A DNA stretch of 64,000 nt from positions 1 through 64,000 of the forward strand of contig CAJOIV010000010.1 of NCBI GenBank assembly GCA_905234665.1, given 5' to 3'. The stretch's first letter is position 1. The number at the start of each line of letters is the position of its first letter. The DNA comes from an uncultured Bacteroidales bacterium (GTDB taxonomy: Bacteria; Bacteroidota; Bacteroidia; Bacteroidales; P3). A model generated the notes under the pieces. It ran no database searches. It was not told the DNA's origin and worked only from the letters and a program-made list of their open reading frames with translations. Position numbers and translations under genes: made by a program. Of this stretch, positions 1 through 64,000 are shown piece after piece.

Positions 1-261
1 GCCTTTAACCAACATCGGGTGGTTGACATTATACGGGATGGTAACAATAACGGAAGGGTCTGTCAGCCTGACGGTCAGGTTGGAGCTATTAATCGCATCC
101 CCGTTCAGGAAGCAGGAACAAGTGTCGTACCAAATGTTGCAGTACACGTCGCCCAACTGGCGGAACGTTACGGTGTCGGGAGTCTGTGCCTGTGCGTCTG
201 GTGCCAGGGCTGTCAGGGAGTACAGTACTGCCGCCAATGTCAAAAGTCTCTTGGTTTTCAT
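1..261 (-). CDS. secreted protein, signal peptide, C-terminus cut by window edge
   Basis: Reverse strand from ATG at 259-261 reads MKTKRLLTLAAVLYSLTALAPDAQAQTPDTVTFRQLGDVYCNIWYDTC..., open to the window edge. Confidence 0.65.
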   Translation of the reverse strand, partial: MKTKRLLTLAAVLYSLTALAPDAQAQTPDTVTFRQLGDVYCNIWYDTCSCFLNGDAINSSNLTVRLTDPSVIVTIPYNVNHPMLVKG

Positions 262-494
262 GTCTGTGTGGATATAAGGGTTCATAATCTTTACTGCCGT
301 TTGCATATATAGACTGCAAAAAGGCAATTTGGACCCCCCTGGATGTCGACATTTAACCTTTTTTATGACTTTTTCCTCTCCAGGCACCGTTTTGGCAGGC
401 TGGGGGGCGGCCTCCGTTCTGCCACGTTGGTTCCGCCCCGTTGTGTGCCTTTTCTTTTTATTTCACCACGAGCCGTTGGGTTAGCAATGCAAAC

Positions 495-959
495 TTATTC
501 AATTCCCATCAAGTCGTAATCCGTGAGTGTGTAACACAAATACAGACATTGGTTTTCCTCATCGTAGAACGACCTCCAATACGAATTCAAATCCAGGATA
601 TTGTGTCTCGATGGAGAGAATGTGCTGTCATTGATACGGATGTGCGGGACTCGGATGTTTTCGATGGTGTCAACAATCCAGACAGTGTCTGTCAAACAGC
701 TATACCGCACCTCCGGGGAAGGTTTCTTGCAGGTAATGACCCATTCTGAATCATTCACGGTAATGTTAGGCAGATACAGCGTCATCGCGCTATTCCCAAA
801 TTCAATAATCTTGTTGTGAGGGATGGAGGTTTTGTCCACAATGACATATTTATAGTCGGATACCCCTTCCCCTCGAACCATTTCTGAAGAGTTCTTGCTG
901 CATGAGCATACCCCAAGTATGGCAAATGCGCAAACCAATGATGCGTAAATTGTTTTCAT
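495..959 (-). CDS. putative lipoprotein of unknown function
   Basis: Internal start MKTIYASLVCAFAILGVCSCSKNSS: signal peptide with lipobox-like CSCS. Confidence 0.7.
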   Translation of the reverse strand: MKTIYASLVCAFAILGVCSCSKNSSEMVRGEGVSDYKYVIVDKTSIPHNKIIEFGNSAMTLYLPNITVNDSEWVITCKKPSPEVRYSCLTDTVWIVDTIENIRVPHIRINDSTFSPSRHNILDLNSYWRSFYDEENQCLYLCYTLTDYDLMGIE

Positions 960-963
960 AATA

Positions 964-2574
964 TCATAATAATGAGTTATTAATATACACATTCATTAAA
1001 TTGTCTACATCGGTATCTGTTGCGCCATGAAGTTTATGGGATTTCATGCTTCCCAATAATGTTTGTTTTGTATATGACTCCTCTAACAGATTGTCCTGTA
1101 TTTCTTTTAATGTATAGCCAGAGATATTATCATTTGATTGATTATTATTATAGTATCCTCCTTGGTTATAGCTGTCCATTAAATCTACGAAAACCGGAGT
1201 ATACTCAATATTATCGGTTTGTGTCGTTGTCCAATTTTGATAGCCATTCATATATCCCAAAGTGCCAAACAAATTTGGATAATGGTGAGTGGTCATGTAC
1301 CATTCTACACATATCGCCCAACTTTCGGACACATATGGAGAGACTTCCGTATGGAATCCATTCCCATAAAATAATCTATGCGACCAATGAGCCAATTCAT
1401 GTATGGCCGCAGCAAAGATATGTTGCGTTTCGAATAATACATTCGTATTATTTCTTCCAGCGATTTCGATGTCTGCACCATTAATCGCACTCCCCATATT
1501 TGCAGCAGAGATTCCTAAGCTATTTGAAGAGGATGCCAATTTATAACGAATCAACATTTTTTTGATGCCCCCTAAGAGATTTCGTTTTATTGGGCGTTCT
1601 ATTGTCCACAACGCACTATAATAAACTTGCAATGCAGCTCTATGAATAGTGGCTCTCACATAATCTGTTTCCCTATTTTTGTATATATTCAAAATCCACC
1701 TACCAGTCTGCTTCGGACCTGTCAGCATTGTGCTTCGTGTATTCTCTTGTTTTACTATTTGCCAATACACTCTTTCCCACTTAAAACTATATTGTACTGA
1801 TGAATAAAATTTTCTGTCCATTTCACAGAATCCTGAAGCGTCGGTTATTTTAGTAGCTGTTTTGCACCACGTGTGAGCATCCACACGAATACCCTGTAAC
1901 GGCACATAAGTATTATTCTTAGAGTCCCAAACTTGTAACGTTGCAGATGGACGCCACCCTCCCCCAAGGCATTTCTCTTGTGTCACATTTTGGGTAACAG
2001 AGTCAATATTTCCAGTTAATTCCATGGATCTTTCCTCAAGCAAGTCATACACTTCTTCATTGTCCTTGTAGCCATCGATTTCGTCTGGAATACAGACTTG
2101 ATACAAAACTTCATAAACAATTCCGCTTGGCATGGCATACCCTATAGGAATAACTCCATATAACCATTCACACGTTGTATCTGGAAGAGTTGGATCAACA
2201 TAATAACTGCCTGGTGTCTCAATTTCATAGTCCAATGGATAAAGAAACCAAGCGATTGTTGTATCTTCCTCTATTGTCCACATCTCATCTTTGTCATGAG
2301 CTAGGGCTCTTACATATGTCCCTGTCGGAGACAAATTAGACATAGGGAATTCAACATCTTCTATCAGAAGAGATTGGAATGCGGCTTGCATATTTTCGTA
2401 TCTATAAGGGTCATTCAATTGTTCCCCTAAGCCAATAGCCCCGTCGTAATTCAATTCTTTTGTTGGCAGAATTGTGGTTTTATTAATATCATTTTCCTCC
2501 TTTGTACATGAAGTCATTAATATGATAAGAAGGATTGTAAGAATCTTACTTGTGCAAAATAGATTTCTTTTCAT
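964..2574 (-). CDS. large lipoprotein with HExxH zinc-peptidase-like motif
   Basis: 536 aa; MKRNLFCTSKILTILLIILMTSCTKEEN lipobox; HELAH in AAAIHELAHWSHRLFYG. Confidence 0.75.
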   Translation of the reverse strand: MKRNLFCTSKILTILLIILMTSCTKEENDINKTTILPTKELNYDGAIGLGEQLNDPYRYENMQAAFQSLLIEDVEFPMSNLSPTGTYVRALAHDKDEMWTIEEDTTIAWFLYPLDYEIETPGSYYVDPTLPDTTCEWLYGVIPIGYAMPSGIVYEVLYQVCIPDEIDGYKDNEEVYDLLEERSMELTGNIDSVTQNVTQEKCLGGGWRPSATLQVWDSKNNTYVPLQGIRVDAHTWCKTATKITDASGFCEMDRKFYSSVQYSFKWERVYWQIVKQENTRSTMLTGPKQTGRWILNIYKNRETDYVRATIHRAALQVYYSALWTIERPIKRNLLGGIKKMLIRYKLASSSNSLGISAANMGSAINGADIEIAGRNNTNVLFETQHIFAAAIHELAHWSHRLFYGNGFHTEVSPYVSESWAICVEWYMTTHHYPNLFGTLGYMNGYQNWTTTQTDNIEYTPVFVDLMDSYNQGGYYNNNQSNDNISGYTLKEIQDNLLEESYTKQTLLGSMKSHKLHGATDTDVDNLMNVYINNSLL

Positions 2575-2717
2575 TTATGAATAATGTATATAGGGCTCCG
2601 CCCCGTTGAGTGCCTTCTCTTTTTCACGCCCCGGCACAGCGGCAGTCGGCCTTTCCCTGTGTGGGGCTTTGGTGGATGGGGTTCATTGGCCCTCCTTTCT
2701 TGTTGTTAACACTACAC

Positions 2718-3128
2718 CTATTTTATGGCAACGCAGGTGAACTCACCAGTGCCTTCATCGTAGGTGTAATAGACCTCGTAGCCGTCTAAGAGCATTTCAT
2801 ACATCCATGACAAGGCTTCATCTTTGTTGGTGGTCACAAAGGTCACCTTTTCCTTGGACATACAGGTCCGCAGCGGGTTGGCTGAGATTCTGACGGTGTG
2901 GCCTTCCTGTGCCAAGGCGGTCAACTGGAGGAGGAAGGCCCGGCGTTCCTCCTCGGTGGCAAAGGCTCTGTGGCCGGATGTCCCGTCGACGGAGTAGTAC
3001 AGGTTGTAGCGTGCATCAGGCTGGCTGCTGTTGATGTCCGTCGGGATTAAGGATTCTTCTTTCTGGCAGCCGGTGTTGGCCAGGCTCAGCACTGCGAGGA
3101 GTGCAAGGGTGATTGTTCTCTTTTTCAT
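2718..3128 (-). CDS. small lipoprotein
   Basis: Start MKKRTITLALLAVLSLANTGCQKEE with lipobox; 4-nt overlap with upstream ORF. Confidence 0.7.
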   Translation of the reverse strand: MKKRTITLALLAVLSLANTGCQKEESLIPTDINSSQPDARYNLYYSVDGTSGHRAFATEEERRAFLLQLTALAQEGHTVRISANPLRTCMSKEKVTFVTTNKDEALSWMYEMLLDGYEVYYTYDEGTGEFTCVAIK

Positions 3129-3583
3129 TGATTTGAATGTTTTGATTGATTTGAATGTATTGTTTTCTTGATATGGTTGGACAAGATTGCTTTTATCTGC
3201 TCGATGGTGGTGACATGGAACACGTCGGCAGTCCTTTGCGAGGGGTCGAGAATCAGCATGTCGGCAATGGTGTTTTTTGCAGTCACTCTCACTGAGGGGT
3301 TCTCCTTGCTTACAAGGATGAATCCAAACGGGGCTCCCGCCGAGTCGCATCCTTCCGAGGCATTCGGCACATTGAGCTCTTCTGTCAGACGGCGCCAGGC
3401 CTCGCAGTCGTGGGCCTTGATATGTGTGACGTCGATATATCCCAGGGTGTCTAACGGTACCCGGGTGACGTAGGCGACGTCAAGGTCGGTGTGGGTAGAG
3501 AACAGGATGTAAGCCGGTGACTGTCCGCGGGCCTGGACCGCGACGGCAAGGAGGATGAGAAGGATGGCGAGGGTGTGTTTCAT
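3125..3583 (-). CDS. secreted protein of unknown function
   Basis: MKHTLAILLILLAVAVQARGQSPAYILFSTHTD; signal peptide; same operon as sigma factor. Confidence 0.7.
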   Translation of the reverse strand: MKHTLAILLILLAVAVQARGQSPAYILFSTHTDLDVAYVTRVPLDTLGYIDVTHIKAHDCEAWRRLTEELNVPNASEGCDSAGAPFGFILVSKENPSVRVTAKNTIADMLILDPSQRTADVFHVTTIEQIKAILSNHIKKTIHSNQSKHSNQ

Positions 3584-3589
3584 GGCCGG

Positions 3590-4126
3590 TCAGCAAAAGA
3601 GATATGTCAATGTCGAGGATATTTCGTTGATGATTTCGGCGGTGTCGCACACGTGGTTGCAGCAGACAATCTGGAAGTCGTCTTCCTGTGGGGGGCAGAC
3701 GGTGGGCGGTGCTGTCGGCACCGTCTGCGGAGGGAGAGCCTCGGCCGTTGCCGGGGCGTCGGGCAGGGGGTCGCGGAGAGGCCCGACCGTGGCGACAGGG
3801 ATGTCGGCGGGGGCTTTGTCGACGAGAGGCTGTGGGCGATGAAGCGGGAGGGGAGTCGGCGGTGCGGTTTGCGCCAAGCGAGGGGGTTCCTGCAAGGGCG
3901 TGCGGACGAAGATGATACCCCCTGCCAGGACGGCAGCCGCCACGACAAGGAGGGCGGCGCCGCGGATGTGGGCTGTCTTCCTCCTCCTGACGGCCCAGTC
4001 GGAGAGACCGTCGGTCATGCGGGCGCGGAAGCTGTCGCCGTGGCGTTTCATGCCCCGGTGGAGGGAGATGTCGGTGGCGAGTTGGTCGAGCCATTGTTCG
4101 ACAGGGTCCTGGTTTTCGTTTCTCAT
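3590..4126 (-). CDS. single-TM protein, candidate anti-sigma factor
   Basis: Start MRNENQDPVEQWLDQLATDISLHRG...; one TM (GAALLVVAAAVLAGGIIFV); overlaps end of sigma gene by 4 nt. Confidence 0.6.
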   Translation of the reverse strand: MRNENQDPVEQWLDQLATDISLHRGMKRHGDSFRARMTDGLSDWAVRRRKTAHIRGAALLVVAAAVLAGGIIFVRTPLQEPPRLAQTAPPTPLPLHRPQPLVDKAPADIPVATVGPLRDPLPDAPATAEALPPQTVPTAPPTVCPPQEDDFQIVCCNHVCDTAEIINEISSTLTYLFC

Positions 4127-4674
4127 GGGTTGTACGTTTTTTTCAGTTGTTTGATGATTCTCAATATCTGTTTGCGGATGCCCTCGGTCGTTTTGCCCGT
4201 GAGGGCGGCGATTTCGGTGTTGGTCATGCCGTCGAGGTGCAGCGTCATGACCTGCCGCTCCTCTTCGCCGAGGCATTGTATCATCTCGCGCGCCTGCCGC
4301 CGAGCCTCGTCGCGCGGGTTTTCGTAGAGGTCGTTGATGGCGTCGGCCATCCAGTCGACCCGAGGTGCCGCCTTCCGTTGCATGTTGAAGAGGGTGGTGC
4401 GCGTGTTCCAGTAAATCCATCGCCGCACCTGGCTCTCGGAGGCTCCGGGCCGCAAGGCGCCGATGTGGCGAAGGAGGACGATCGAGACTTCCTGCACAAG
4501 GTCTTGGCAGCGGTCTTGGTCGCCACGGACATAGTCCCAGCACTGCTTCCAGATGGTTTTCCGGTGGCGGACCAACAGGTCTTCGGCTTGTCTGTAGAGT
4601 GTTTCTTCGTCCATTGCGGCGGCAAAAGTAATTCTTTTTCTCATACTATACTCACTTTTGTCGACGAAAAACAA
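4123..4674 (-). CDS. RNA polymerase sigma-70 family (ECF-like) factor
   Basis: DRCQDLVQEVSIVLLRHIG (region 2) and EEERQVMTLHLDGMTNTEIAALTGKTTEGIRKQI (region 4 HTH). Confidence 0.85.
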   Translation of the reverse strand: MFFVDKSEYSMRKRITFAAAMDEETLYRQAEDLLVRHRKTIWKQCWDYVRGDQDRCQDLVQEVSIVLLRHIGALRPGASESQVRRWIYWNTRTTLFNMQRKAAPRVDWMADAINDLYENPRDEARRQAREMIQCLGEEERQVMTLHLDGMTNTEIAALTGKTTEGIRKQILRIIKQLKKTYNP

Positions 4675-5108
4675 CCGACCCCCTTGTTTTTAACATTATT
4701 TAACTCATGATGCGGATAGACGACGGTCTCGATTCTGCCTTGGCGGGGGGCTCCCTTGGGACGGGGGTGGCCTGCCGTCGGGGGTTGAAAAGGATTAGAA
4801 AAGGCTTTGGAAAGGTTTGTAAGAGGCTGAAAAACAGATTTTACAAGGACTTTCTTCGCTATTTCCCCGCAGTTTTCCGCTCTGAGAGCGAAGCCGAGCG
4901 GAGAAAATCCGGCTAAAAAGCTGAGCAATAGCGGGTTAAAAGCGAATAAAATCCTAATTAATTGTTTGTCAAGTGCTTGTATGATGCAAAGGCGGGGCTG
5001 GAGGGTGGCAAGTCGGGGGCAAGGGAGTGGGCGGGCCCCGCCGGGCAGGGCCGCCGGCAGGGGGGAAAACAAAAGCGGGCGGCTGTCAGTGCCGTCCGCT
5101 TTTCCTTA

Positions 5109-5273
5109 CTAGTTGAGATAAACTTTAATGCTTACATCCCCAAGCCTGATGTCTTGCGAGCATCGCGCATAACGGAGGATGTTCTGTACCACCCTTGGGG
5201 AGGGCTGTACGGCTGTGCTTGCAGTCTCCGAAGATGTATTTGTGCTGCTTAAGAAATCGTAGTCCTGCATCAT
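5109..5273 (-). CDS. small ORF, 54 aa, unknown
   Basis: Below track cutoff; MMQDYDFLSSTNTSSETASTAVQPSPRVVQNILRYARCSQDIRLGDVSIKVYLN, downstream of an ECF sigma gene. Confidence 0.4.
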   Translation of the reverse strand: MMQDYDFLSSTNTSSETASTAVQPSPRVVQNILRYARCSQDIRLGDVSIKVYLN

Positions 5274-5430
5274 GTGCGCCTTGATAAGTTGAACATTAGG
5301 TTTATTCCAAGAGCCTCGCAGGGGCTGTTTCCCTGTTCGGTTCGGCTATAATAACTGCAAAAGGCGCGGAATATTGTGCGGCCGAATGTTAATTAACATT
5401 TATTTTGTCGGGAGGCCACAGCCGAGGGGG

Positions 5431-6024
5431 TCAGAGCTCGGAGTACATGTTGTGCTCCTGCGCCAGTCGGCGGAGGTTGATGATGGCGTAGCGCATGCGT
5501 CCGAGTGCGGTGTTGATGCTGACGCCGGTGCGTGCGGCGATGTCCTTGAAGTCGCATTTGCCGTAGTGGCGCAGGATGACCACGCGACGCTGCTCGGGGG
5601 GGAGCATTTTGACGAGTTTGCGGATGTTGCGGTTGGTCTGTTGGCGCATGATGGCCTGCTCGATGTTGTCGTCGTGGATGCGCAGGTTGTCGAGCATGTC
5701 GCAGTCGGGGCGGTTGGGGACGATGGGCATTTTGCTGTTGCGTCGGAAGTGGTCGACGATGAGGTTGTGGGCGATGCGCATGACCCAATGGATGAATTTG
5801 TTTTCGTCCTTGTAGGTGCCGCTGTTGATGGTGGCGATGACCTTGAAGAAGGTGTCCTGGAAGATGTCGTCGGCGGTATCCTTGTCTTTGACGACGGAGA
5901 AGATGTAGCCGTAGACTTTGGCTTGGTAGCGCTCCAGGAGGGCATCGAAACAGGCGTAGTTACCATTTCTGTAACCTAAAATCAACTCATTGTCGCTGAG
6001 TTTGCTGACAGATTCGTCCATCAT
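5431..6024 (-). CDS. ECF RNA polymerase sigma factor
   Basis: DTADDIFQDTFFKVIATI, WVMRIAHNLIVDHFRR, LPPEQRRVVILRHYGKCDFKDIAARTGVSINTALGRMRYA. Confidence 0.92.
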   Translation of the reverse strand: MMDESVSKLSDNELILGYRNGNYACFDALLERYQAKVYGYIFSVVKDKDTADDIFQDTFFKVIATINSGTYKDENKFIHWVMRIAHNLIVDHFRRNSKMPIVPNRPDCDMLDNLRIHDDNIEQAIMRQQTNRNIRKLVKMLPPEQRRVVILRHYGKCDFKDIAARTGVSINTALGRMRYAIINLRRLAQEHNMYSEL

Positions 6025-6181
6025 GTTGTTTTCGTTTTAGGGGTTGAACTGATAAGGCTGTTTCGATAGCGTGTGGTGTTTGTTTGTTGTTTGTGTTTCG
6101 GGCTGCAAAAATAGTGTTTTTTTTTCATTTAACAACTATTCCGGCGCATTTTTTTTAACTTTTGTACCCTGAAGGCTTATT

Positions 6182-7129
6182 TTATTGCACTTTGTGCACA
6201 ATATTTTTTTCGGAGCCGCGTTGCATGAGTTCTTCGACGATGTCGATTTTCTTGTCGAAAGGCAGTGTTCCGTCGAGCCAGTGGAGAGGTACGCCCTGTC
6301 GTTCCATGCGGCGGAACCAGGTCATCTGCCGTTTGGCGAAGCGCCGGATGTCGGTGTAGAGGTCGCGGTACATCTCGTCGTAGGAGCACTGGTGTTGCAG
6401 GTAGCGGGTGATGTGGCGGTATTCGAGTCCGTAGCGCATGAGGCGTGCTGCGGCGACGCCGCTGTCGAGGAGGCGCTGCACCTCGTCGACCATGCCCTGG
6501 TCGAGCCTCTGGCGCAGGCGGATGCCGATGCGCTCGATGACTTGCTCGCGGGGGTAGGCGACGCAGACGATGACGTGGTCCATGTCGGGCATGTGGGGGT
6601 AGCGGTCGGGGTGGAGGCTGTGGTATTCCTGAATCTCGAGGGCGCGGAGCAGCCGGTCGCGGTCTTCGGTGTCGGTGTGGTTGTGGAGTTTGATGAAGGA
6701 GGCGAGGCGCGCGGTGAGCTGTTCGTCGGTGAAGGCTTCCATGCGGCGGCGGAAGTCGGGGTCGACGGGGGCGTCGGCCAGTTGGTAGCCGCGCACGACG
6801 GCGTCGATGTACATGCCGGTGCCGCCGCAGAGGATGGGCTGGCGGCCGCGCTCTACAATATTATTATAGGCGGCGATGAAGTCGTTCTGGAATTGGTAGA
6901 CGTTGTATTCGTGGCCTGCGTCGTGGATGTCGATGAGGTGGTAGGGGATGTCGACGCCGTGGATGTGGTAGTCGGCGAGGTCCTTGCCGGTGCCGATGTC
7001 CATGCCTCGGAACACCTGACGCGAGTCGGCACTAATAATCTCGCCGCCGAGGCGGTAGGCCAACTCGGCGGCGAGTGCTGTCTTGCCACAGGCCGTGGGG
7101 CCTGTGACGGTGAGGAGTTTAGTCTTCAA
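6182..7129 (-). CDS. miaA: tRNA dimethylallyltransferase
   Basis: TTG start gives MKTKLLTVTGPTACGKTALAAELAYRLGGEIISADSRQVFRGMDIGTGK; overlaps stop of upstream gene. Confidence 0.95.
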   Translation of the reverse strand: MKTKLLTVTGPTACGKTALAAELAYRLGGEIISADSRQVFRGMDIGTGKDLADYHIHGVDIPYHLIDIHDAGHEYNVYQFQNDFIAAYNNIVERGRQPILCGGTGMYIDAVVRGYQLADAPVDPDFRRRMEAFTDEQLTARLASFIKLHNHTDTEDRDRLLRALEIQEYHSLHPDRYPHMPDMDHVIVCVAYPREQVIERIGIRLRQRLDQGMVDEVQRLLDSGVAAARLMRYGLEYRHITRYLQHQCSYDEMYRDLYTDIRRFAKRQMTWFRRMERQGVPLHWLDGTLPFDKKIDIVEELMQRGSEKNIVHKVQ

Positions 7130-9857
7130 AGAAGTAGAGTTTGCCGCGCTGTTTGTCGAATTCGTATTCGCCGAAGTCGGCCAGGCCGGCACGGTTGATG
7201 ATGAACTTGTAGTCGATGCCCTTGACGACGATGACTTCGACATTGCGGCGTTTGTGCTGGCCGATCTGGATTTCCTTGAAGACGACCTTGGCCTTGTCGA
7301 GGATGTTGCCCTCGGGGTCGAAGGCGTTGTCGCGGTCGGGGAAGTCCTCCTTGTTGATGCGGCGCTGGTAGAGCATGTTCATGGCCTCTTCCCAGGAGAT
7401 GGCGATGGGCTCCTTGTAGCGCTCGTCGATGAGCATGGGGAGGAGCATGCCGTTGATGATGGCCTTGAGTTCGCCCTTCTGGGTGTTGATCATGGAGACG
7501 TCGATGGTGCCTTCGTCGTGGATAATCTCGGCGATGTTGTAGGAGGTGTCGACAGGTGCGTTGACGAGGTCGATGTAGGTGCCGTCTTCGTTCTGTTTGA
7601 CGAGGGCCGAGTCGGAGCTCATGTTGTCGACGATGCGTTTGGAGACATAGTCGGAGCGGAGGATGAGGAACTCGATGCGTCGGTTGAGCTGGTGGGCGGC
7701 CTCCTGGTGTTCTTTGGAGGGGAGGGTCTCGATGAAGTCGCAGTCGAGGCGGGTGCCGGCCGAGAAGGTGTAGGGCACTCCGCCCACGACGATGACCACG
7801 TCGCGGTCGAGGGTGCGGGGCACGCGCTCGGCATAGCCTTTGGCGACGAGTCGTCCGCGCTCGATGCCGCGCGAGGCGAGGTAGTCGACCACGCTCTGGG
7901 CGCGGCGCTGCGAGAGGGTGTCGTTGGTGAGGCCTATGAAGGGACGGCAGTCGGTGTGGGCGCGGATTTCAACCACGATGCCGGGGTTGTTCATCATGAC
8001 CAGGTAGAGGTCCATGAGCGAGTCCATGAACTCCTCCTTGAGGTCCCACTTGGAGAGGTCGTAGCGGATTTCGGGGAGGACGACGGCCTGCTTGGGGACG
8101 GGTTCCATGCGGGTGTTGTGGACGATGCCCTTGTCGACGTTATAGCCCTTGGTGCTTTCGGACTCTTCCTTGCTGAAGTAGTCGACGCGCGAGAAGTAGA
8201 GTTTGTAGACCACCTGTCCGCGGACCTGGCTGTTGTCGAATTTGTAGAAGCCCTTCTTGTCGGTGTAGGTCTCTGTCTCGGAGCCGTCGGAGCCCACGAG
8301 TTTGACTTTGGCGCCCTTGATGAGCTGCATGGACTTCTCGTCGCGCACGGTGCCCTCGATGGAGTACTGCAGGGCGGGGAGTTCGAAGGAGAAGAGGTTG
8401 AGGGTGGGGAGGGGGAGTTTCTTGCCCTTCTTGTCGGTGGCGCGGTTGAGGGGGTCTTCGAAGGGACGGTTGGAGGAGAAGTAGCCGCGTTCCATGAGGC
8501 GTCCGGTCTCGTCCTCGGGGTAGTAGATGATGCACATCTCGTCGTAGGAGGAGTTGAGGGGCACGCCGAGGTTCTCGGCCTTGGAGCTGCGGCGTTTGCC
8601 GATTTTGGTCTTGAAGAGGTCGTAGCCGCCGATGCCTGGTAGGCCGTTGGAAGAGAAGTACATCACCGAGTCGTTGCGGAGCACGGGGAATGCTTCGCGT
8701 CCGGGGGTGTTGACCTCGGGTCCGAGGTTGATGGGCTCGAGGAAGTCCTCGTTGACCGAGTGGCGCGTGGCGCACCAAATGTCGTAGTCGCCCTGTCCGT
8801 CAGGCCGGTCGGAGCAGAAATAGAGGGTCAGGCCGTCGCTGGAGATGGCGGGGTAGAGGTAGTTGTAGGCGGTGTCGCCCAGGTTGAGGCGGACGGGTGT
8901 GGACCATTCGCCGGGCTTCACCTCTTCGGGTTCGGGAGCGTCGGCCTCCTGCCCGTCCTTGTCATTCTTCTTTTTGCCCTTCTTGTCGTTCTTCTTGGTG
9001 GTCTTCTTCACGGTTTTCTTGCCCTTCTTGCCTTTGGTCTCGTCGGGGGCTTTGGTGGCCACGTAGATGGCGCAGCCGTGGGTTTCATGCTCCGCCACTT
9101 GGCAGCGCGAGAAGTAGATGGTGCTGCCGTCGGGTGAGAAGCAGGCTTCACCTTCGTTGTTGGAGGTGTTGATTTTGCCGGTCTTGTCGAAGGGTTCGGG
9201 TTCGGAGGTCCAGCGGCCGTAGCGGTCCTGGTAGACGGCGTAGAGCGACGAGAAGTTCTGGCCGGTCCAGACGTCGATGCCGTTGTCTTCCTCGCCGAAG
9301 CGCGAGGAGGAGAAGACGATGACGTTGGTGTCTTCGCCCATGAAACGGGGCGACCAGTCGTTAAACTCGGTGTTCCAGTCGGCGAGTTTGGTGATGACGT
9401 GCCGGCTGCGGTCGGCGGCCCAGCGCGCCACGTCGATGAGGGAGCGTTTGCGCGACTGGCCCAGCTTGTCGTCGGGGACGAGCTCGATGTACTTGTCGTA
9501 GTAGTCGCCTGCCTCGTCGAACTTGCCGTTGAAGCGGCACATCTCGGCCATATAGAAGTAGAGCTTGGGCTCGGTGGTGTAGTATCCGGCCTGGATGAGG
9601 CGCAGATAGGTGTGCTCGGCCTTGGGATAGTTGTACATCAGGCGGTAGCATTCGCCAATCTGGAAGTAGATGCGGTTCTTCTCGGCGCGGTTGGTCGACA
9701 CGCGGTCGTAGGCCTGCAGATAGCTTTCGAGAGCAAGCGTGTACTGCCTGTTCTTGAATTGTTCGTCGGCCTTCCTGGCCACACTTTGTGCATGGCCGCT
9801 GAAGGACACAAGGAGTGCCAAAACGAGCAGTGTAATACCTTTTTTGAGTGTTTTCAT
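7119..9857 (-). CDS. OmpA-family protein with TPR-like N-terminus, PD40 repeats and carboxypeptidase-regulatory-like domain
   Basis: Signal peptide; SPDGSTIYFSRC, SSDGLTLYFCSDRPDG (PD40); VVEIRAHTDCRPFIGLTNDTLSQRRAQSVVDYLASRGI (OmpA-C); Lys-rich linker GKKGKKTVKKTTKKNDKKGKKK. Confidence 0.88.
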   Translation of the reverse strand: MKTLKKGITLLVLALLVSFSGHAQSVARKADEQFKNRQYTLALESYLQAYDRVSTNRAEKNRIYFQIGECYRLMYNYPKAEHTYLRLIQAGYYTTEPKLYFYMAEMCRFNGKFDEAGDYYDKYIELVPDDKLGQSRKRSLIDVARWAADRSRHVITKLADWNTEFNDWSPRFMGEDTNVIVFSSSRFGEEDNGIDVWTGQNFSSLYAVYQDRYGRWTSEPEPFDKTGKINTSNNEGEACFSPDGSTIYFSRCQVAEHETHGCAIYVATKAPDETKGKKGKKTVKKTTKKNDKKGKKKNDKDGQEADAPEPEEVKPGEWSTPVRLNLGDTAYNYLYPAISSDGLTLYFCSDRPDGQGDYDIWCATRHSVNEDFLEPINLGPEVNTPGREAFPVLRNDSVMYFSSNGLPGIGGYDLFKTKIGKRRSSKAENLGVPLNSSYDEMCIIYYPEDETGRLMERGYFSSNRPFEDPLNRATDKKGKKLPLPTLNLFSFELPALQYSIEGTVRDEKSMQLIKGAKVKLVGSDGSETETYTDKKGFYKFDNSQVRGQVVYKLYFSRVDYFSKEESESTKGYNVDKGIVHNTRMEPVPKQAVVLPEIRYDLSKWDLKEEFMDSLMDLYLVMMNNPGIVVEIRAHTDCRPFIGLTNDTLSQRRAQSVVDYLASRGIERGRLVAKGYAERVPRTLDRDVVIVVGGVPYTFSAGTRLDCDFIETLPSKEHQEAAHQLNRRIEFLILRSDYVSKRIVDNMSSDSALVKQNEDGTYIDLVNAPVDTSYNIAEIIHDEGTIDVSMINTQKGELKAIINGMLLPMLIDERYKEPIAISWEEAMNMLYQRRINKEDFPDRDNAFDPEGNILDKAKVVFKEIQIGQHKRRNVEVIVVKGIDYKFIINRAGLADFGEYEFDKQRGKLYFFED

Positions 9858-10144
9858 GTATATTGCATTGTTTTACCCGTATAACGTAACTATGTCAATA
9901 ATATTGCCTTGCACCGAAAAATATCGGATACAACGCACACAATTGACTGCGCTAAAGTACACATTTTTTCTGGATTAGAGAAAAAAAACTTGCATTGGCG
10001 GCTCTTTTCCCCCTGTGGGGGCGGCGGGCGCCGGCCCTGGGGAGGGTGTGTCTATAGGTTTGATTATGAGTTGTCACGGCGGCGTCCAGGCTCCACGGGA
10101 GGAAATTATTTTCGCCCGCAGGTGCGTCAGTCGATTTTTTTGTG

Positions 10145-10152
10145 TATATTTG
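10145..10152 (+). promoter_or_regulatory. Bacteroidota-type -7 element (TAtaTTTG) upstream of purD
   Basis: tgtgTATATTTGcatc, 26 nt before the ATG. Confidence 0.5.
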
Positions 10153-10177
10153 CATCCCGAAATATGGAACACAAGCT

Positions 10178-11488
10178 ATGAACATTCTCCTCTTAGGGTC
10201 GGGCGGCCGCGAACATGCGATGGCCTACAAAATCGCCCAAAGCACGCTCTGCGAACGCCTTTACATCGCCCCCGGCAATGCCGGCACGGAAAGTTGCGGA
10301 ACCAATGTGAATATGGACCCCTGCGACTTTGCGCAGGTGGGCGGCTTTGTGCTGAAGCACGGCATACAGATGGTGGTGGTGGGTCCCGAGGCGCCCCTCG
10401 TGGCAGGCATCGCCGACTATTTTGCCGAGACTCCCGGCCTTTCCGGAGTCATGGTCATCGGCCCCGGCAAGACGGGCGCCCGTCTGGAGGGCAGCAAGGA
10501 TTTCGCCAAAGACTTCATGGCGCGCCACAATATCCCCACGGCCACCTACCGCACCGTGACTGCCGAGACCCTCGACGACGGCATCGCCTACCTCCACACC
10601 CTCCAGGCGCCCTACGTGCTGAAGGCCGACGGGCTGGCAGCGGGCAAGGGGGTGCTGATTGTCGACACCCTCGAGGAGGCCGAGCGCGAGTTGCGCGAGA
10701 TGCTTGTGGAGGCCAAGTTCGGCAAGGCGTCGGAGAAGGTGGTCATCGAGCAGTACCTCTCGGGCGTGGAGCTGAGTGTCTTCGTGCTCACCGACGGCAA
10801 GCACTACCACATACTGCCCACGGCCAAGGACTACAAGCGCATAGGCGATGGCGACACGGGCCTCAACACCGGCGGCATGGGCTCCATCAGCCCCGTCCAT
10901 TTCGCCGACAAGGCCTTCATGCGCAAGGTGGAGGACCGCATTGTCGTTCCCACCGTCAAGGGCCTCGTCCAGGACCATATCAGCTATAAGGGCTTCATCT
11001 TCGTGGGCCTCATGGCTGTGCCGTGCGACGACGGCTATGACCCCTATGTCATTGAATACAACGTCCGCATGGGCGACCCCGAGACCGAGAGTGTCTTTCC
11101 CCGCATCGAGAGCGACGTGGTCGACCTGTTCACACATGTGTGGAACGGCGACCTGCACCGCACCACGCTCGTCGTGTCGCGCAATGCCGCGGCCTGCGTG
11201 ATGATGGTGGCCAAGGGATACCCGGGGAGCTATAAGAAAGGCCATGTCATCCACGGCCTTGGCGAGGACGAGGCGCCGAAGGACAGCATTGTCTTCCATG
11301 CCGGCACAACCCGCAACGAGAAGGGCGAGGTGGTGACCAACGGCGGCCGTGTGATCTGCGTCACCTCGTTGGCCGAGAGCATGCCGTCGGCCTTGCTGCG
11401 CACCTACCAGAACCTCGAAAACATCACTTGGGAAGGCCGCACCTACCGCCGCGACATCGGCCAGGACCTCCTCAAGATGATGATGTAG
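10178..11488 (+). CDS. purD: phosphoribosylamine-glycine ligase
   Basis: MNILLLGSGGREHAMAYKIAQS; GPGKTGARLEGSKDFAKDFMARH; ADGLAAGKGV; GDTGLNTGGMGSISP. Confidence 0.97.
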   Translation: MNILLLGSGGREHAMAYKIAQSTLCERLYIAPGNAGTESCGTNVNMDPCDFAQVGGFVLKHGIQMVVVGPEAPLVAGIADYFAETPGLSGVMVIGPGKTGARLEGSKDFAKDFMARHNIPTATYRTVTAETLDDGIAYLHTLQAPYVLKADGLAAGKGVLIVDTLEEAERELREMLVEAKFGKASEKVVIEQYLSGVELSVFVLTDGKHYHILPTAKDYKRIGDGDTGLNTGGMGSISPVHFADKAFMRKVEDRIVVPTVKGLVQDHISYKGFIFVGLMAVPCDDGYDPYVIEYNVRMGDPETESVFPRIESDVVDLFTHVWNGDLHRTTLVVSRNAAACVMMVAKGYPGSYKKGHVIHGLGEDEAPKDSIVFHAGTTRNEKGEVVTNGGRVICVTSLAESMPSALLRTYQNLENITWEGRTYRRDIGQDLLKMMM

Positions 11489-11493
11489 CCAGG

Positions 11494-12096
11494 CTATGCC
11501 TGGAGATGTCCTTTTGCCTCTCTGCGCCAGCGGATGACACCGAGGATGCAGAAAGCCTCGAAGACGACGTAGAGGAGTGCCGAGGCGTAGTTGCCTGTCA
11601 GTAGGAAGAGGGCAATCATCAACGGTTCGACCAGCATCCAGCAGATCCACTGCTGCCACCATTTGTGGGCCAGCATGAACATGGCCACGATGGTGAGTGC
11701 CGACGAGATGCCGTCGAGCAGGGGGTACTGGCTCTCGTGGATGAATCCGAGCAGCCAGGTGAGCACCGCGCTGAGGAGGACCACGGCGGCGGCAATGTAC
11801 CACCAGTAGCGGCGGGGGCAGGAGGAGATGGGACGTTCCTCTTTGTCTTTGCGCCCCAGGATGCCGCGCCACACGAGGATGCCGTAGACGGACATCACGA
11901 AGTTGTAGCAGCAGATGGCGCCGTTGGCGTAGATGCCGCTGGTGAAGTCGATGACGATATAGAAAGCCGACATGAGCAGGCTGAGCGGCCAGAACCACCG
12001 GTCTGCCCTATATTCGCTGACGATATAGGCCAGACCGATGACTGCGCCGATGATTTCGATAATCGAGAACTGAAAATGGAAAATTGATAATTCCAT
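11494..12096 (-). CDS. pnuT: PnuC-family transporter, probable thiamine transporter PnuT
   Basis: PnuC-like SEYRADRWFWPLSLLMSAFYIVIDFTSGIYANGAICCYNFVMSVYGILVWR; downstream of a TPP-riboswitch-led TonB receptor. Confidence 0.82.
   Translation of the reverse strand: MELSIFHFQFSIIEIIGAVIGLAYIVSEYRADRWFWPLSLLMSAFYIVIDFTSGIYANGAICCYNFVMSVYGILVWRGILGRKDKEERPISSCPRRYWWYIAAAVVLLSAVLTWLLGFIHESQYPLLDGISSALTIVAMFMLAHKWWQQWICWMLVEPLMIALFLLTGNYASALLYVVFEAFCILGVIRWRREAKGHLQA
12061..12094. repeat. heptameric mini-repeat (AATTGAN family) forming pnuT N-terminus
   Basis: aatcgag-aactgaa-aatggaa-aattgat-aattcc. Confidence 0.75.
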
Positions 12097-12102
12097 GCGA
12101 GG

Positions 12103-14349
12103 TTAGAATCGGTAGATGAGACGTCCCAAGAAGTTGATGCCAGGCTGCTGGAACCAATAGTGGTAGTTGTCGTAGGTCTTCGTATCGGGGTCGTAGGTGC
12201 CGTAGACGTAGGCACTCAGACGGTAGTTGAGGTTGAGGATGTTGTTCACGGCAAACTGGCATTCCAGTTCATTGTCGCCCTGCAGTTTGAAGATGTAGGA
12301 GGCTCTGGCGTTCAGCAGGAAATAGGAGGGCACTTTCACCTCTTCGCGGCTGGTGTTGTCGGCATACTGTTCGCCGACATATTTCCCAATGAGTTGGAGT
12401 TTGGCGTTGTCGAAGGGACGGTAGGTGGCAATGGCGGCACCCACGATGGAGGGCGAGAGTGCGAGGTCGGTGGTGCCGAGGTTGAGGATGGTTTTGGTGT
12501 ACCAGTCGTTCAGCGTCGCCTCGTACTGGTAGTCGAGAATCTTGTTCATGCTGAGGGTGACATTGCCTTCGAGGGAGAACTGCTTGCAGAACTGATAGCC
12601 GGCCACCAGCTCCGCTCCGATGCGGTAGCTCTTGTCCACATTCTCCATCAGGTTGTAGCCGCTCTCGGTTACCACACCGGTGGCCGTGAGCTGGTTCTTG
12701 TAGAGCATGGCGTAGAGGTTGCCCTCGAAATGGAAGTTCTTCTGGCTGAGTTGGTAGCCCAACTCGATATCGAGGAGGGTCTCGTGTTTCATGCGCGTGC
12801 CCTCGGCAAACGACTCTTTGATGTCCGTGCGATTGGGTTCGCGGTTGGAGATGCCGGCCACCAAGTAGAGCCGCTGGTGGTTGTCGATACGGAAGTTGAG
12901 GCCCACCTTGGGATTGAAGAAGAGGTGGGTGGAGTCGTAATCGATGACGCCGTAGTCGTCGTCGATGCCGTGGAGACTGTAGCCGACGCGGCGCACCTGC
13001 ATGTCGGCATAAAGATTAAAGCGGGGAGAGAAGTCGTAGTTGAGTTTGGCGAAAGCCACGGCGTCGTTCTTCACACCGGTGTTGTCGTCCCAACCCGTGA
13101 CGGTATTCTCCAGGCTGACGGTACTGACCATCTGCGACCAGATGACCTCGCCGAGGTGGGCACCGTTGTAATAGAGGTAGCTGCCACCGAAAGAGAGGGA
13201 GAGGGCGTCGCGCTGGTAACGGGCGGAGAGGTTGGCCGTATAGGCGTCGTTATTCATGTTTTTCCGGGTGATGAAGTCGCTGCGGATGGAGATGATGTCG
13301 TCCATGCAGAAGTCTTTGGCTTTCTTGTTGTCCTTGTAGCTTTCAGTGTAGCCTTTGCCGTGAGTATAGTCGAAGGCCGCGGTGAGGCTCCAATAGTCCG
13401 AAAGGATTTGGGAGATATAGAGTTGGTAGTGCTGCTGCCAGTAGTTGTCAGTCTCGTTGGGATAGTAGTAGACATTGCCGAGGGAGTCGGTGAACGAGCC
13501 GCGGGGATTGTAGTGGGGGTCGGCGTCAAGCTCTTCGGCCGTGGCGCCCGTCCAGGTGATGCCGGAATGTTGTTCGCCGATGAGGGCAATGGCCTTGATC
13601 ATGGTGCGTTCACCGTACCAACCGCCGTTGAGGAAGAAACTCTGCTGGTCGGTCTGGCCGCCGCGCTGCCAGCCATTGCTGGTCAGACCGTTGTAGGCGG
13701 CATCAAACGTGAATCCGTGTTTGGTGAGGCCTGTCCCTGCCGTGATACCGTACTGCCGGGTGTTGAACGACCCCACGGAAAGGTCGGCGGTGCCGTAGGG
13801 TTTCGAGGCGGTATTCAGCGTCTGCAGGTTCATGGCGCCGCCAAAGGCGGCGGCACCTCCGTTGGAGGCTCCCACACCGCGTTGCAGCTGCACACTCTGC
13901 GAAACGCCGCCGAGGTTGGGGAGGTTGTACCAATAGACCGTCTGGCTCTCGCCGTCGTTGAGGGGGATGCCGTTGATGTTGACATTGATGCGGGTGGCGT
14001 CGACACCGCGAATACGCATATTGGTGACGCCCACCATGCCGTTTTCGGACGAGGTCACCACGCTGGGCTCCAGTTCGAGCATGTAGGGCAGTGAGATGGC
14101 AATTTTGTTCTCATCCAATTCCTTACGGTTGAGGGTGCTGGTGGTGAGAGGGGTTTTGTTGTCGGCGCGCACGTCGCGGACGATAACCTCGTCGAGGGTG
14201 CGGACGGTGTCCTTCTGAGGGGTTTGGGCGCTGAGTGCGCCGCCAAATAGGGATGTTGAGAGTGCAAGACAGGCTATCATCTGCTTGGCACAGGGACTGG
14301 TGGTCATGTGTGGATAGCGGCCACAGGGGTTGTTGTTTTGTTTGTACAT
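12103..14349 (-). CDS. TonB-dependent outer membrane receptor, probable thiamine uptake
   Basis: Start MYKQNNNPCGRYPHMTTSP...; LDEVIVRDVRA, TNMRIRGVDATRINVNINGIPLNDGESQ, QLQRGVGASNGGAAAFGGAMNL; C-terminal LIYRF; TPP riboswitch upstream. Confidence 0.92.
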   Translation of the reverse strand: MYKQNNNPCGRYPHMTTSPCAKQMIACLALSTSLFGGALSAQTPQKDTVRTLDEVIVRDVRADNKTPLTTSTLNRKELDENKIAISLPYMLELEPSVVTSSENGMVGVTNMRIRGVDATRINVNINGIPLNDGESQTVYWYNLPNLGGVSQSVQLQRGVGASNGGAAAFGGAMNLQTLNTASKPYGTADLSVGSFNTRQYGITAGTGLTKHGFTFDAAYNGLTSNGWQRGGQTDQQSFFLNGGWYGERTMIKAIALIGEQHSGITWTGATAEELDADPHYNPRGSFTDSLGNVYYYPNETDNYWQQHYQLYISQILSDYWSLTAAFDYTHGKGYTESYKDNKKAKDFCMDDIISIRSDFITRKNMNNDAYTANLSARYQRDALSLSFGGSYLYYNGAHLGEVIWSQMVSTVSLENTVTGWDDNTGVKNDAVAFAKLNYDFSPRFNLYADMQVRRVGYSLHGIDDDYGVIDYDSTHLFFNPKVGLNFRIDNHQRLYLVAGISNREPNRTDIKESFAEGTRMKHETLLDIELGYQLSQKNFHFEGNLYAMLYKNQLTATGVVTESGYNLMENVDKSYRIGAELVAGYQFCKQFSLEGNVTLSMNKILDYQYEATLNDWYTKTILNLGTTDLALSPSIVGAAIATYRPFDNAKLQLIGKYVGEQYADNTSREEVKVPSYFLLNARASYIFKLQGDNELECQFAVNNILNLNYRLSAYVYGTYDPDTKTYDNYHYWFQQPGINFLGRLIYRF

Positions 14350-14355
14350 AGTCGT

Positions 14356-14440
14356 TTCCTCCGCCGGTATTATCCGGATCAGGTCTTGGGGTATAATCTC
14401 AGCCACAGTAGGTTGCAGCACCCCCAGACAGTTTCCTTTC
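14356..14440 (-). promoter_or_regulatory. TPP (THI-box) riboswitch
   Basis: Reverse strand: GGGGGTGCTGCAACCTACTGTGGCTGAGATTATACCCCAAGACCTGATCCGGATAATACCGGCGGAGGAAA, matching the THI-box core. Confidence 0.92.
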
Positions 14441-14535
14441 CGCTCGGAATTCTGTGCAAAGATACACTTTTTTTTCCATTCACAAAGAAATAATGTATCG
14501 GGTGGCGGAGATTATGAGCCGGATGGGCCCAGAGG

Positions 14536-15576
14536 TCACACCGAGGAGGCCTGTCCGGCGAGGAGGCCGCAGGCGGCCATGATGTCCTCGCCACGGGAGG
14601 CGCGGATGGTGCAGGTGACGCCGTGGGCGTTGAGGTAGTCGCGGAAACGCTCCATGGCCTGGGCGGAGGAGGTCTTGAAGGGGACATCGGGCGAGGCGTG
14701 GAAACGGATGAGGTTGACACGGCAATAGAGTCCGCGCAGCAGGCGGACCAGCTCGGCGGCGTGGGCGGTGTCGTCGTTCATGCCGCGGAACATGGTGTAC
14801 TCGAACGAGATGCGCCGCTGGCCGCTCCAGTCGTACTTTCGCAGGAGGGCTATGACATCGGCGATGGGGTAGGCTTTCTGCATGGGCATGATGTCGAGCC
14901 GTTCGGCGGCCACGGGGTTGTGGAGGCTGACGGCCACATGGCATTGGCTCTCGTCGAGGAAGCGCTTGAGGCCGGGGATGATGCCCACGGTGGAGACGGT
15001 GATGCGATGGGGACTCCAGCCCAGTCCCCAGGGGGCGGTGAGCACGGCGGTGCTGCGGAGGACGGCGTCGAGGTTGTCCATGGGTTCGCCCATGCCCATG
15101 AAGACGATGTTGGTGAGGCTGTCGGCCTCGGGGATGGAGAATATCTGGTTGAGGATGTCGGCGGCAGAGAGGTTGCCGTGGAATCCCTGCTGGCCGGTGA
15201 CGCAGAAGCGGCAGCCCATCTTGCAGCCCACCTGGCACGAGATGCAGAGGGTGGCCCTGTCGCCGTCGGGGATATAGACGGCTTCGACATAACTCTTACC
15301 GCTAACCGCTAACCGCTCAACGCTAAACAAATACTTCTTTGTGCCGTCCTTCGACACCTGGCAGTCGACGGGGGCGTGTCGACCGATGAAGGCTATCTCG
15401 CTGAGGCGGGCGCGTTGGGCAAGGGAGAGGTTGGTCATCGCGTCGATGGTGTCGACGCGCTTCTTGTAGAGCCAGTCGCATATCTGCTTGGCGGTGAAGC
15501 GGGGGAAGCCCTCGCGGGCGCAGAGCTGCTGCAGCTCCTCCAGCGAGAGGCCGAAGAGATTGGACTTAGAAGTCAT
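14536..15576 (-). CDS. rlmN: dual-specificity 23S rRNA/tRNA adenine-C2 methyltransferase
   Basis: ATLCISCQVGCKMGCRFCVTGQQGFHGNLSAADILNQI; NIVFMGMGEPMDNLDAV; VAVSLHNP. Confidence 0.96.
   Translation of the reverse strand: MTSKSNLFGLSLEELQQLCAREGFPRFTAKQICDWLYKKRVDTIDAMTNLSLAQRARLSEIAFIGRHAPVDCQVSKDGTKKYLFSVERLAVSGKSYVEAVYIPDGDRATLCISCQVGCKMGCRFCVTGQQGFHGNLSAADILNQIFSIPEADSLTNIVFMGMGEPMDNLDAVLRSTAVLTAPWGLGWSPHRITVSTVGIIPGLKRFLDESQCHVAVSLHNPVAAERLDIMPMQKAYPIADVIALLRKYDWSGQRRISFEYTMFRGMNDDTAHAAELVRLLRGLYCRVNLIRFHASPDVPFKTSSAQAMERFRDYLNAHGVTCTIRASRGEDIMAACGLLAGQASSV
15298..15328. repeat. heptameric mini-repeat inside rlmN (GGTTANN family)
   Basis: accgctaaccgctaaccgctcaacgctaaac, in frame in rlmN (SVERLAVSGKS). 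Confidence 0.7.
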
Positions 15577-17818
15577 AGTAGTTCTCATTCTGGACCTCCT
15601 GCTGGAACTTGGAGCAGTCGAGTTCGGTGTCGAGGGGCACCGAGGGCCGCTCGAAGTCGCCGCGCGGGAACTTGAGGCTCTTGTCCTGATAGATGCTGCG
15701 CATGAAATGGCCGAAGATGGGGAGTGCCTGGGCGGCACCCTGGCCGTAGGTCATGTTGCGGAAGTGGATGCTGCGCACCTCGCCGCCCGTCCAGATGGCG
15801 GTGGCGAGTTTGGGGGTGATGCCCACGAACCAGCAGTCGGAGTTGTTCTGAGTGGTACCCGTCTTGCCGGCGATGAAGTTGGTGAACTCGTTGAGTTTGT
15901 ACTTGTAGTTGAGGCGCACGCCTGTGCCGCTCTGCACCACGCCCTTCATAAGTTCGAGCATCATGTAGGCCGTGCGCTCGCTGATGGCCTCGTGGCGGTC
16001 GGGGGTGAAGCGGTCGAGGAGGGTGCCCTTGCTGTCCTCGATGTGGGTGATGAAGATAGGCTCGACATATTCGCCCTTGTTGGCGAAGGTGGCCATGGCG
16101 CCGGCCATCTCGTAGACCGTGATTTCGGGGGTGCCGACACAGATGGCCGGGACGGCGTCGATGTCGGAGGTGACGCCCATCTTGCGGGCGATGCCGATGA
16201 CCTGCTCGGGCGAGCCCTGCTTCATGAGGTAGGCCGAGACCCAGTTGACGGAGTGAGCCAAGGCCCATTTGAGGGTGACCATCTCGTCCTCGCGTTCGTT
16301 GGTGGAGTTCTTGGGACACCAGTCGGGCTGGCCCCAGACCTCGAAGCAGACCTCTGAGTTGGGTACCTCGGTACAGGGATACATGCCGAGGTCCTGCAGG
16401 GCCATGGTGTAGACAAAGGGCTTGAAGGTGGAGCCTACCTGGCGGTGGCTCATGACGTTGTCGTACTTGAAGTAGCGGTAGTTGATGCCGCCCACGTAGG
16501 CTTTGACGTGGCCTGTGCCGGGTTCGACGGACATCATGCCCACGTTGAGGAACTTCTTATAGTAGAGGAGAGAATCCCAGGGCGACATGAGGGTGTCGAT
16601 GTTGCCCTTCCACGAGAAGACGCGCATGTGGACTTTCTCGTTGAACACCTTGCGTATCTCCTTTTCACTGAGGCCCTGGTCATGGTGGAGGCGGTAGTAG
16701 CGGTCGGAGCCTTTCATGGCCTGGAGGAGGAGTTTCTCCTGCAGGTCGGGCGAGATGTCGCAGAAGGGGTTGCCTTTGCGGGCGCGCAGTTCGCGGTCGA
16801 ACTGGGGCTGGACCTCCTTGCTCATGTGCTCGCGCACGGCTGCCTCGGCGTAGCGTTGCATGCGGGAGTCGATGGTGGTGTAGATGCGCAGGCCGTCTTT
16901 GTGCACGTCGAAGTGCTCGCCATTGCTGTTACGGTGGTGTTTGCACCAGGTCTTCATGTAGTTGCGGATGTACTCGCGGAGGTAGGTGGCCAGGCCGTCG
17001 TTGTGGCTCTGGGGGGTGTAGTGCGACACGTCGACGGGCTCCTCCTTGTACTTCTCGAAGTCCTCGTCGGAGAGGAAGTCGTAGCGATTCATCTGGGAGA
17101 GGACGGTGTTGCGGCGGCTCTTGGAGTTGTCGGGGTGCAGGATGGGGCTGTAGGTGGTGGGGGCCTTGAGGAGACCCACCAGAGTGGCGGCCTCGGTGAC
17201 GGAGAGTTCGGCGGGGGTCTTGTCGAAGAAGGTCTTGGCGGCGGTCTTGATGCCGAAGGCGTTGCTTCCGAAGTCGACGGTGTTGAAGTACATGGCGATG
17301 ATCTCCTGCTTCGAGTAATTATGCTCCAGTTTGACGGCCACCACCCATTCCTTGAACTTGGAGAAGACGGTGCCTATCTTGCTGTGGTGCTCGCGGGGGA
17401 AGAGGTTCTTGGCCAGCTGCTGGGTGATGGTGCTGCCGCCGCCGCTGCTGCTCTGGCGGCCGATGAGGGTCTTGAAGAGGACGCGCACAAGGCTGCGGGG
17501 GTCGATGCCCGAGTGCTTGTAGAAGCGCACATCCTCGGTGGCGATGAGGGCGTTGACCAGATGGGGCGAGAGTTGGTCGTAGGTCACGTTGGAGCGGTTC
17601 TCCAGGCCGATGAAGCCGAGAATCTCGCCGTCGGCCGAGATGACCTCGGTGGCCTGGTTGCTCTTGGGGTTCTCCAATTCCTCGAAGGAGGGCATGAATC
17701 CCAGCCACCCCAGGGAGAGAAGGGTGAAGAAGAGGAAGATGAATATCCACACGCCCGCAAAGACTTTCCATGCGATGCGGATGGTGCGGTTGTCCTGTGT
17801 GCTTCGTTTCTTTGCCAT
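15566..17818 (-). CDS. penicillin-binding protein 1A (glycosyltransferase/transpeptidase)
   Basis: ATEDVRFYKHSGIDPRSLVR; SSGGGSTITQQLAKNLF; GSTFKPFVYTMAL; AGKTGTTQNNSDCWFVG. Confidence 0.95.
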   Translation of the reverse strand: MAKKRSTQDNRTIRIAWKVFAGVWIFIFLFFTLLSLGWLGFMPSFEELENPKSNQATEVISADGEILGFIGLENRSNVTYDQLSPHLVNALIATEDVRFYKHSGIDPRSLVRVLFKTLIGRQSSSGGGSTITQQLAKNLFPREHHSKIGTVFSKFKEWVVAVKLEHNYSKQEIIAMYFNTVDFGSNAFGIKTAAKTFFDKTPAELSVTEAATLVGLLKAPTTYSPILHPDNSKSRRNTVLSQMNRYDFLSDEDFEKYKEEPVDVSHYTPQSHNDGLATYLREYIRNYMKTWCKHHRNSNGEHFDVHKDGLRIYTTIDSRMQRYAEAAVREHMSKEVQPQFDRELRARKGNPFCDISPDLQEKLLLQAMKGSDRYYRLHHDQGLSEKEIRKVFNEKVHMRVFSWKGNIDTLMSPWDSLLYYKKFLNVGMMSVEPGTGHVKAYVGGINYRYFKYDNVMSHRQVGSTFKPFVYTMALQDLGMYPCTEVPNSEVCFEVWGQPDWCPKNSTNEREDEMVTLKWALAHSVNWVSAYLMKQGSPEQVIGIARKMGVTSDIDAVPAICVGTPEITVYEMAGAMATFANKGEYVEPIFITHIEDSKGTLLDRFTPDRHEAISERTAYMMLELMKGVVQSGTGVRLNYKYKLNEFTNFIAGKTGTTQNNSDCWFVGITPKLATAIWTGGEVRSIHFRNMTYGQGAAQALPIFGHFMRSIYQDKSLKFPRGDFERPSVPLDTELDCSKFQQEVQNENYYDF

Positions 17819-17843
17819 AACTCTTTGTGCTTTATAGGTTGGG

Positions 17844-18320
17844 CTATTTCGCGCTTACGCGTTCGATGCGGATACCGACACTCTTCAACCCGACGACATT
17901 GGTGTCGCGCATGCCGTGGGCGACGGCGACGGTGTAGGTGCCGGTGCGTGGGAAGATGACGTGCTTGCGGAAATAGTAACGGTTGTCGACATACCGCCCT
18001 GTGCGGCGGCCGAGCCACTGCCCCTGGACGTTGGCCAGCGGGCACTCGAGGGTGTCGTAGGCTGTGGAGCCGTCGGGGAAGGTGGTGTTGATGAAGAAGA
18101 AGGCGTTGGCTTTGTCGTAGCTGACGCTGTTGCGCAGGTCGAAGAAGAAGTTGTAGACATCGAGGGTATCGTCGATGGGTACATCGAAAGTCACGGCATC
18201 GTTCATATTCCACCCCCGTTCGTCGACATCGCGTTCGGCGGCATAGTAGACGTTCTTGTCGCAACCCGCAAGGAGAAGTAGGAGGTAAGAACTAAGAACT
18301 AAGAAGTAGTAGCGTTTCAT
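17844..18320 (-). CDS. gldH: gliding motility lipoprotein GldH
   Basis: Lipobox LLAGCD; length and FFFDLRNSVSYDKANAFFFINTTFPDGSTAYDTLECPLANVQGQWLG typical of GldH. Confidence 0.87.
   Translation of the reverse strand: MKRYYFLVLSSYLLLLLAGCDKNVYYAAERDVDERGWNMNDAVTFDVPIDDTLDVYNFFFDLRNSVSYDKANAFFFINTTFPDGSTAYDTLECPLANVQGQWLGRRTGRYVDNRYYFRKHVIFPRTGTYTVAVAHGMRDTNVVGLKSVGIRIERVSAK
18285..18308. repeat. heptameric mini-repeat (TTCTTAG/CTAAGAA) within gldH signal peptide
   Basis: gtaagaactaagaactaagaagta encodes part of YYFLVLSSYLLLL. Confidence 0.7.
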
Positions 18321-18336
18321 GATTCTCTAATGTGGT

Positions 18337-20013
18337 TTACTCATTTCCCCCTCTTTTGTCGCGGTCGCTGCTGCGACGCTGCGGGTTGTTGCGTGTGCGT
18401 TGCTCGCCCTGCACGCGGCGGTTGTCGGCGCGCTGGCGCATCTCGTTCTGTCGGCGGCGGTCGTCCTGACGGGCCCGTTCGTTGCGTTCATTGCGTTCGT
18501 TGCGCTCGTTACGTTCATTGCGCTCGTTGCGGGGGCGGGGACGGTTGTCCTCGCGGCGGTTGTTGTTCCGGTCGCGACGATTGTTGTTGTTGGCTACTGC
18601 TGCCGGGCGTTCGGCGGTGCTGGCGGCGGGCTCGGACTGGTCGTCGGCCATCATCTTAAGCTCGCGCTCGAACTCGGCGGTGCTGGTTTCCTGCTCCAGG
18701 GCGGCGTTGGACATGAGTTCCACCTGGAAGTCCTCTATGCGCTCGGGATACTGCTGGTTGCGGTTCATCTCGATAATCTCCTTCACGCTTTCGGCCTTCA
18801 GGGCGTAGAGTTCGTTCTTGCCCTCGTAGGCGTACCACATGATGCCGCGGAAGACGTCGGTCTTCTTGTACAAAGCCAGGCCCTCCTTGAAGCGGATGGG
18901 GGTGTTGGCCGGGGGGAACTTCTTCAGCGCGTCGGCATAGACCTCGCATTCGAAGTTGAGGCAGCACTTCAGTTTGCCGCACTGGCCTGCCAGTTTCTGG
19001 GGGTTGGGGAGAATCTGCTGAGTTTTGGCAGCGCTGGTGGTCACCGACTTAAAGTTGGTGAGCCAGGTGCTGCAGCAGAGCTCGCGTCCGCAAGTGCCCA
19101 GTCCGCCAACCTTGCCGGCTTCCTGCCGTACGCCGATCTGCTTCATCTCGACTCGCACGTGGAACTCCTCGGCCAGTATCTTGATGAGGCTGCGGAAGTC
19201 GACGCGGTCGTCGGCAGTGTAGTAGAAGATGGCCTTTGTGTAGTCGCCCTGGTACTCAACATCGTTCACCTTCATCTCCAGACCGAGGTCCTGGGCTATC
19301 TGGCGGGTGCGCAGCAGGGTGCCCTGCTCCACCTTGAGGCTCTCGGCCCAGCGCTCGATGTCGTTGCTCTTGGCACGGCGGAAGAGGCGGCGGATGTTCT
19401 CGCTTTTGGGGTCGACACGGCGTTTCTTCATCTGGATGCGGCACACCTCGCCAGTGAGGCTCACGATGCCGATGTCGTGTCCGGGCTGTCCTTCGACGGC
19501 TACCACGTCGCCCTCGGTCACCTCCAGTCCGTCGGGCAGGCGGAAGAAGTCTTTGCGGTTATTCTTGAAGCGCACCTCGACACAGTCGAAGGGGACACCG
19601 CCAGGCTGGCGGATGCCACGCAGCCAGTTCATAGAGGTCACTTTGCTGCAGCTGCGCACCTCCGACTCCTTGACGGGCTTGTATGACTGCGGGCAGTGCT
19701 TGCAGCCACGGCTCAGGAAGAGGTCCTCCTCGTATTTGACCCACGGAATCTCGGGGTCGGGGTCCATGTAGGGGTCGATGGTGCTCTCGGGCGGGGCCTG
19801 GTACTCGCCAAAGACGTCCACCTTCTCCTCGCGCTGCTCCTGTTTCTGCTTCTCACGCTCGCGGCGTTCTTTCATGAATATCTCCAAGTCTTCGGCGGTG
19901 GCGATATAATCCTCGTCGTCGTCGGCATATCTGGCCTGTGACTCCTCGGGTGCGGGAGTGGCTTCTTGGGTTTCAACGGCTTGCTTCTGCTCTAATTCTT
20001 TCTGTTCTTCCAT
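18337..20013 (-). CDS. ricT: PSP1-domain protein (RicT/YaaT-like)
   Basis: VEVRFKNNRKDFFRLPDG; ADDRVDFRSLIKILAEEFHVRVEMKQIGVRQEAGKVGGLGTCGRELCCSTWL; Asn/Arg-rich C-tail. Confidence 0.88.
   Translation of the reverse strand: MEEQKELEQKQAVETQEATPAPEESQARYADDDEDYIATAEDLEIFMKERREREKQKQEQREEKVDVFGEYQAPPESTIDPYMDPDPEIPWVKYEEDLFLSRGCKHCPQSYKPVKESEVRSCSKVTSMNWLRGIRQPGGVPFDCVEVRFKNNRKDFFRLPDGLEVTEGDVVAVEGQPGHDIGIVSLTGEVCRIQMKKRRVDPKSENIRRLFRRAKSNDIERWAESLKVEQGTLLRTRQIAQDLGLEMKVNDVEYQGDYTKAIFYYTADDRVDFRSLIKILAEEFHVRVEMKQIGVRQEAGKVGGLGTCGRELCCSTWLTNFKSVTTSAAKTQQILPNPQKLAGQCGKLKCCLNFECEVYADALKKFPPANTPIRFKEGLALYKKTDVFRGIMWYAYEGKNELYALKAESVKEIIEMNRNQQYPERIEDFQVELMSNAALEQETSTAEFERELKMMADDQSEPAASTAERPAAVANNNNRRDRNNNRREDNRPRPRNERNERNERNERNERNERARQDDRRRQNEMRQRADNRRVQGEQRTRNNPQRRSSDRDKRGGNE
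18476..18531. repeat. 9-bp tandem repeat x6 encoding (NER)n
   Basis: cgttgcgtt cattgcgtt cgttgcgct cgttacgtt cattgcgct cgttgcgg, reverse strand NERNERNERNERNERNER. Confidence 0.85.
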
Positions 20014-20046
20014 TATGAATGATTGTATATATGATTGTATGAGTGG

Positions 20047-21102
20047 TTACCTGTTCTTTATCATCTTGCTGAGGGTGAAGGAGAGCTGCATGAAGGTGAT
20101 TTTGCTGTTGGCGTTGCGCTCCAGGGCGTAGAGGGCGTCGTTCATGGCCTTCATCATCTGCTCCACGTTGTTGGGGGTGATCATGGCCGGGAACGAGATG
20201 TCGAACTTCTCGTCGCCGAACACCAGTTCATCCTCCATCCGATAGCCTGCGGCGGTCTGAAGGAAACAGGCGCGCAGCGACTCCTGCGCATATAGCAGGA
20301 ACTGCTTCTGCTGTTCGCGCCCCAGGGAGGCCGTCTGGTCCACCCATCCCGAGAGCTGCTGCATGTTGAGTTTGAACAGCAGCCGCATCCACGACACAAA
20401 CATCTCCGCCATTGCGGCGCGCCGCTCGGGAGTGAGGTCAGCCCCCAGGTCGGGCACCACGGTCTGCTGCACGCGCGAGAGGATGGTCTGCAGCATGCGG
20501 TCGCGGCTCTCGGCCACGAGCAGCAGCAACGTCTTCTCGGCAGGTTCCTCGAGGGTCTTCAGCAACTTGTTGGCGCAGTCGAGGTTCATCCGTTCGGCCA
20601 TCCAGACGATGAGCACCTTGTAGCCCCCTTCGTAGGCCTTCAGTCCCAGGGTGCGCACGATGTTGTCGGCATCGCGCTCGCGTATCATTCCCTGTTTGTT
20701 GTCGAACCCCAGCGCGGCGTACCATTCGTCCTCCGTTCCCCGCTGGCGGGTGTCGGCCATGAACTGACGGAACTCTTCCTGGAAGTCTTCCGAGCAGGGT
20801 TTGCTGGTCACCGTCGCCGTCGTGGCGGAGGGGAAGACCAGATGCAGGTCGGTGTGCATCAACTCGGCGTACTTGCGGCAACTGGGGCACTGTCCGCAGC
20901 TGTCGGCCCGCAAGGGCGACCCTTCGGGGTAATGTTGCCGGTTCTCGCAGTTCAGATATTGGGCATACGCCACGGCCAACGCCAAACTCCCGCTCGACGT
21001 TGGTCCGAGGAACATTTGGGCGTGGCTGACACGCCCCGAGTCGATTATTTCAGTCAGCCGGTTGGCAAGAACCTCCTGACCCACAATATCTTTGAACTGC
21101 AT
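20047..21102 (-). CDS. holB: DNA polymerase III subunit delta'
   Basis: FKDIVGQEVLANRLTEIIDSGRVSHAQMFLGPTSSGSLALAVAYAQYL; CGQCPSCRKYAELMHTDLHLVFP zinc module; ANKLLKTLEEPAEKTLLLLVAE. Confidence 0.88.
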   Translation of the reverse strand: MQFKDIVGQEVLANRLTEIIDSGRVSHAQMFLGPTSSGSLALAVAYAQYLNCENRQHYPEGSPLRADSCGQCPSCRKYAELMHTDLHLVFPSATTATVTSKPCSEDFQEEFRQFMADTRQRGTEDEWYAALGFDNKQGMIRERDADNIVRTLGLKAYEGGYKVLIVWMAERMNLDCANKLLKTLEEPAEKTLLLLVAESRDRMLQTILSRVQQTVVPDLGADLTPERRAAMAEMFVSWMRLLFKLNMQQLSGWVDQTASLGREQQKQFLLYAQESLRACFLQTAAGYRMEDELVFGDEKFDISFPAMITPNNVEQMMKAMNDALYALERNANSKITFMQLSFTLSKMIKNR

Positions 21103-21176
21103 ATCGGGTACTAATTAAAATACAAAGATACTAATAATATCTGATATAGCAGCTTTTCAGGAAGAAAAAAACATTT

Positions 21177-22490
21177 TCAGGCCCCGTAGCCGGGTTTGCC
21201 GAGGAACCGGAACATGTTCTTCTTGTAGGCTTCGACACCGGGTTGGTCGAAGGGGTTGACGTCAAGGGTATAGCCGCTGACGCCACAGGCAAACTCAAAG
21301 AGGTAGATCAGCTGACCGAGGTAGTACTCATTGATTTCCGGCAGGGTGAAACGGAGCACGGGGACGCCTCCGTCGTTGTGGGCCTGGATGGTGCCCAGCT
21401 CGGCGTTGTGGTTGATGTCGGTGAGGCTCTTGCCGAGAAGATAGTTGATGCCGTCGAGGTTCTGTTCGTCGGCAGGAATGGCGACAGTGGCGGCAGGGCG
21501 CTCGACGCTGATGACGGTCTCGAACATGGTGCGTTCGCCCTCCTGGACATACTGTCCCATGGAATGGAGGTCGGTGGTGAAACTCAGGCTGTGGGGCATG
21601 ATGCCTTTGCCCTCCTTGCCCTCGCTTTCGCCGTAGAGCTGTTTCCACCACTCGCTGATATATTTAAGGGCAGGGACGAAGTTGACCAGCATCTCGACCT
21701 TGCGGCCCTTGCGATAGAGAATGTTGCGCATGGCAGCATAGAGGAGGGCGGGGTTGGTGTCGAGGGTGTTGTTCTCGATGCAGATGCGGCGCATGTCGCG
21801 GGCTCCCTGCAGCAGCCGGTCGATATTGTAGCCAGACATGGCGATGGGGAGGAGACCCACGGGGGTGAGGACAGAGAATCGGCCGCCCACATTGTCGGGG
21901 ATGACGTAGGTCTGATAGCCTTCCTGCTTGGCGATGTCGTGGAGGGCCCCCTTGCGGGCGTCGGTGATGGCGATGATGCGGTTGCCGGCATCCTTGCCGT
22001 ATTTCTTCTCCATGTGACCCTTGATGATGCGGAATGCTACGGCGGGCTCGGTGGTGGTGCCCGACTTGGAAATGACGGCCACGGCATAGTCGTGTTTGTC
22101 AAGCAAATTGAGGAGTTGGTGGTAGTAATCCTCGCTCAGCGTGTGTCCTGCATATATAATGTAAGGGGCCTTGCGGTCGTTGCGGAAAGGCTCGAACTCC
22201 GACTGGAGGGCTTCGATGACGGCGCGGGCACCCAGGTAGCTGCCTCCGATGCCGATGACCACGAAGAGCTTCGCTATGGGCGAGAGACGGCGCACATCGG
22301 CAGCAATGCTGTCGAGCATGGCGGAATCCACCTCTTCAGGCAGGTCTATCCATCCCAAGAAATCATTGCCTTTGCCTTCGCGGCTGAGTAGGGTGGCCTT
22401 GGCGGCCTGGACCTCGGTTTGCATGGCGGCACGCTCGTCAGCGGACACGAATGTCTCCGAGTAGTTGATGTTGAAATTGATGTTTTCCAT
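21177..22490 (-). CDS. pgi: glucose-6-phosphate isomerase
   Basis: VVIGIGGSYLGARAVIEAL; VISKSGTTTEPAVAFRIIK; NVGGRFSVLTPVGLLPIAMSG; NPFDQPGVEAYK. Confidence 0.97.
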   Translation of the reverse strand: MENINFNINYSETFVSADERAAMQTEVQAAKATLLSREGKGNDFLGWIDLPEEVDSAMLDSIAADVRRLSPIAKLFVVIGIGGSYLGARAVIEALQSEFEPFRNDRKAPYIIYAGHTLSEDYYHQLLNLLDKHDYAVAVISKSGTTTEPAVAFRIIKGHMEKKYGKDAGNRIIAITDARKGALHDIAKQEGYQTYVIPDNVGGRFSVLTPVGLLPIAMSGYNIDRLLQGARDMRRICIENNTLDTNPALLYAAMRNILYRKGRKVEMLVNFVPALKYISEWWKQLYGESEGKEGKGIMPHSLSFTTDLHSMGQYVQEGERTMFETVISVERPAATVAIPADEQNLDGINYLLGKSLTDINHNAELGTIQAHNDGGVPVLRFTLPEINEYYLGQLIYLFEFACGVSGYTLDVNPFDQPGVEAYKKNMFRFLGKPGYGA

Positions 22491-22693
22491 GTTTCAAGAG
22501 TTGATTTTCAGCCTGCAAAGGTACATCTTTTTTTCGACACTGCCAAGAATTCTTGAGAAAATTATCCGAGATACACTAACGCTCAGCGAGTTGTCGAATA
22601 ATTGAGGATTCGGGAGGGCACGCCGGAATCGCCTAATCTGTTGAAAAAAAAACTTTTTTCTCGAAAAAAGATTTGCATATCAGAAAAAGTTAG

Positions 22694-22701
22694 TATCTTT
22701 G
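22694..22701 (+). promoter_or_regulatory. Bacteroidota -7 element TAtcTTTG
   Basis: gttagTATCTTTGcagg upstream of ompA-like gene. Confidence 0.5.
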
Positions 22702-22749
22702 CAGGACGAAAAAACACGAGAAAAGTTTAACAATTAATTGAATAACAAA

Positions 22750-24051
22750 ATGATGAAGAAATTATCAAAAGTCGCTTTGTTGGTTTGCTTTGTCGCAATG
22801 GCAACCAGCGCAACCGCTCAAAAGCATGAGTACCCCCGCTACGGATTCTGGAGCAACTGGGGTGTTGGCGTGTATGGCTCGTTCAACTGGCAGTTGGACA
22901 ACCTTTTTTCCGCCCAAAGAGGTGAATTGAACGCTTACACTCAGGGTGACTACGGTTGGGGCGCAGGCCGCAGCCTGGGTATGGGTCTCCTGCTTGAGAA
23001 ACCCATTAGCAATGTGTGGTACGGCCGTCTGCGTTTCACCTGGCCTACCCTGCTCACCAAAACCTATCCTCAGCACTATGCTAGTGATGGTGTCGAGGAA
23101 GACCACTCGCTGAAAAGAATGGACAACCATGCCGCTCTGACCTTCGAGTTGGAACTCAACCTTATTGATGCCTTCAAGGGTTGGGATCCTAACCGTTGCT
23201 TCTCCCCGTACCTGTTCGCCGGTGGCGGTCTTGCCTTCAGTTTCAACCGCGCCCGCGGTGACTATCTGGCCTCCATCCAGCTGGACGGTGGTCTGGGTGC
23301 CCGTTACAAGCTCTGCGAGAGCAGCACCATCTTTGCCGAGGTCGAGGCCGATGTTATCGGTGACGCCCCCGCATTCTGGAAGAAACAACTTTGGGAGAAT
23401 AATTCCCAGTGGCACAACATGAACCTCCTTGTCAACTTTGGCTACATCTATAATCTGGGTGTCACTCCCGCTGACCGCGCCCTTGCCGCCCAGCGTGCCC
23501 TCCTCACCCAGGAGCGCTTCGACGCCCTCAACGACGAGGCTGAGCAGCTGAAGAAAGACCTCGCCGAGGCCCAGGCCAACGAGAAGAAACTGGAAGGCGA
23601 AGTTGCTGACCTCACCGCCGAGAACCAGCGCATCAAGGACGAGGCCGATGCCCGCACCGCCGCCCTCAACGACAGCATCCAGGGTGTCATTGACCAGCTC
23701 AAGTCCGACCAGCTCAACTACTATGCCATCCCGTTCTCAATCCTCTATCCCAACGATGTGTGGCATGTTCAGGACAGCGAGTTCATCAAACTCGAGGCCA
23801 TCGCCCGCGTGATGAAGGACAACCCCGATGTGAAACTGACCATTGTCGGCTTCTGCGACTACACCGCCTCCGATGAGTACAACATGAAACTCTCCGAGAA
23901 GCGTGCCAAGGAAGTCAAGCGCCTCCTCGTCAAGAAGTATGGTGTTGATGGCGACCGTCTCGAAGTCGATTGGAAGGGTAAGACCATTGCCTTCGGTGAC
24001 ATCAAGTTCTCCCTCAACCGTCGCGTCTCCTTCTACCGCATCATTGAATAG
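22750..24051 (+). CDS. OmpA-family outer membrane protein
   Basis: Signal peptide MMKKLSKVALLVCFVAMATSATAQ; beta-barrel N-part; coiled coil; VKLTIVGFCDYTASDEYNMKLSEKRAKEVKRLLVKKYGV OmpA-C. Confidence 0.9.
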   Translation: MMKKLSKVALLVCFVAMATSATAQKHEYPRYGFWSNWGVGVYGSFNWQLDNLFSAQRGELNAYTQGDYGWGAGRSLGMGLLLEKPISNVWYGRLRFTWPTLLTKTYPQHYASDGVEEDHSLKRMDNHAALTFELELNLIDAFKGWDPNRCFSPYLFAGGGLAFSFNRARGDYLASIQLDGGLGARYKLCESSTIFAEVEADVIGDAPAFWKKQLWENNSQWHNMNLLVNFGYIYNLGVTPADRALAAQRALLTQERFDALNDEAEQLKKDLAEAQANEKKLEGEVADLTAENQRIKDEADARTAALNDSIQGVIDQLKSDQLNYYAIPFSILYPNDVWHVQDSEFIKLEAIARVMKDNPDVKLTIVGFCDYTASDEYNMKLSEKRAKEVKRLLVKKYGVDGDRLEVDWKGKTIAFGDIKFSLNRRVSFYRIIE

Positions 24052-24062
24052 TTACGGTAGTG

Positions 24063-24106
24063 ACAAAAAAAAATGGTGCCCCACCTGCTGGGGCACCATT
24101 TTTTTT
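24063..24106 (+). terminator. strong (possibly bidirectional) intrinsic terminator
   Basis: aaaaaaaaatggtgcccca cctgc tggggcaccattttttttgc. Confidence 0.92.
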
Positions 24107-24121
24107 GCTTCCGGACAAACA

Positions 24122-24150
24122 AAAAATGAGGCTTTCCGAGCCTCATTTCT
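24122..24150 (-). terminator. intrinsic terminator of tRNA-Ala(CGC)
   Basis: aaaaatgaggc tttccga gcctcattt hairpin with U-tract on the minus strand. Confidence 0.75.
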
Positions 24151-24155
24151 GTTTG

Positions 24156-24228
24156 TGGAGTATACGGGAGTCGAACCCGTTACCTTTTGATTGCGAACCA
24201 AATGCTCTACCAAATGAGCTAATACCCC
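24156..24228 (-). tRNA. tRNA-Ala (anticodon CGC)
   Basis: Reverse strand GGGGTATTAGCTCATTTGGTAGAGCATTTGGTTCGCAATCAAAAGGTAACGGGTTCGACTCCCGTATACTCCA; loop TTCGCAA; G3:U70. Confidence 0.92.
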
Positions 24229-24727
24229 ATTGCTGAATTGCGGTGCAAAGATACAACTTTATTCTGTTATGGAAAGAACCTATTTTCTTAAATGATTATA
24301 ACACGCCAAATATCTCTCTGGCCGTTAGCCTATTGGCGGTTGTAATAATCATTCATTCGGTCGGCGATCTGCCTGAAGTCCGCACGCAGTATGATGTTGA
24401 GCGCTTGCCCGTCGCGCATTGTTGGCAAAATTATGCCCCGGACATTTGCAGGATATAGAAAAATGTTGTATTTTTGCAGTCGGAAATACATTCGGTTTAT
24501 CCTCCTAAGAACCGGTGTCATGATGGTTTATGGCTATGGGCAACAACGAAATGAATAGTTATAAGAATGCACTCCCAGCCTCCGCCGAGACAATTGGGTG
24601 CCAGAACCGACGGCGATTACAAGTCTCCTATAGACATGCTGACGGCCGATTCCGTTGCAGTGTGGATGAATCTTCCGTGAGGGTCGCAACGGCCTGTGGC
24701 GGTTTTATGGGTAGTTAATGTAAAGAT

Positions 24728-25762
24728 ATGAATCCTGTAGCTCTTCGACTCCTTAACCAGCAACTGTTCAGTCCCCAATTCACGGCCCCCGACGAGGTGG
24801 TCGGCCACATGGGTGCCATCCAGGCGCAGGAATACCGTCTGATGCGGTGGGCTGTGGCCATGCGCACACGAAAGCCTTCGGCCAAGGCCTTCGCCGAGGC
24901 CTTCAACCGTGGGAGAATTTTCCGCCTGCACTTGATGCGTGGCACATGGCAGTTGGTGACCGCCGAGGACTACTGGCCGCTACATAGTCTATGTGCTCCC
25001 AAGGCATTGTCTGTCATCAAAGGCTGGATGAGCAGTAACAAGATAAGCATCCCTGAAGAGGAAGAGACAAAGATAAGCCATATCCTTGCCCAGACCGCTG
25101 CCGACCGGGGGAGTGTGACAAAGGAAGACTTCGTTCAAGCGCTGAAAGAACGGGACATCCGCATGGACGACCACCGCCTGTCGTACCACATACGCTTTGC
25201 CGAATTGTCGGGAGTCCTTTGTAGTGGCGACCTGCTGCCCATGAAAGCCACCTATGCTCTTGCCGCCGACAAGATAGGCCCCAGGTGTCGGGTCGACCGC
25301 GACGAGGCCCTGCTGACACTCACCCGTAAGTACTTCCGGAGCCGCCAGCCCGCAACGTTCGAGGACTTCGTCTGGTGGTCGGGACTGAACATCAGTGACT
25401 GCCGCAAAGGGATGGCTCTTCTGGGCAATTACCTCCATAAGGAGCCATACGGAGGGCGCGACTACTACCTGACGGACGACTGTCGCACCCGTGGAACCCG
25501 CAAAGGGCAAAGCCTCTTGGTTCCGCCCTACGACGAGTACCTTATCGGCTACAAGAGCCGCGACGTTGTCCTCCCGTCCGAATACAGCCACAAAGCCCAT
25601 AATAACAGTGGGAATTTCCAACCCATCATCGTCCGGGACGGCCTCGTCTGTGGCAATTGGATGCCTTTCCGCGAGGAATGCCACGCCGAGTTCTTCTTCG
25701 GGAGTCATGATGAGGGCGTGCTGGAGGCCTGGGCCCGATACAAAGAATACCAGTCGAGGTGA
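24728..25762 (+). CDS. winged-helix DNA-binding domain protein (AlkZ-like/HTH_42)
   Basis: VVGHMGAIQAQEYRLMRWAVAMR; LMRGTWQLVTAEDYWPL; VPPYDEYLIGYKSRD. Confidence 0.85.
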   Translation: MNPVALRLLNQQLFSPQFTAPDEVVGHMGAIQAQEYRLMRWAVAMRTRKPSAKAFAEAFNRGRIFRLHLMRGTWQLVTAEDYWPLHSLCAPKALSVIKGWMSSNKISIPEEEETKISHILAQTAADRGSVTKEDFVQALKERDIRMDDHRLSYHIRFAELSGVLCSGDLLPMKATYALAADKIGPRCRVDRDEALLTLTRKYFRSRQPATFEDFVWWSGLNISDCRKGMALLGNYLHKEPYGGRDYYLTDDCRTRGTRKGQSLLVPPYDEYLIGYKSRDVVLPSEYSHKAHNNSGNFQPIIVRDGLVCGNWMPFREECHAEFFFGSHDEGVLEAWARYKEYQSR

Positions 25763-25787
25763 TTCGACTGCCAATATCAGACATACA

Positions 25788-26318
25788 ATGATGATGCAAA
25801 CCGAACGAATACTGCTGCGCCCGTGGCGCGAGAACGATGCCGAGACCCTCTTCAGATATGCCTCCGACCCCGAGGTGGGTCCCCGTGCAGGATGGCCGCC
25901 ACACCAGAGCGTCGAGGAGAGCCGCGGGATTATCCGGACCCTCTTCAGCGGTGAGGGCATGTGGGCGGTGGAATGGAAGGCGACGGGCGAGACCATCGGC
26001 TGTGTCGGCTATCTGCCGTCGTCGCACTCCAACCTGGCCATAGCGGACGACGAATGCGAGGTGGGCTACTGGATCGCCCGTCCTTTCTGGGGGCGGGGAA
26101 TCTGCTCCGAGGCCCTCCGGCTGGTCGTCGACCACTGCTTCCTGGTGAAAGGATTCACTGTCCTCTGGGGCGATTACTTCCCCGAGAATCCCGCATCGGG
26201 ACGCGTCATGGAGAAATGCGGCTTCCACGACACGGGTCGTGTGACACTCTGTCCCAGTCTCGAAGTCGGTGCCGACCGCCCCGTGCGCATCATGCGATTA
26301 GACAACCCTACTCATTAA
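25788..26318 (+). CDS. GNAT family N-acetyltransferase
   Basis: MMMQTERILLRPWRENDAETLFRYASDPEVG; YWIARPFWGRGICSEALRLVVDHCF; NPASGRVMEKCGF. Confidence 0.92.
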   Translation: MMMQTERILLRPWRENDAETLFRYASDPEVGPRAGWPPHQSVEESRGIIRTLFSGEGMWAVEWKATGETIGCVGYLPSSHSNLAIADDECEVGYWIARPFWGRGICSEALRLVVDHCFLVKGFTVLWGDYFPENPASGRVMEKCGFHDTGRVTLCPSLEVGADRPVRIMRLDNPTH

Positions 26319-26337
26319 CTATTAACCTTTATCACTC

Positions 26338-27471
26338 ATGACAAGAAAGCATTGGATCGACAATCTCCGTTGGGTGACGGTACTCTTGGTATTGCTCTAC
26401 CACGTCATCTATTTCTACAACAACAAAGGTGTTTTCGGCGGCATAGGCGGTTTCGGCGACGGGCCGCAGTATCAGGACGTGCTGATGTACATCCTTTACC
26501 CCTGGTTCATGCCGCTGCTCTTCCTTCTGGCCGGTGTCAGCGCGCGCTATTCTTTAGATAGCCATACCGGCAAGGAGTGGTTCCGCTCCCGCACCCGCAA
26601 ACTGCTGGTTCCCGCCACCATCGGCTTGTTGGTGTTCCACTGGATGACAGGCTACTTCAACACGCATGTGGCGGGGAACGACGTGTTGGCCCAAGTGCAG
26701 TATCCAGCCAAGTTCTTCGTCCAGGCTGTCAGCGGCATCGGGCCTCTCTGGTTCATCCAGGACCTCTGGCTCTTCTCGCTCGTCTTGCTGCTGTTGCGTT
26801 GGTTGACCAGGAAGTGTGAGTGCCAGTCCTTGAAGAGGCGCCTGCGGTCGGTCGAAGCCTCCCGGATGCTTCCCATGGTGATTGTCCTGTTGGGCGTACT
26901 GTTCTGGATAGGGGAGAGGACCCTCGTCTTCAACCCCCGGCCCGAATCGTTCGACGGCCTCTACAACCTTTACAAGCCTTTCTTCTACATCATCCCCTTC
27001 CTGTTGGGCTACTATGTCTTCTCGCGCGACCGCGTGCAGGAGTCCCTGGCCGAGGGCTGGATAACGCTGCTGGTCATCGCCGTGCTGAGCGGTGTCGCGC
27101 TGGTGCTCCTCACCTTCGGGCAGGACAACACCACGCCGCGCTATCTGGCCAGTCCGCTCAACTGCATCTACGGCTGGCTGATGTGTCTTGCCATGATGGG
27201 CTGGTTCAAGGCCAGGTTCGACCGCACAGGCCGCTTCGCCGGCTATATGACCCGCTCCAGCTATGGCCTCTATATCGTCCACTACCTCGTTGTCGCCAGC
27301 CTTGGCTACATGATGAAAGTCTACACCACGCTTCCTCCGGTGGCCATGTACGCCATCCTCATTGTCGCGGTCTTCACCCTCTCGCCGCTGCTGTATGAAA
27401 TCCTGCGGCGCATTCCTGTCGTCCGCTGGTGTGTGCTGGGTGTCAAAGGCAGTGGCAAACAAAAAAGATGA
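26338..27471 (+). CDS. acyltransferase family (acyltransferase 3) membrane protein
   Basis: RKHWIDNLRWVTVLLVLLYHVIYFYN; multi-TM; MTRSSYGLYIVHYLVV. Confidence 0.88.
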   Translation: MTRKHWIDNLRWVTVLLVLLYHVIYFYNNKGVFGGIGGFGDGPQYQDVLMYILYPWFMPLLFLLAGVSARYSLDSHTGKEWFRSRTRKLLVPATIGLLVFHWMTGYFNTHVAGNDVLAQVQYPAKFFVQAVSGIGPLWFIQDLWLFSLVLLLLRWLTRKCECQSLKRRLRSVEASRMLPMVIVLLGVLFWIGERTLVFNPRPESFDGLYNLYKPFFYIIPFLLGYYVFSRDRVQESLAEGWITLLVIAVLSGVALVLLTFGQDNTTPRYLASPLNCIYGWLMCLAMMGWFKARFDRTGRFAGYMTRSSYGLYIVHYLVVASLGYMMKVYTTLPPVAMYAILIVAVFTLSPLLYEILRRIPVVRWCVLGVKGSGKQKR

Positions 27472-27493
27472 GGCCTCGATGGCCTCATCTTTG
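27465..27493 (-). terminator. intrinsic terminator (tRNA side and acyltransferase side)
   Basis: aaaagatgaggc ctcgat ggcctcatctttg. Confidence 0.75.
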
Positions 27494-27567
<74 letters not shown>

Positions 27568-27734
27568 GTTTTCTTTCACGAATTCGGGTGCAAAAGTACA
27601 ACCTTTTTCTGAACTGACCAAATTTTTTTTTCTTTTCGCTGATAATCAACGCTGTTTTTGGCCGGTTTCTTTCTGCAAACAGCCTCCTGGAGTCGTTATT
27701 TTCTGGAAAATCGGCCTTTGTCCATATCCTCGTT

Positions 27735-28502
27735 TCACACGTACCACTTAAATCCATCGAAGGGGTTCAGCGGGAGTGAATCCTGCTCGTCCTTCTGCTT
27801 GTTCGAGAGTTCCTGCAGCCGTCGGATGCGGCGCACGCCCCACTTCCACATCTTTATATCGAACACGATGAACAGGATGAGCAGTCCGCCAGTCACAAGC
27901 TCCACCCCCTCGCCCAGGTCCTCGGCCACCATCAGCAGCGAGTCGAACGTCCCGTGCCACAGCATCGGCACGGCGAAGGCCTTAATCATATACTCTTTAC
28001 GCTTCGATGGCGTGAACTTGGCCAGGGCGAAGTAGTACCCCATCATCACGCCAAACAGGAAATGCCCAGGTACCGACAGCACCGCACGCGTCACACCCAC
28101 CGAGAGCGAGTCGATATACGAATCCTGCATCACCACGTACCCTATATTCTCCACCCCTGCGAAACCCAGCGACACGAAGCAGGCGTACACAATGCCGTCA
28201 AAATATTCGTTGAACTCCTTGCTCTTCCAGACTGCCCAGTAAAGCACCAGCAGCTTACACAACTCCTCGCTGCAGCCCGCCACGATAAACCCAGTATAGG
28301 TCCCCCGCAGCAGTGGCACCTGCGGCGTGAATTCCGACAGGACCTCCTCCATGCCAATCGCCAGCACCACCGCCAGACATCCCATCAGGAATGCCTTCAG
28401 CAGTTTCCCGAAAGGCTCCTTCTCCACTTTGTCCTGTCTGTAAACCACATACGCCAGTATCAGCACCGGCAGCACCGCAAGGGCAATCAGTATTGTATTC
28501 AT
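27735..28502 (-). CDS. PrsW family intramembrane metalloprotease
   Basis: VYRQDKVEKEPFGKLLKAF; AGCSEELCKLLVLYWAVWKSKEFNEYFDGIVYACFVSLGFAGVENIGYV. Confidence 0.92.
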   Translation of the reverse strand: MNTILIALAVLPVLILAYVVYRQDKVEKEPFGKLLKAFLMGCLAVVLAIGMEEVLSEFTPQVPLLRGTYTGFIVAGCSEELCKLLVLYWAVWKSKEFNEYFDGIVYACFVSLGFAGVENIGYVVMQDSYIDSLSVGVTRAVLSVPGHFLFGVMMGYYFALAKFTPSKRKEYMIKAFAVPMLWHGTFDSLLMVAEDLGEGVELVTGGLLILFIVFDIKMWKWGVRRIRRLQELSNKQKDEQDSLPLNPFDGFKWYV

Positions 28503-28602
28503 TGTCTTCTATCTGTTTTTCGCGCTGCAAAGATACAACTTTTCCGTGACATATTCTCTCTGCAGGGCAATATTTCTCTCGGGCTGGAGTTATGTATACA
28601 AT

Positions 28603-29616
28603 ATGGATGACTCTCAAAACAGCCTCTCGGGCAGTGCCATGCCCTACCTGACGTTGGCGGAGGTGATGCGGCGGCGTTTTGGCTGCCGGGTGCAGAAACT
28701 CTCTGTCGACGCCGGCTTTACCTGTCCCAACCGCGACGGGACGCTGGGGCACACGGGCTGCATCTTCTGCGCCGGCGAGGCCTTTGTGCCCTCCTACTGC
28801 CGCATGGCGGGGAGCATCACGCGCCAGATCGACGAGGGCATCCGCTTCCACCAGTGGCGCTACCGCAAAGCCACGAAATACTTGGCCTACTTCCAGTCGT
28901 ATAGCAACACCTACGCCCCGTTGGAGGTGCTCAAGGCCCGCTACGGCGAGGCTTTGGCCCATCCGCAGGTGTCGGGGATAGTCGTCGGCACGCGGCCCGA
29001 CTGTGTGGACGACGGGAAGTTGGACTATCTGGCTTCCTTGGCAAATGAGCACTATGTGGCCGTGGAGTACGGCATCGAGAGCTGCTACGACAAGACCCTC
29101 CGCCTCATCCGTCGCGGTCACGACTTCGCCTGCACCGAGCGCGCCATCCGCGCCACCGCCGACCGCGGGCTACCCGTCGGCGGACACCTCATCCTCGGCC
29201 TTCCGGGCGAGAGCCGCGAGGAGATGCTTGCTGAGGCCGACATACTGTCGTCTCTGCCCCTCGACAGTCTCAAACTGCATCAGTTGCAGATACTTCGGGG
29301 AACGGAGTTGGAACGCCAATGGAGAGAGGACCCCGCCTCGGTGCCGCCGCCCTTTACGCTGGAAGAGTATATCGACCTGGTGTGCGAATTCCTCCGCCGC
29401 CTGCGTCCCACGATAGCCATCGAACGCCTCGCGGGCGAAGTCCCGCCACGCTATCAGGCCACGCCCGACCGCTCCTGGCGTCGGCCCTCCAAAGAGTCAA
29501 CCCGGACACTGGGTGGGGCGCTCCTGCGCAACGAAGACATCCCCCGCCTGGTCGTGGCGCGTCTTCAGGCCTCCTCGGCGGCCATGGGGAGCGGTTCCTC
29601 CTCACCAAAAGAGTAG
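28603..29616 (+). CDS. radical SAM protein, TIGR01212/YhcC family
   Basis: RVQKLSVDAGFTCPNRDGTLGHTGCIFC; YFQSYSNTYAPLEVLK; VGTRPDCVDD; EYGIESCYDKTLRLIRRGH. Confidence 0.93.
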   Translation: MDDSQNSLSGSAMPYLTLAEVMRRRFGCRVQKLSVDAGFTCPNRDGTLGHTGCIFCAGEAFVPSYCRMAGSITRQIDEGIRFHQWRYRKATKYLAYFQSYSNTYAPLEVLKARYGEALAHPQVSGIVVGTRPDCVDDGKLDYLASLANEHYVAVEYGIESCYDKTLRLIRRGHDFACTERAIRATADRGLPVGGHLILGLPGESREEMLAEADILSSLPLDSLKLHQLQILRGTELERQWREDPASVPPPFTLEEYIDLVCEFLRRLRPTIAIERLAGEVPPRYQATPDRSWRRPSKESTRTLGGALLRNEDIPRLVVARLQASSAAMGSGSSSPKE

Positions 29617-30098
29617 GCGACAGGCTTGTGCCTGTAGTGGGCAAGCATGTTCTCGTTGAGCAGCACCTCCACCTCGCGCATGGTCTGCTCTATCCTGTCG
29701 GGTTTCAGCTGGCACTCCCACACCACGATGACCTGCCATCCGTTCTCTTGCAGCAAGGCGTAGTCCCGTTGGTCGCGGGCCTGGTTGCGGGCGATTTTGT
29801 TGACCCAAAACTCGCGGTTGGTGTTTGGAATCTTGCAGCACTCGGAATTCTCGATTCTCAACGTTGAATTCTCAATTCTCACGTTGTGTCCGTGCCAGAA
29901 GCATCCGTTCACGAAGATGGCCGTGCGGTAAGGCCGCATCACGATGTCCGGCTTCCCCGGCACGCTCTTGACGTTCAGCCTATAGCGGTATCCGTGCGCC
30001 CACAGCCACCGCCTCACCCGCATCTCCGGCCTTGTCCCCTTCGAATGAATGTGCGACATGCACTTATGCCGTTGCTCGGGTGTCATCGTGTCGGTCAT
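29565..30098 (-). CDS. vsr: very short patch repair endonuclease (Vsr)
   Basis: TPEQRHKCMSHIHSKGTRPEMRVRRWLWAHGYRYRLNVKSVPGKPDIVMRPYRTAIFVNGCFWHGH...REFWVNKIARNQARDQ. Confidence 0.93.
   Translation of the reverse strand: MTDTMTPEQRHKCMSHIHSKGTRPEMRVRRWLWAHGYRYRLNVKSVPGKPDIVMRPYRTAIFVNGCFWHGHNVRIENSTLRIENSECCKIPNTNREFWVNKIARNQARDQRDYALLQENGWQVIVVWECQLKPDRIEQTMREVEVLLNENMLAHYRHKPVAYSFGEEEPLPMAAEEA
29845..29885. repeat. heptameric mini-repeat (AATTCTC) inserted in frame in vsr
   Basis: gaattctcgattctcaacgttgaattctcaattctcacgttg, reverse strand NVRIENSTLRIENS. Confidence 0.75.
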
Positions 30099-30102
30099 AG
30101 GG

Positions 30103-31110
30103 CTATACTTTGTTTCCGAGTTGTTTCCGCATAGCTTTGTCGAAGTCAGAATCTATCTTTTGTGTACGGTTGAAAATATCGTACTCGGCAGAAGCTTTTT
30201 CTTCGGCCATGGTTTTAGAAATGGAGCCTTTGTTGGGGAGTATTTTGAAACGACGGAAATTCAGGAATTCGTTGACGCTGGCGGCGAACTGCTCCATGGT
30301 GAAAGTGTTCTCGGTTTCCACCAGGTCTTCAATGTAATCGAAGAAACCCGTTACGGCACGCTCCAAACGGCGTATCTGTTGTTCGTCGAGATAGTTTTTG
30401 GCTACGGTGACATCCGATTTCAGGATGCGTCCGTCGGGTGAGTTCTTCCAAGTCGTCAGCCCCATGTGTTCCTTGGTGTGATCGGCGGAGGTGTAGATGA
30501 TTTCGGCTGCCGTCTTGCCGGTGATAGCGTAGTGGAACTTGTTCTGCACCATGGCGTAGAAGTCCTGTGTTACAGGCGACGACTTGTCATAGTCGATGCT
30601 GCATTCGGCGAAGATGTCAGTGATTTGCTGCCAGATGCGTCGTTCACTGGCACGGATGGAACGAATACGTTCCAGCAACTCGCGGAAATAGTCCTTGCCA
30701 AACACCGCCTCACCCTGTTTCAGTCGATTGTCGTCCAGGACAAACCCCTTGCGGATATACTCGTTTAACACCTTTGTCGCCCATTGTCGGAAGTGCGTGG
30801 CCTTGGCCGAGTTGACGCGATAGCCGACAGATATGATGGCGTCGAGATTGTAGAAATCTACATTTTCTTTCACCTCTCCGCGGAAACCCCTATTCACGAC
30901 TGTTTCCATTTTGGAAATAGTCGCATTTTTGTTGAGTTCTCCGCTGTCGTAGATGTTTTGCAGGTGCTTGCTGATGGCAGGAACATTCACTCCGAATAGC
31001 TGTGCCATAGCCTTCTGAGTTAGCCAGATGGTTTCGTCCCGCACCACACCCTGCACACTCCCTTCATTGTCGGGAAGGTTGTATAAAATGAATTGTATTT
31101 CGTTGGTCAT
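30103..31110 (-). CDS. RhuM family virulence-type protein
   Basis: DETIWLTQKAMAQLFGVNVPAISKHLQNIYDSGEL; FYNLDAIISVGYRVNSAKATHFRQWATKVLNEYIRKGFVLDD. Confidence 0.93.
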   Translation of the reverse strand: MTNEIQFILYNLPDNEGSVQGVVRDETIWLTQKAMAQLFGVNVPAISKHLQNIYDSGELNKNATISKMETVVNRGFRGEVKENVDFYNLDAIISVGYRVNSAKATHFRQWATKVLNEYIRKGFVLDDNRLKQGEAVFGKDYFRELLERIRSIRASERRIWQQITDIFAECSIDYDKSSPVTQDFYAMVQNKFHYAITGKTAAEIIYTSADHTKEHMGLTTWKNSPDGRILKSDVTVAKNYLDEQQIRRLERAVTGFFDYIEDLVETENTFTMEQFAASVNEFLNFRRFKILPNKGSISKTMAEEKASAEYDIFNRTQKIDSDFDKAMRKQLGNKV

Positions 31111-31229
31111 ATTGTCTTATAGATATTCTCAATAGTGGTGTAATTAAACGGTTGAATGTTGGATTCTTTCGTATATTTTAGAAATGCGAGCCATGCCTTC
31201 TTGCGCTCATTGCTGTCTTGATATATCAT
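31107..31229 (-). CDS. possible 40-aa coupled ORF or gene remnant ahead of rhuM-like gene
   Basis: MIYQDSNERKKAWLAFLKYTKESNIQPFNYTTIENIYKTI, 4-nt overlap with the downstream ATG. Confidence 0.3.
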   Translation of the reverse strand: MIYQDSNERKKAWLAFLKYTKESNIQPFNYTTIENIYKTI

Positions 31230-31441
31230 TCCGTCTTTTTTGTTTATATGCCTGTTTGTTAAAACTATGTGACGGGGGAGAATAGAGGGGGAGCGGGGAG
31301 GGGGATTATACATAGTTCGGGGGTGGATAGGAGGAAGTGGGGCGGAAGTTTTGGGATAGGACGTTAAAAGAACGGACTTTGAACGGAGTTTCATTAGCCC
31401 GAAAGATGAAGGCCGCTGCGGCGGCAGTGACGTCGGTGCGG

Positions 31442-32608
31442 TTAGTTGTCGCTCGAGAAGAAATCCTTGAGGGTGAGGTTGTCGAGGAAGTCTTCCGAGT
31501 CGGGGTCGACATAGTCGTCATCCTCGTCGTCGTCGGCATATTCGTCGGGGTTGCTGTCGCCGACGAAGGTGGCGAGCCAGTCGCGGTCGGCGTTGTGGCT
31601 GCGGCCGTTGTCGACCCACTGGTCGGGGTCGGCGTATATTTCGAGGAACTTGGCGGGGCCTTCGCAGAAGAGCTCGACATCGTCGGCCACGGCGGGGACG
31701 AGGACGCACTCGCCGGCATGCACGGGGACGACCTGGTCGAGGGTCTTGACGGCGCCAATGCCTTCGACGCAGAGGTAGACGACGAAGGAGTCGAGCTTGG
31801 CGAGGCTCTTGCGGATGGGTTTCTGCAGGGGGATGACGCTGGTGGTGAAGTAGGGGCACTGTGCCAGGCGCGTGGTGGCGCCGGCGCGGGCGGTGTAGTG
31901 GGTCTTGCCGTCCTTGGTGGGGCCAAAGTCGATGGCGGCGAGGGCCTCGGCGGTGTGGAGTTCGCGCAGGCGGCCGTCGGTGTCGGGGCGGTTGTAGTCG
32001 TAGATGCGGTAGGTGCAGTCGCTGCTCTGCTGTATCTCGGCCAGGAGGATGCCCTTGCCGATGGCGTGGACCCGTCCGGCGGGGATGAAGAGGACGTCGC
32101 CGGCTGCGGGGTGTTCGATGTGGAGCAGTTGCTCGAAGGTGCCGTCGGCGAGGGCCTGCTGGTACTGCTCGGGGGTGGTTTTGGCGGCAAATCCGTCGAC
32201 AATCTCGGCGCCCTTGTCGGCCTCAATGATATACCACATCTCGGTCTTGCCGTTGTCCATCCCGCGCTCGAAAGCCAACTTGTCGTCGGGGTGCACCTGG
32301 ATGGAGAGGCGGTCGGCGGCGTCGATGAGCTTGATGAGGAGGGGGAACTGGGGGCCGAAGTGGTCGTAGTTCCGTTCGCCGAGGAGTTCGCCCATGTAAA
32401 TCTCGATGGCCTCGTTGACGGTGTTGTTGGCCAGGAAGCCGTTGGCGATGACAGACTCGTTGCCTTCGACGCTGGAGAGGACCCACAGCTCGCCGCAGTT
32501 GGGCAGGGGGTCGTAGTCGAAGCCGAGGGTTTTGATGCGGTTGCCTCCCCAGACCTTGTTCTTGAACAGGGGGAGGAACTTCATGGGGTAGAGGGTGGTG
32601 TCGAGCAT
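31442..32608 (-). CDS. manA: class I mannose-6-phosphate isomerase
   Basis: FKNKVWGGNRI; ADRLSIQVHPDDKLA; GKTEMWYIIEA; AGRVHAIGKGILLAEIQQSSDCTYRIYDYNR; acidic C-tail. Confidence 0.93.
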   Translation of the reverse strand: MLDTTLYPMKFLPLFKNKVWGGNRIKTLGFDYDPLPNCGELWVLSSVEGNESVIANGFLANNTVNEAIEIYMGELLGERNYDHFGPQFPLLIKLIDAADRLSIQVHPDDKLAFERGMDNGKTEMWYIIEADKGAEIVDGFAAKTTPEQYQQALADGTFEQLLHIEHPAAGDVLFIPAGRVHAIGKGILLAEIQQSSDCTYRIYDYNRPDTDGRLRELHTAEALAAIDFGPTKDGKTHYTARAGATTRLAQCPYFTTSVIPLQKPIRKSLAKLDSFVVYLCVEGIGAVKTLDQVVPVHAGECVLVPAVADDVELFCEGPAKFLEIYADPDQWVDNGRSHNADRDWLATFVGDSNPDEYADDDEDDDYVDPDSEDFLDNLTLKDFFSSDN

Positions 32609-32613
32609 GTAGG

Positions 32614-32646
32614 AATTGATAATTGAGAATTGAAAATTGACAATTA
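32614..32646. repeat. heptameric mini-repeat (AATTGAN)
   Basis: aattgat-aattgag-aattgaa-aattgac-aatta between manA and a thioredoxin-fold gene. Confidence 0.85.
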
Positions 32647-33561
32647 GAGTATGCCGTCGAGTTCCCAGTCGCGGATGTCGCGGGTCTGGACGCGGCCTTC
32701 GGCATCGACGAGGATGGCGTAGGGGAGGTGGTCGACGGAGAGTTGCTTGAGCCAGGGGGCATCCCAGCCTGCGGGGCTGTCGTCGATGCGGATATAGACG
32801 ATGCCCACGGGGTGTTTTTTGGCGATGCGGCGGGCGCGTGCCACGAACTGCTGGCAGCGGTCGCACCACGAGGCGCCGACGACGAGGAGTGTGGGGCCTT
32901 CGGCGTTGCGGACTTCGCTGAACTTGACCTGTTTGTGGTTCTCGTCGGCGAAGGAGAAGTCGGGCATGTCGCCCCCTTCGGCCACGGAGGGAGTCTCGCG
33001 CAGCCAGCGGCGCAGGAGGGTGTAGTGGTAGGTGTGGCGTGCGGGGCCTTCGATGAGGGGTATGAGCTGTCGCAGGAGGCTTTCGTCGAGAGACTGCATG
33101 TGGCAGTAGAGGACGAAGGGGAGGTAGATGTCGGTGGGGTGGGCCTGCACCTCTTCGCGCAGGAAAGTGGAGGGTTCGGCGGCGTTGCGCAGCTGCTCGA
33201 GGAGGTAGCGGTACTCGCTGTTGGAGCGCGAGCCCTTGATGAGCGAGGCCTCCGGGTGGGTGGCGTTGAGGGCGATGGAGAGGGAGGCGTTCTCGAGGTA
33301 GAAATAGAGGGGCTGGCGCATGGAGGGGTGGCTGAGGGAAGCCAGCACGGGCCGGCCGACGGAGCCCGAGAAGAGGAAGAGGCCGCGGTCGATGCGGGCG
33401 GAGTGGGTGTGCGAGGTCGAGTCGCCGTCGAAGACGGTCAACGTCACATCGCCCGAGAGCGAGCTCTCGCCGCTGATTTCGTAGCCCTGGGCGGACGCCG
33501 CCACGGGCATCAGCAGGAAGAGCAGGACCCAGCGGCTAATAAGAGCGGTAGGTCGAGCCAT
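32644..33561 (-). CDS. TlpA-like thioredoxin-fold protein with DUF4369-like N-terminus
   Basis: Signal peptide; VKFSEVRNAEGPTLLVVGASWCDRCQQFVARARRI (WCDRC). Confidence 0.82.
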   Translation of the reverse strand: MARPTALISRWVLLFLLMPVAASAQGYEISGESSLSGDVTLTVFDGDSTSHTHSARIDRGLFLFSGSVGRPVLASLSHPSMRQPLYFYLENASLSIALNATHPEASLIKGSRSNSEYRYLLEQLRNAAEPSTFLREEVQAHPTDIYLPFVLYCHMQSLDESLLRQLIPLIEGPARHTYHYTLLRRWLRETPSVAEGGDMPDFSFADENHKQVKFSEVRNAEGPTLLVVGASWCDRCQQFVARARRIAKKHPVGIVYIRIDDSPAGWDAPWLKQLSVDHLPYAILVDAEGRVQTRDIRDWELDGIL

Positions 33562-33739
33562 TCTTCTTGTTGGTTCCCTTGACCGTGATATTCTGCTTGA
33601 CGGTCTTCTTGCTGCTATACTTCTTGGTGGGGTACATGGTGGTCGATTTTGAGGAGCTGCACGACGCAAATGTGCCTCCGATGGTCAGCAAACTGCCTGC
33701 CATGAGGAGCAGAAAGAACATCTTTGCATACTTTTTCAT
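33536..33739 (-). CDS. small lipoprotein
   Basis: MKKYAKMFFLLLMAGSLLTIGGTFASCSSSKSTT lipobox; basic C-part. Confidence 0.7.
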   Translation of the reverse strand: MKKYAKMFFLLLMAGSLLTIGGTFASCSSSKSTTMYPTKKYSSKKTVKQNITVKGTNKKNGSTYRSY

Positions 33740-33911
33740 ATCAAAACGTTTTAGGTATATTACACTGTCGTTCATTGCTTTAATGCGCCTCGTCGGCTTT
33801 GCGCGGGGCGTTTTTCAGCAATACAAAGTAACAAAAATTTCTTCAGATAGCCAAACTTTTTGAGATTTTTTGTACTTTTGCAACGCGAAAAACGGAAAAA
33901 AACACCCTACA

Positions 33912-34193
33912 ATGGCTATCAATTATCAAAGAAGACTAAAGGTTTACGAGTGGGTCTCGTACATCCTCATCCTGGGCGCGACGGTGCTCTATTTCGTGCT
34001 GCGCAGCCAGGGGGCCCAGGCGCTGAACCTGACGCTGGTGCTGCTGGTGCTGGCCATCGCCTGTCGGCTGATGATGGAACGCACCCGCCGCCAGGCCGCC
34101 GACGCCGAGCTCGACGAGTTGCGCGAGGACCTGCGCAAACTCACCCAGCTGTATGCCGAGGAAAAGAAAAAGAACAATAATAGTAACAATTAA
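33912..34193 (+). CDS. small two-TM membrane protein with coiled-coil tail
   Basis: [60 protein letters not shown]...; promoter TActTTTG upstream. Confidence 0.75.
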
Positions 34194-34204
34194 CACACAA
34201 CACA

Positions 34205-34768
34205 ATGGCAACAACCGCAGACATCAAAAACGGACTTTGCATCAATTTCAACAACGACATCTACACCATCGTCGAATTCCTCCATGTGAAACCCGGCAAG
34301 GGAGCCGCCTTCGTGCGCACCAAGATGCGCAGCGTCAAGACCGGCCGCGTGCTTGAGAACACCTTCCCCAGCGGTGCGAAAATCGACATCGTGCGCGTCG
34401 AGCGCCGTCCCTACACCTACCTCTACAAGGAGGGCGACATGCACGTCTTCATGCACACCGAGACCTACGAGCAGCTCTACATCCCCGAGCAGATTATCAA
34501 CGCCCCGCAGTTCCTCAAGGACGGCCAGTATGTCGAGGTCACCGTCGAGGCCGACACCGAGACCCCCCTCACCTGCGAACTGCCCCCGTTCATCGAGACC
34601 GTGGTGACCTACACCGAGCCCGGATTCGCCGGCAACACCGCCACCAACGCCATGAAGGACGCCACCGTCGAGCCCGGCGTGCAGGTGCGCGTGCCCCTCT
34701 TCATCAAGGAAGGCGAACGCATCAAGGTCGACACCCGCACATGCGAGTACGCTGAACGCCTCAAGTAA
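34205..34768 (+). CDS. efp: elongation factor P
   Basis: [84 protein letters not shown]. Confidence 0.97.
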
Positions 34769-34795
34769 ATTGATAATTGAGAATTGAAAATTGAA
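34768..34795. repeat. heptameric mini-repeat supplying a start codon
   Basis: aattgat-aattgag-aattgaa-aattgaa; TTG at 34791-34793 starts the M28-like CDS. Confidence 0.85.
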
Positions 34796-35822
34796 ACGAC
34801 TGGCAATCATTGCAGCCTGTCTGCTTGTGCTGGCAGGCTGCAACAATCATAAACCCGCGGAGGTGCCGTCGGCTCCGGCGGTGGACTATTCCGCCGTCGC
34901 GACACCCGACTTCAATGCCGACTCGGCCTATGCCTACACCGCCGCCCAGGTGGCCTTCGGCTTCCGCACCCCCGGCAGCCGCGGCCAGCAGGACTGCGCC
35001 GCCTGGCTGGCGGCACAGATGGGCCGCTGGTGCGACACGGTCATCGTGCAGGAGTTCCCCGCCACCCTCTGGGACGGCACGCGCGTGCGCGGCAAGAACA
35101 TCATCGCCTCGCTGGAGGGCCACCCCGGCAGCCCTGCGGGCAAACGTATCCTGCTGGGCGCCCACTGGGACAGCCGCCTCTGGGCCGACCACGACCCCGA
35201 CGAGGCCAACCACCGCAAGCCCCTGCCCGGCGCCAACGACGGCGCCAGCGGCGTGGCCGTCCTCATGGAGATGGCCCGCGCGATGGCACAGATGCGCCCC
35301 GGCGTGGCGGTCGACTTCGTCTTCTTCGACGTCGAGGACCAGGGCATCCCCGAATGGGCCGGACGCTACGAGGACGACACCTGGTGCAAGGGCTCGCAGT
35401 ACTGGTCGCAGCACCCCCACACGCCCTACTATACCGCCGTCTACGGCGTGCTGCTCGACATGGTGGGGACCCAGCAGCCCCGCTACACCAAGGAGCAGGT
35501 GAGCATGCGCTATGCCCCCGGCATCACCAACAAACTCTGGACTGCGGCGGCGGCACTGGGCTATGGCCAGGTGTTCGTCAACCGCGAGACCGACCCCATC
35601 CTCGACGACCATCTCTATGTGAACCAGATGGCGGGCATCCCGATGGTCGATATCGTGCAGAACAACGTGGGCGTGAGCTTCTTCCCCCACTGGCACACCC
35701 TCCAGGACGACATGTCGCATGTGGACCGCAACAGCCTCCGCATGGTGGGCAACGTCCTCCTCAAGACCATCTACGGCGACTACCAGGCTATGCCTGGAGA
35801 TACTCTGGCTGACGCGAAATGA
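34791..35822 (+). CDS. M28-family peptidase / glutaminyl cyclase-like lipoprotein
   Basis: KRLAIIAACLLVLAGCNN lipobox; RILLGAHWDSRLWADHDPDEANHRKPLPGANDGASGVAVLMEMAR; VDFVFFDVEDQG. Confidence 0.9.
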   Translation: MKRLAIIAACLLVLAGCNNHKPAEVPSAPAVDYSAVATPDFNADSAYAYTAAQVAFGFRTPGSRGQQDCAAWLAAQMGRWCDTVIVQEFPATLWDGTRVRGKNIIASLEGHPGSPAGKRILLGAHWDSRLWADHDPDEANHRKPLPGANDGASGVAVLMEMARAMAQMRPGVAVDFVFFDVEDQGIPEWAGRYEDDTWCKGSQYWSQHPHTPYYTAVYGVLLDMVGTQQPRYTKEQVSMRYAPGITNKLWTAAAALGYGQVFVNRETDPILDDHLYVNQMAGIPMVDIVQNNVGVSFFPHWHTLQDDMSHVDRNSLRMVGNVLLKTIYGDYQAMPGDTLADAK

Positions 35823-36244
35823 AACCGCTTGGCACTTTTACCCTCGGCGCATTATTCCTTGCAGCCTTGTTCTCCTCCTGCAAGCCCGAGGGGAGGTGCG
35901 ACACGCCCATGGGCGACGCCACCTGCCAGCTGGACCTCATGCAGTATCCCAACCTCATGGGTGGCAACGGCTATGAGTACCTCGTCGGAGGCTACCAGGG
36001 CATCGTGGTGATACGCACCTCGCTGGAGCAATACGCCGCCTACGAGCGCACCTGTCCCCACGACCACGGACGCCTGGCCGTGTCCAAAGACTACGGCAGC
36101 ACTGTCCTCGAATGCCCCGACTGCCACTCCTGTTTCAACGCCTTCGCCGACGGCCAGCCCCTCGAGGGCAGCCAGACCTCCTGTCCCCTTTATCAGTACG
36201 GCACCCACTACTCAGCCGGCATCCTCTACATCAGCAACTGGTAG
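35819..36244 (+). CDS. Rieske-like lipoprotein with altered second ligand motif
   Basis: MKPLGTFTLGALFLAALFSSCKPEG; TCPHDHGRLAVSKDYGSTVLECPDCHSCFNAFADGQPLEG; 4-nt overlap with previous gene. Confidence 0.78.
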   Translation: MKPLGTFTLGALFLAALFSSCKPEGRCDTPMGDATCQLDLMQYPNLMGGNGYEYLVGGYQGIVVIRTSLEQYAAYERTCPHDHGRLAVSKDYGSTVLECPDCHSCFNAFADGQPLEGSQTSCPLYQYGTHYSAGILYISNW

Positions 36245-36365
36245 CGAGGACAAAAGGGTCCACCTCAAATCATGCTTCCCGTCCCTTACCGGGACTTCCC
36301 CCTGCCCCCGATGCTTCATAGCACCGGGCGGGGTGCGGCTTTGGTGCGGGCTCGTTTCTTCTTCG

Positions 36366-36440
36366 ATTGTTCTTCGTTTCTTCTTCGATTCTTCTTCGTT
36401 TTCAAAACGGAATACAATCGAAGAACAAACGAAGAACAAA
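36366..36440. repeat. long inverted repeat (25-bp arms, 23/25 complementary)
   Basis: attgttcttcgtttcttcttcgatt ... aatcgaagaacaaacgaagaacaaa. Confidence 0.85.
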
Positions 36441-36540
36441 CAGGGATGAAACGACTTCGCCCCGAGGCTCCGGCGCAAGGGCGGCAAAGGATTGCGGGAG
36501 GCGATGAAAGCCCCTTGGGGTATTTTTTTTTGCCATGTCG

Positions 36541-36650
36541 GAAATATTGTGTATCTTTGTGCCCGTGCAACAATGATATAGTAATAAACATAAACGGTTG
36601 TCATTATGTACACTAAATTCTAACAACACCTCCCGCAACGAGCTGGCAAA
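36541..36650 (+). pseudogene. duplicated kbl promoter and 5' end, truncated
   Basis: tgtatctttgt.ccc..aacaat.tat..aataaacataaac.gttgtcattatgtacactaaattc.aacaacacctcc matches the kbl upstream/start at ~41502-41590; in-frame TAA at codon 6. Confidence 0.82.
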
Positions 36651-36743
36651 CGACATATTAGTAACAATGGATATATCAATTAACGCCAACTAGCAAAAGA
36701 AGAAAAACAAACAATAACATAGCATTCGCCATTTGTTCGGTGA

Positions 36744-36859
36744 CATTCTGAAACCTAGGAAATTTCAAAATCAGTTCTACTACGAGCAAGTATTGTTGCC
36801 TACTTCGTTGTGGGCAGGACTTGTCTAAGTAGAACGGGTTTTCCTAGGACCCCAGAATG
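36744..36859 (+). other. three-tier structured hairpin element (candidate cis-regulatory RNA/ncRNA)
   Basis: Nested stems CATTCTG../..CAGAATG, CCTAGGAAA/TTTCCTAGG, GTTCTACT..CAAG/CTTG..AGTAGAAC, TGCCTAC/GTGGGCA with loop TTCGTT. Confidence 0.65.
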
Positions 36860-36884
36860 TGGATAAGGAATGTCCACATTTTTT
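36858..36884 (+). terminator. terminator-like hairpin sharing 2 nt with preceding structure
   Basis: TGTGGA taaggaatg TCCACA TTTTTT. Confidence 0.6.
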
Positions 36885-36943
36885 ATTGTCCTCCGAAAAC
36901 CCGTCCACCCCACAGACGGCCCTTGCCACAACAATGCAGAGCA

Positions 36944-37159
36944 ATGGAACAGCTTGCACCGCACATCGGGCATCTTATCCGCGAGGAACTGCGACGGCAA
37001 CAAAAGACCAATCTGTGGCTGGCCCAGCAAATCGGTGTCGCCCCCCGCACCGTCAACAAGATTTTCGACAAGGAGTACATCGACACCTGTCAGCTCCTCC
37101 GCATCTCGCGAATCCTCCACACAGACTTCTTCAGCATCTACTCCGCCCTGCTGCAGTAG
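36944..37159 (+). CDS. small HTH (XRE-like) regulator
   Basis: MEQLAPHIGHLIREELRRQQKTNLWLAQQIGVAPRTVNKIFDKEYIDTCQLLRISRILHTDFFSIYSALLQ. Confidence 0.75.
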   Translation: MEQLAPHIGHLIREELRRQQKTNLWLAQQIGVAPRTVNKIFDKEYIDTCQLLRISRILHTDFFSIYSALLQ

Positions 37160-37196
37160 ATTGCCCAATAAGGGCAACATGCCCCTTTTGGGCAAT
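37160..37196. repeat. hairpin after HTH gene
   Basis: ATTGCCCAA taagGGCAacaTGCCcctt TTGGGCAAT, nested stems. Confidence 0.7.
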
Positions 37197-37346
37197 GCGT
37201 TGGTGGTGTTATGTGCCTGTTAATGTGTAACTTTGTACTTCAATTCGATGCCGCATGGATTATTGTAATGTGCTGAGCAGGCGGTAGTTGAAATTAATGC
37301 AGACAGTCAGGAAAACATCCAAAAACCAAAATAGCAACCATAAGAA

Positions 37347-37592
37347 ATGGCAAACAACATGAGAACAACCCTGCTCCAGGCAGGAACGGCGGAGGGCCTC
37401 CCGCTGAAAAAGAAAGCCCACTACATCGCCCCGGACATCGCCACCGTGGAGTTCGCCGTGGAAATCGGCACAGCCTTTTCAAACAACAAGGTGAATAGCT
37501 GGGGTTCTGACTGGAAAGCCCTTTCCAGCACCAGCGAAGGCACCGAAGCGTATGAAATGAGCGAGACGCAAGGCACCGGCTTCTTCGATTAA
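37347..37592 (+). CDS. small protein of unknown function upstream of fimbrillin-like gene
   Basis: 81 aa MANNMRTTLLQAGTAEGLPLKKKAHYIAPDIATVEFAVEIGTAFSNN..., no signal peptide. Confidence 0.6.
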   Translation: MANNMRTTLLQAGTAEGLPLKKKAHYIAPDIATVEFAVEIGTAFSNNKVNSWGSDWKALSSTSEGTEAYEMSETQGTGFFD

Positions 37593-37618
37593 TCATTAAC
37601 ACAGAAAACGACATTATC

Positions 37619-39631
37619 ATGAAGAAAAAGATTTATATCAGCCTTCTCGCCTCTATCATCATTCTCTCTGCGGCAAGTTGCAAAAAAGAAACCGGAGAGA
37701 TTGTCACCATGACTTTCGATGCCCATCTGGAGGGAGTGGGGCACAAAAACGCTGTGGACACCAAAGATGCCGCTGCCCCCAAGGTATACCTCAACGGACA
37801 AAAGCCCTATTGGGAGAATGGCGATGCCATCCGTGTCAACGATGGCAACGGCACTGTGAGCGCCGCCATGGTGGGGAATGGAAACTATGGACGATTTGAG
37901 GTCTCTTTCTCTGAGCACCCCGATGGACCCTACTATGCCGTCTATCCTGCAGACATGGCTTCTGACTACAACCTGTACAACGAACAAAAGGTCAAACTGC
38001 CCCGCGTTCAGACCTACTCTGTCGATGAAAACGGCAACCAGAAGATCAACGCCCCCATGTTCGCCTACAACCCCCAACGTACCGTTTTGGAGTTCCACAA
38101 CCTCTGCGGCCTGATGAAAATCACCGTCACCAACGACAAGGCCTGGGACATGATTCTCGATTCCATACAGGTCGAGGCTACCACCAAAAAACTGAATGGA
38201 GAGATGTCTATTGCGGATGTCGCCACCGTGACACCCAAACTGACAGCACCGACCGAGGCAGTGGATTCCTTCGACGTCGCCGCCCGCCAGCACAACACCG
38301 TCAGTCTCAGTGGCATCAACAAGTACCTGCGCAGTTCATCCCTCGCAGCACAAAACGATGGCAACCCCAATGCCCCCACCAGTGCCACCTACTACATCTA
38401 CCTGCCCACCATCGCTTCGGATGCAGTAGACGGTAACAAATTCTACATCCGCGTTTTCTCTCGCCCCGCATGGAAAACTGGCACAAGCACCTACACCGCT
38501 GACTCCGAAGTGCATATCTCCTACGAGATGCGGCAGACTGCCAGCACCAACGCCTATGTCAACCGCAACAAAATCATCCCCATCAGCCTCAGCCTCAGCA
38601 GCTGCAAACCCACTTTTACCAGCCTCAAGCCTTTCACCGTCAGCAGCAGTCAATCCAAGGTCAGTATCTCACGCGGCAATGCACAGTATTTCATCAAAAC
38701 CTACAACTATTCCCAATCCGCAGTAAATGCTGGCACAACCTCGACAGGCTATTGGCGTTTCTCGCCCCGCCAATGGGATTTCCTGCATGTGAGTGCTCTT
38801 CATCCCGCCTCCTCCCCCACTTATGGAGACCAGTATCTCTCCAGAGTAAGCAATTGGATTGAACACTTCACTTGGGACTCCGGCAAACAGCCCGTCCGCC
38901 ATTACGATGGAGGTATAAGTGGCAGTTGGGTCAATTCGCAGTTCACAACTTGGAATGGAGATTGGGGTGTCAACTTCACCAATGTGACCAGTAACAGCAC
39001 ATGGCGTTCCCTTACTGAAAGTGAGTTGGATTACCTGCTAAAGACCCGAGAGACCGTAAACAGCAGCTATCAGTGCAACTTTGCGTGGGTAGAACTCACT
39101 GATGCAGTCTCTCCCTCCGGAGGCAACCACGGCAGTGCACTCTTCGGCATCGTCATCCTGCCTGACGGATTCATACCCAACAATGGGAACGACGGGACCA
39201 CACGAGTTACCATTCTTCGCATGACTGATGCTTTCAAATTTTATACATATGCTTCTCATACTGCGACTGAATATCCAGGCCAAGGAGACAATGCTGTACG
39301 ATACCGCGACGATAATGTGATGACCGTGGCTCAATTCGAATACTATGAGGCCCGCGGTTGCGTCTTCATCCCTTGCATTGGGGTTATACATGGATTAGGC
39401 GGCGGTAACGACATGTGGACGGAAGCGCACCCCGAAGGTTCTGTGTGGACATCAACAAAGCATGGATCAGGCAACGATGCGTACGTCCTGATGATTTCAG
39501 CCGAAACCCCCAATGATGCTGCGGACTGCCGAACTACAGCTGACGGAGAATGCTACCGCAAGTTCAACGTGCGCCTTGTGCGCCCATATATTGCTGGCGG
39601 CAACGACTACAAGTACGACCCCTTCCAATAA
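37619..39631 (+). CDS. fimbrillin-family lipoprotein
   Basis: MKKKIYISLLASIIILSAASCKKETGE lipobox; YAVYPADMASDYN; FHNLCGLMKITVTND. Confidence 0.85.
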   Translation: MKKKIYISLLASIIILSAASCKKETGEIVTMTFDAHLEGVGHKNAVDTKDAAAPKVYLNGQKPYWENGDAIRVNDGNGTVSAAMVGNGNYGRFEVSFSEHPDGPYYAVYPADMASDYNLYNEQKVKLPRVQTYSVDENGNQKINAPMFAYNPQRTVLEFHNLCGLMKITVTNDKAWDMILDSIQVEATTKKLNGEMSIADVATVTPKLTAPTEAVDSFDVAARQHNTVSLSGINKYLRSSSLAAQNDGNPNAPTSATYYIYLPTIASDAVDGNKFYIRVFSRPAWKTGTSTYTADSEVHISYEMRQTASTNAYVNRNKIIPISLSLSSCKPTFTSLKPFTVSSSQSKVSISRGNAQYFIKTYNYSQSAVNAGTTSTGYWRFSPRQWDFLHVSALHPASSPTYGDQYLSRVSNWIEHFTWDSGKQPVRHYDGGISGSWVNSQFTTWNGDWGVNFTNVTSNSTWRSLTESELDYLLKTRETVNSSYQCNFAWVELTDAVSPSGGNHGSALFGIVILPDGFIPNNGNDGTTRVTILRMTDAFKFYTYASHTATEYPGQGDNAVRYRDDNVMTVAQFEYYEARGCVFIPCIGVIHGLGGGNDMWTEAHPEGSVWTSTKHGSGNDAYVLMISAETPNDAADCRTTADGECYRKFNVRLVRPYIAGGNDYKYDPFQ

Positions 39632-39772
39632 GAAACCATCGGTCAAAAGAAAGTTTATCAATCATTTTCACACCGGCGGGAGCGCAGAATTGCGCTCCCG
39701 CTTTGTTTTTGTTCACTCTGATAACCCCTGCGGCATCAGCCGCCGGCAGCCCTCCAGGCGGGGGGAATGTAT

Positions 39773-39809
39773 TTTTTTCTTCCCATGTGAAGAAAAAAGT
39801 GTATCTTTG
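39773..39809 (+). promoter_or_regulatory. promoter with 10-bp inverted repeat, identical 37-mer to copy at 41475
   Basis: ttttttcttcccatgtgaagaaaaaagtgtatctttg. Confidence 0.75.
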
Positions 39810-39898
39810 CAGGCAAATAACAATAAGGACAATTGGGGTTTGCCGAATGGCGTAAGGTATTGAATAATTGAAGATATGCGTACAATGGAGAAATGGGT

Positions 39899-40024
39899 AT
39901 TCCTCTCGGTTTTGTCAGAAAAGGCCGCTTTATTCCTCTCGGTTTTGTCAAAAATGGACCAATTATTCCTCTCGGTTTTGTCAAAAAAGGACCAATTATT
40001 CCTCTCGGTTTTGTCAAAAAAGCT
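39899..40024. repeat. 33-bp tandem repeat, about 4 copies
   Basis: attcctctcggttttgtcaaaaaaggaccaatt at 39899, 39932, 39965, 39998. Confidence 0.93.
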
Positions 40025-40061
40025 ATTTCTAACACTCGGATAACAATATAAGCACCCAAGA

Positions 40062-41435
40062 ATGTATATAGAAAGACATATCGACGCATTGCTATTGGAA
40101 TGGAAAAACAGTAGTCGGCTCAAACCCTTGTTGCTTAGAGGAGCACGTCAAGTGGGGAAATCGTGGGCGGTAAAGCATCTGGGTGAGAAGTTCGATTACT
40201 TTGTCGAGGTGAACTTTGAGAAGCGTCCAGAGTTGCTGGAGGTTTTCCAGAGGACACATGATGCTCATGAATTGGTGAATGTCTTAAGCCTATTCTATAA
40301 CACTCCCATCGAACCGGGAAAGACCCTGCTGTTTCTCGATGAGATACAGAACTCGCCCGAGGCTATTAGAAGCCTTTGGTCATTCAAAGAAGACATTCCG
40401 GAACTCCACGTTATAGCCGCGGGTTCCCTATTGGAATTCGCTCTCAGGGATTTGCCGACGTTTGGTGTGGGCAGGATACGATCGCTGTTTGTCTATCCCT
40501 TTTCGTTCGACGAGTTTCTGGCGGCAGAAGGGAAATCGGCATGGGTGAAGGCCAAGAGTGAGTCGAGTGCAGACAAACCGTTAATATCAGCATTGTACAA
40601 TGCCCTCGTGCAGCAATTCCGCACCTTTTTGATGGTGGGAGGCATGCCCGCCAGTGTTGCTGCATGGGTATCGACCCACGACTATCTCCAGTGCCAGACA
40701 GAGCTTGACGATATTCAATTGACATACTATGACGACTTCGCGAAGTATGCCAAGAAGATAGACCCAACGCTGCTCCGCAATACACTACAGAGTGTCATCC
40801 TGCAGACAGGGAACAAGTTTACCTACAGTAGAGTGGATGGTGGATACCGTGCCGAGGAGGTGAAGAAGGCTTTGGGACTGCTGAGCGATGCGGGCATCAT
40901 TAAACGGGTCAGCCATACAGCGGCCAACGGGCTACCGTTGGGAGCAGAGGTCAATGACAGGTACCGTAAGTATATCTATCTCGACAGCGGTCTGTTACTG
41001 CGTATTCTCGACATGGATCTGGGCGGTGCCCGCCAGTTGACGGAATTAATCATCGCCGGTACAGCAGAAGACCTGGTGAACAAAGGAGGCCTGACAGAAA
41101 TGGTGTTGGGATGGGAATTAATCAAATACAACAATCCCCGTTCACAGCATGACCTGTACTATTGGGAGAATGTCGCCGAAGGGACCCGTTCGGAAGTGGA
41201 CTACATCATAGCCAAAGATCTAAAGGTCCTGCCCATAGAATGCAAGGCTGGCGTCAGTGGCAAAATGAAGAGTCTCCATCTGTTTATGAGTCAAAAACAG
41301 CTGACCTTTGCTGTCAGATGTTCACTGGAGAATTTCTCCATGATAGAAAATCGGGATAAACAGAATGGCGACGTCGTGCGTCGTATCAGCGTATTGCCCT
41401 TGTTCGCAGTCTCCAATCTCTACCGAGAGTCCTAA
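40062..41435 (+). CDS. ATP-binding protein, AAA_14/DUF4143 family
   Basis: LLRGARQVGKSWAVKHLGEKFDYFVEVNFEKRPELLEVF; LLFLDEIQNSPEAIRSLWSFKEDIPELHVIAAGSLLEFAL; FRTFLMVGGMPASVAAW. Confidence 0.93.
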   Translation: MYIERHIDALLLEWKNSSRLKPLLLRGARQVGKSWAVKHLGEKFDYFVEVNFEKRPELLEVFQRTHDAHELVNVLSLFYNTPIEPGKTLLFLDEIQNSPEAIRSLWSFKEDIPELHVIAAGSLLEFALRDLPTFGVGRIRSLFVYPFSFDEFLAAEGKSAWVKAKSESSADKPLISALYNALVQQFRTFLMVGGMPASVAAWVSTHDYLQCQTELDDIQLTYYDDFAKYAKKIDPTLLRNTLQSVILQTGNKFTYSRVDGGYRAEEVKKALGLLSDAGIIKRVSHTAANGLPLGAEVNDRYRKYIYLDSGLLLRILDMDLGGARQLTELIIAGTAEDLVNKGGLTEMVLGWELIKYNNPRSQHDLYYWENVAEGTRSEVDYIIAKDLKVLPIECKAGVSGKMKSLHLFMSQKQLTFAVRCSLENFSMIENRDKQNGDVVRRISVLPLFAVSNLYRES

Positions 41436-41474
41436 TACATAAAGGAATAGTGTGTTCCATGCAAGAAAAGCACT

Positions 41475-41511
41475 TTTTTTCTTCCCATGTGAAGAAAAAA
41501 GTGTATCTTTG
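41475..41511 (+). promoter_or_regulatory. kbl promoter with 10-bp inverted repeat
   Basis: Same 37-mer as 39773-39809. Confidence 0.75.
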
Positions 41512-41556
41512 TACCCACGGAACAATATATATCAATAAACATAAACAGTTGTCATT

Positions 41557-42751
41557 ATGTACACTAAATTCCAACAACACCTCCAGAAAGAGCTGGCCGA
41601 CATCGAGGCCGCCGGTCTTTACAAGCATGAACGCATCATCGAGAGCCCCCAGGGCGCCGAAATCATGGTGAAGGGCAAGAAGTGCCTCAACTTCTGCGCC
41701 AACAACTACCTCGGCCTGGCCGACAATCCCGAGCTCATCGCGGCTGCCAAGAAGGGCATGGACGCCCGCGGCTACGGCATGGCCAGTGTCCGTTTCATCT
41801 GTGGCTGCCAGGACCTCCACAAGCAGCTGGAGAAGAAAATCGCCGAGTTCTTCGGCACTGAGGACACCATCCTCTACGCCGCCTGCTTCCGCCGCCTGCT
41901 TCGACGCCAACGGCGGTGTCTTCGAGCCCCTGTTGACTGAAGAGGACGCCATCATCAGCGACGCCCTCAACCACGCCTCCATCATCGACGGCGTGCGCCT
42001 CTGCAAGGCCCAGCGCTACCGCTATGCCAACGCCGACATGGCCGACCTTGAGGAACAGCTGAAGGCCGCCCAGAAGAACCGCTTCCGCATCATCGTCACC
42101 GACGGCGTCTTCTCGATGGACGGCAACGTCTGCCCGCTCGACAAGATCTACGAGCTAGCCAACAAGTACGATGCCATGGTGATGGTCGACGAGAGCCACT
42201 CGGCCGGCGTGGTCGGCAAGACGGGCCGCGGCGTCACCGAGCGCTACAACCTGCGCGGCAAGATCGAGATCCTGACCGGCACCCTCGGCAAGGCCTTCGG
42301 CGGCGCCATGGGTGGATTCACCACCGGCAAGAAGGAAATCATCGACATGCTGCGTCAGCGCAGCCGTCCCTACCTCTTCAGCAACAGCATGGCCCCCGGC
42401 CTCGTGGCCGCCGGTATCCGCATGTTCGAGATGATGAGCGAGACCAACACCCTGCAGGACAAGCTGCACGAGAACACCGACTACTTCCTGCGCCGCATGA
42501 AGGAGGAAGGCTTCGACTGCAAGCCCTCGGAGAGCGCCATCTGCGCCGTGATGATCTACGACGCCGCCAAGAGCCAGCAGTATGCCGCCAAGATGCAGGA
42601 AGAAGGCATCTTCGTCACCGGCTTCTACTATCCCGTGGTGCCGAAGGGCCAGGCCCGTATCCGCGTGCAGATCAGCGCCGCCCACGAGCACGAGCACCTC
42701 GACAAGTGCATCGAGGCCTTCAAGAAAGTCCGCAAGGAGATCGAAGGCTAA
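41557..42751 (+). pseudogene. kbl: glycine C-acetyltransferase, frameshifted by 13-bp tandem duplication
   Basis: Frame 1 MYTKFQQHLQKELADIEAAGLYKHERIIESPQGAE...DTILYAACF; second frame FDANGGVFEPLLTEEDAIISDALNHASIIDGVRLCKA...; cgccgcctgcttc duplicated at 41877-41902. Confidence 0.92.
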
Positions 42752-42754
42752 TTG

Positions 42755-42840
42755 TCAATGTGAGAATGTGACAATGTGTTAATGTTTGAGTGGCTTCGTC
42801 CTACTTACACATTTTCACATTTACACATTCACACATTTAC
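42755..42840. repeat. octameric mini-repeats in inverted arrangement
   Basis: aatgtgagaatgtgacaatgtgttaatg ... cacattttcacatttacacattcacacattt. Confidence 0.8.
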
Positions 42841-42879
42841 CCTAACTGGAGACGAGGAGAGACCCTCACTCCAGTTCCA

Positions 42880-44457
42880 ATGAAAAACATCAAGACCATA
42901 CTCATGCTTGCCTTCTGCCTCGGGCTGATGCCGGGGGCACGGGCGCAGTATTCCGTCGACAACAAGAAGGCCGTCAAGGAATTCGAGAAAGGGCAGCCGC
43001 TACTGGCCACCGACGCCCCGAAGGCCTTTGTCCATTTCCGCAAGGCTTTGAAAGAGGAACCGGCCTTCGCCGAGGTGCGCCTCACGATGGCGGCGTGGTA
43101 CATGGAACACGATAGTCTGGTGCAGGCCCAGAGGGAGTATGAGGCATTCCTGAAGCACGACAAAGGCCGTCACAAGCGGTGGGAGGCCACCGCCCGCCAC
43201 GACCTCGAATGCATCGCCTTCCGCCGCCAGGCCAAGGCCAACCCCGTGCCTTTCAAGCCGGAGAACATGGGCCCGACTGTCAACTCGCCCGACGATGACG
43301 AATACTGTCCGACCCTCTCGGCCGACGGACGGCTGCTGCTCTTCACGCGTCTCAGCCACGACCGCAAGAGTGAGGACTTCTGGTATTGCCGTCTTCAGGA
43401 GGACGGCACCTGGGGCAAGGCCATGCGCATGCCCGCCCCTGTCAATACCGACAAGGAAGAGGGTTCCGGCTGCCTGTCGCAGGACGGGCGGATGCTCTAC
43501 TTCACCGCCTGTGGCCGCGCCGACGGCGCGGGCCGCTGCGACCTCTATGTCTCCTACCGCAAAGGGAATGGCTGGAGCCGTCCCCAGAACCTCGGCCCCG
43601 CCATCAATACCGGCAGTCGCGAGATGCACCCCTGCCTCTCCATCGACGGACAGACACTCTATTTCGCCAGTGACCGCAAGGGCGGTCAGGGCGGCCTCGA
43701 TATCTGGCAAAGCACCCTCGTCGAGGGCGTATGGAGCACCCCGGTGAATCTGGGTCCCGACATCAACACTCCGGGTGAAGAGAAATATCCCTTCATCTCG
43801 TTCGACAACCGGAAACTCTTCTTCTCCAGCGACGGCCATATCGGCATGGGCGACAGGGACCTTTACGTGGCCGAGCGTATCGACGATTCCACCTGGGGCA
43901 AGCCCCGCAATTTGGGCTACCCCATCAACACCCTTGGCGACGAGAGTTCGTTGAGGGTGAGCCCCGACGGTCGCACGGCCTACATCTCGTCGGGCGTGTT
44001 CGGCAAGGGAGGGGACATTGACCTCTACGCCTTCGAGCTTCCCGAAAGCCTGCGTCCCCAGCCGGTAGAGTATAAGGAGGAAATCACCGAGGTGGCCCCC
44101 ACCCTCGAGGTGGGCGAGATTATCACCCTGCGCAATGTCTTCTTCCGCACCGGCAAGTACGACCTGATAGACATATCCATCGTCGAGCTCGACAAGGTGG
44201 TGGAGATGATGAAAGGGCATCCCTCCATGCGCATCGAGCTGGGCGGGCATACCGACAATGTGGGCTCGGACCAGCTGAACCAGCGCCTCTCGGAGCAGCG
44301 CGCCAAGACAGTGTACGACTACCTCGTGGCCCACGGCGTGGAGGCCGCGCGCCTCAGCTACAAGGGCTACGGCTCGTCGCAGCCCGTGGCCGACAACAAG
44401 ACACCCGAAGGCCGCCGCCAGAACCGCCGCACGGTCTTTACCATCGTCGAGAAGTAA
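42880..44457 (+). CDS. OmpA-family protein with PD40 repeats
   Basis: Signal peptide MKNIKTILMLAFCLGLMPGARAQ; SIDGQTLYFASDRKGGQGGLDIW; IELGGHTDNVGSDQLNQRLSEQRAKTVYDYLVAHGV. Confidence 0.9.
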   Translation: MKNIKTILMLAFCLGLMPGARAQYSVDNKKAVKEFEKGQPLLATDAPKAFVHFRKALKEEPAFAEVRLTMAAWYMEHDSLVQAQREYEAFLKHDKGRHKRWEATARHDLECIAFRRQAKANPVPFKPENMGPTVNSPDDDEYCPTLSADGRLLLFTRLSHDRKSEDFWYCRLQEDGTWGKAMRMPAPVNTDKEEGSGCLSQDGRMLYFTACGRADGAGRCDLYVSYRKGNGWSRPQNLGPAINTGSREMHPCLSIDGQTLYFASDRKGGQGGLDIWQSTLVEGVWSTPVNLGPDINTPGEEKYPFISFDNRKLFFSSDGHIGMGDRDLYVAERIDDSTWGKPRNLGYPINTLGDESSLRVSPDGRTAYISSGVFGKGGDIDLYAFELPESLRPQPVEYKEEITEVAPTLEVGEIITLRNVFFRTGKYDLIDISIVELDKVVEMMKGHPSMRIELGGHTDNVGSDQLNQRLSEQRAKTVYDYLVAHGVEAARLSYKGYGSSQPVADNKTPEGRRQNRRTVFTIVEK

Positions 44458-44487
44458 GAACTAAGAATTAAGAACTAAGAAGTATGA
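44455..44487. repeat. heptameric mini-repeat (CTAAGAA) spanning stop and start codons
   Basis: gtaagaa-ctaagaa-ttaagaa-ctaagaa-gtatgaa. Confidence 0.85.
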
Positions 44488-45185
44488 AAAAGAAAGTCAT
44501 CGTCCTCACCGGGGCAGGCATCAGCGCCGAGAGCGGCATCAGCACGTTCCGCGACAGCGACGGCCTGTGGGAACAGTACCGCGTCGAGGATGTGGCCACC
44601 CCCGAGGGCTATGAGAAAGACCCCGCCCTGGTGCTGGACTTCTACAACCAGCGCCGCCGCCAGCTGCAGGAGGTCGAACCCAACGAAGGCCATCGCCAGC
44701 TGGTGCGACTCGAGAAGGACTTCGACGTGCACATCATCACCCAGAACGTCGACAACCTGCACGAGCGCGCGGGTTCCTCGCAGGTGCTGCACCTGCACGG
44801 TGAGCTGACCAAGGCCCGCAGCGAGCGCAACCCCAATCTCATCACCGACATCGGATACAACGACATACACCTCGGCGACAAGGCCGACGACGGCACCCAG
44901 CTGCGCCCCCATATCGTCTGGTTCGGCGAGGCGGTGCCCAACATCGAGCCCGCCGCCGAGCTCTGCGAGCAGGCCGACTTTTTCGTCGTGGTGGGCACCT
45001 CGATGAATGTCTACCCCGCCGCCGGCCTCATCCACTACGTGCCGCGCAGCACCCCCTGCTTCCTCGTCGACCCCAAGGCCGTCCCCGTCTCACGTCCCGT
45101 CACCATCTTCCAGGAGAAGGCCGGCACAGGCGTCAAGAAGGTCGTGGACCAAATATTATTAATGTGTGAATGTGTGAATGCTTGA
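44484..45185 (+). CDS. cobB: SIR2-family NAD-dependent deacylase
   Basis: VIVLTGAGISAESGISTFRDSDGLW; HIITQNVDNLHERAGSSQVLHLHGEL; VVGTSMNVYPAAGLI. Confidence 0.95.
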   Translation: MKKKVIVLTGAGISAESGISTFRDSDGLWEQYRVEDVATPEGYEKDPALVLDFYNQRRRQLQEVEPNEGHRQLVRLEKDFDVHIITQNVDNLHERAGSSQVLHLHGELTKARSERNPNLITDIGYNDIHLGDKADDGTQLRPHIVWFGEAVPNIEPAAELCEQADFFVVVGTSMNVYPAAGLIHYVPRSTPCFLVDPKAVPVSRPVTIFQEKAGTGVKKVVDQILLMCECVNA

Positions 45186-45272
45186 ATGTTTGAGTTGCAA
45201 CCACACCATTAACACATTTACACATTAACACATTAACACATTAACGCATTAACGCATTAACACATTTAACAA
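45160..45272. repeat. octameric mini-repeats, inverted pair; encodes cobB C-terminus
   Basis: aatgtgtg-aatgtgtg-aatgcttg-aatgtttg ... aacacattt acacatta acacatta acacatta acgcatta. Confidence 0.85.
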
Positions 45273-45281
45273 TCACACATT

Positions 45282-46001
45282 ATGAAGAAAGTCTTATTCC
45301 TTATGCTCCTTGTGGGCAGCGTGGCCCTGGCCAGCGCACAGAGCGCCGTGGGCGTCACCTATCAGGGCCAGACCTACAACGATGGCGACACTATCACCGT
45401 TACCATTCCCTCAAACGCCGAGAGTTTTGATGGCATCGGCCTGAAAAACCAATCCAACTCGCGCCTTGAGGGGCTCGTCGTCACCCTCACGCAACTCACT
45501 GCCGGAGGCATCGAGATTTATGCCACCTGCACGGGCGAGGCCTGCATCCCGGGACTCGTCAGCAACCCCATCGAAATCGCCATCCGCGGCAGCTACAACA
45601 GCCTCATCTTCGACTTCTACAACAACTATCCCGACAACACCGCCGCCAGCGTCTATAGCATGAATGTCGCCAACGAGGATGTCAGCACCACCGTGGTGCT
45701 GAAGTTCCGCTTCGAGGGTGTCGGCATCGAGCAGGTCGGGACCTTCGCCAGCCTGCTCGCCTTCCCCAACCCCAGCGAGAACCATGCAACCATCTATTAC
45801 TCCACCGTGCGCCCCGCGGAGTTGGTGATCTACGATGTCCTGGGCAATCTGCGCCATTCCCAGCGCGTGGACGGCACCGGCACGCTGAGCCTTGGGCTTG
45901 GTTGCGGCACCCCGACCCTTGAACTCGGCACCGGCATCTACTTCTATGGCCTGCTGGTGGATGAGACCTGCAGGGTCATGAAGAAACTGGTGATAAGGTA
46001 A
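45282..46001 (+). CDS. secreted protein with T9SS type A C-terminal sorting domain
   Basis: Signal peptide; C-term AFPNPSENHATIYYSTVRPAELVIYDVLGNLRHSQRVDGTGTLSL...GIYFYGLLVDETCRVMKKLVIR. Confidence 0.87.
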   Translation: MKKVLFLMLLVGSVALASAQSAVGVTYQGQTYNDGDTITVTIPSNAESFDGIGLKNQSNSRLEGLVVTLTQLTAGGIEIYATCTGEACIPGLVSNPIEIAIRGSYNSLIFDFYNNYPDNTAASVYSMNVANEDVSTTVVLKFRFEGVGIEQVGTFASLLAFPNPSENHATIYYSTVRPAELVIYDVLGNLRHSQRVDGTGTLSLGLGCGTPTLELGTGIYFYGLLVDETCRVMKKLVIR

Positions 46002-46003
46002 CC

Positions 46004-46558
46004 TTATTCAAACGTCTTATCTAAAAGGGAGACGAACTCCTCGTAGGGCGGCAGCCCTTTGAGGGGGTCAAGCGCTTGTGCCAACGCGTGGTAGTACCAG
46101 GCGATGTCGGTCTTGCCGCCAGGGGCCTTGAACCGGCTCCAGAGCTTGTCGCCGAGGGCTTTGTGGTCGTAGTACATGGCCCGGAGGTTGGACAGTTTGT
46201 CGCCCATGGCGGCCATCTGTGCGTCGTAGGGTGCTGCCGCCAGGCGGTTGACGGCCTCCTGTTTGATGTCGCGCCAGGTGCGGTCGGGGCTTTTGGGCAC
46301 ATTGGTCTCGTAGGCCACGAGGGTGGCCACGCGGCCGCCGAACTCGCGCCTGATTTCGTCGATGGTCACAGGGCTGTCCTCCACAGTGTCGTGGAGGGCG
46401 GCGGTGGCCAGAATCTCCTGGTCGGTGGTCATGGTGGCCACGATGGCCACGGCTTCCATGGGATGGACTATGTAGGGGAGGTTCTTCCCTTTGCGCTCCT
46501 GCCCCTGGTGGGCCTGGGCGGCGAAGATGATGGCTTTGTCGAGGATGGAGGTGTCCAT
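46004..46558 (-). CDS. stand-alone HD-domain alarmone hydrolase (SpoT-hydrolase-like)
   Basis: YIVHPMEAVAIVATMTTDQEILATAALHDTVEDSPVTIDEIRREFG (HDxxED); GDKLSNLRAMYYDHKALGDKLW. Confidence 0.85.
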   Translation of the reverse strand: MDTSILDKAIIFAAQAHQGQERKGKNLPYIVHPMEAVAIVATMTTDQEILATAALHDTVEDSPVTIDEIRREFGGRVATLVAYETNVPKSPDRTWRDIKQEAVNRLAAAPYDAQMAAMGDKLSNLRAMYYDHKALGDKLWSRFKAPGGKTDIAWYYHALAQALDPLKGLPPYEEFVSLLDKTFE

Positions 46559-47640
46559 TACTTGCAGATGTTGATTTTCCCAGCCTGCTCGAAGATGCGC
46601 TTGGCGCGCTGGTGGTTGGCTTCGGCGTTGCCGCCGAGGGCGTTGAAGATGAATTCCAGTCCGAGGACACCCGAGCCTTGCCGCAGGACGTGGACGCAGC
46701 AGAGGTTCTGGAGGGTGACGGAGAGGGCGATGATGTCGAGGTCGGTGCCCGACATCTGGTGGAGAGCCAGTTGGTAGGCGTCGTCGCTGCTGTTGCGGAG
46801 GAGTCGTTCCACGTCGCCGAGGGTGTGGAATCCGAGGCTGAGGAGCACCTGGAGGTAGGGCATGAGGTTGTCGTCGAACACTTCGGCCTGGTTGATGATG
46901 GCGATGCGTTTGGCCAGATGCCGGAAGGGGTCGAGCTCGAGGTAGCTGCGGAAGGTGTCGCCGTCGAGGGGCACGCTGTCGAAGTCGCCGTCGGCCACGA
47001 GCGACTGGACGTTGCGGCGGTAGTCGGTGATGGCCATGCGGATGCGGCTGAACTGTTCGTCGGCCAACTCGAGCATGCCGGCGATGCGGTTCATGTTGCG
47101 CAGGTGCTCGCGGGGGATCTCGATGTCGGTCTTGTAGCCCATATCGTGGTTGATGGTGGCCCAGACGTGCTGGAGAGCCGTGCGCATCTGAATCTCGAAT
47201 CGTATCTGGTTCAGCTCGGGGTGCTCGGGGTCGGAGCAGAGGGCGGCGGGGAGGCGGCAGATGTAGTGTAGCGACATGTAGCCGAAACGGTCGAGGTCGA
47301 GCAGCTTGCGCTTGTCGACGGAGTTGTCCCAGTCCACCTCGAAGGTCTTCTCCACGAGGGCGGCGATTTTGTCCACCTCGTCGGTGTAGAAGGTGATGAT
47401 GCGGCAGCCGAGGATGTCGGTGATGTCGTCGAGGGTGGCATATTTGTGCCCCTTGAGCTCCAGTTTCCCGGAAAGGCTTTTCTCGGTCTTGATGCGCGAC
47501 TCGATGGCAGTGACGTACAGGTGGTTGTCTTCCACAATGCGGTGGAGTGTCTGGGTCACTACCTCCTGCAGCCGCTCATGGAGTGCCCGCCGTTCGCGGT
47601 ACTCGTCGAGAATCATCTCGCAGTGCAGGTCGAGACTCAT
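46558..47640 (-). CDS. stand-alone RelA/SpoT-domain (p)ppGpp synthetase-like protein
   Basis: RIKTEKSLSGKLELKGHKYATLDDITDILGCRIITFYTDEVDKI; FGYMSLHYIC; IRFEIQMRTALQHVWATINHDMGYK; extra C-terminal region. Confidence 0.9.
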   Translation of the reverse strand: MSLDLHCEMILDEYRERRALHERLQEVVTQTLHRIVEDNHLYVTAIESRIKTEKSLSGKLELKGHKYATLDDITDILGCRIITFYTDEVDKIAALVEKTFEVDWDNSVDKRKLLDLDRFGYMSLHYICRLPAALCSDPEHPELNQIRFEIQMRTALQHVWATINHDMGYKTDIEIPREHLRNMNRIAGMLELADEQFSRIRMAITDYRRNVQSLVADGDFDSVPLDGDTFRSYLELDPFRHLAKRIAIINQAEVFDDNLMPYLQVLLSLGFHTLGDVERLLRNSSDDAYQLALHQMSGTDLDIIALSVTLQNLCCVHVLRQGSGVLGLEFIFNALGGNAEANHQRAKRIFEQAGKINICK

Positions 47641-47939
47641 ACTATCTTGATGATGTTGGAGAAACCGGTGATGTCGAACACTTCGCGCACCTGCGGGCGC
47701 ATGTTGCGGAGCACAAGGCTGCCGCCGCGGGCCATCACGCTCTTCTGGAGCATGAGGAACATGCGGAGTCCCTGGCTCGAGGTGTATTCCATGCCCGAGC
47801 AGTCCATCTCGATGTCGGGCTTTTCGCCCTGCATCAGGGGCGCGAGGTCCTGCTGGAATTTGTCGGCATTCGTCGTGTCGATGCGGCCGTTCAACGTGAC
47901 AAGGGTCTTCCCCTCCTGTGTCTGTATAGTTGTATCCAT
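47637..47939 (-). CDS. STAS-domain anti-sigma-factor-antagonist-like protein (RsbV-like)
   Basis: TLVTLNGRIDTTNADKFQQDLAPLMQGEKPDIEMDCSGMEYTSSQGLRMFLMLQK. Confidence 0.9.
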   Translation of the reverse strand: MDTTIQTQEGKTLVTLNGRIDTTNADKFQQDLAPLMQGEKPDIEMDCSGMEYTSSQGLRMFLMLQKSVMARGGSLVLRNMRPQVREVFDITGFSNIIKIV

Positions 47940-48033
47940 AGTTCTATTCTCAATTATCAATTTCCCCGGCTCCCGCCCATTCCTCCCCTAAGTTAGGGGA
48001 GGTGGCCCGAAGGGCCGGAGGAGTGTGTCTTTC

Positions 48034-48071
48034 AATTACACATTTACACATTCACACATTTACACATTCTC
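48034..48071. repeat. octameric mini-repeat at the RsbW-like C-terminus
   Basis: attacacatttacacattcacacatttacacattct. Confidence 0.75.
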
Positions 48072-48451
48072 AGTATATTGCACCCCTCCTCATAGCGGTA
48101 CTCGATGCTATCCATCATCTGCTTGCAGAGGAAAATGCCCAAACCGCCGATGTTGCGCTCCTCGGCGCCGAGGGTGATGTCGGGGTCGGGTTTGTCAAGG
48201 GGGTTGAAGGGTGTGCCGGCATCGCGCAGCTCGATGGTGAGTGTCAGGCCGTCGTGGCTCAGCGACGTCCCCGCCTCCAGCCAGCCGATGCCGCCCTCGT
48301 AGGCGTAGCGTACCACGTTCTCGACGGCCTCCTCGACGGAAAGCCGTATCTTGAACTCCAGGGCCTCGTCCTTTGGGATGTCCGGCGACGCCATGAGGTA
48401 CTCGATAATCTCGGAACTCTTGTCCTTGATAGGATTAAACCTTTTCTTCAT
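48044..48451 (-). CDS. RsbW/SpoIIAB-like HATPase kinase
   Basis: IRLSVEEAVENVVRYAYEGG (N-box), LRDAGTPFNPL (G1), GGLGIFLCKQMMDSIEYRYEEGCNIL (G2). Confidence 0.88.
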   Translation of the reverse strand: MKKRFNPIKDKSSEIIEYLMASPDIPKDEALEFKIRLSVEEAVENVVRYAYEGGIGWLEAGTSLSHDGLTLTIELRDAGTPFNPLDKPDPDITLGAEERNIGGLGIFLCKQMMDSIEYRYEEGCNILRMCKCVNV

Positions 48452-50159
48452 ATAATACACTCATTATTGTTATATCGTCATTCTGCATATTCCCCTCCAC
48501 GAACTCCTTCACCGAGGCGAAGAGGCTCTCGACCACCTCCTGCTCCGTGCTCTTCGGGTCGCGCACCAGTGCCGTCGAGGCCCACGCCAGCAGCCGCTCT
48601 TCGCCATACTGCGCGTGGTCGTCGCGTTCGGCCTCCGTGACGCCGTCGGTGTAGAGCACCAGCCGCGTGCCCGGCTTCAGTTGCATCTCCTCGGCCTCGT
48701 ACTGGAAGTCGGCGAAGACCCCTAACGCCAGGTTGGCCTTGGCCTTGAGGAGGTAAGGTTCGCCGTCGGGCGGCACGACGAGGATGGGGTTGTGGCCTCC
48801 GTTGCAATAGCGCAGCAGGCCGGTCTTGGGGTCGAGACGCCCCACGAAGAGGGTCACGAACATGCCCCCGCTGTTGGCGTCGACGACGCTGTTGTTGACG
48901 CGCCCCACGGCCTCGCCGAGGCTCAGCCCCAGTCCTGCCACGAAGCGCAGCGCGGCGCGCGTGATGGCCATCATCAGCGCCGCCGGGGCGCCCTTGCCCG
49001 ACACGTCCCCCACGGCGAAGTAGAGGCCGCCGTCGGGTCGCCAGTTGAAGTCGTAGAGGTCGCCGCCCACCTCCTTGGCTGGCTCCAGCAGGGCGTGCAG
49101 GCACGTCGGGAAGTCGGTGCGCAGCATTCCCAGCTGTATGTCGCGGGCCACCGTGAGCTCTCCTTCCATGCGGTCCACGGGCTTCGTGAGCTGCCGCAAG
49201 GTGAGCCAGCAGACGAGGGAGACTATCAGCAGTCCCACCAGCCCCATGACGATGAGCTGGAGGAGCATCCTGTTGGCCGACCGCAGCACGTCGGAGTACT
49301 GGCACACGATGGTCGCCGACCAGCCCATGCGCAGGGGAGCATAGACGGCGTAGGACCAGTGTCTCCCTGTGCGGAAGCGGATGAGGCTGTCGCCCCCTTT
49401 CTTCATCTCGTTGTGGAGGCGCTGCAGCTGCTCGTTTTTGCCTCCCTGCTCGCGGATCATCTCCAGTAGGGCGGGGTCGTCGATGCCGATGACCGTCTCG
49501 TCCTGACAGAGGATGGAGGCCACCGAGTTGGGGTAGGGCCGTATGGTGTGCAGCAGCGAGTCAATCCAGTCGATGGCGATGTCGGCTGTGATGATGGCGA
49601 AGACCTTCCCGTCGGCATCCTTTATGGGGTAGCTGTAGGTGGTCATCAGCCGCTCGCCGCCGTTTTCGTCGAAGTAGGGATTGCTCCAGTGGGGTTCTCC
49701 CGTCTCGTAGGGCATCTTGAACCATTCCATCTGGTGGTAGTCGTAGTCGGGGTTCCCCAGCTGCTTGGTGAGGGTCTCACCGCTGGCGGGGTCGCGGTAG
49801 GAGTAGGGCGAATACCAGTGGTCGCCGCGGTGGACACCGTCGGCGAAAGCCACGGCGCACCCGATTACCTTGTCGCTCTGCGACACCGCCTCGTGGGTTA
49901 GGTGCGTGAGGAAGTTGTCGTTCGAGGCCATCGCCGCCACCACCTGGGCACCGGCGCAGGTCGTGACTTCCACCTCCGCCATCGGCAGCTCGATTTCCTT
50001 GATCATCGCATCCAGACGGTTCCCCGTCGCGTTGGCGGCCTCCTCCGCAATGGTATTGTACGACGACCATGCCACCACGCCCAGCATGACGACAAACAAG
50101 ACGGCGACAATAAACAATATGTTGAATGTCAACCGCGTGGAAGTACTTTTCTTCTTCAT
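48435..50159 (-). CDS. membrane dCache sensor plus PP2C/SpoIIE phosphatase (RsbU-like)
   Basis: Two TMs; PHWSNPYFDENGGERLMTTYSYPIKDADGKVFAIITADIAIDWI; ARDIQLGMLRTDFP; EVGGDLYDFNWRPDGGLYFAVGDVSGKGAPAALMMA; LYTDGVTEAERDD. Confidence 0.92.
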   Translation of the reverse strand: MKKKSTSTRLTFNILFIVAVLFVVMLGVVAWSSYNTIAEEAANATGNRLDAMIKEIELPMAEVEVTTCAGAQVVAAMASNDNFLTHLTHEAVSQSDKVIGCAVAFADGVHRGDHWYSPYSYRDPASGETLTKQLGNPDYDYHQMEWFKMPYETGEPHWSNPYFDENGGERLMTTYSYPIKDADGKVFAIITADIAIDWIDSLLHTIRPYPNSVASILCQDETVIGIDDPALLEMIREQGGKNEQLQRLHNEMKKGGDSLIRFRTGRHWSYAVYAPLRMGWSATIVCQYSDVLRSANRMLLQLIVMGLVGLLIVSLVCWLTLRQLTKPVDRMEGELTVARDIQLGMLRTDFPTCLHALLEPAKEVGGDLYDFNWRPDGGLYFAVGDVSGKGAPAALMMAITRAALRFVAGLGLSLGEAVGRVNNSVVDANSGGMFVTLFVGRLDPKTGLLRYCNGGHNPILVVPPDGEPYLLKAKANLALGVFADFQYEAEEMQLKPGTRLVLYTDGVTEAERDDHAQYGEERLLAWASTALVRDPKSTEQEVVESLFASVKEFVEGNMQNDDITIMSVLYEEKV

Positions 50160-50241
50160 TGGCTTCTACGTTTCATCCTGCAAAGATACGAAAAAAACGC
50201 CAACTAAAAACTATAAACCATAAACATTAAACTCTTTTTCG

Positions 50242-50249
50242 TATCTTTG
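50242..50249 (+). promoter_or_regulatory. Bacteroidota -7 element TAtcTTTG
   Basis: ctttttcgTATCTTTGcacc. Confidence 0.5.
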
Positions 50250-50270
50250 CACCAAAAACAGAAGCAACCT

Positions 50271-50966
50271 ATGGGCAAACAAGTGTCAGAAATCAAAGTT
50301 ATTGGCAAAGTCGGCAACATCGATGGATACAGAGGCTACGACGGCAAGTATCATGTCCGACTACACCAGCCCGATGTCAAGAATCCCCGCACGGAGAAAC
50401 AAACTGCTAACCGCGACGCCTTCTCCCTCGCCTCAAAACTGGTACCCTATATCGACCCCGTCCTTCGCGAGGTCAATATGGCCAACGGCATCGCTCCCAC
50501 CCGTCACGGTAAGAAGGTCGCCAAAGTCAAGAAGCATCTTTCCCAACTCCCCGAAGGCCAGCACCTCCCCGCTGACCTCCCCATCGTCGACGCCCCCGCT
50601 GTCGACCTCCATTTCAAGGAACTCACTCTGACGCGCACGGAAGCCACCTTCACCCTCCATGCCGCCATCGACCCGCGCCTCACCTGTCGCTTCTTCCGTT
50701 GCGCCGCCGCCATCCTCATCTACAACTCCAAGCGAGACGAATACCATAATGCCACCTCCTGGCAGCCCGCCATCGACGACCTCACCTTGTCCATCCCCAC
50801 CTCCTGGCAGAAAGACGACCTCCAAGCCGTCGCCTATATCCTCCTTGCCTTCAAAAAGAAAGTCGTCGCCGACCTCCCCATCTCCATCCCCCCCGCCACA
50901 ACCAACCTCTCTGACCTCCAACACCTCGAATGGTCCCAACTCCACACCGTCCCACTCCTTCCCTAA
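50271..50966 (+). CDS. DUF6266-like protein
   Basis: MGKQVSEIKVIGKVGNIDGYRGYDGKYHVRLHQPDVKNPRTEKQTANRDAFSLASKLVPYIDPVLREV. Confidence 0.65.
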   Translation: MGKQVSEIKVIGKVGNIDGYRGYDGKYHVRLHQPDVKNPRTEKQTANRDAFSLASKLVPYIDPVLREVNMANGIAPTRHGKKVAKVKKHLSQLPEGQHLPADLPIVDAPAVDLHFKELTLTRTEATFTLHAAIDPRLTCRFFRCAAAILIYNSKRDEYHNATSWQPAIDDLTLSIPTSWQKDDLQAVAYILLAFKKKVVADLPISIPPATTNLSDLQHLEWSQLHTVPLLP

Positions 50967-51034
50967 GTTAGGGTTGAGCACAAGCTCCAGTTGAGTTTCG
51001 CAACGGCCCGGAGTGTGCCCCCCAATAGTCCCGT

Positions 51035-51057
51035 ATGTTGCGATATCATCGCAACAT
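51035..51057. repeat. perfect 10-bp inverted repeat, operator-like
   Basis: ATGTTGCGAT ATC ATCGCAACAT. Confidence 0.85.
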
Positions 51058-51513
51058 CCCCGTTCCCTCACCACACCAATACCACTACACCTCCACGCCA
51101 CCCCCATACCATCTTCGATACCCCTCCGATGCAACTCCAATGCAACTCCGACTTATCCACACTTACTGTTCATAACTCACACCTAAAAATCTTGATTATC
51201 CACCCAGAACGAACCAACTAACCCGACGCCCCTTCTCCGCACCCGCCTCCCTCACAAAAAATAGCGTCCCAGTCACCCTCTCCCGTCCTTAGGACAACAC
51301 ACTCCCATAACGCCACCCCTCCACAATTATTGTCCCTCGTGTTCTTTTTTTTGTTGCCCTCATCTCATGCATCGAAAGAAAAACAGAATAAAATTATAGG
51401 GGATGTATCTGACGTTTTAGAACAAAATTAGCACAAAGTATCTGACGTTTTGAAACATCTTCGTATCTATATATCTCAGAATCAATATACGAACCACTCA
51501 GGTAGATTGCTGA

Positions 51514-51759
51514 ATACAGGAAGAGTACAGAGGAGGACGAACCGACCGCAAGTTCACAGAAAAGTTCACAGAAAAGTTCACAGAAATCATCGAACTCATC
51601 AAGGCGAATGCAAGCATTACCACACAGCAGATGGCCGACCAACTGGGCATCTCCCGTCGTGCAGTAGCCAAAGCGATAGCCAAACTCCAGGCAGAAGACC
51701 GCATCCGCCGCGTCGGCCCCGACAAAGGTGGCCACTGGGAAGTCCTTAAGGATGAATAG
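51514..51759 (+). pseudogene. C-terminal wHTH remnant of an AlbA-type (AAA_4) ATP-binding regulator
   Basis: No ATG after in-frame TGA; RKFTEKFTEKFTEIIELIKANASITTQQMADQLGISRRAVAKAIAKLQAEDRIRRVGPDKGGHWEVLKDE*. Confidence 0.75.
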
Positions 51760-51868
51760 GCAATAGAATCGCCTAGTAACGTGTAACCAAATTGTGTCGA
51801 AGCCCCATCATCCCATTACCCCCACTCATGTAGTGTGTGGATAACGTGTAAAGAAAATGTGTCGAAGA

Positions 51869-52059
51869 CACATCATCCTATTAACCCCACACTTGTAGTG
51901 TGGGGTCTGAATCCCCAACTCAAGCCGCGTGTCGAAGACACGCTACATCATACAATTATCCCCCTCCTGAAACCTATATTCCTCTGCCCGTCCATTTCCC
52001 CGACACCAATAAATTCCGAACAAAACCCCAATATGTCAGAAAAAATGTGTACCTTTGCA
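51869..52059 (+). repeat. 191-bp direct repeat, copy 1
   Basis: cacatcatcctattaaccccacacttgtagtgtgg ... tgtcagaaaaaatgtgtacctttgca. Confidence 0.93.
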
Positions 52060-52110
52060 ATTACAAATTGCAAAACACACAACGAAAACACATAGAACAC
52101 AACACGATAC

Positions 52111-52251
52111 ATGAACAGCTACAGCTTTTCTGGCCACGAATCCTTCTCCTGCAAGTCATTATGGCTCAAGAAAGGATATGATTCTGTCGTGCAGGAACGC
52201 GTTTTCTTTTGCAATAGCAATGTCCAAAAGATGAAAGGAGAAATCCAATGA
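52111..52251 (+). pseudogene. truncated DUF4007-family N-terminus
   Basis: MNSYSFSGHESFSCKSLWLKKGYDSVVQERVFFCNSNVQKMKGEIQ*; FSGHESF..LWLKKGYD is DUF4007-like, then diverges and stops. Confidence 0.65.
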
Positions 52252-52367
52252 CTGACAAACCCCATTTCGTGTTCCGTGACGGCATGACAGCCGACAGCAA
52301 TTATGTGTAATGGATAGCTGACATCAAAGGCCGTTACCGCAGCAGTCAAATCAAAGCTGCCATAAAG

Positions 52368-53348
52368 GTGAATACGGCGCTGTTGGAATTTTACTGGAGC
52401 GTAGGGCGTGACCTCGTCGCTCTTAAGGCCGAAGAGCGTTGGGGCAGTGGAATAGTGAAGCAATTCGCCTTGGATATGCGGAATGCTTTCCCCGATGCAA
52501 AAGGCTTCTCTGACACCAACGTGAAATATATGAAACGCTGGTATTTGTTCTATTATGAGCGAGTTATAAAAGGCCAGCAACTTGCTGGCCAAATTGACGT
52601 GACAGAAAAAAGTCACCAACTTGGTGACATTTTAGAAATGCCTGATATATTTGGCCTTGTTCCATGGAAGCAACACATCCTAATCATATCCAAGACCCAA
52701 ACCCTTGAGGAAGCTCTCTTTTATATTGACAAGGTAGTGACAGAGGGGTGGAGCCGCAGCTGGCTCGAAGACCAGGTTGCCCACAATCTATACCGAAACC
52801 AAGGTGCCGCCATCACAAACTTCGACAACACACTGCCCGCCCCACAAAGTCAGCTGGCCAAAGAGTTGCTGAAGAACGAGTATAATTTGAGTTTCATCAC
52901 CGCCGAAAGCGTTAAACGTGAAAGAGACTTGGAAGAAGACCTCGTCGCTAATGTCACTCGCTTCCTTCTGGAGCTTGGAAAAGGGTTCGCTTATGTAGGC
53001 CGACAGATGGAGTTGCGAATGGATGAAGAAACAGCATTCTTCCCTGATCTGGTGTTCTATCACATACCTCAGAAACGTTATGTAATCATCGAACTGAAAG
53101 CCGTAAAGTTTGAGCCTGAGTTTGCAGGTAAACTTAATTTCTACGTTACTGCTGCCGACAAACTCCTCAGAGGTGACGGAGACAACGAATCTGTGGGTCT
53201 GATTATCTGCAAGACGGCTAAGAGAACAATAGTGGAATGGTCGTTGCAAGACATAGCCAAGCCGTTAGGCGTAGCCACCTACCAGTTGGAAGAGGTGGTG
53301 GCCCGCACCGTCAGGGAACTGGAACAACGAAAGAAGGAGAAAAAATAA
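52368..53348 (+). CDS. DUF1016/YhcG-family PDDEXK nuclease, N-terminus separated by nonsense codon at 52308-52310
   Basis: LLEFYWSVGRDLVALKAEERWGSGIVKQFALDMRNAFPDAKGFSDTNVKYMKRWY; AFFPDLVFYHIPQKRYVIIELKAVKFEPEFAGKLNFYVTAADKLLR; in-frame upstream MTDKPHFVFRDGMTADSNYV*WIADIKGRYRSSQIKAAIKV. Confidence 0.85.
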   Translation: MNTALLEFYWSVGRDLVALKAEERWGSGIVKQFALDMRNAFPDAKGFSDTNVKYMKRWYLFYYERVIKGQQLAGQIDVTEKSHQLGDILEMPDIFGLVPWKQHILIISKTQTLEEALFYIDKVVTEGWSRSWLEDQVAHNLYRNQGAAITNFDNTLPAPQSQLAKELLKNEYNLSFITAESVKRERDLEEDLVANVTRFLLELGKGFAYVGRQMELRMDEETAFFPDLVFYHIPQKRYVIIELKAVKFEPEFAGKLNFYVTAADKLLRGDGDNESVGLIICKTAKRTIVEWSLQDIAKPLGVATYQLEEVVARTVRELEQRKKEKK

Positions 53349-53477
53349 CCCCTTCACAAGAGCGCGAACAGAAAGTGCTTTCTTTCTGTGTCGAACCGTA
53401 GAATGGTGTCCGACAAACATGCCAAGGCACGATAGTCTAGTGACCCCACCACCAAGCAAGCCTTTGTGTGCCAACGG

Positions 53478-53668
53478 CACATCATCCTATTAACCCCACA
53501 CTTGTAGTGTGGGGTCTGAATCCCCGACTCAAGCCGCGTGTCGAAGACACGCTACATCATACAATTATCCCCCTCCCGAAACCCGCATCTCTTTGCCCGC
53601 CCATTACCCCGGCATCAATAAATTCCGAACAAAACCCCATTATGTCAGAAAAAATGCGTACCTTTGCA
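53478..53668 (+). repeat. 191-bp direct repeat, copy 2
   Basis: Same length and order as 51869-52059 with scattered mismatches; ends in promoter tacctttgca. Confidence 0.93.
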
Positions 53669-53679
53669 TTTTAAATTAA

Positions 53680-56600
53680 ATGAGTGAAAACGCCTTGGAG
53701 AAGAATATAGAAATAAGGTTTATAAAGCAACTTGAACAAGAGCAAAAATACACCTATCGTCCTGATATTCATGATAGAGATGCTCTTGAGAAGAACTTTC
53801 GGCAGAAGTTCGAGGCTCTGAATCGCGTCCATTTGTCCGACAAAGAATTTGAACGTTTGCTGGATGAAATTGTTGATTCCGATGTCTTTGTTGCCTCAAA
53901 GCGACTACGCGAACGTAATACTTTCTTCCGCGAAGACGGAACACCGCTTCAATATACACTCGTCAATATAAAAGATTGGTGCAAAAATGAGTATGAGGTC
54001 GTTCATCAGTTACGTATTAACACCCGAAACAGTCACCATAGGTACGATGTCATTCTGCTAATCAATGGATTGCCTCTGGTTCAGGTGGAATTGAAAAATT
54101 ATGAGGTCAGCCCACGACGGGCAATGCAACAAATTGTTGACTACAAGAATGACTCAGGCAATGGCTATAACAATACATTGCTTTGTTTCATGCAACTGTT
54201 CATTGTTAGCAATCAAACCAATACATATTTCTTTGCCAATAACAATAATCGCCATTTTAACTTCAACGCCGACGAACATTACCTACCAGTCTACAAATGG
54301 GCCGATGAAAACAACCAAAAAATACTGAATCTTGATGCCTTTAGAGAGACTTTTTTGCCGAAGTGCAAACTTGGCGAGATGATAAGCCGTTACATGGTAT
54401 TGGTATCAAGTGAGCAGAAAATACTTGTCATGCGTCCATATCAGATTTACGCGGTAAAGGCTATTATCAAGAGCATCGAGGAGAATCGTGGCAACGGATA
54501 CATTTGGCACACTACAGGTAGCGGAAAAACTCTCACTTCTTTCAAGGCCTCAACCATATTGAAAGACAACCCAGATATTGAAAAGTGCCTGTTTGTTGTA
54601 GACAGAAAAGACCTTGACAGACAAACTCGAGAGGAGTTCAATCGCTTTCAAGAGAAATGTGTGGAGGAGAATACAAATACAGATTCTCTTGTTAGGCGTA
54701 TGCTTTCCGATGATTACACCGACAAGGTTATTGTCACCACCATACAGAAACTCGGTGTGGCCCTTGATCAACAGAATAAACGCAAGTATCTCGATTTCTT
54801 GAAGCCGCTACGCGACAAGAAGATGGTTTTCATTTTCGACGAGTGCCACCGTTCTCAGTTCGGAGACAATCATAAAGCCATAAAAGAGTTCTTCCCCAAT
54901 GCCCAGTTGTTCGGATTTACAGGGACTCCTATTTTTGAAGAAAACGCTACTTATACGCAAATCACTGGTGAAGAGGCGCAATATAAGACAACAAAAGACA
55001 TTTTCCCCAACGAGTTGCACACTTACACTATTACTAATGCCATTGAAGATGAAAACGTGCTCCGTTTCCATATCGAGTACTTCCAAACCGAACAAGATTC
55101 TGCAGATATTAGCGAGCGTCAGCGCAAGCAGGGCATAATAGACTCAATCCTTCAGAAACAAAATGCGGATGGCCCAATAAAACATGATATTGCCACAAAT
55201 CACCGTCGTTTCAATGCACTTTTTGCTACCGATTCCATCAATGATGCAATAGAATACTACAAGCTGTTCAAGGCGACACAAAAGAAACTGATAACAGAAG
55301 ATAGTACCTTCGAGCCATTGAATATCACATGTATATTCTCTCCTCCGGCAGAGGGAAACAAGGATACAGAGCAGTTGCAAGCAGACCTGCCTCGCGAACA
55401 GTACGATAATAGCAAGGAGCCCGACAAAAAGAAGAAAGCGCTTCAATCTATTATTGATGATTATAACAAGCAGTATGATACGAACCATAACATTAACGAG
55501 TTTGATGCCTACTATCAGGATGTTCAAAAGCGTATCAAAGACCAGCAATACACCAACAAGGATTATCCGCATAAAAACAAAATTGACATCGCCATAGTGG
55601 TCGATATGCTACTGACGGGATTTGATTCCAAGTACCTCAACACACTATATGTAGACAAACGTTTGCAGTACCATGGGTTGATTCAAGCATTCTCTCGCAC
55701 CAACCGAATATTGAATGATACAAAACCGTATGGCAACATCTTGGATTTCCGCGGCCAACAGAATGCCGTTGACGAGGCTATTGCCTTGTTCTCTGGAGAA
55801 CGGAAAGAACAAGCTCGGCAGATATGGCTCGTAGAACCTGCCGAGAAAGTAATTGAGAAGTATAAAGGGGCTATTGACAATTTACGCGATTTCATGCGCG
55901 GTCAAGATGTTGATTTTAGTGCTGATGGCGTCAATAATCTTCAAGGTGATGCTGCACGTATAGAGTTTGTCAATCTGTTTAAAGAAGTTCAACGCTGCAA
56001 AACAAAGATTGATCAGTATACCGACATCCCGGCCGATGAACATGTCGCCATTGATAATATGCTCTCGCCGGTCGAGTTGCAGGCATTCCGTAGCGCATAT
56101 CTTGAAACTGCTCGTGATATGCGCAGTGTGCGTGAGCAGAATCCCGAGACCATCTCTCCTGAGGTACAAGACCTTGACTTCGAGTTTGTGTTGTTCGCTT
56201 CTTCTATTATCGATTACGACTATATCATGGAGCTTATTACCCGTTATGTCGGTGAACCCAAGAAAATGAAGATGACAAAGGAACAGTTGATTGGACTGAT
56301 TTCTTCAAGTGCCAATCTTCTTGACGAGCGGGATGATATCATTGCATACCTTGATAGTCTCGATGGTGTTAACGGCCGATCAGTGGAAGAGGTAAAAGCA
56401 GGTTATGAGTTGTTTAAGACTGAGAAATATGCCAAAGAGTTAATGTTGGTTTCGGAACGGCATCATATTGGCATCTCTTCTTTGCAGTATTTTGTAAATG
56501 ATATTGTTGAGCGTAGTATATTTGATGGAGAGAAACTAAACGATTTGCTTGAGCCTCTCAATCTCGGGTGGCGATCCCGTACCGAGGCTGAAAAGAATTT

Positions 56601-56685
56601 AATGAAAGACCTTGTCCCATTGCTAAATCGTATGGCTGGGGGGAAGGAAATATCTGGATTGTCCGCTTATGAAAAAGAAAATTAG
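53680..56685 (+). CDS. hsdR: type I restriction enzyme, R subunit
   Basis: GLPLVQVELKNYEVSPRRAMQQI nuclease; GNGYIWHTTGSGKTLTSFKAS; FIFDECHRSQFG; FGFTGTPIFEEN; DMLLTGFDSKYLNTLYVDKRL. Confidence 0.97.
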   Translation: MSENALEKNIEIRFIKQLEQEQKYTYRPDIHDRDALEKNFRQKFEALNRVHLSDKEFERLLDEIVDSDVFVASKRLRERNTFFREDGTPLQYTLVNIKDWCKNEYEVVHQLRINTRNSHHRYDVILLINGLPLVQVELKNYEVSPRRAMQQIVDYKNDSGNGYNNTLLCFMQLFIVSNQTNTYFFANNNNRHFNFNADEHYLPVYKWADENNQKILNLDAFRETFLPKCKLGEMISRYMVLVSSEQKILVMRPYQIYAVKAIIKSIEENRGNGYIWHTTGSGKTLTSFKASTILKDNPDIEKCLFVVDRKDLDRQTREEFNRFQEKCVEENTNTDSLVRRMLSDDYTDKVIVTTIQKLGVALDQQNKRKYLDFLKPLRDKKMVFIFDECHRSQFGDNHKAIKEFFPNAQLFGFTGTPIFEENATYTQITGEEAQYKTTKDIFPNELHTYTITNAIEDENVLRFHIEYFQTEQDSADISERQRKQGIIDSILQKQNADGPIKHDIATNHRRFNALFATDSINDAIEYYKLFKATQKKLITEDSTFEPLNITCIFSPPAEGNKDTEQLQADLPREQYDNSKEPDKKKKALQSIIDDYNKQYDTNHNINEFDAYYQDVQKRIKDQQYTNKDYPHKNKIDIAIVVDMLLTGFDSKYLNTLYVDKRLQYHGLIQAFSRTNRILNDTKPYGNILDFRGQQNAVDEAIALFSGERKEQARQIWLVEPAEKVIEKYKGAIDNLRDFMRGQDVDFSADGVNNLQGDAARIEFVNLFKEVQRCKTKIDQYTDIPADEHVAIDNMLSPVELQAFRSAYLETARDMRSVREQNPETISPEVQDLDFEFVLFASSIIDYDYIMELITRYVGEPKKMKMTKEQLIGLISSSANLLDERDDIIAYLDSLDGVNGRSVEEVKAGYELFKTEKYAKELMLVSERHHIGISSLQYFVNDIVERSIFDGEKLNDLLEPLNLGWRSRTEAEKNLMKDLVPLLNRMAGGKEISGLSAYEKEN

Positions 56686-56694
56686 TCTCAGATA

Positions 56695-57963
56695 ATGGAA
56701 ACATCAGACATTATTCCAACACTTAGATTTCCTAAGTCAAGAGGAAGGAACAGATGGGTTGTTTCTACAATCGGTGAGATTTTCGAGTCTTTACCGACAG
56801 CTTCATATTCTCGGGCATATCTATCAGAAGAAGGAAGTATCGGCTATATCCATTATGGAGATATCCACACAAAATACAATTCATATATTGACCTGTCTAA
56901 GGTAAAGTTACCGTCTATTCCTGTGGAGTTGAAAAAGAAATATCGTTTTGTAAAAGATGGCGATTTGGTTTTGACCGATGCTTCTGAAGACTATTTGGGT
57001 ATTGGGAAAGCCGTAGAAATAATAAACGTTGGTAAACACAAAACAATCTGCGGATTGCATACTATTCTGCTGAGAGAAACACAGCATGTGTTTTGTGTTG
57101 GTTTCAAAACTTATTTATTTCAAAGTCCAACGGTAAAAAAACAAATTGAAAGATTGTCTGTTGGGTTTAAGGTCAATAGTATTTCTTACAATGCAATAAA
57201 AGACATTCGAATTGCTTACCCAGATAACAAGCAGGAACAGGAGAAAATATCAAAATGCTTGCAGACTATAGAAACAGAGATACGGGCAAATGTGGTTGCA
57301 TTGAACAAGATGCTTCAACATAAAAAAGCGCTTCTCCAAAACCTATTTCCACAAAGAGGGGAAGTCACACCTAATAAATGTTTTAATGACTCCGACAAAA
57401 AAGAAGGGTGGAGAATTAAGTTTGGTGGAGATCTGTTTTATCCTGTGTCAAACAAAAATCATCAATTCGAATTACCAATACTGGCCATTTCCCAAGGAAA
57501 AGGAGCCATACCTCGAGATGAGATTAATTACCGTGTTTCTGTTAGTGAAAAAAGTATTGAAGGATATAAAGTAGTTGAGGTTGGGGATTTTATAATTAGT
57601 TTACGATCTTTCCAAGGTGGTATTGAATATTCCAGATACAGAGGTTTATGTAGTCCCGCATATGTTGTATTGCGAAAGAAAACAGACAATCTTTATGATG
57701 ATTTTTACAGACACTATTTTAAGACCACCCGTTTCATTCAAGACTTGACGCGTAATCTTGAAGGCATTCGCGACGGAAAGATGATTAGCTTTCAGCAGTT
57801 CTCAGAAATTAGAATCCCTTATCCTTCCTATGAAGAGCAACAGAAGATTGCAGATATTTTAACTAGTTTAGACAAAATTATTGAACTAAAAAAAAGAAAG
57901 ATTGAGCTATTAAAGTTGCAAGAAAAAGGCTTATTACAGCAACTTTTCCCCCAAAGCGAATGA
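56695..57963 (+). CDS. hsdS: type I restriction enzyme, S subunit (two TRDs)
   Basis: Two half-repeats each ending in IAYPDNKQEQEKISKCLQTIETEI / IPYPSYEEQQKIADILTSLDKIIELKKRKIELLKLQEKGLLQQLFPQ. Confidence 0.94.
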   Translation: METSDIIPTLRFPKSRGRNRWVVSTIGEIFESLPTASYSRAYLSEEGSIGYIHYGDIHTKYNSYIDLSKVKLPSIPVELKKKYRFVKDGDLVLTDASEDYLGIGKAVEIINVGKHKTICGLHTILLRETQHVFCVGFKTYLFQSPTVKKQIERLSVGFKVNSISYNAIKDIRIAYPDNKQEQEKISKCLQTIETEIRANVVALNKMLQHKKALLQNLFPQRGEVTPNKCFNDSDKKEGWRIKFGGDLFYPVSNKNHQFELPILAISQGKGAIPRDEINYRVSVSEKSIEGYKVVEVGDFIISLRSFQGGIEYSRYRGLCSPAYVVLRKKTDNLYDDFYRHYFKTTRFIQDLTRNLEGIRDGKMISFQQFSEIRIPYPSYEEQQKIADILTSLDKIIELKKRKIELLKLQEKGLLQQLFPQSE

Positions 57964-57964
57964 T

Positions 57965-59050
57965 ATGAACGAATTAAACAATATAGCCAAAGAATTAGCA
58001 GAATCCCCATATACAATATCATTGATATATGCATTTAATGCCACTGGTAAAACTCAATTATCGGTGGCTTACAAGGATGTGACCAAAGAGAATAATGGAG
58101 GGGAACATGCTGGGGTTTATTATAATGCATATAGCGAAGATCTATTTCAATGGGATAATGATGAAGAAGACAATAATCGGAATGTGAATTTGAGAGTTAT
58201 TCCGAGTAGTTTAAATAATTTCCACTCATATCTTTTGGAAGATCCCAATCGCATACAAGAAAAACTCAATAAATACTATCCTAACTATACATTTAGACTC
58301 AATTCCTTTGGGAGAACAGAGTCAGATTCGGAAAAGGGGATTTATTCCATTTCATTCTTCTCAAAAGAAGATGAGGAGATGTTGTCTCCGATTAAAATAT
58401 CAAGAGGGGAAGAACGAATCTTTATTTGGTGCTTTTTTCTGGCATTGTTCGAATACGATGATTGGGTCGGCAAACAGAGTGCCCATATTTTTATAGATGA
58501 CCCTATATCAAGTCTAGATGACCATAATTTATATATAACCACCGATAGCATTTGCGAGTTAATTGATAATAATTATAAGCAAAAGAAAATTTTTATTACA
58601 ACACACCATATTGGTATGTTTTCCGTATTGTCGGATTGGTTGACAAAGGGTGATAAAAGTAAGAGATTTGAGAAATTAACAAGACTATGTATTCTAGAAC
58701 GTACAGATGCGGGCATTCAACTCAAAGAATGCAACGAAGGGGTATTCTTGTTCCATCTTCATCTCTTAAAGACATTGCAGGATTCTGTAAATTCAGAGAT
58801 ATATTCCTATCACTTTGTTCTTTTGCGTCAATTGTTGGAAAACATCTCATCATTCCTCGGTAGCGGACGAACATCATATGTTCTCGATAGGATAGGCATA
58901 AGTGATAGCAATAATATTATGAACCAGATCAATTCGTTATCGCATAAGGATGCCTATCAATTACTGTATTACAAACCTTCATCTAGCGAAACCAAATTGA
59001 TGAAAGATGTTATTGCAGCAATACAAAATAAATACCAATTTCATATTTAA
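57965..59050 (+). CDS. PrrC/RloC-like ABC-ATPase, putative anticodon nuclease
   Basis: Walker A-like IYAFNATGKTQL; ISRGEERIFIWCFFLAL; IFIDDPISSLDDHN; IFITTHHIGMF; C-term LLRQLLENI...INSLSH matching the R-xxx-E ... H triad pattern; between hsdS and hsdM. Confidence 0.75.
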   Translation: MNELNNIAKELAESPYTISLIYAFNATGKTQLSVAYKDVTKENNGGEHAGVYYNAYSEDLFQWDNDEEDNNRNVNLRVIPSSLNNFHSYLLEDPNRIQEKLNKYYPNYTFRLNSFGRTESDSEKGIYSISFFSKEDEEMLSPIKISRGEERIFIWCFFLALFEYDDWVGKQSAHIFIDDPISSLDDHNLYITTDSICELIDNNYKQKKIFITTHHIGMFSVLSDWLTKGDKSKRFEKLTRLCILERTDAGIQLKECNEGVFLFHLHLLKTLQDSVNSEIYSYHFVLLRQLLENISSFLGSGRTSYVLDRIGISDSNNIMNQINSLSHKDAYQLLYYKPSSSETKLMKDVIAAIQNKYQFHI

Positions 59051-59052
59051 TC

Positions 59053-60657
59053 ATGGCAACCGGTAAACATCAAGAGTTAGGTAAAGCATTATGGGGTGTC
59101 GCAAATAGTTTGAGGGGCTCTATGATGGCAGACGACTTTCGTGATTATATGTTATCTCTTTTATTTCTACGATACCTATCGGATAATTACGAAAAGGCAG
59201 CCCAAAAAGAGCTGGGGAAAGAGTATCCTCAGTCTGTAAAAAAGGGGACAACTCCTTTGCAAGCATGGTATAATAAAAACAAAAAGGACATTGAGCTTTT
59301 TGAAAGCCAAATGAAGAAAAAAGTTCACTATGTCATAAAGCCCAAATATCTATGGAGTAACATCGTTGAACTATCTAGAACACAGGACGAACAACTTCTA
59401 AAGACTCTTGAGCGAGGTTTTAAATATATTGAAGAAGAATCATTTGAGAGCACATTTAAAGGCTTGTTTTCTGAGGTCAATTTGAGCTCTGACAAACTGG
59501 GGAAAGATTATTCGGAAAGGAATATAGTAATTTCTAAAGTTATAAAGACTATCTCCGAAAAGATTAAAGAGTTGTCCGCGATAGACGATGACCTCGGTTC
59601 AGCTTATGAATATCTGATTGCTGAGTTCGCTGCTGGTTCTGGTCAAAAGGCCGGAGAATTTTATACGCCGCAAATGGTTTCATCCATTCTATCCCGTATT
59701 GCGACACTTGATTGTCAAGATCCAAAGAATGGCAAAAAGACTAAAATTAAAAAAGTACTCGATTTTGCTTGCGGTTCAGGTTCGTTGCTACTGAATGTTC
59801 GCCGAGAGATGGGAGAGACTGGCATAGGCAAGATATACGGACAGGAAAAGAACATAACCACGTACAACCTTGCTCGGATGAATATGCTCCTACACGGAGT
59901 AAAAGACACCGAGTTTGAGATTCATCATGGGGATACTCTTGCAAATGATTGGGATATTCTAAATGAACCAAATCCAGCTAAGAAGATGGAGTTTGATGCC
60001 ATTGTAGCCAATCCACCATTCAGCCTTCGTTGGGATCCTTCTGAAGAAACGGCGAAAGATTTCCGCTTTAGTCGATATGGTATTGCGCCCAAGTCTGCAG
60101 CTGATTTTGCTTTTCTACTTCACGGATTGCATTATTTGAGTGACGATGGGACGATGGCAATCATCCTGCCACATGGCGTATTGTTCCGTGGTGGACGAGA
60201 AGAACCCATTCGCAAAAAGCTATTGGAAGACGACTATATTGATGCCATTATTGGATTGCCATCCAATCTCTTTTATTCTACAGGTATTCCTGTCTGTATT
60301 GTTGTACTGAAGAAATGCCGTAAAACCAAAAACATCTTGTTTATCAATGCTGCCGAGTATTTTACTCCCGCAAAACGACAGAATGTTCTTGAAGAGACAC
60401 ATGTAGAAAGAATTGTTGAAACCTACAAATCTCGTCAGGAAATACCTCGTTTCTCTAGAAAAGTCGAGCCGGAAGAAATCGTAGAGAATGGATACAATCT
60501 GAACATTGTCAGATATGTCAGCCTTGCCCAAGAAGAAGTCCCGATAGACTTGAATGACGTTCACAAACAACTCGTGGAAATAGAAAAAGAAATTGCTGCC
60601 GCCAAAGCCGAACACAACAAATACCTCCGCGAACTTGGATTGCCCGAACTGCCATAA
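59053..60657 (+). CDS. hsdM: type I restriction-modification system, M subunit
   Basis: AGEFYTPQMVSSILSRIA; VLDFACGSGSLLLNVRREMG; FDAIVANPPFSLRWDP. Confidence 0.97.
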   Translation: MATGKHQELGKALWGVANSLRGSMMADDFRDYMLSLLFLRYLSDNYEKAAQKELGKEYPQSVKKGTTPLQAWYNKNKKDIELFESQMKKKVHYVIKPKYLWSNIVELSRTQDEQLLKTLERGFKYIEEESFESTFKGLFSEVNLSSDKLGKDYSERNIVISKVIKTISEKIKELSAIDDDLGSAYEYLIAEFAAGSGQKAGEFYTPQMVSSILSRIATLDCQDPKNGKKTKIKKVLDFACGSGSLLLNVRREMGETGIGKIYGQEKNITTYNLARMNMLLHGVKDTEFEIHHGDTLANDWDILNEPNPAKKMEFDAIVANPPFSLRWDPSEETAKDFRFSRYGIAPKSAADFAFLLHGLHYLSDDGTMAIILPHGVLFRGGREEPIRKKLLEDDYIDAIIGLPSNLFYSTGIPVCIVVLKKCRKTKNILFINAAEYFTPAKRQNVLEETHVERIVETYKSRQEIPRFSRKVEPEEIVENGYNLNIVRYVSLAQEEVPIDLNDVHKQLVEIEKEIAAAKAEHNKYLRELGLPELP

Positions 60658-60774
60658 GTGTCAATATGATGATATCAAACGGTACAAGAATGGAATTGTT
60701 TATAAACTATAAAGTATCATATTTTTTTCCGTATCTTTGCAAAAGGAAAAAACACTATCAAAAGATATAACACT

Positions 60775-60945
60775 ATGGACAACAACCTCAAACAGAAGAT
60801 AGACGCGCTGGTGGCGGAGATTTCTACCATCAACGATTTGACCCACAAGGTTTCCATTTTGGAGTACATGGAACAGCAGTCTTCCTACATGCTCTGGCAA
60901 CTGCAGGACGAGATTCATATCGACTATGACTCGCAGAATGTATAG
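60775..60945 (+). CDS. small conserved-looking 56-aa protein
   Basis: Below track cutoff; MDNNLKQKIDALVAEISTINDLTHKVSILEYMEQQSSYMLWQLQDEIHIDYDSQNV; promoter TAtcTTTG at 60731; overlaps lptE-like start. Confidence 0.6.
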   Translation: MDNNLKQKIDALVAEISTINDLTHKVSILEYMEQQSSYMLWQLQDEIHIDYDSQNV

Positions 60946-61441
60946 GGCGCTGGCGTTGATGCTGGCGTTGACACTAACGCTGGCCTCCTGTTCGGGGGGC
61001 TACTCCTTCACGGGAGCCTCTATCCCGGCGGAGGCGAAGACGCTCTCGCTGAAACAGTTCCCCAACTACGCCTCGACGGTGAACCCCACGCTCAGCCAGA
61101 CACTCTACGACAAGCTGCAGCAGATGTTCTCGTCGCAGACGCCGCTGAACATCACCTCCGCTGACGGCGACCTCCAGATTACCGGCGAGATTACCGACTA
61201 CTCCACCCGCGCCTCGTCACTCTCCAGCGACGACAATGTGGCCACCAACCGCTTCACTATCACCGTCAAGGTGAAGTTCACCAACCGCTTCGACCCCAAG
61301 GCCGACTTCGAGCAGAGCTTCTCGCGCTTCAAGGACTATGACGCATCGCGCGACTTTTCGGCGGTGGAAGCTTCGCTGGTGAGTGAAATCGTCAACGAAC
61401 TATGCGAAGACATCTTCAACAAGTCCGTGGTGAACTGGTAA
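60926..61441 (+). CDS. lptE: LptE-family LPS-assembly lipoprotein
   Basis: LALTLTLASCSGGYSFTGASIPAEAKTLSLKQFPNYASTVNPTLSQTLYDKLQQMF; VTVKVKFTNRFDPKADFEQSFSRF. Confidence 0.85.
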   Translation: MTRRMYRALALMLALTLTLASCSGGYSFTGASIPAEAKTLSLKQFPNYASTVNPTLSQTLYDKLQQMFSSQTPLNITSADGDLQITGEITDYSTRASSLSSDDNVATNRFTITVKVKFTNRFDPKADFEQSFSRFKDYDASRDFSAVEASLVSEIVNELCEDIFNKSVVNW

Positions 61442-63618
61442 TCGGATGGCTGTTGGCCATCGGCGCCACGACAGTCTATCTCCTCACCCTCGAACCCTCC
61501 ACCAGTTTCTGGGACTGCGGCGAGTTTATTGCCGTCTCCTACCTGCTGCAGGTGGGACACCCCCCGGGAGCGCCTCTCTATCAGTTGCTGGCGCACGCCT
61601 TCTCCTGGCTGGCGGGTGGCGACATGATGGCTGTGGCGCGCTGCTGCAACGCCCTTTCCGCCGTGGCGGGAGGGCTGACGGTAATGTTCCTCTACTGGAC
61701 AATCCTCCTCACCTTCCCGAAACTTCCGAAGGGAGAGGAAAACACTCGCACATTCACTTCCCACCTCCCTGCCCTCGTCGGCTCCCTTTGCTACCTCTTC
61801 TGCGACACCGCCTGGTTCTCGGCGGTCGAGAGCGAGGTCTACTCCCTCGCCGTTTTCATCGCCGCCGTCATCGTCTGGGCTGCGCTGCGGTGGTACCATC
61901 AGCCCGACGGCCGCTGGCTCCTCCTCATTGCCTTCCTCGCCGGCCTCGGCGCCTGCGTCCACCTGCTGACCCTGCTGACCCTCCCAGCCGTCCTTCTATT
62001 GGTAATCCTCAAGAAAGGTTATAGGTTAAAGGTTATAGGTTATCGTTCTCCTTTTAGTTTTTACCTTTTAGTTTTTAGTTTTTTTCTCCTCGGCCTCACG
62101 CCCTACCTCATCATCCCCATCCGAGCCAATGCAGGGACACCCATCAACGAGGGCAATCCCTCGACTCCCGCCGCCTTCCGTGCCTATCTGGCCCGCGACC
62201 GGTACGAGCATGCTCCCCTCTATCCCCGCATGTGGCGCAAACACAAGAACGACGACATCTATGCCGCCTCGTGGTCGGGGGGTGACACAACCCTTGCGGG
62301 CAATCTGAGATACTATGCCTCGTATCAGTTGACCTACATGTACCTGCGTTACCTGATGTGGAACTTCTCGGGCCGTTACAACGACCGTCAGGGATATGGT
62401 TCGCCGCAGAACGGACAGTTCATCACGGGCATCCCGCCCCTCGACCGCCTCCTCGTGGGCACCGGCAATAGCCTCCCCGACAGCCTCCCCACCGCCGGCC
62501 ACAACCGCTACTTCCTCCTCCCCCTGCTTTTGGGCTTGCTGGGCCTCTACGCCCTCTGGCGCGACCGCCGCATGTTTTGGATACTCTTGACTCTTTTCCT
62601 GATGGGCGGCATCGTCCTCAACCTCTATCTCAATCACCCCGCCTACGAGCCCCGCGAACGCGACTACGCCTATATCCTCAGCTTTTATGCCTTCGCCATC
62701 TTCATCGCCCACGGAGCAAGAATGGTTATTGGTTATTGGTTAAAGGTTATTGAAAAGAGGAAACCTGCCAACTCCAAATTCTCAATTCTCAGTTCTCAAT
62801 TCTCAATTATTCTCCTCGCCGTCCCCCTCCTCATGGCCTGTCAGAATTGGGACGACCATGACCGCAGCGGGCGGTATATTGCGCGCGATGCCGCCGCCAA
62901 CATCCTCAACTCCTGCTCACGCAACCCCAAGGGGTCGGTCCTTTTCACCTACGGCGACAACGACACCTTCCCCCTCTGGTACATTCAGACCGTCGAGAAG
63001 GAACGTCCCGACGTGCGCGTCGAGAATATCGGCCTCATTGGTTGGGTGAATTTCAAGACCCTTCTGACCGAGAGTCTTGAAGAGAACCGTCCCGTATATT
63101 TCACCCACTACGCCTACAACCACTTCCGCCAATTCCTGCCCAAGAGGCTTGTCCTTGAAGGCAACACATTCCGCCTCAACCTCTCGGCCACCGAGGACAA
63201 CGACACTGTCGATTGCGATGCCTTCTTCCTTCATCTTGTTGACGATATGCACTGGCATTCTCTTGAAGGTGTCTATATCGACGAGACCTGCTGCAAGTTC
63301 CTCGAGCAGTTCTGGAAGGATGTCCTTTTGCTGGCCAACAACCTTGCCGACCGCGACCAAAAGCGGCAGGCCCTTGCCGCCCTCGACAAGACCATCACCG
63401 AGATACCCCTCACGGCCATCCAGGACCCCCTGCTCATGGAGCAGATAGCCCTCGCATACAGCCATGCCGGCGACGAGGAGGGCTCCCTCTATGTGCGTAG
63501 CTATCTGCGCACCCTCCTCCGCGAGCAGCTCGACTACTACCACTCGCAGTCTCCTGCCCGCCAGCGGGTCATGCCTCTCACCCTTCGTCCACGCGAGGAA
63601 CTCATGGAACGTCTCTGA
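61402..63618 (+). CDS. DUF2723-family membrane protein (GT-C-like)
   Basis: TVYLLTLEPSTSFWDCGEFIAVSYLLQVGHPPGAPLYQLLAHAFSWLAGG; CQNWDDHDRSGRYIARDAAANILNSC; FTYGDNDTFPLWYIQTVEKERPDVRVEN. Confidence 0.95.
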   Translation: MRRHLQQVRGELVIGWLLAIGATTVYLLTLEPSTSFWDCGEFIAVSYLLQVGHPPGAPLYQLLAHAFSWLAGGDMMAVARCCNALSAVAGGLTVMFLYWTILLTFPKLPKGEENTRTFTSHLPALVGSLCYLFCDTAWFSAVESEVYSLAVFIAAVIVWAALRWYHQPDGRWLLLIAFLAGLGACVHLLTLLTLPAVLLLVILKKGYRLKVIGYRSPFSFYLLVFSFFLLGLTPYLIIPIRANAGTPINEGNPSTPAAFRAYLARDRYEHAPLYPRMWRKHKNDDIYAASWSGGDTTLAGNLRYYASYQLTYMYLRYLMWNFSGRYNDRQGYGSPQNGQFITGIPPLDRLLVGTGNSLPDSLPTAGHNRYFLLPLLLGLLGLYALWRDRRMFWILLTLFLMGGIVLNLYLNHPAYEPRERDYAYILSFYAFAIFIAHGARMVIGYWLKVIEKRKPANSKFSILSSQFSIILLAVPLLMACQNWDDHDRSGRYIARDAAANILNSCSRNPKGSVLFTYGDNDTFPLWYIQTVEKERPDVRVENIGLIGWVNFKTLLTESLEENRPVYFTHYAYNHFRQFLPKRLVLEGNTFRLNLSATEDNDTVDCDAFFLHLVDDMHWHSLEGVYIDETCCKFLEQFWKDVLLLANNLADRDQKRQALAALDKTITEIPLTAIQDPLLMEQIALAYSHAGDEEGSLYVRSYLRTLLREQLDYYHSQSPARQRVMPLTLRPREELMERL
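62017..62086. repeat. heptameric mini-repeats in frame in DUF2723 gene
   Basis: ggttata-ggttaaa-ggttata-ggttat then ttttagtttttaccttttagtttttagtttttt. Confidence 0.8.
62723..62813. repeat. heptameric mini-repeats in frame in DUF2723 gene (second site)
   Basis: ggttatt-ggttatt-ggttaaa-ggttatt; aaattctc-aattctc-agttctc-aattctc-aatt. Confidence 0.8.
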
Positions 63619-63648
63619 ATGCGGTGTGCGTAATTCGGATTTTTTGTG

Positions 63649-63656
63649 TATCTTTG
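63649..63656 (+). promoter_or_regulatory. Bacteroidota -7 element TAtcTTTG
   Basis: tttttgtgTATCTTTGcacc upstream of PBP2. Confidence 0.5.
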
Positions 63657-63679
63657 CACCGTCTTTTTATAGATAGAGA

Positions 63680-64000
63680 ATGTCGAATCAATACAGCAAT
63701 CGCAGTGGTATAGTGAAGATTATCTTCCTTGCGGTCGGAGTGGTGTTTGTGCTCCGGCTTGCGGTATTGCAGATTTTCGACGACGAATACAAGGAAAAGG
63801 CGGAAAGGCAGTCGTTGCGCAACATCACACAGTACCCCGCCCGCGGCCTGATGTACGACCGCAATGGGAAACTGTTGGTGTACAACGAGGCGGTGTACGA
63901 CCTGATGGTCATCCCCCGCATGGTGAAAGACCTCGACACGGCAGCCTTCTGCAGTGCAGTGAACATCACGCGCGAGGACTTCGACGCCCGCATGAAGAAG
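63680..64000 (+). CDS. mrdA: penicillin-binding protein 2, N-terminus (truncated by window)
   Basis: MSNQYSNRSGIVKIIFLAVGVVFVLRLAVLQIFDDEYKEKAERQSLRNITQYPARGLMYDRNGKLLVYNEAVYDLMVIPR. Confidence 0.9.
   Translation, partial: MSNQYSNRSGIVKIIFLAVGVVFVLRLAVLQIFDDEYKEKAERQSLRNITQYPARGLMYDRNGKLLVYNEAVYDLMVIPRMVKDLDTAAFCSAVNITREDFDARMKK

Follow-up and report, generated by a model that had tools for sequence, protein, structure and literature searches.

A PrrC homologue, predicted to be an anticodon nuclease, within a type IC restriction-modification operon of an uncultured Bacteroidales bacterium

The PrrC protein of E. coli is a "suicide" enzyme that cuts tRNA, and it is thought to become active once phages have put the restriction system of the cell out of action. 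In the stretch of DNA analyzed here, a window of 64,000 nucleotides from an uncultured Bacteroidales bacterium, a reading frame lies between the hsdS and hsdM genes of a restriction-modification operon, and the question arises whether this too encodes a latent anticodon nuclease and, if so, which tRNA it would cut. An initial annotation regarded the product as a PrrC-like candidate with ABC motifs. It had placed the frame correctly at 57965-59050, with 361 aa and a gene order of hsdR-hsdS-X-hsdM, and its candidate is borne out by the match to the PADLOC PrrC model and by motif columns that are invariant in 105 homologues (Table 1).

The three partner genes are all complete as judged by Pfam, with two target-recognition stretches in HsdS, and the four genes are tightly packed. 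There are 9 nt between hsdR and the start of hsdS, the ATG of prrC lies 1 nt past the hsdS stop in the sequence, and 2 nt separate the end of prrC from the start of hsdM. The sole PDB relative of HsdR at E<=1e-10 is the HsdR of EcoR124 (about 1e-119), and HsdM matches EcoR124 M at 2.4e-87 compared with 3.8e-13 for EcoKI M. The locus is an intact EcoR124-like (type IC) operon with the order R-S-prrC-M. EcoR124 is a type IC enzyme, the same type as EcoprrI (PMC3874165, PMC3014915). Immediately 5' of hsdR on the forward strand (52368-53348) there is a gene for a DUF1016/YhcG-type PD-(D/E)XK nuclease (PADLOC candidate PDC-S02, E = 2.2e-112). We rejected it as a fixed partner of prrC, as such a gene is found near only seven of about 150 prrC loci, five of them in the group of the window described below, and it is probably an independent defence gene.

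Table 1. Coordinates of the operon genes and of the conserved motifs in the PrrC homologue. Positions are those of the window.
Feature	Position	Strand	Description
hsdR	53680-56685	+	Type I restriction subunit, 1001 aa, EcoR124 (type IC)-like, intact; Pfam HSDR_N, SWI2_SNF2, T1R_D3-like, EcoR124_C
hsdS	56695-57963	+	Specificity subunit, 422 aa; Pfam PF01420 Methylase_S 1.1e-20, two stretches; PADLOC Specificity_I 3.4e-75
prrC	57965-59050	+	361 aa, predicted ABC-ATPase and anticodon-nuclease protein; PADLOC PrrC 2.3e-93; PF13166 3.6e-18
Walker A, AFNATGKT	58031-58054	+	Residues 23-30; N25, G28, K29, T30 invariant in 105 homologues
Conserved block past Walker A, YNAYSEDLFQWDND	58121-58162	+	Residues 53-66; N54, A55, E58, D59, L60, F61, W63, N65 invariant in 29 sequences
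ABC-signature-like, KISRGEE	58394-58414	+	Residues 144-150; K144, S146, E149 invariant in 105 homologues
Walker B / D-loop, HIFIDDPISSLDD	58484-58522	+	Residues 174-186; D178, D179, P180, D185 invariant in 105 homologues
Switch region, TTHH	58598-58609	+	Residues 212-215; H214 invariant in 105 homologues
LLRQLLE	58820-58840	+	Residues 286-292; predicted catalytic R288 and E292, in one predicted helix (282-298); invariant in 148/148 homologues
NSLSH	58931-58945	+	Residues 323-327; predicted catalytic H327, near the end of predicted helix 315-328; H in 147/148 homologues
hsdM	59053-60657	+	DNA adenine methyltransferase subunit, 534 aa, EcoR124 (type IC)-like; NCBIfam TIGR00497 hsdM, 375 bits (cut-off 242.75)

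The match to the PADLOC model PDLC02360 extends over residues 2-360 of the protein and positions 19-347 of the 372 in the model, so that homology runs the whole length and includes the C-domain. The protein also matches Pfam AAA_13 (PF13166) with 66.1 bits against a cut-off of 36, and is the only AAA_13 protein detected in its genome. By sequence comparison the reading frame is thus a full-length PrrC homologue. The set of ABC ATPase motifs is complete, comprising Walker A, signature, Walker B with the D-loop and the switch histidine, and there is no zinc-hook insert. The Walker A sequence had been described as degenerate. This is mistaken, since AFNATGKT fits [AG]x4GK[ST], the E. coli counterpart is AFNGTGKT, and the form is the norm in the family. 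The conserved block that follows may correspond to the "PrrC box" of the literature, its extent being approximate.

A sequence search of PDB chains with the protein gave no match, and a search with the family profile returned merely weak pieces of Rad50. The AlphaFold model of the whole protein has a pLDDT of 87.5, and its best structural matches are Rad50 and other ABC ATPases. Modeled alone the C-domain is all-helical (pLDDT 89.2); among PDB structures it comes closest to two HEPN proteins, 2hsb (E = 0.12) and 1wol (E = 0.51). A structural model had been proposed as a check on the assignment; it supports the head, which is closest to Rad50, but the HEPN matches of the C-domain are not significant.

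The putative active site lies in the C-domain. PrrC of E. coli strain B1 (396 aa) has R320, E324 and H356 with 32 residues from E to H, as published and as initially cited. At an overall identity of 32%, R288, E292 and H327 of the window protein align exactly with these three residues. The placing of LLRQLLE and NSLSH in the initial annotation was accurate, as was the identical RxxxE spacing with an E-to-H distance of 35 as against 32. The RxxxE...H spacing is weak evidence by itself, because it also turns up in about 5% of C-domains when these are shuffled, and homologues were therefore gathered mostly by patterns in the ATPase part. Those used for counting the triad were selected by ATPase-region patterns in most cases and by a whole-protein profile or tblastn in the rest, and never by the triad itself; the set of 148 includes near-duplicates and the window protein. 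Within it the triad is conserved in close and distant homologues alike. The initial annotation was to fall if homology to the C-domain of PrrC were lacking or if close homologues did not keep the triad, and it passes on both counts. The single member without the histidine is a gene cut by the end of its contig, so that H is present in every complete one. The weight of the triad comes from this conservation, taken together with the family match (E = 2.3e-93).

Is the gene order unusual? A scan of genome contigs with a single sequence found nothing; a profile scan afterwards gave 80 loci. A quick tree of 42 sequences with less than 62% identity divides PrrC into three groups, I (E. coli type), II (plasmid and prophage members) and III (containing the window protein). 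Group III forms a long, strongly supported branch, and group II is the least certain of the three, its support of 92 lying under the starred level. For the counts, membership was assigned by identity and operon order. In group I all loci are S-prrC-R, preceded by M if the contig extends far enough (M-S-C-R, C being prrC), and in groups II and III hsdM follows prrC in all loci with a readable neighbor (R-S-C-M). Considering all 148 loci, hsdS lies directly upstream of prrC in 139, and the next gene downstream is hsdM or hsdR in 145, most exceptions being at contig ends. One Halomonas MAG has a second prrC-like reading frame between prrC and hsdM, perhaps the result of a split or a duplication of the gene. 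In two group II loci, on IncC and IncA plasmids of Enterobacteriaceae, two extra genes lie between hsdR and hsdS, encoding a TrlF-like ATPase and an RNA-binding-domain/regulator protein.

The HsdR and HsdM proteins change with the order. Those of group I, where scored, are always nearer to E. coli prr, and those of groups II and III always nearer to the window's proteins than to E. coli prr. Operon order, PrrC group and HsdR/HsdM lineage agree without exception, and R-S-C-M is therefore the normal order for the group of the window. It is not unusual, being the fixed order there and also that of the published PrrC170 locus. PrrC thus keeps to the restriction enzyme of its own locus, which is what physical partners would do, but the same pattern would arise if the operon were simply inherited as a whole.

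Hosts of group III are found in Bacteroidota, Pseudomonadota, Campylobacterota, Spirochaetota, Verrucomicrobiota and Cyanobacteriota, with one Paenibacillus; several are MAGs. The window protein is a rather ordinary member of a known family, within a large and widespread branch. Its locus is patchy within the genus, as a search of about 90 congeneric genomes found one other PrrC at E < 1e-30, and that just 28% identical. This very divergent protein (428 aa, contig positions 1483-2769) is encoded between hsdS and hsdM and has an E-to-H spacing of 48. To the right of the window locus, lptE-DUF2723 is syntenic in four relatives, where hsdR and DUF1016 are not adjacent. This fits a mobile or replaceable defence locus. 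A second lptE-DUF2723 pair lies on a short contig of the window's assembly (C54, 4907-5392, compared with 60926-61438 in the window), with lptE 78% identical. Given this pair and an estimated contamination of 5.6%, the assembly is probably a mixed MAG.

We consider it very likely that the gene encodes a latent anticodon nuclease of the PrrC family that is silenced by its own type IC enzyme, freed when that enzyme is disabled, and directed most likely against tRNA-Lys(UUU). The ABC ATPase head, similar to that of Rad50, would take up residues ~1-255, and residues ~257-361 would fold into a helical ribonuclease of HEPN-like type whose active site contains R288, E292 and H327. PrrC would be made together with HsdR, HsdS and HsdM from the tightly packed operon, and the assembled type IC enzyme would keep it inactive; the choice of partner is made by analogy. 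Should a phage inhibitor or other perturbation disable the restriction enzyme, binding and hydrolysis of nucleotide in the head would free the nuclease to cut a tRNA, with tRNA-Lys(UUU) the most likely one, in its anticodon loop. Translation would stop, and the infection would abort, making PrrC a second line of defence. The sequences themselves show the homology, the conserved ATPase and catalytic residues, the place of prrC in the operon, and the co-variation of PrrC group with Hsd lineage and gene order. Silencing by the restriction enzyme, the trigger, the cleavage and the identity of the tRNA are the most likely course of events by analogy with two relatives, EcoprrI/PrrC (PMC3014915) and PrrC170 (PMC11555353). 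In the open-licence literature we found no assay of any group III member.

The first of these relatives (prrABCD) shares with the window an ABC ATPase joined to a C-terminal RNase, an aligned R/E/H triad and the same type of Walker A, and in both cases prrC is the next gene past hsdS in a type IC operon. It differs in its greater length (396 against 361 aa; the window protein was rightly said to be slightly shorter), in the order M-S-C-R rather than R-S-C-M, and in the limited identity and shorter E-H spacing given above; the window protein also has a divergent D287 segment and no Rx6H arginine. PrrC170 of Klebsiella quasipneumoniae belongs to an R-S-PrrC-M system, the order found in the window. 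The protein shares 35% identity with EcoPrrC and targets tRNA-Lys, and the system protects its host from T1 and T7 (PMC11555353). Between the window protein and a K. quasipneumoniae plasmid PrrC in R-S-PrrC-M order the identity is 33%, compared with at least 42% inside group III, so PrrC170, judged from this protein of the same order, is probably a member of group II.

The alternative that survives best concerns the target. The protein could be an active PrrC-type RNase that cuts one or more tRNA species other than tRNA-Lys, since the recognition segment is changed in group III. In E. coli PrrC a contact of D287 with the modified wobble base has been reported (PMC3014915). The corresponding column is D in 32 of 33 group I sequences and 16 of 22 in group II, and K or N in 69 of 92 in group III. 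The rest of the E. coli segment (KYGDSNKSFSY) is likewise replaced in group III, with two residues missing. From these substitutions a changed tRNA target in group III is possible. However, the alignment here could be off by one residue, and 73 of 93 group III sequences are acidic at the D287 column or the next one, which weakens the idea of a plain loss of D287. In the window protein itself Glu258 falls on that column, within the same uncertainty of one residue. Moreover, the two-residue deletion is common to groups II and III, and PrrC170, probably of group II, targets tRNA-Lys. On balance we regard another target as unlikely. The genome of the window has two identical tRNA-Lys(UUU) genes, read from individual loci, with the anticodon loop CTTTTAA, which is the loop sequence of E. 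coli tRNA-Lys as well. Their stem is G+C-richer than that in E. coli. A stable stem makes a tRNA less prone to cutting by the E. coli enzyme (PMC3014915), and the substrate preference of the window protein may accordingly be tuned in another way.

A second alternative is that the homologue has decayed or is not catalytic, and that it has become an ATPase with an accessory or regulatory part in the work of the restriction enzyme. The C-domains of PrrC and RloC have been placed in the HEPN ribonuclease superfamily, which has the motif Rx4-6H (PMC3710099). In groups I and II an arginine lies seven residues before the catalytic histidine (Rx6H) in 53 of 55 sequences. In group III there is an arginine at H-5 to H-7 in only 15 of 92, and in the window protein (58925-58945) H-6 and H-7 are Q and N. 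The absence of this arginine from the window protein, as from the majority of group III, might point to loss of activity. Yet the reading frame is intact, and R288, E292, H327, Walker A, Walker B and the switch histidine are invariant across phyla, which argues for purifying selection on catalysis. Furthermore, the two RloC-like proteins with a readable triad in our set also lack an arginine at H-7, yet RloC relies on R, E and H for its activity. We therefore think a non-catalytic role very unlikely. The invariant arginine of the window protein sits on the preceding helix, and an asparagine four residues before the histidine (N323) is invariant in group III (92/92). Group III might thus be a separate functional branch, employing R, E and H with the invariant Asn in place of the HEPN arginine, and reading either a tRNA other than the tRNA-Lys of E. 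coli PrrC or a wobble base that is modified in another way; we would give this suggestion little weight.

Finally, the protein could be a DNA-damage-responsive anticodon nuclease of the Rad50-like RloC type, lying in a restriction-modification locus by chance; RloC does share a Rad50-like ATPase head and the R-x3-E...H anticodon-nuclease triad (PMC2610378), and the structural matches are to Rad50, but this is scarcely credible, because the 361-aa protein has no CxxC zinc hook and no long coiled-coil insert, as RloC has at 658-897 aa, and restriction-modification linkage is seen for essentially all homologues of the window protein as against 8/73 for RloC (PMC2610378).

PrrC serves as the textbook example of a guard, keeping watch on a restriction system as a suicide enzyme. 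The branch to which the window protein belongs is common and always in the same type of operon, from Bacteroidota to Pseudomonadota, Campylobacterota, Cyanobacteriota and Spirochaetota. Group III therefore bears on how far guarding of a restriction system and a tRNA-Lys target are common to the whole family, and on whether such an enzyme can do without the Rx6H arginine.
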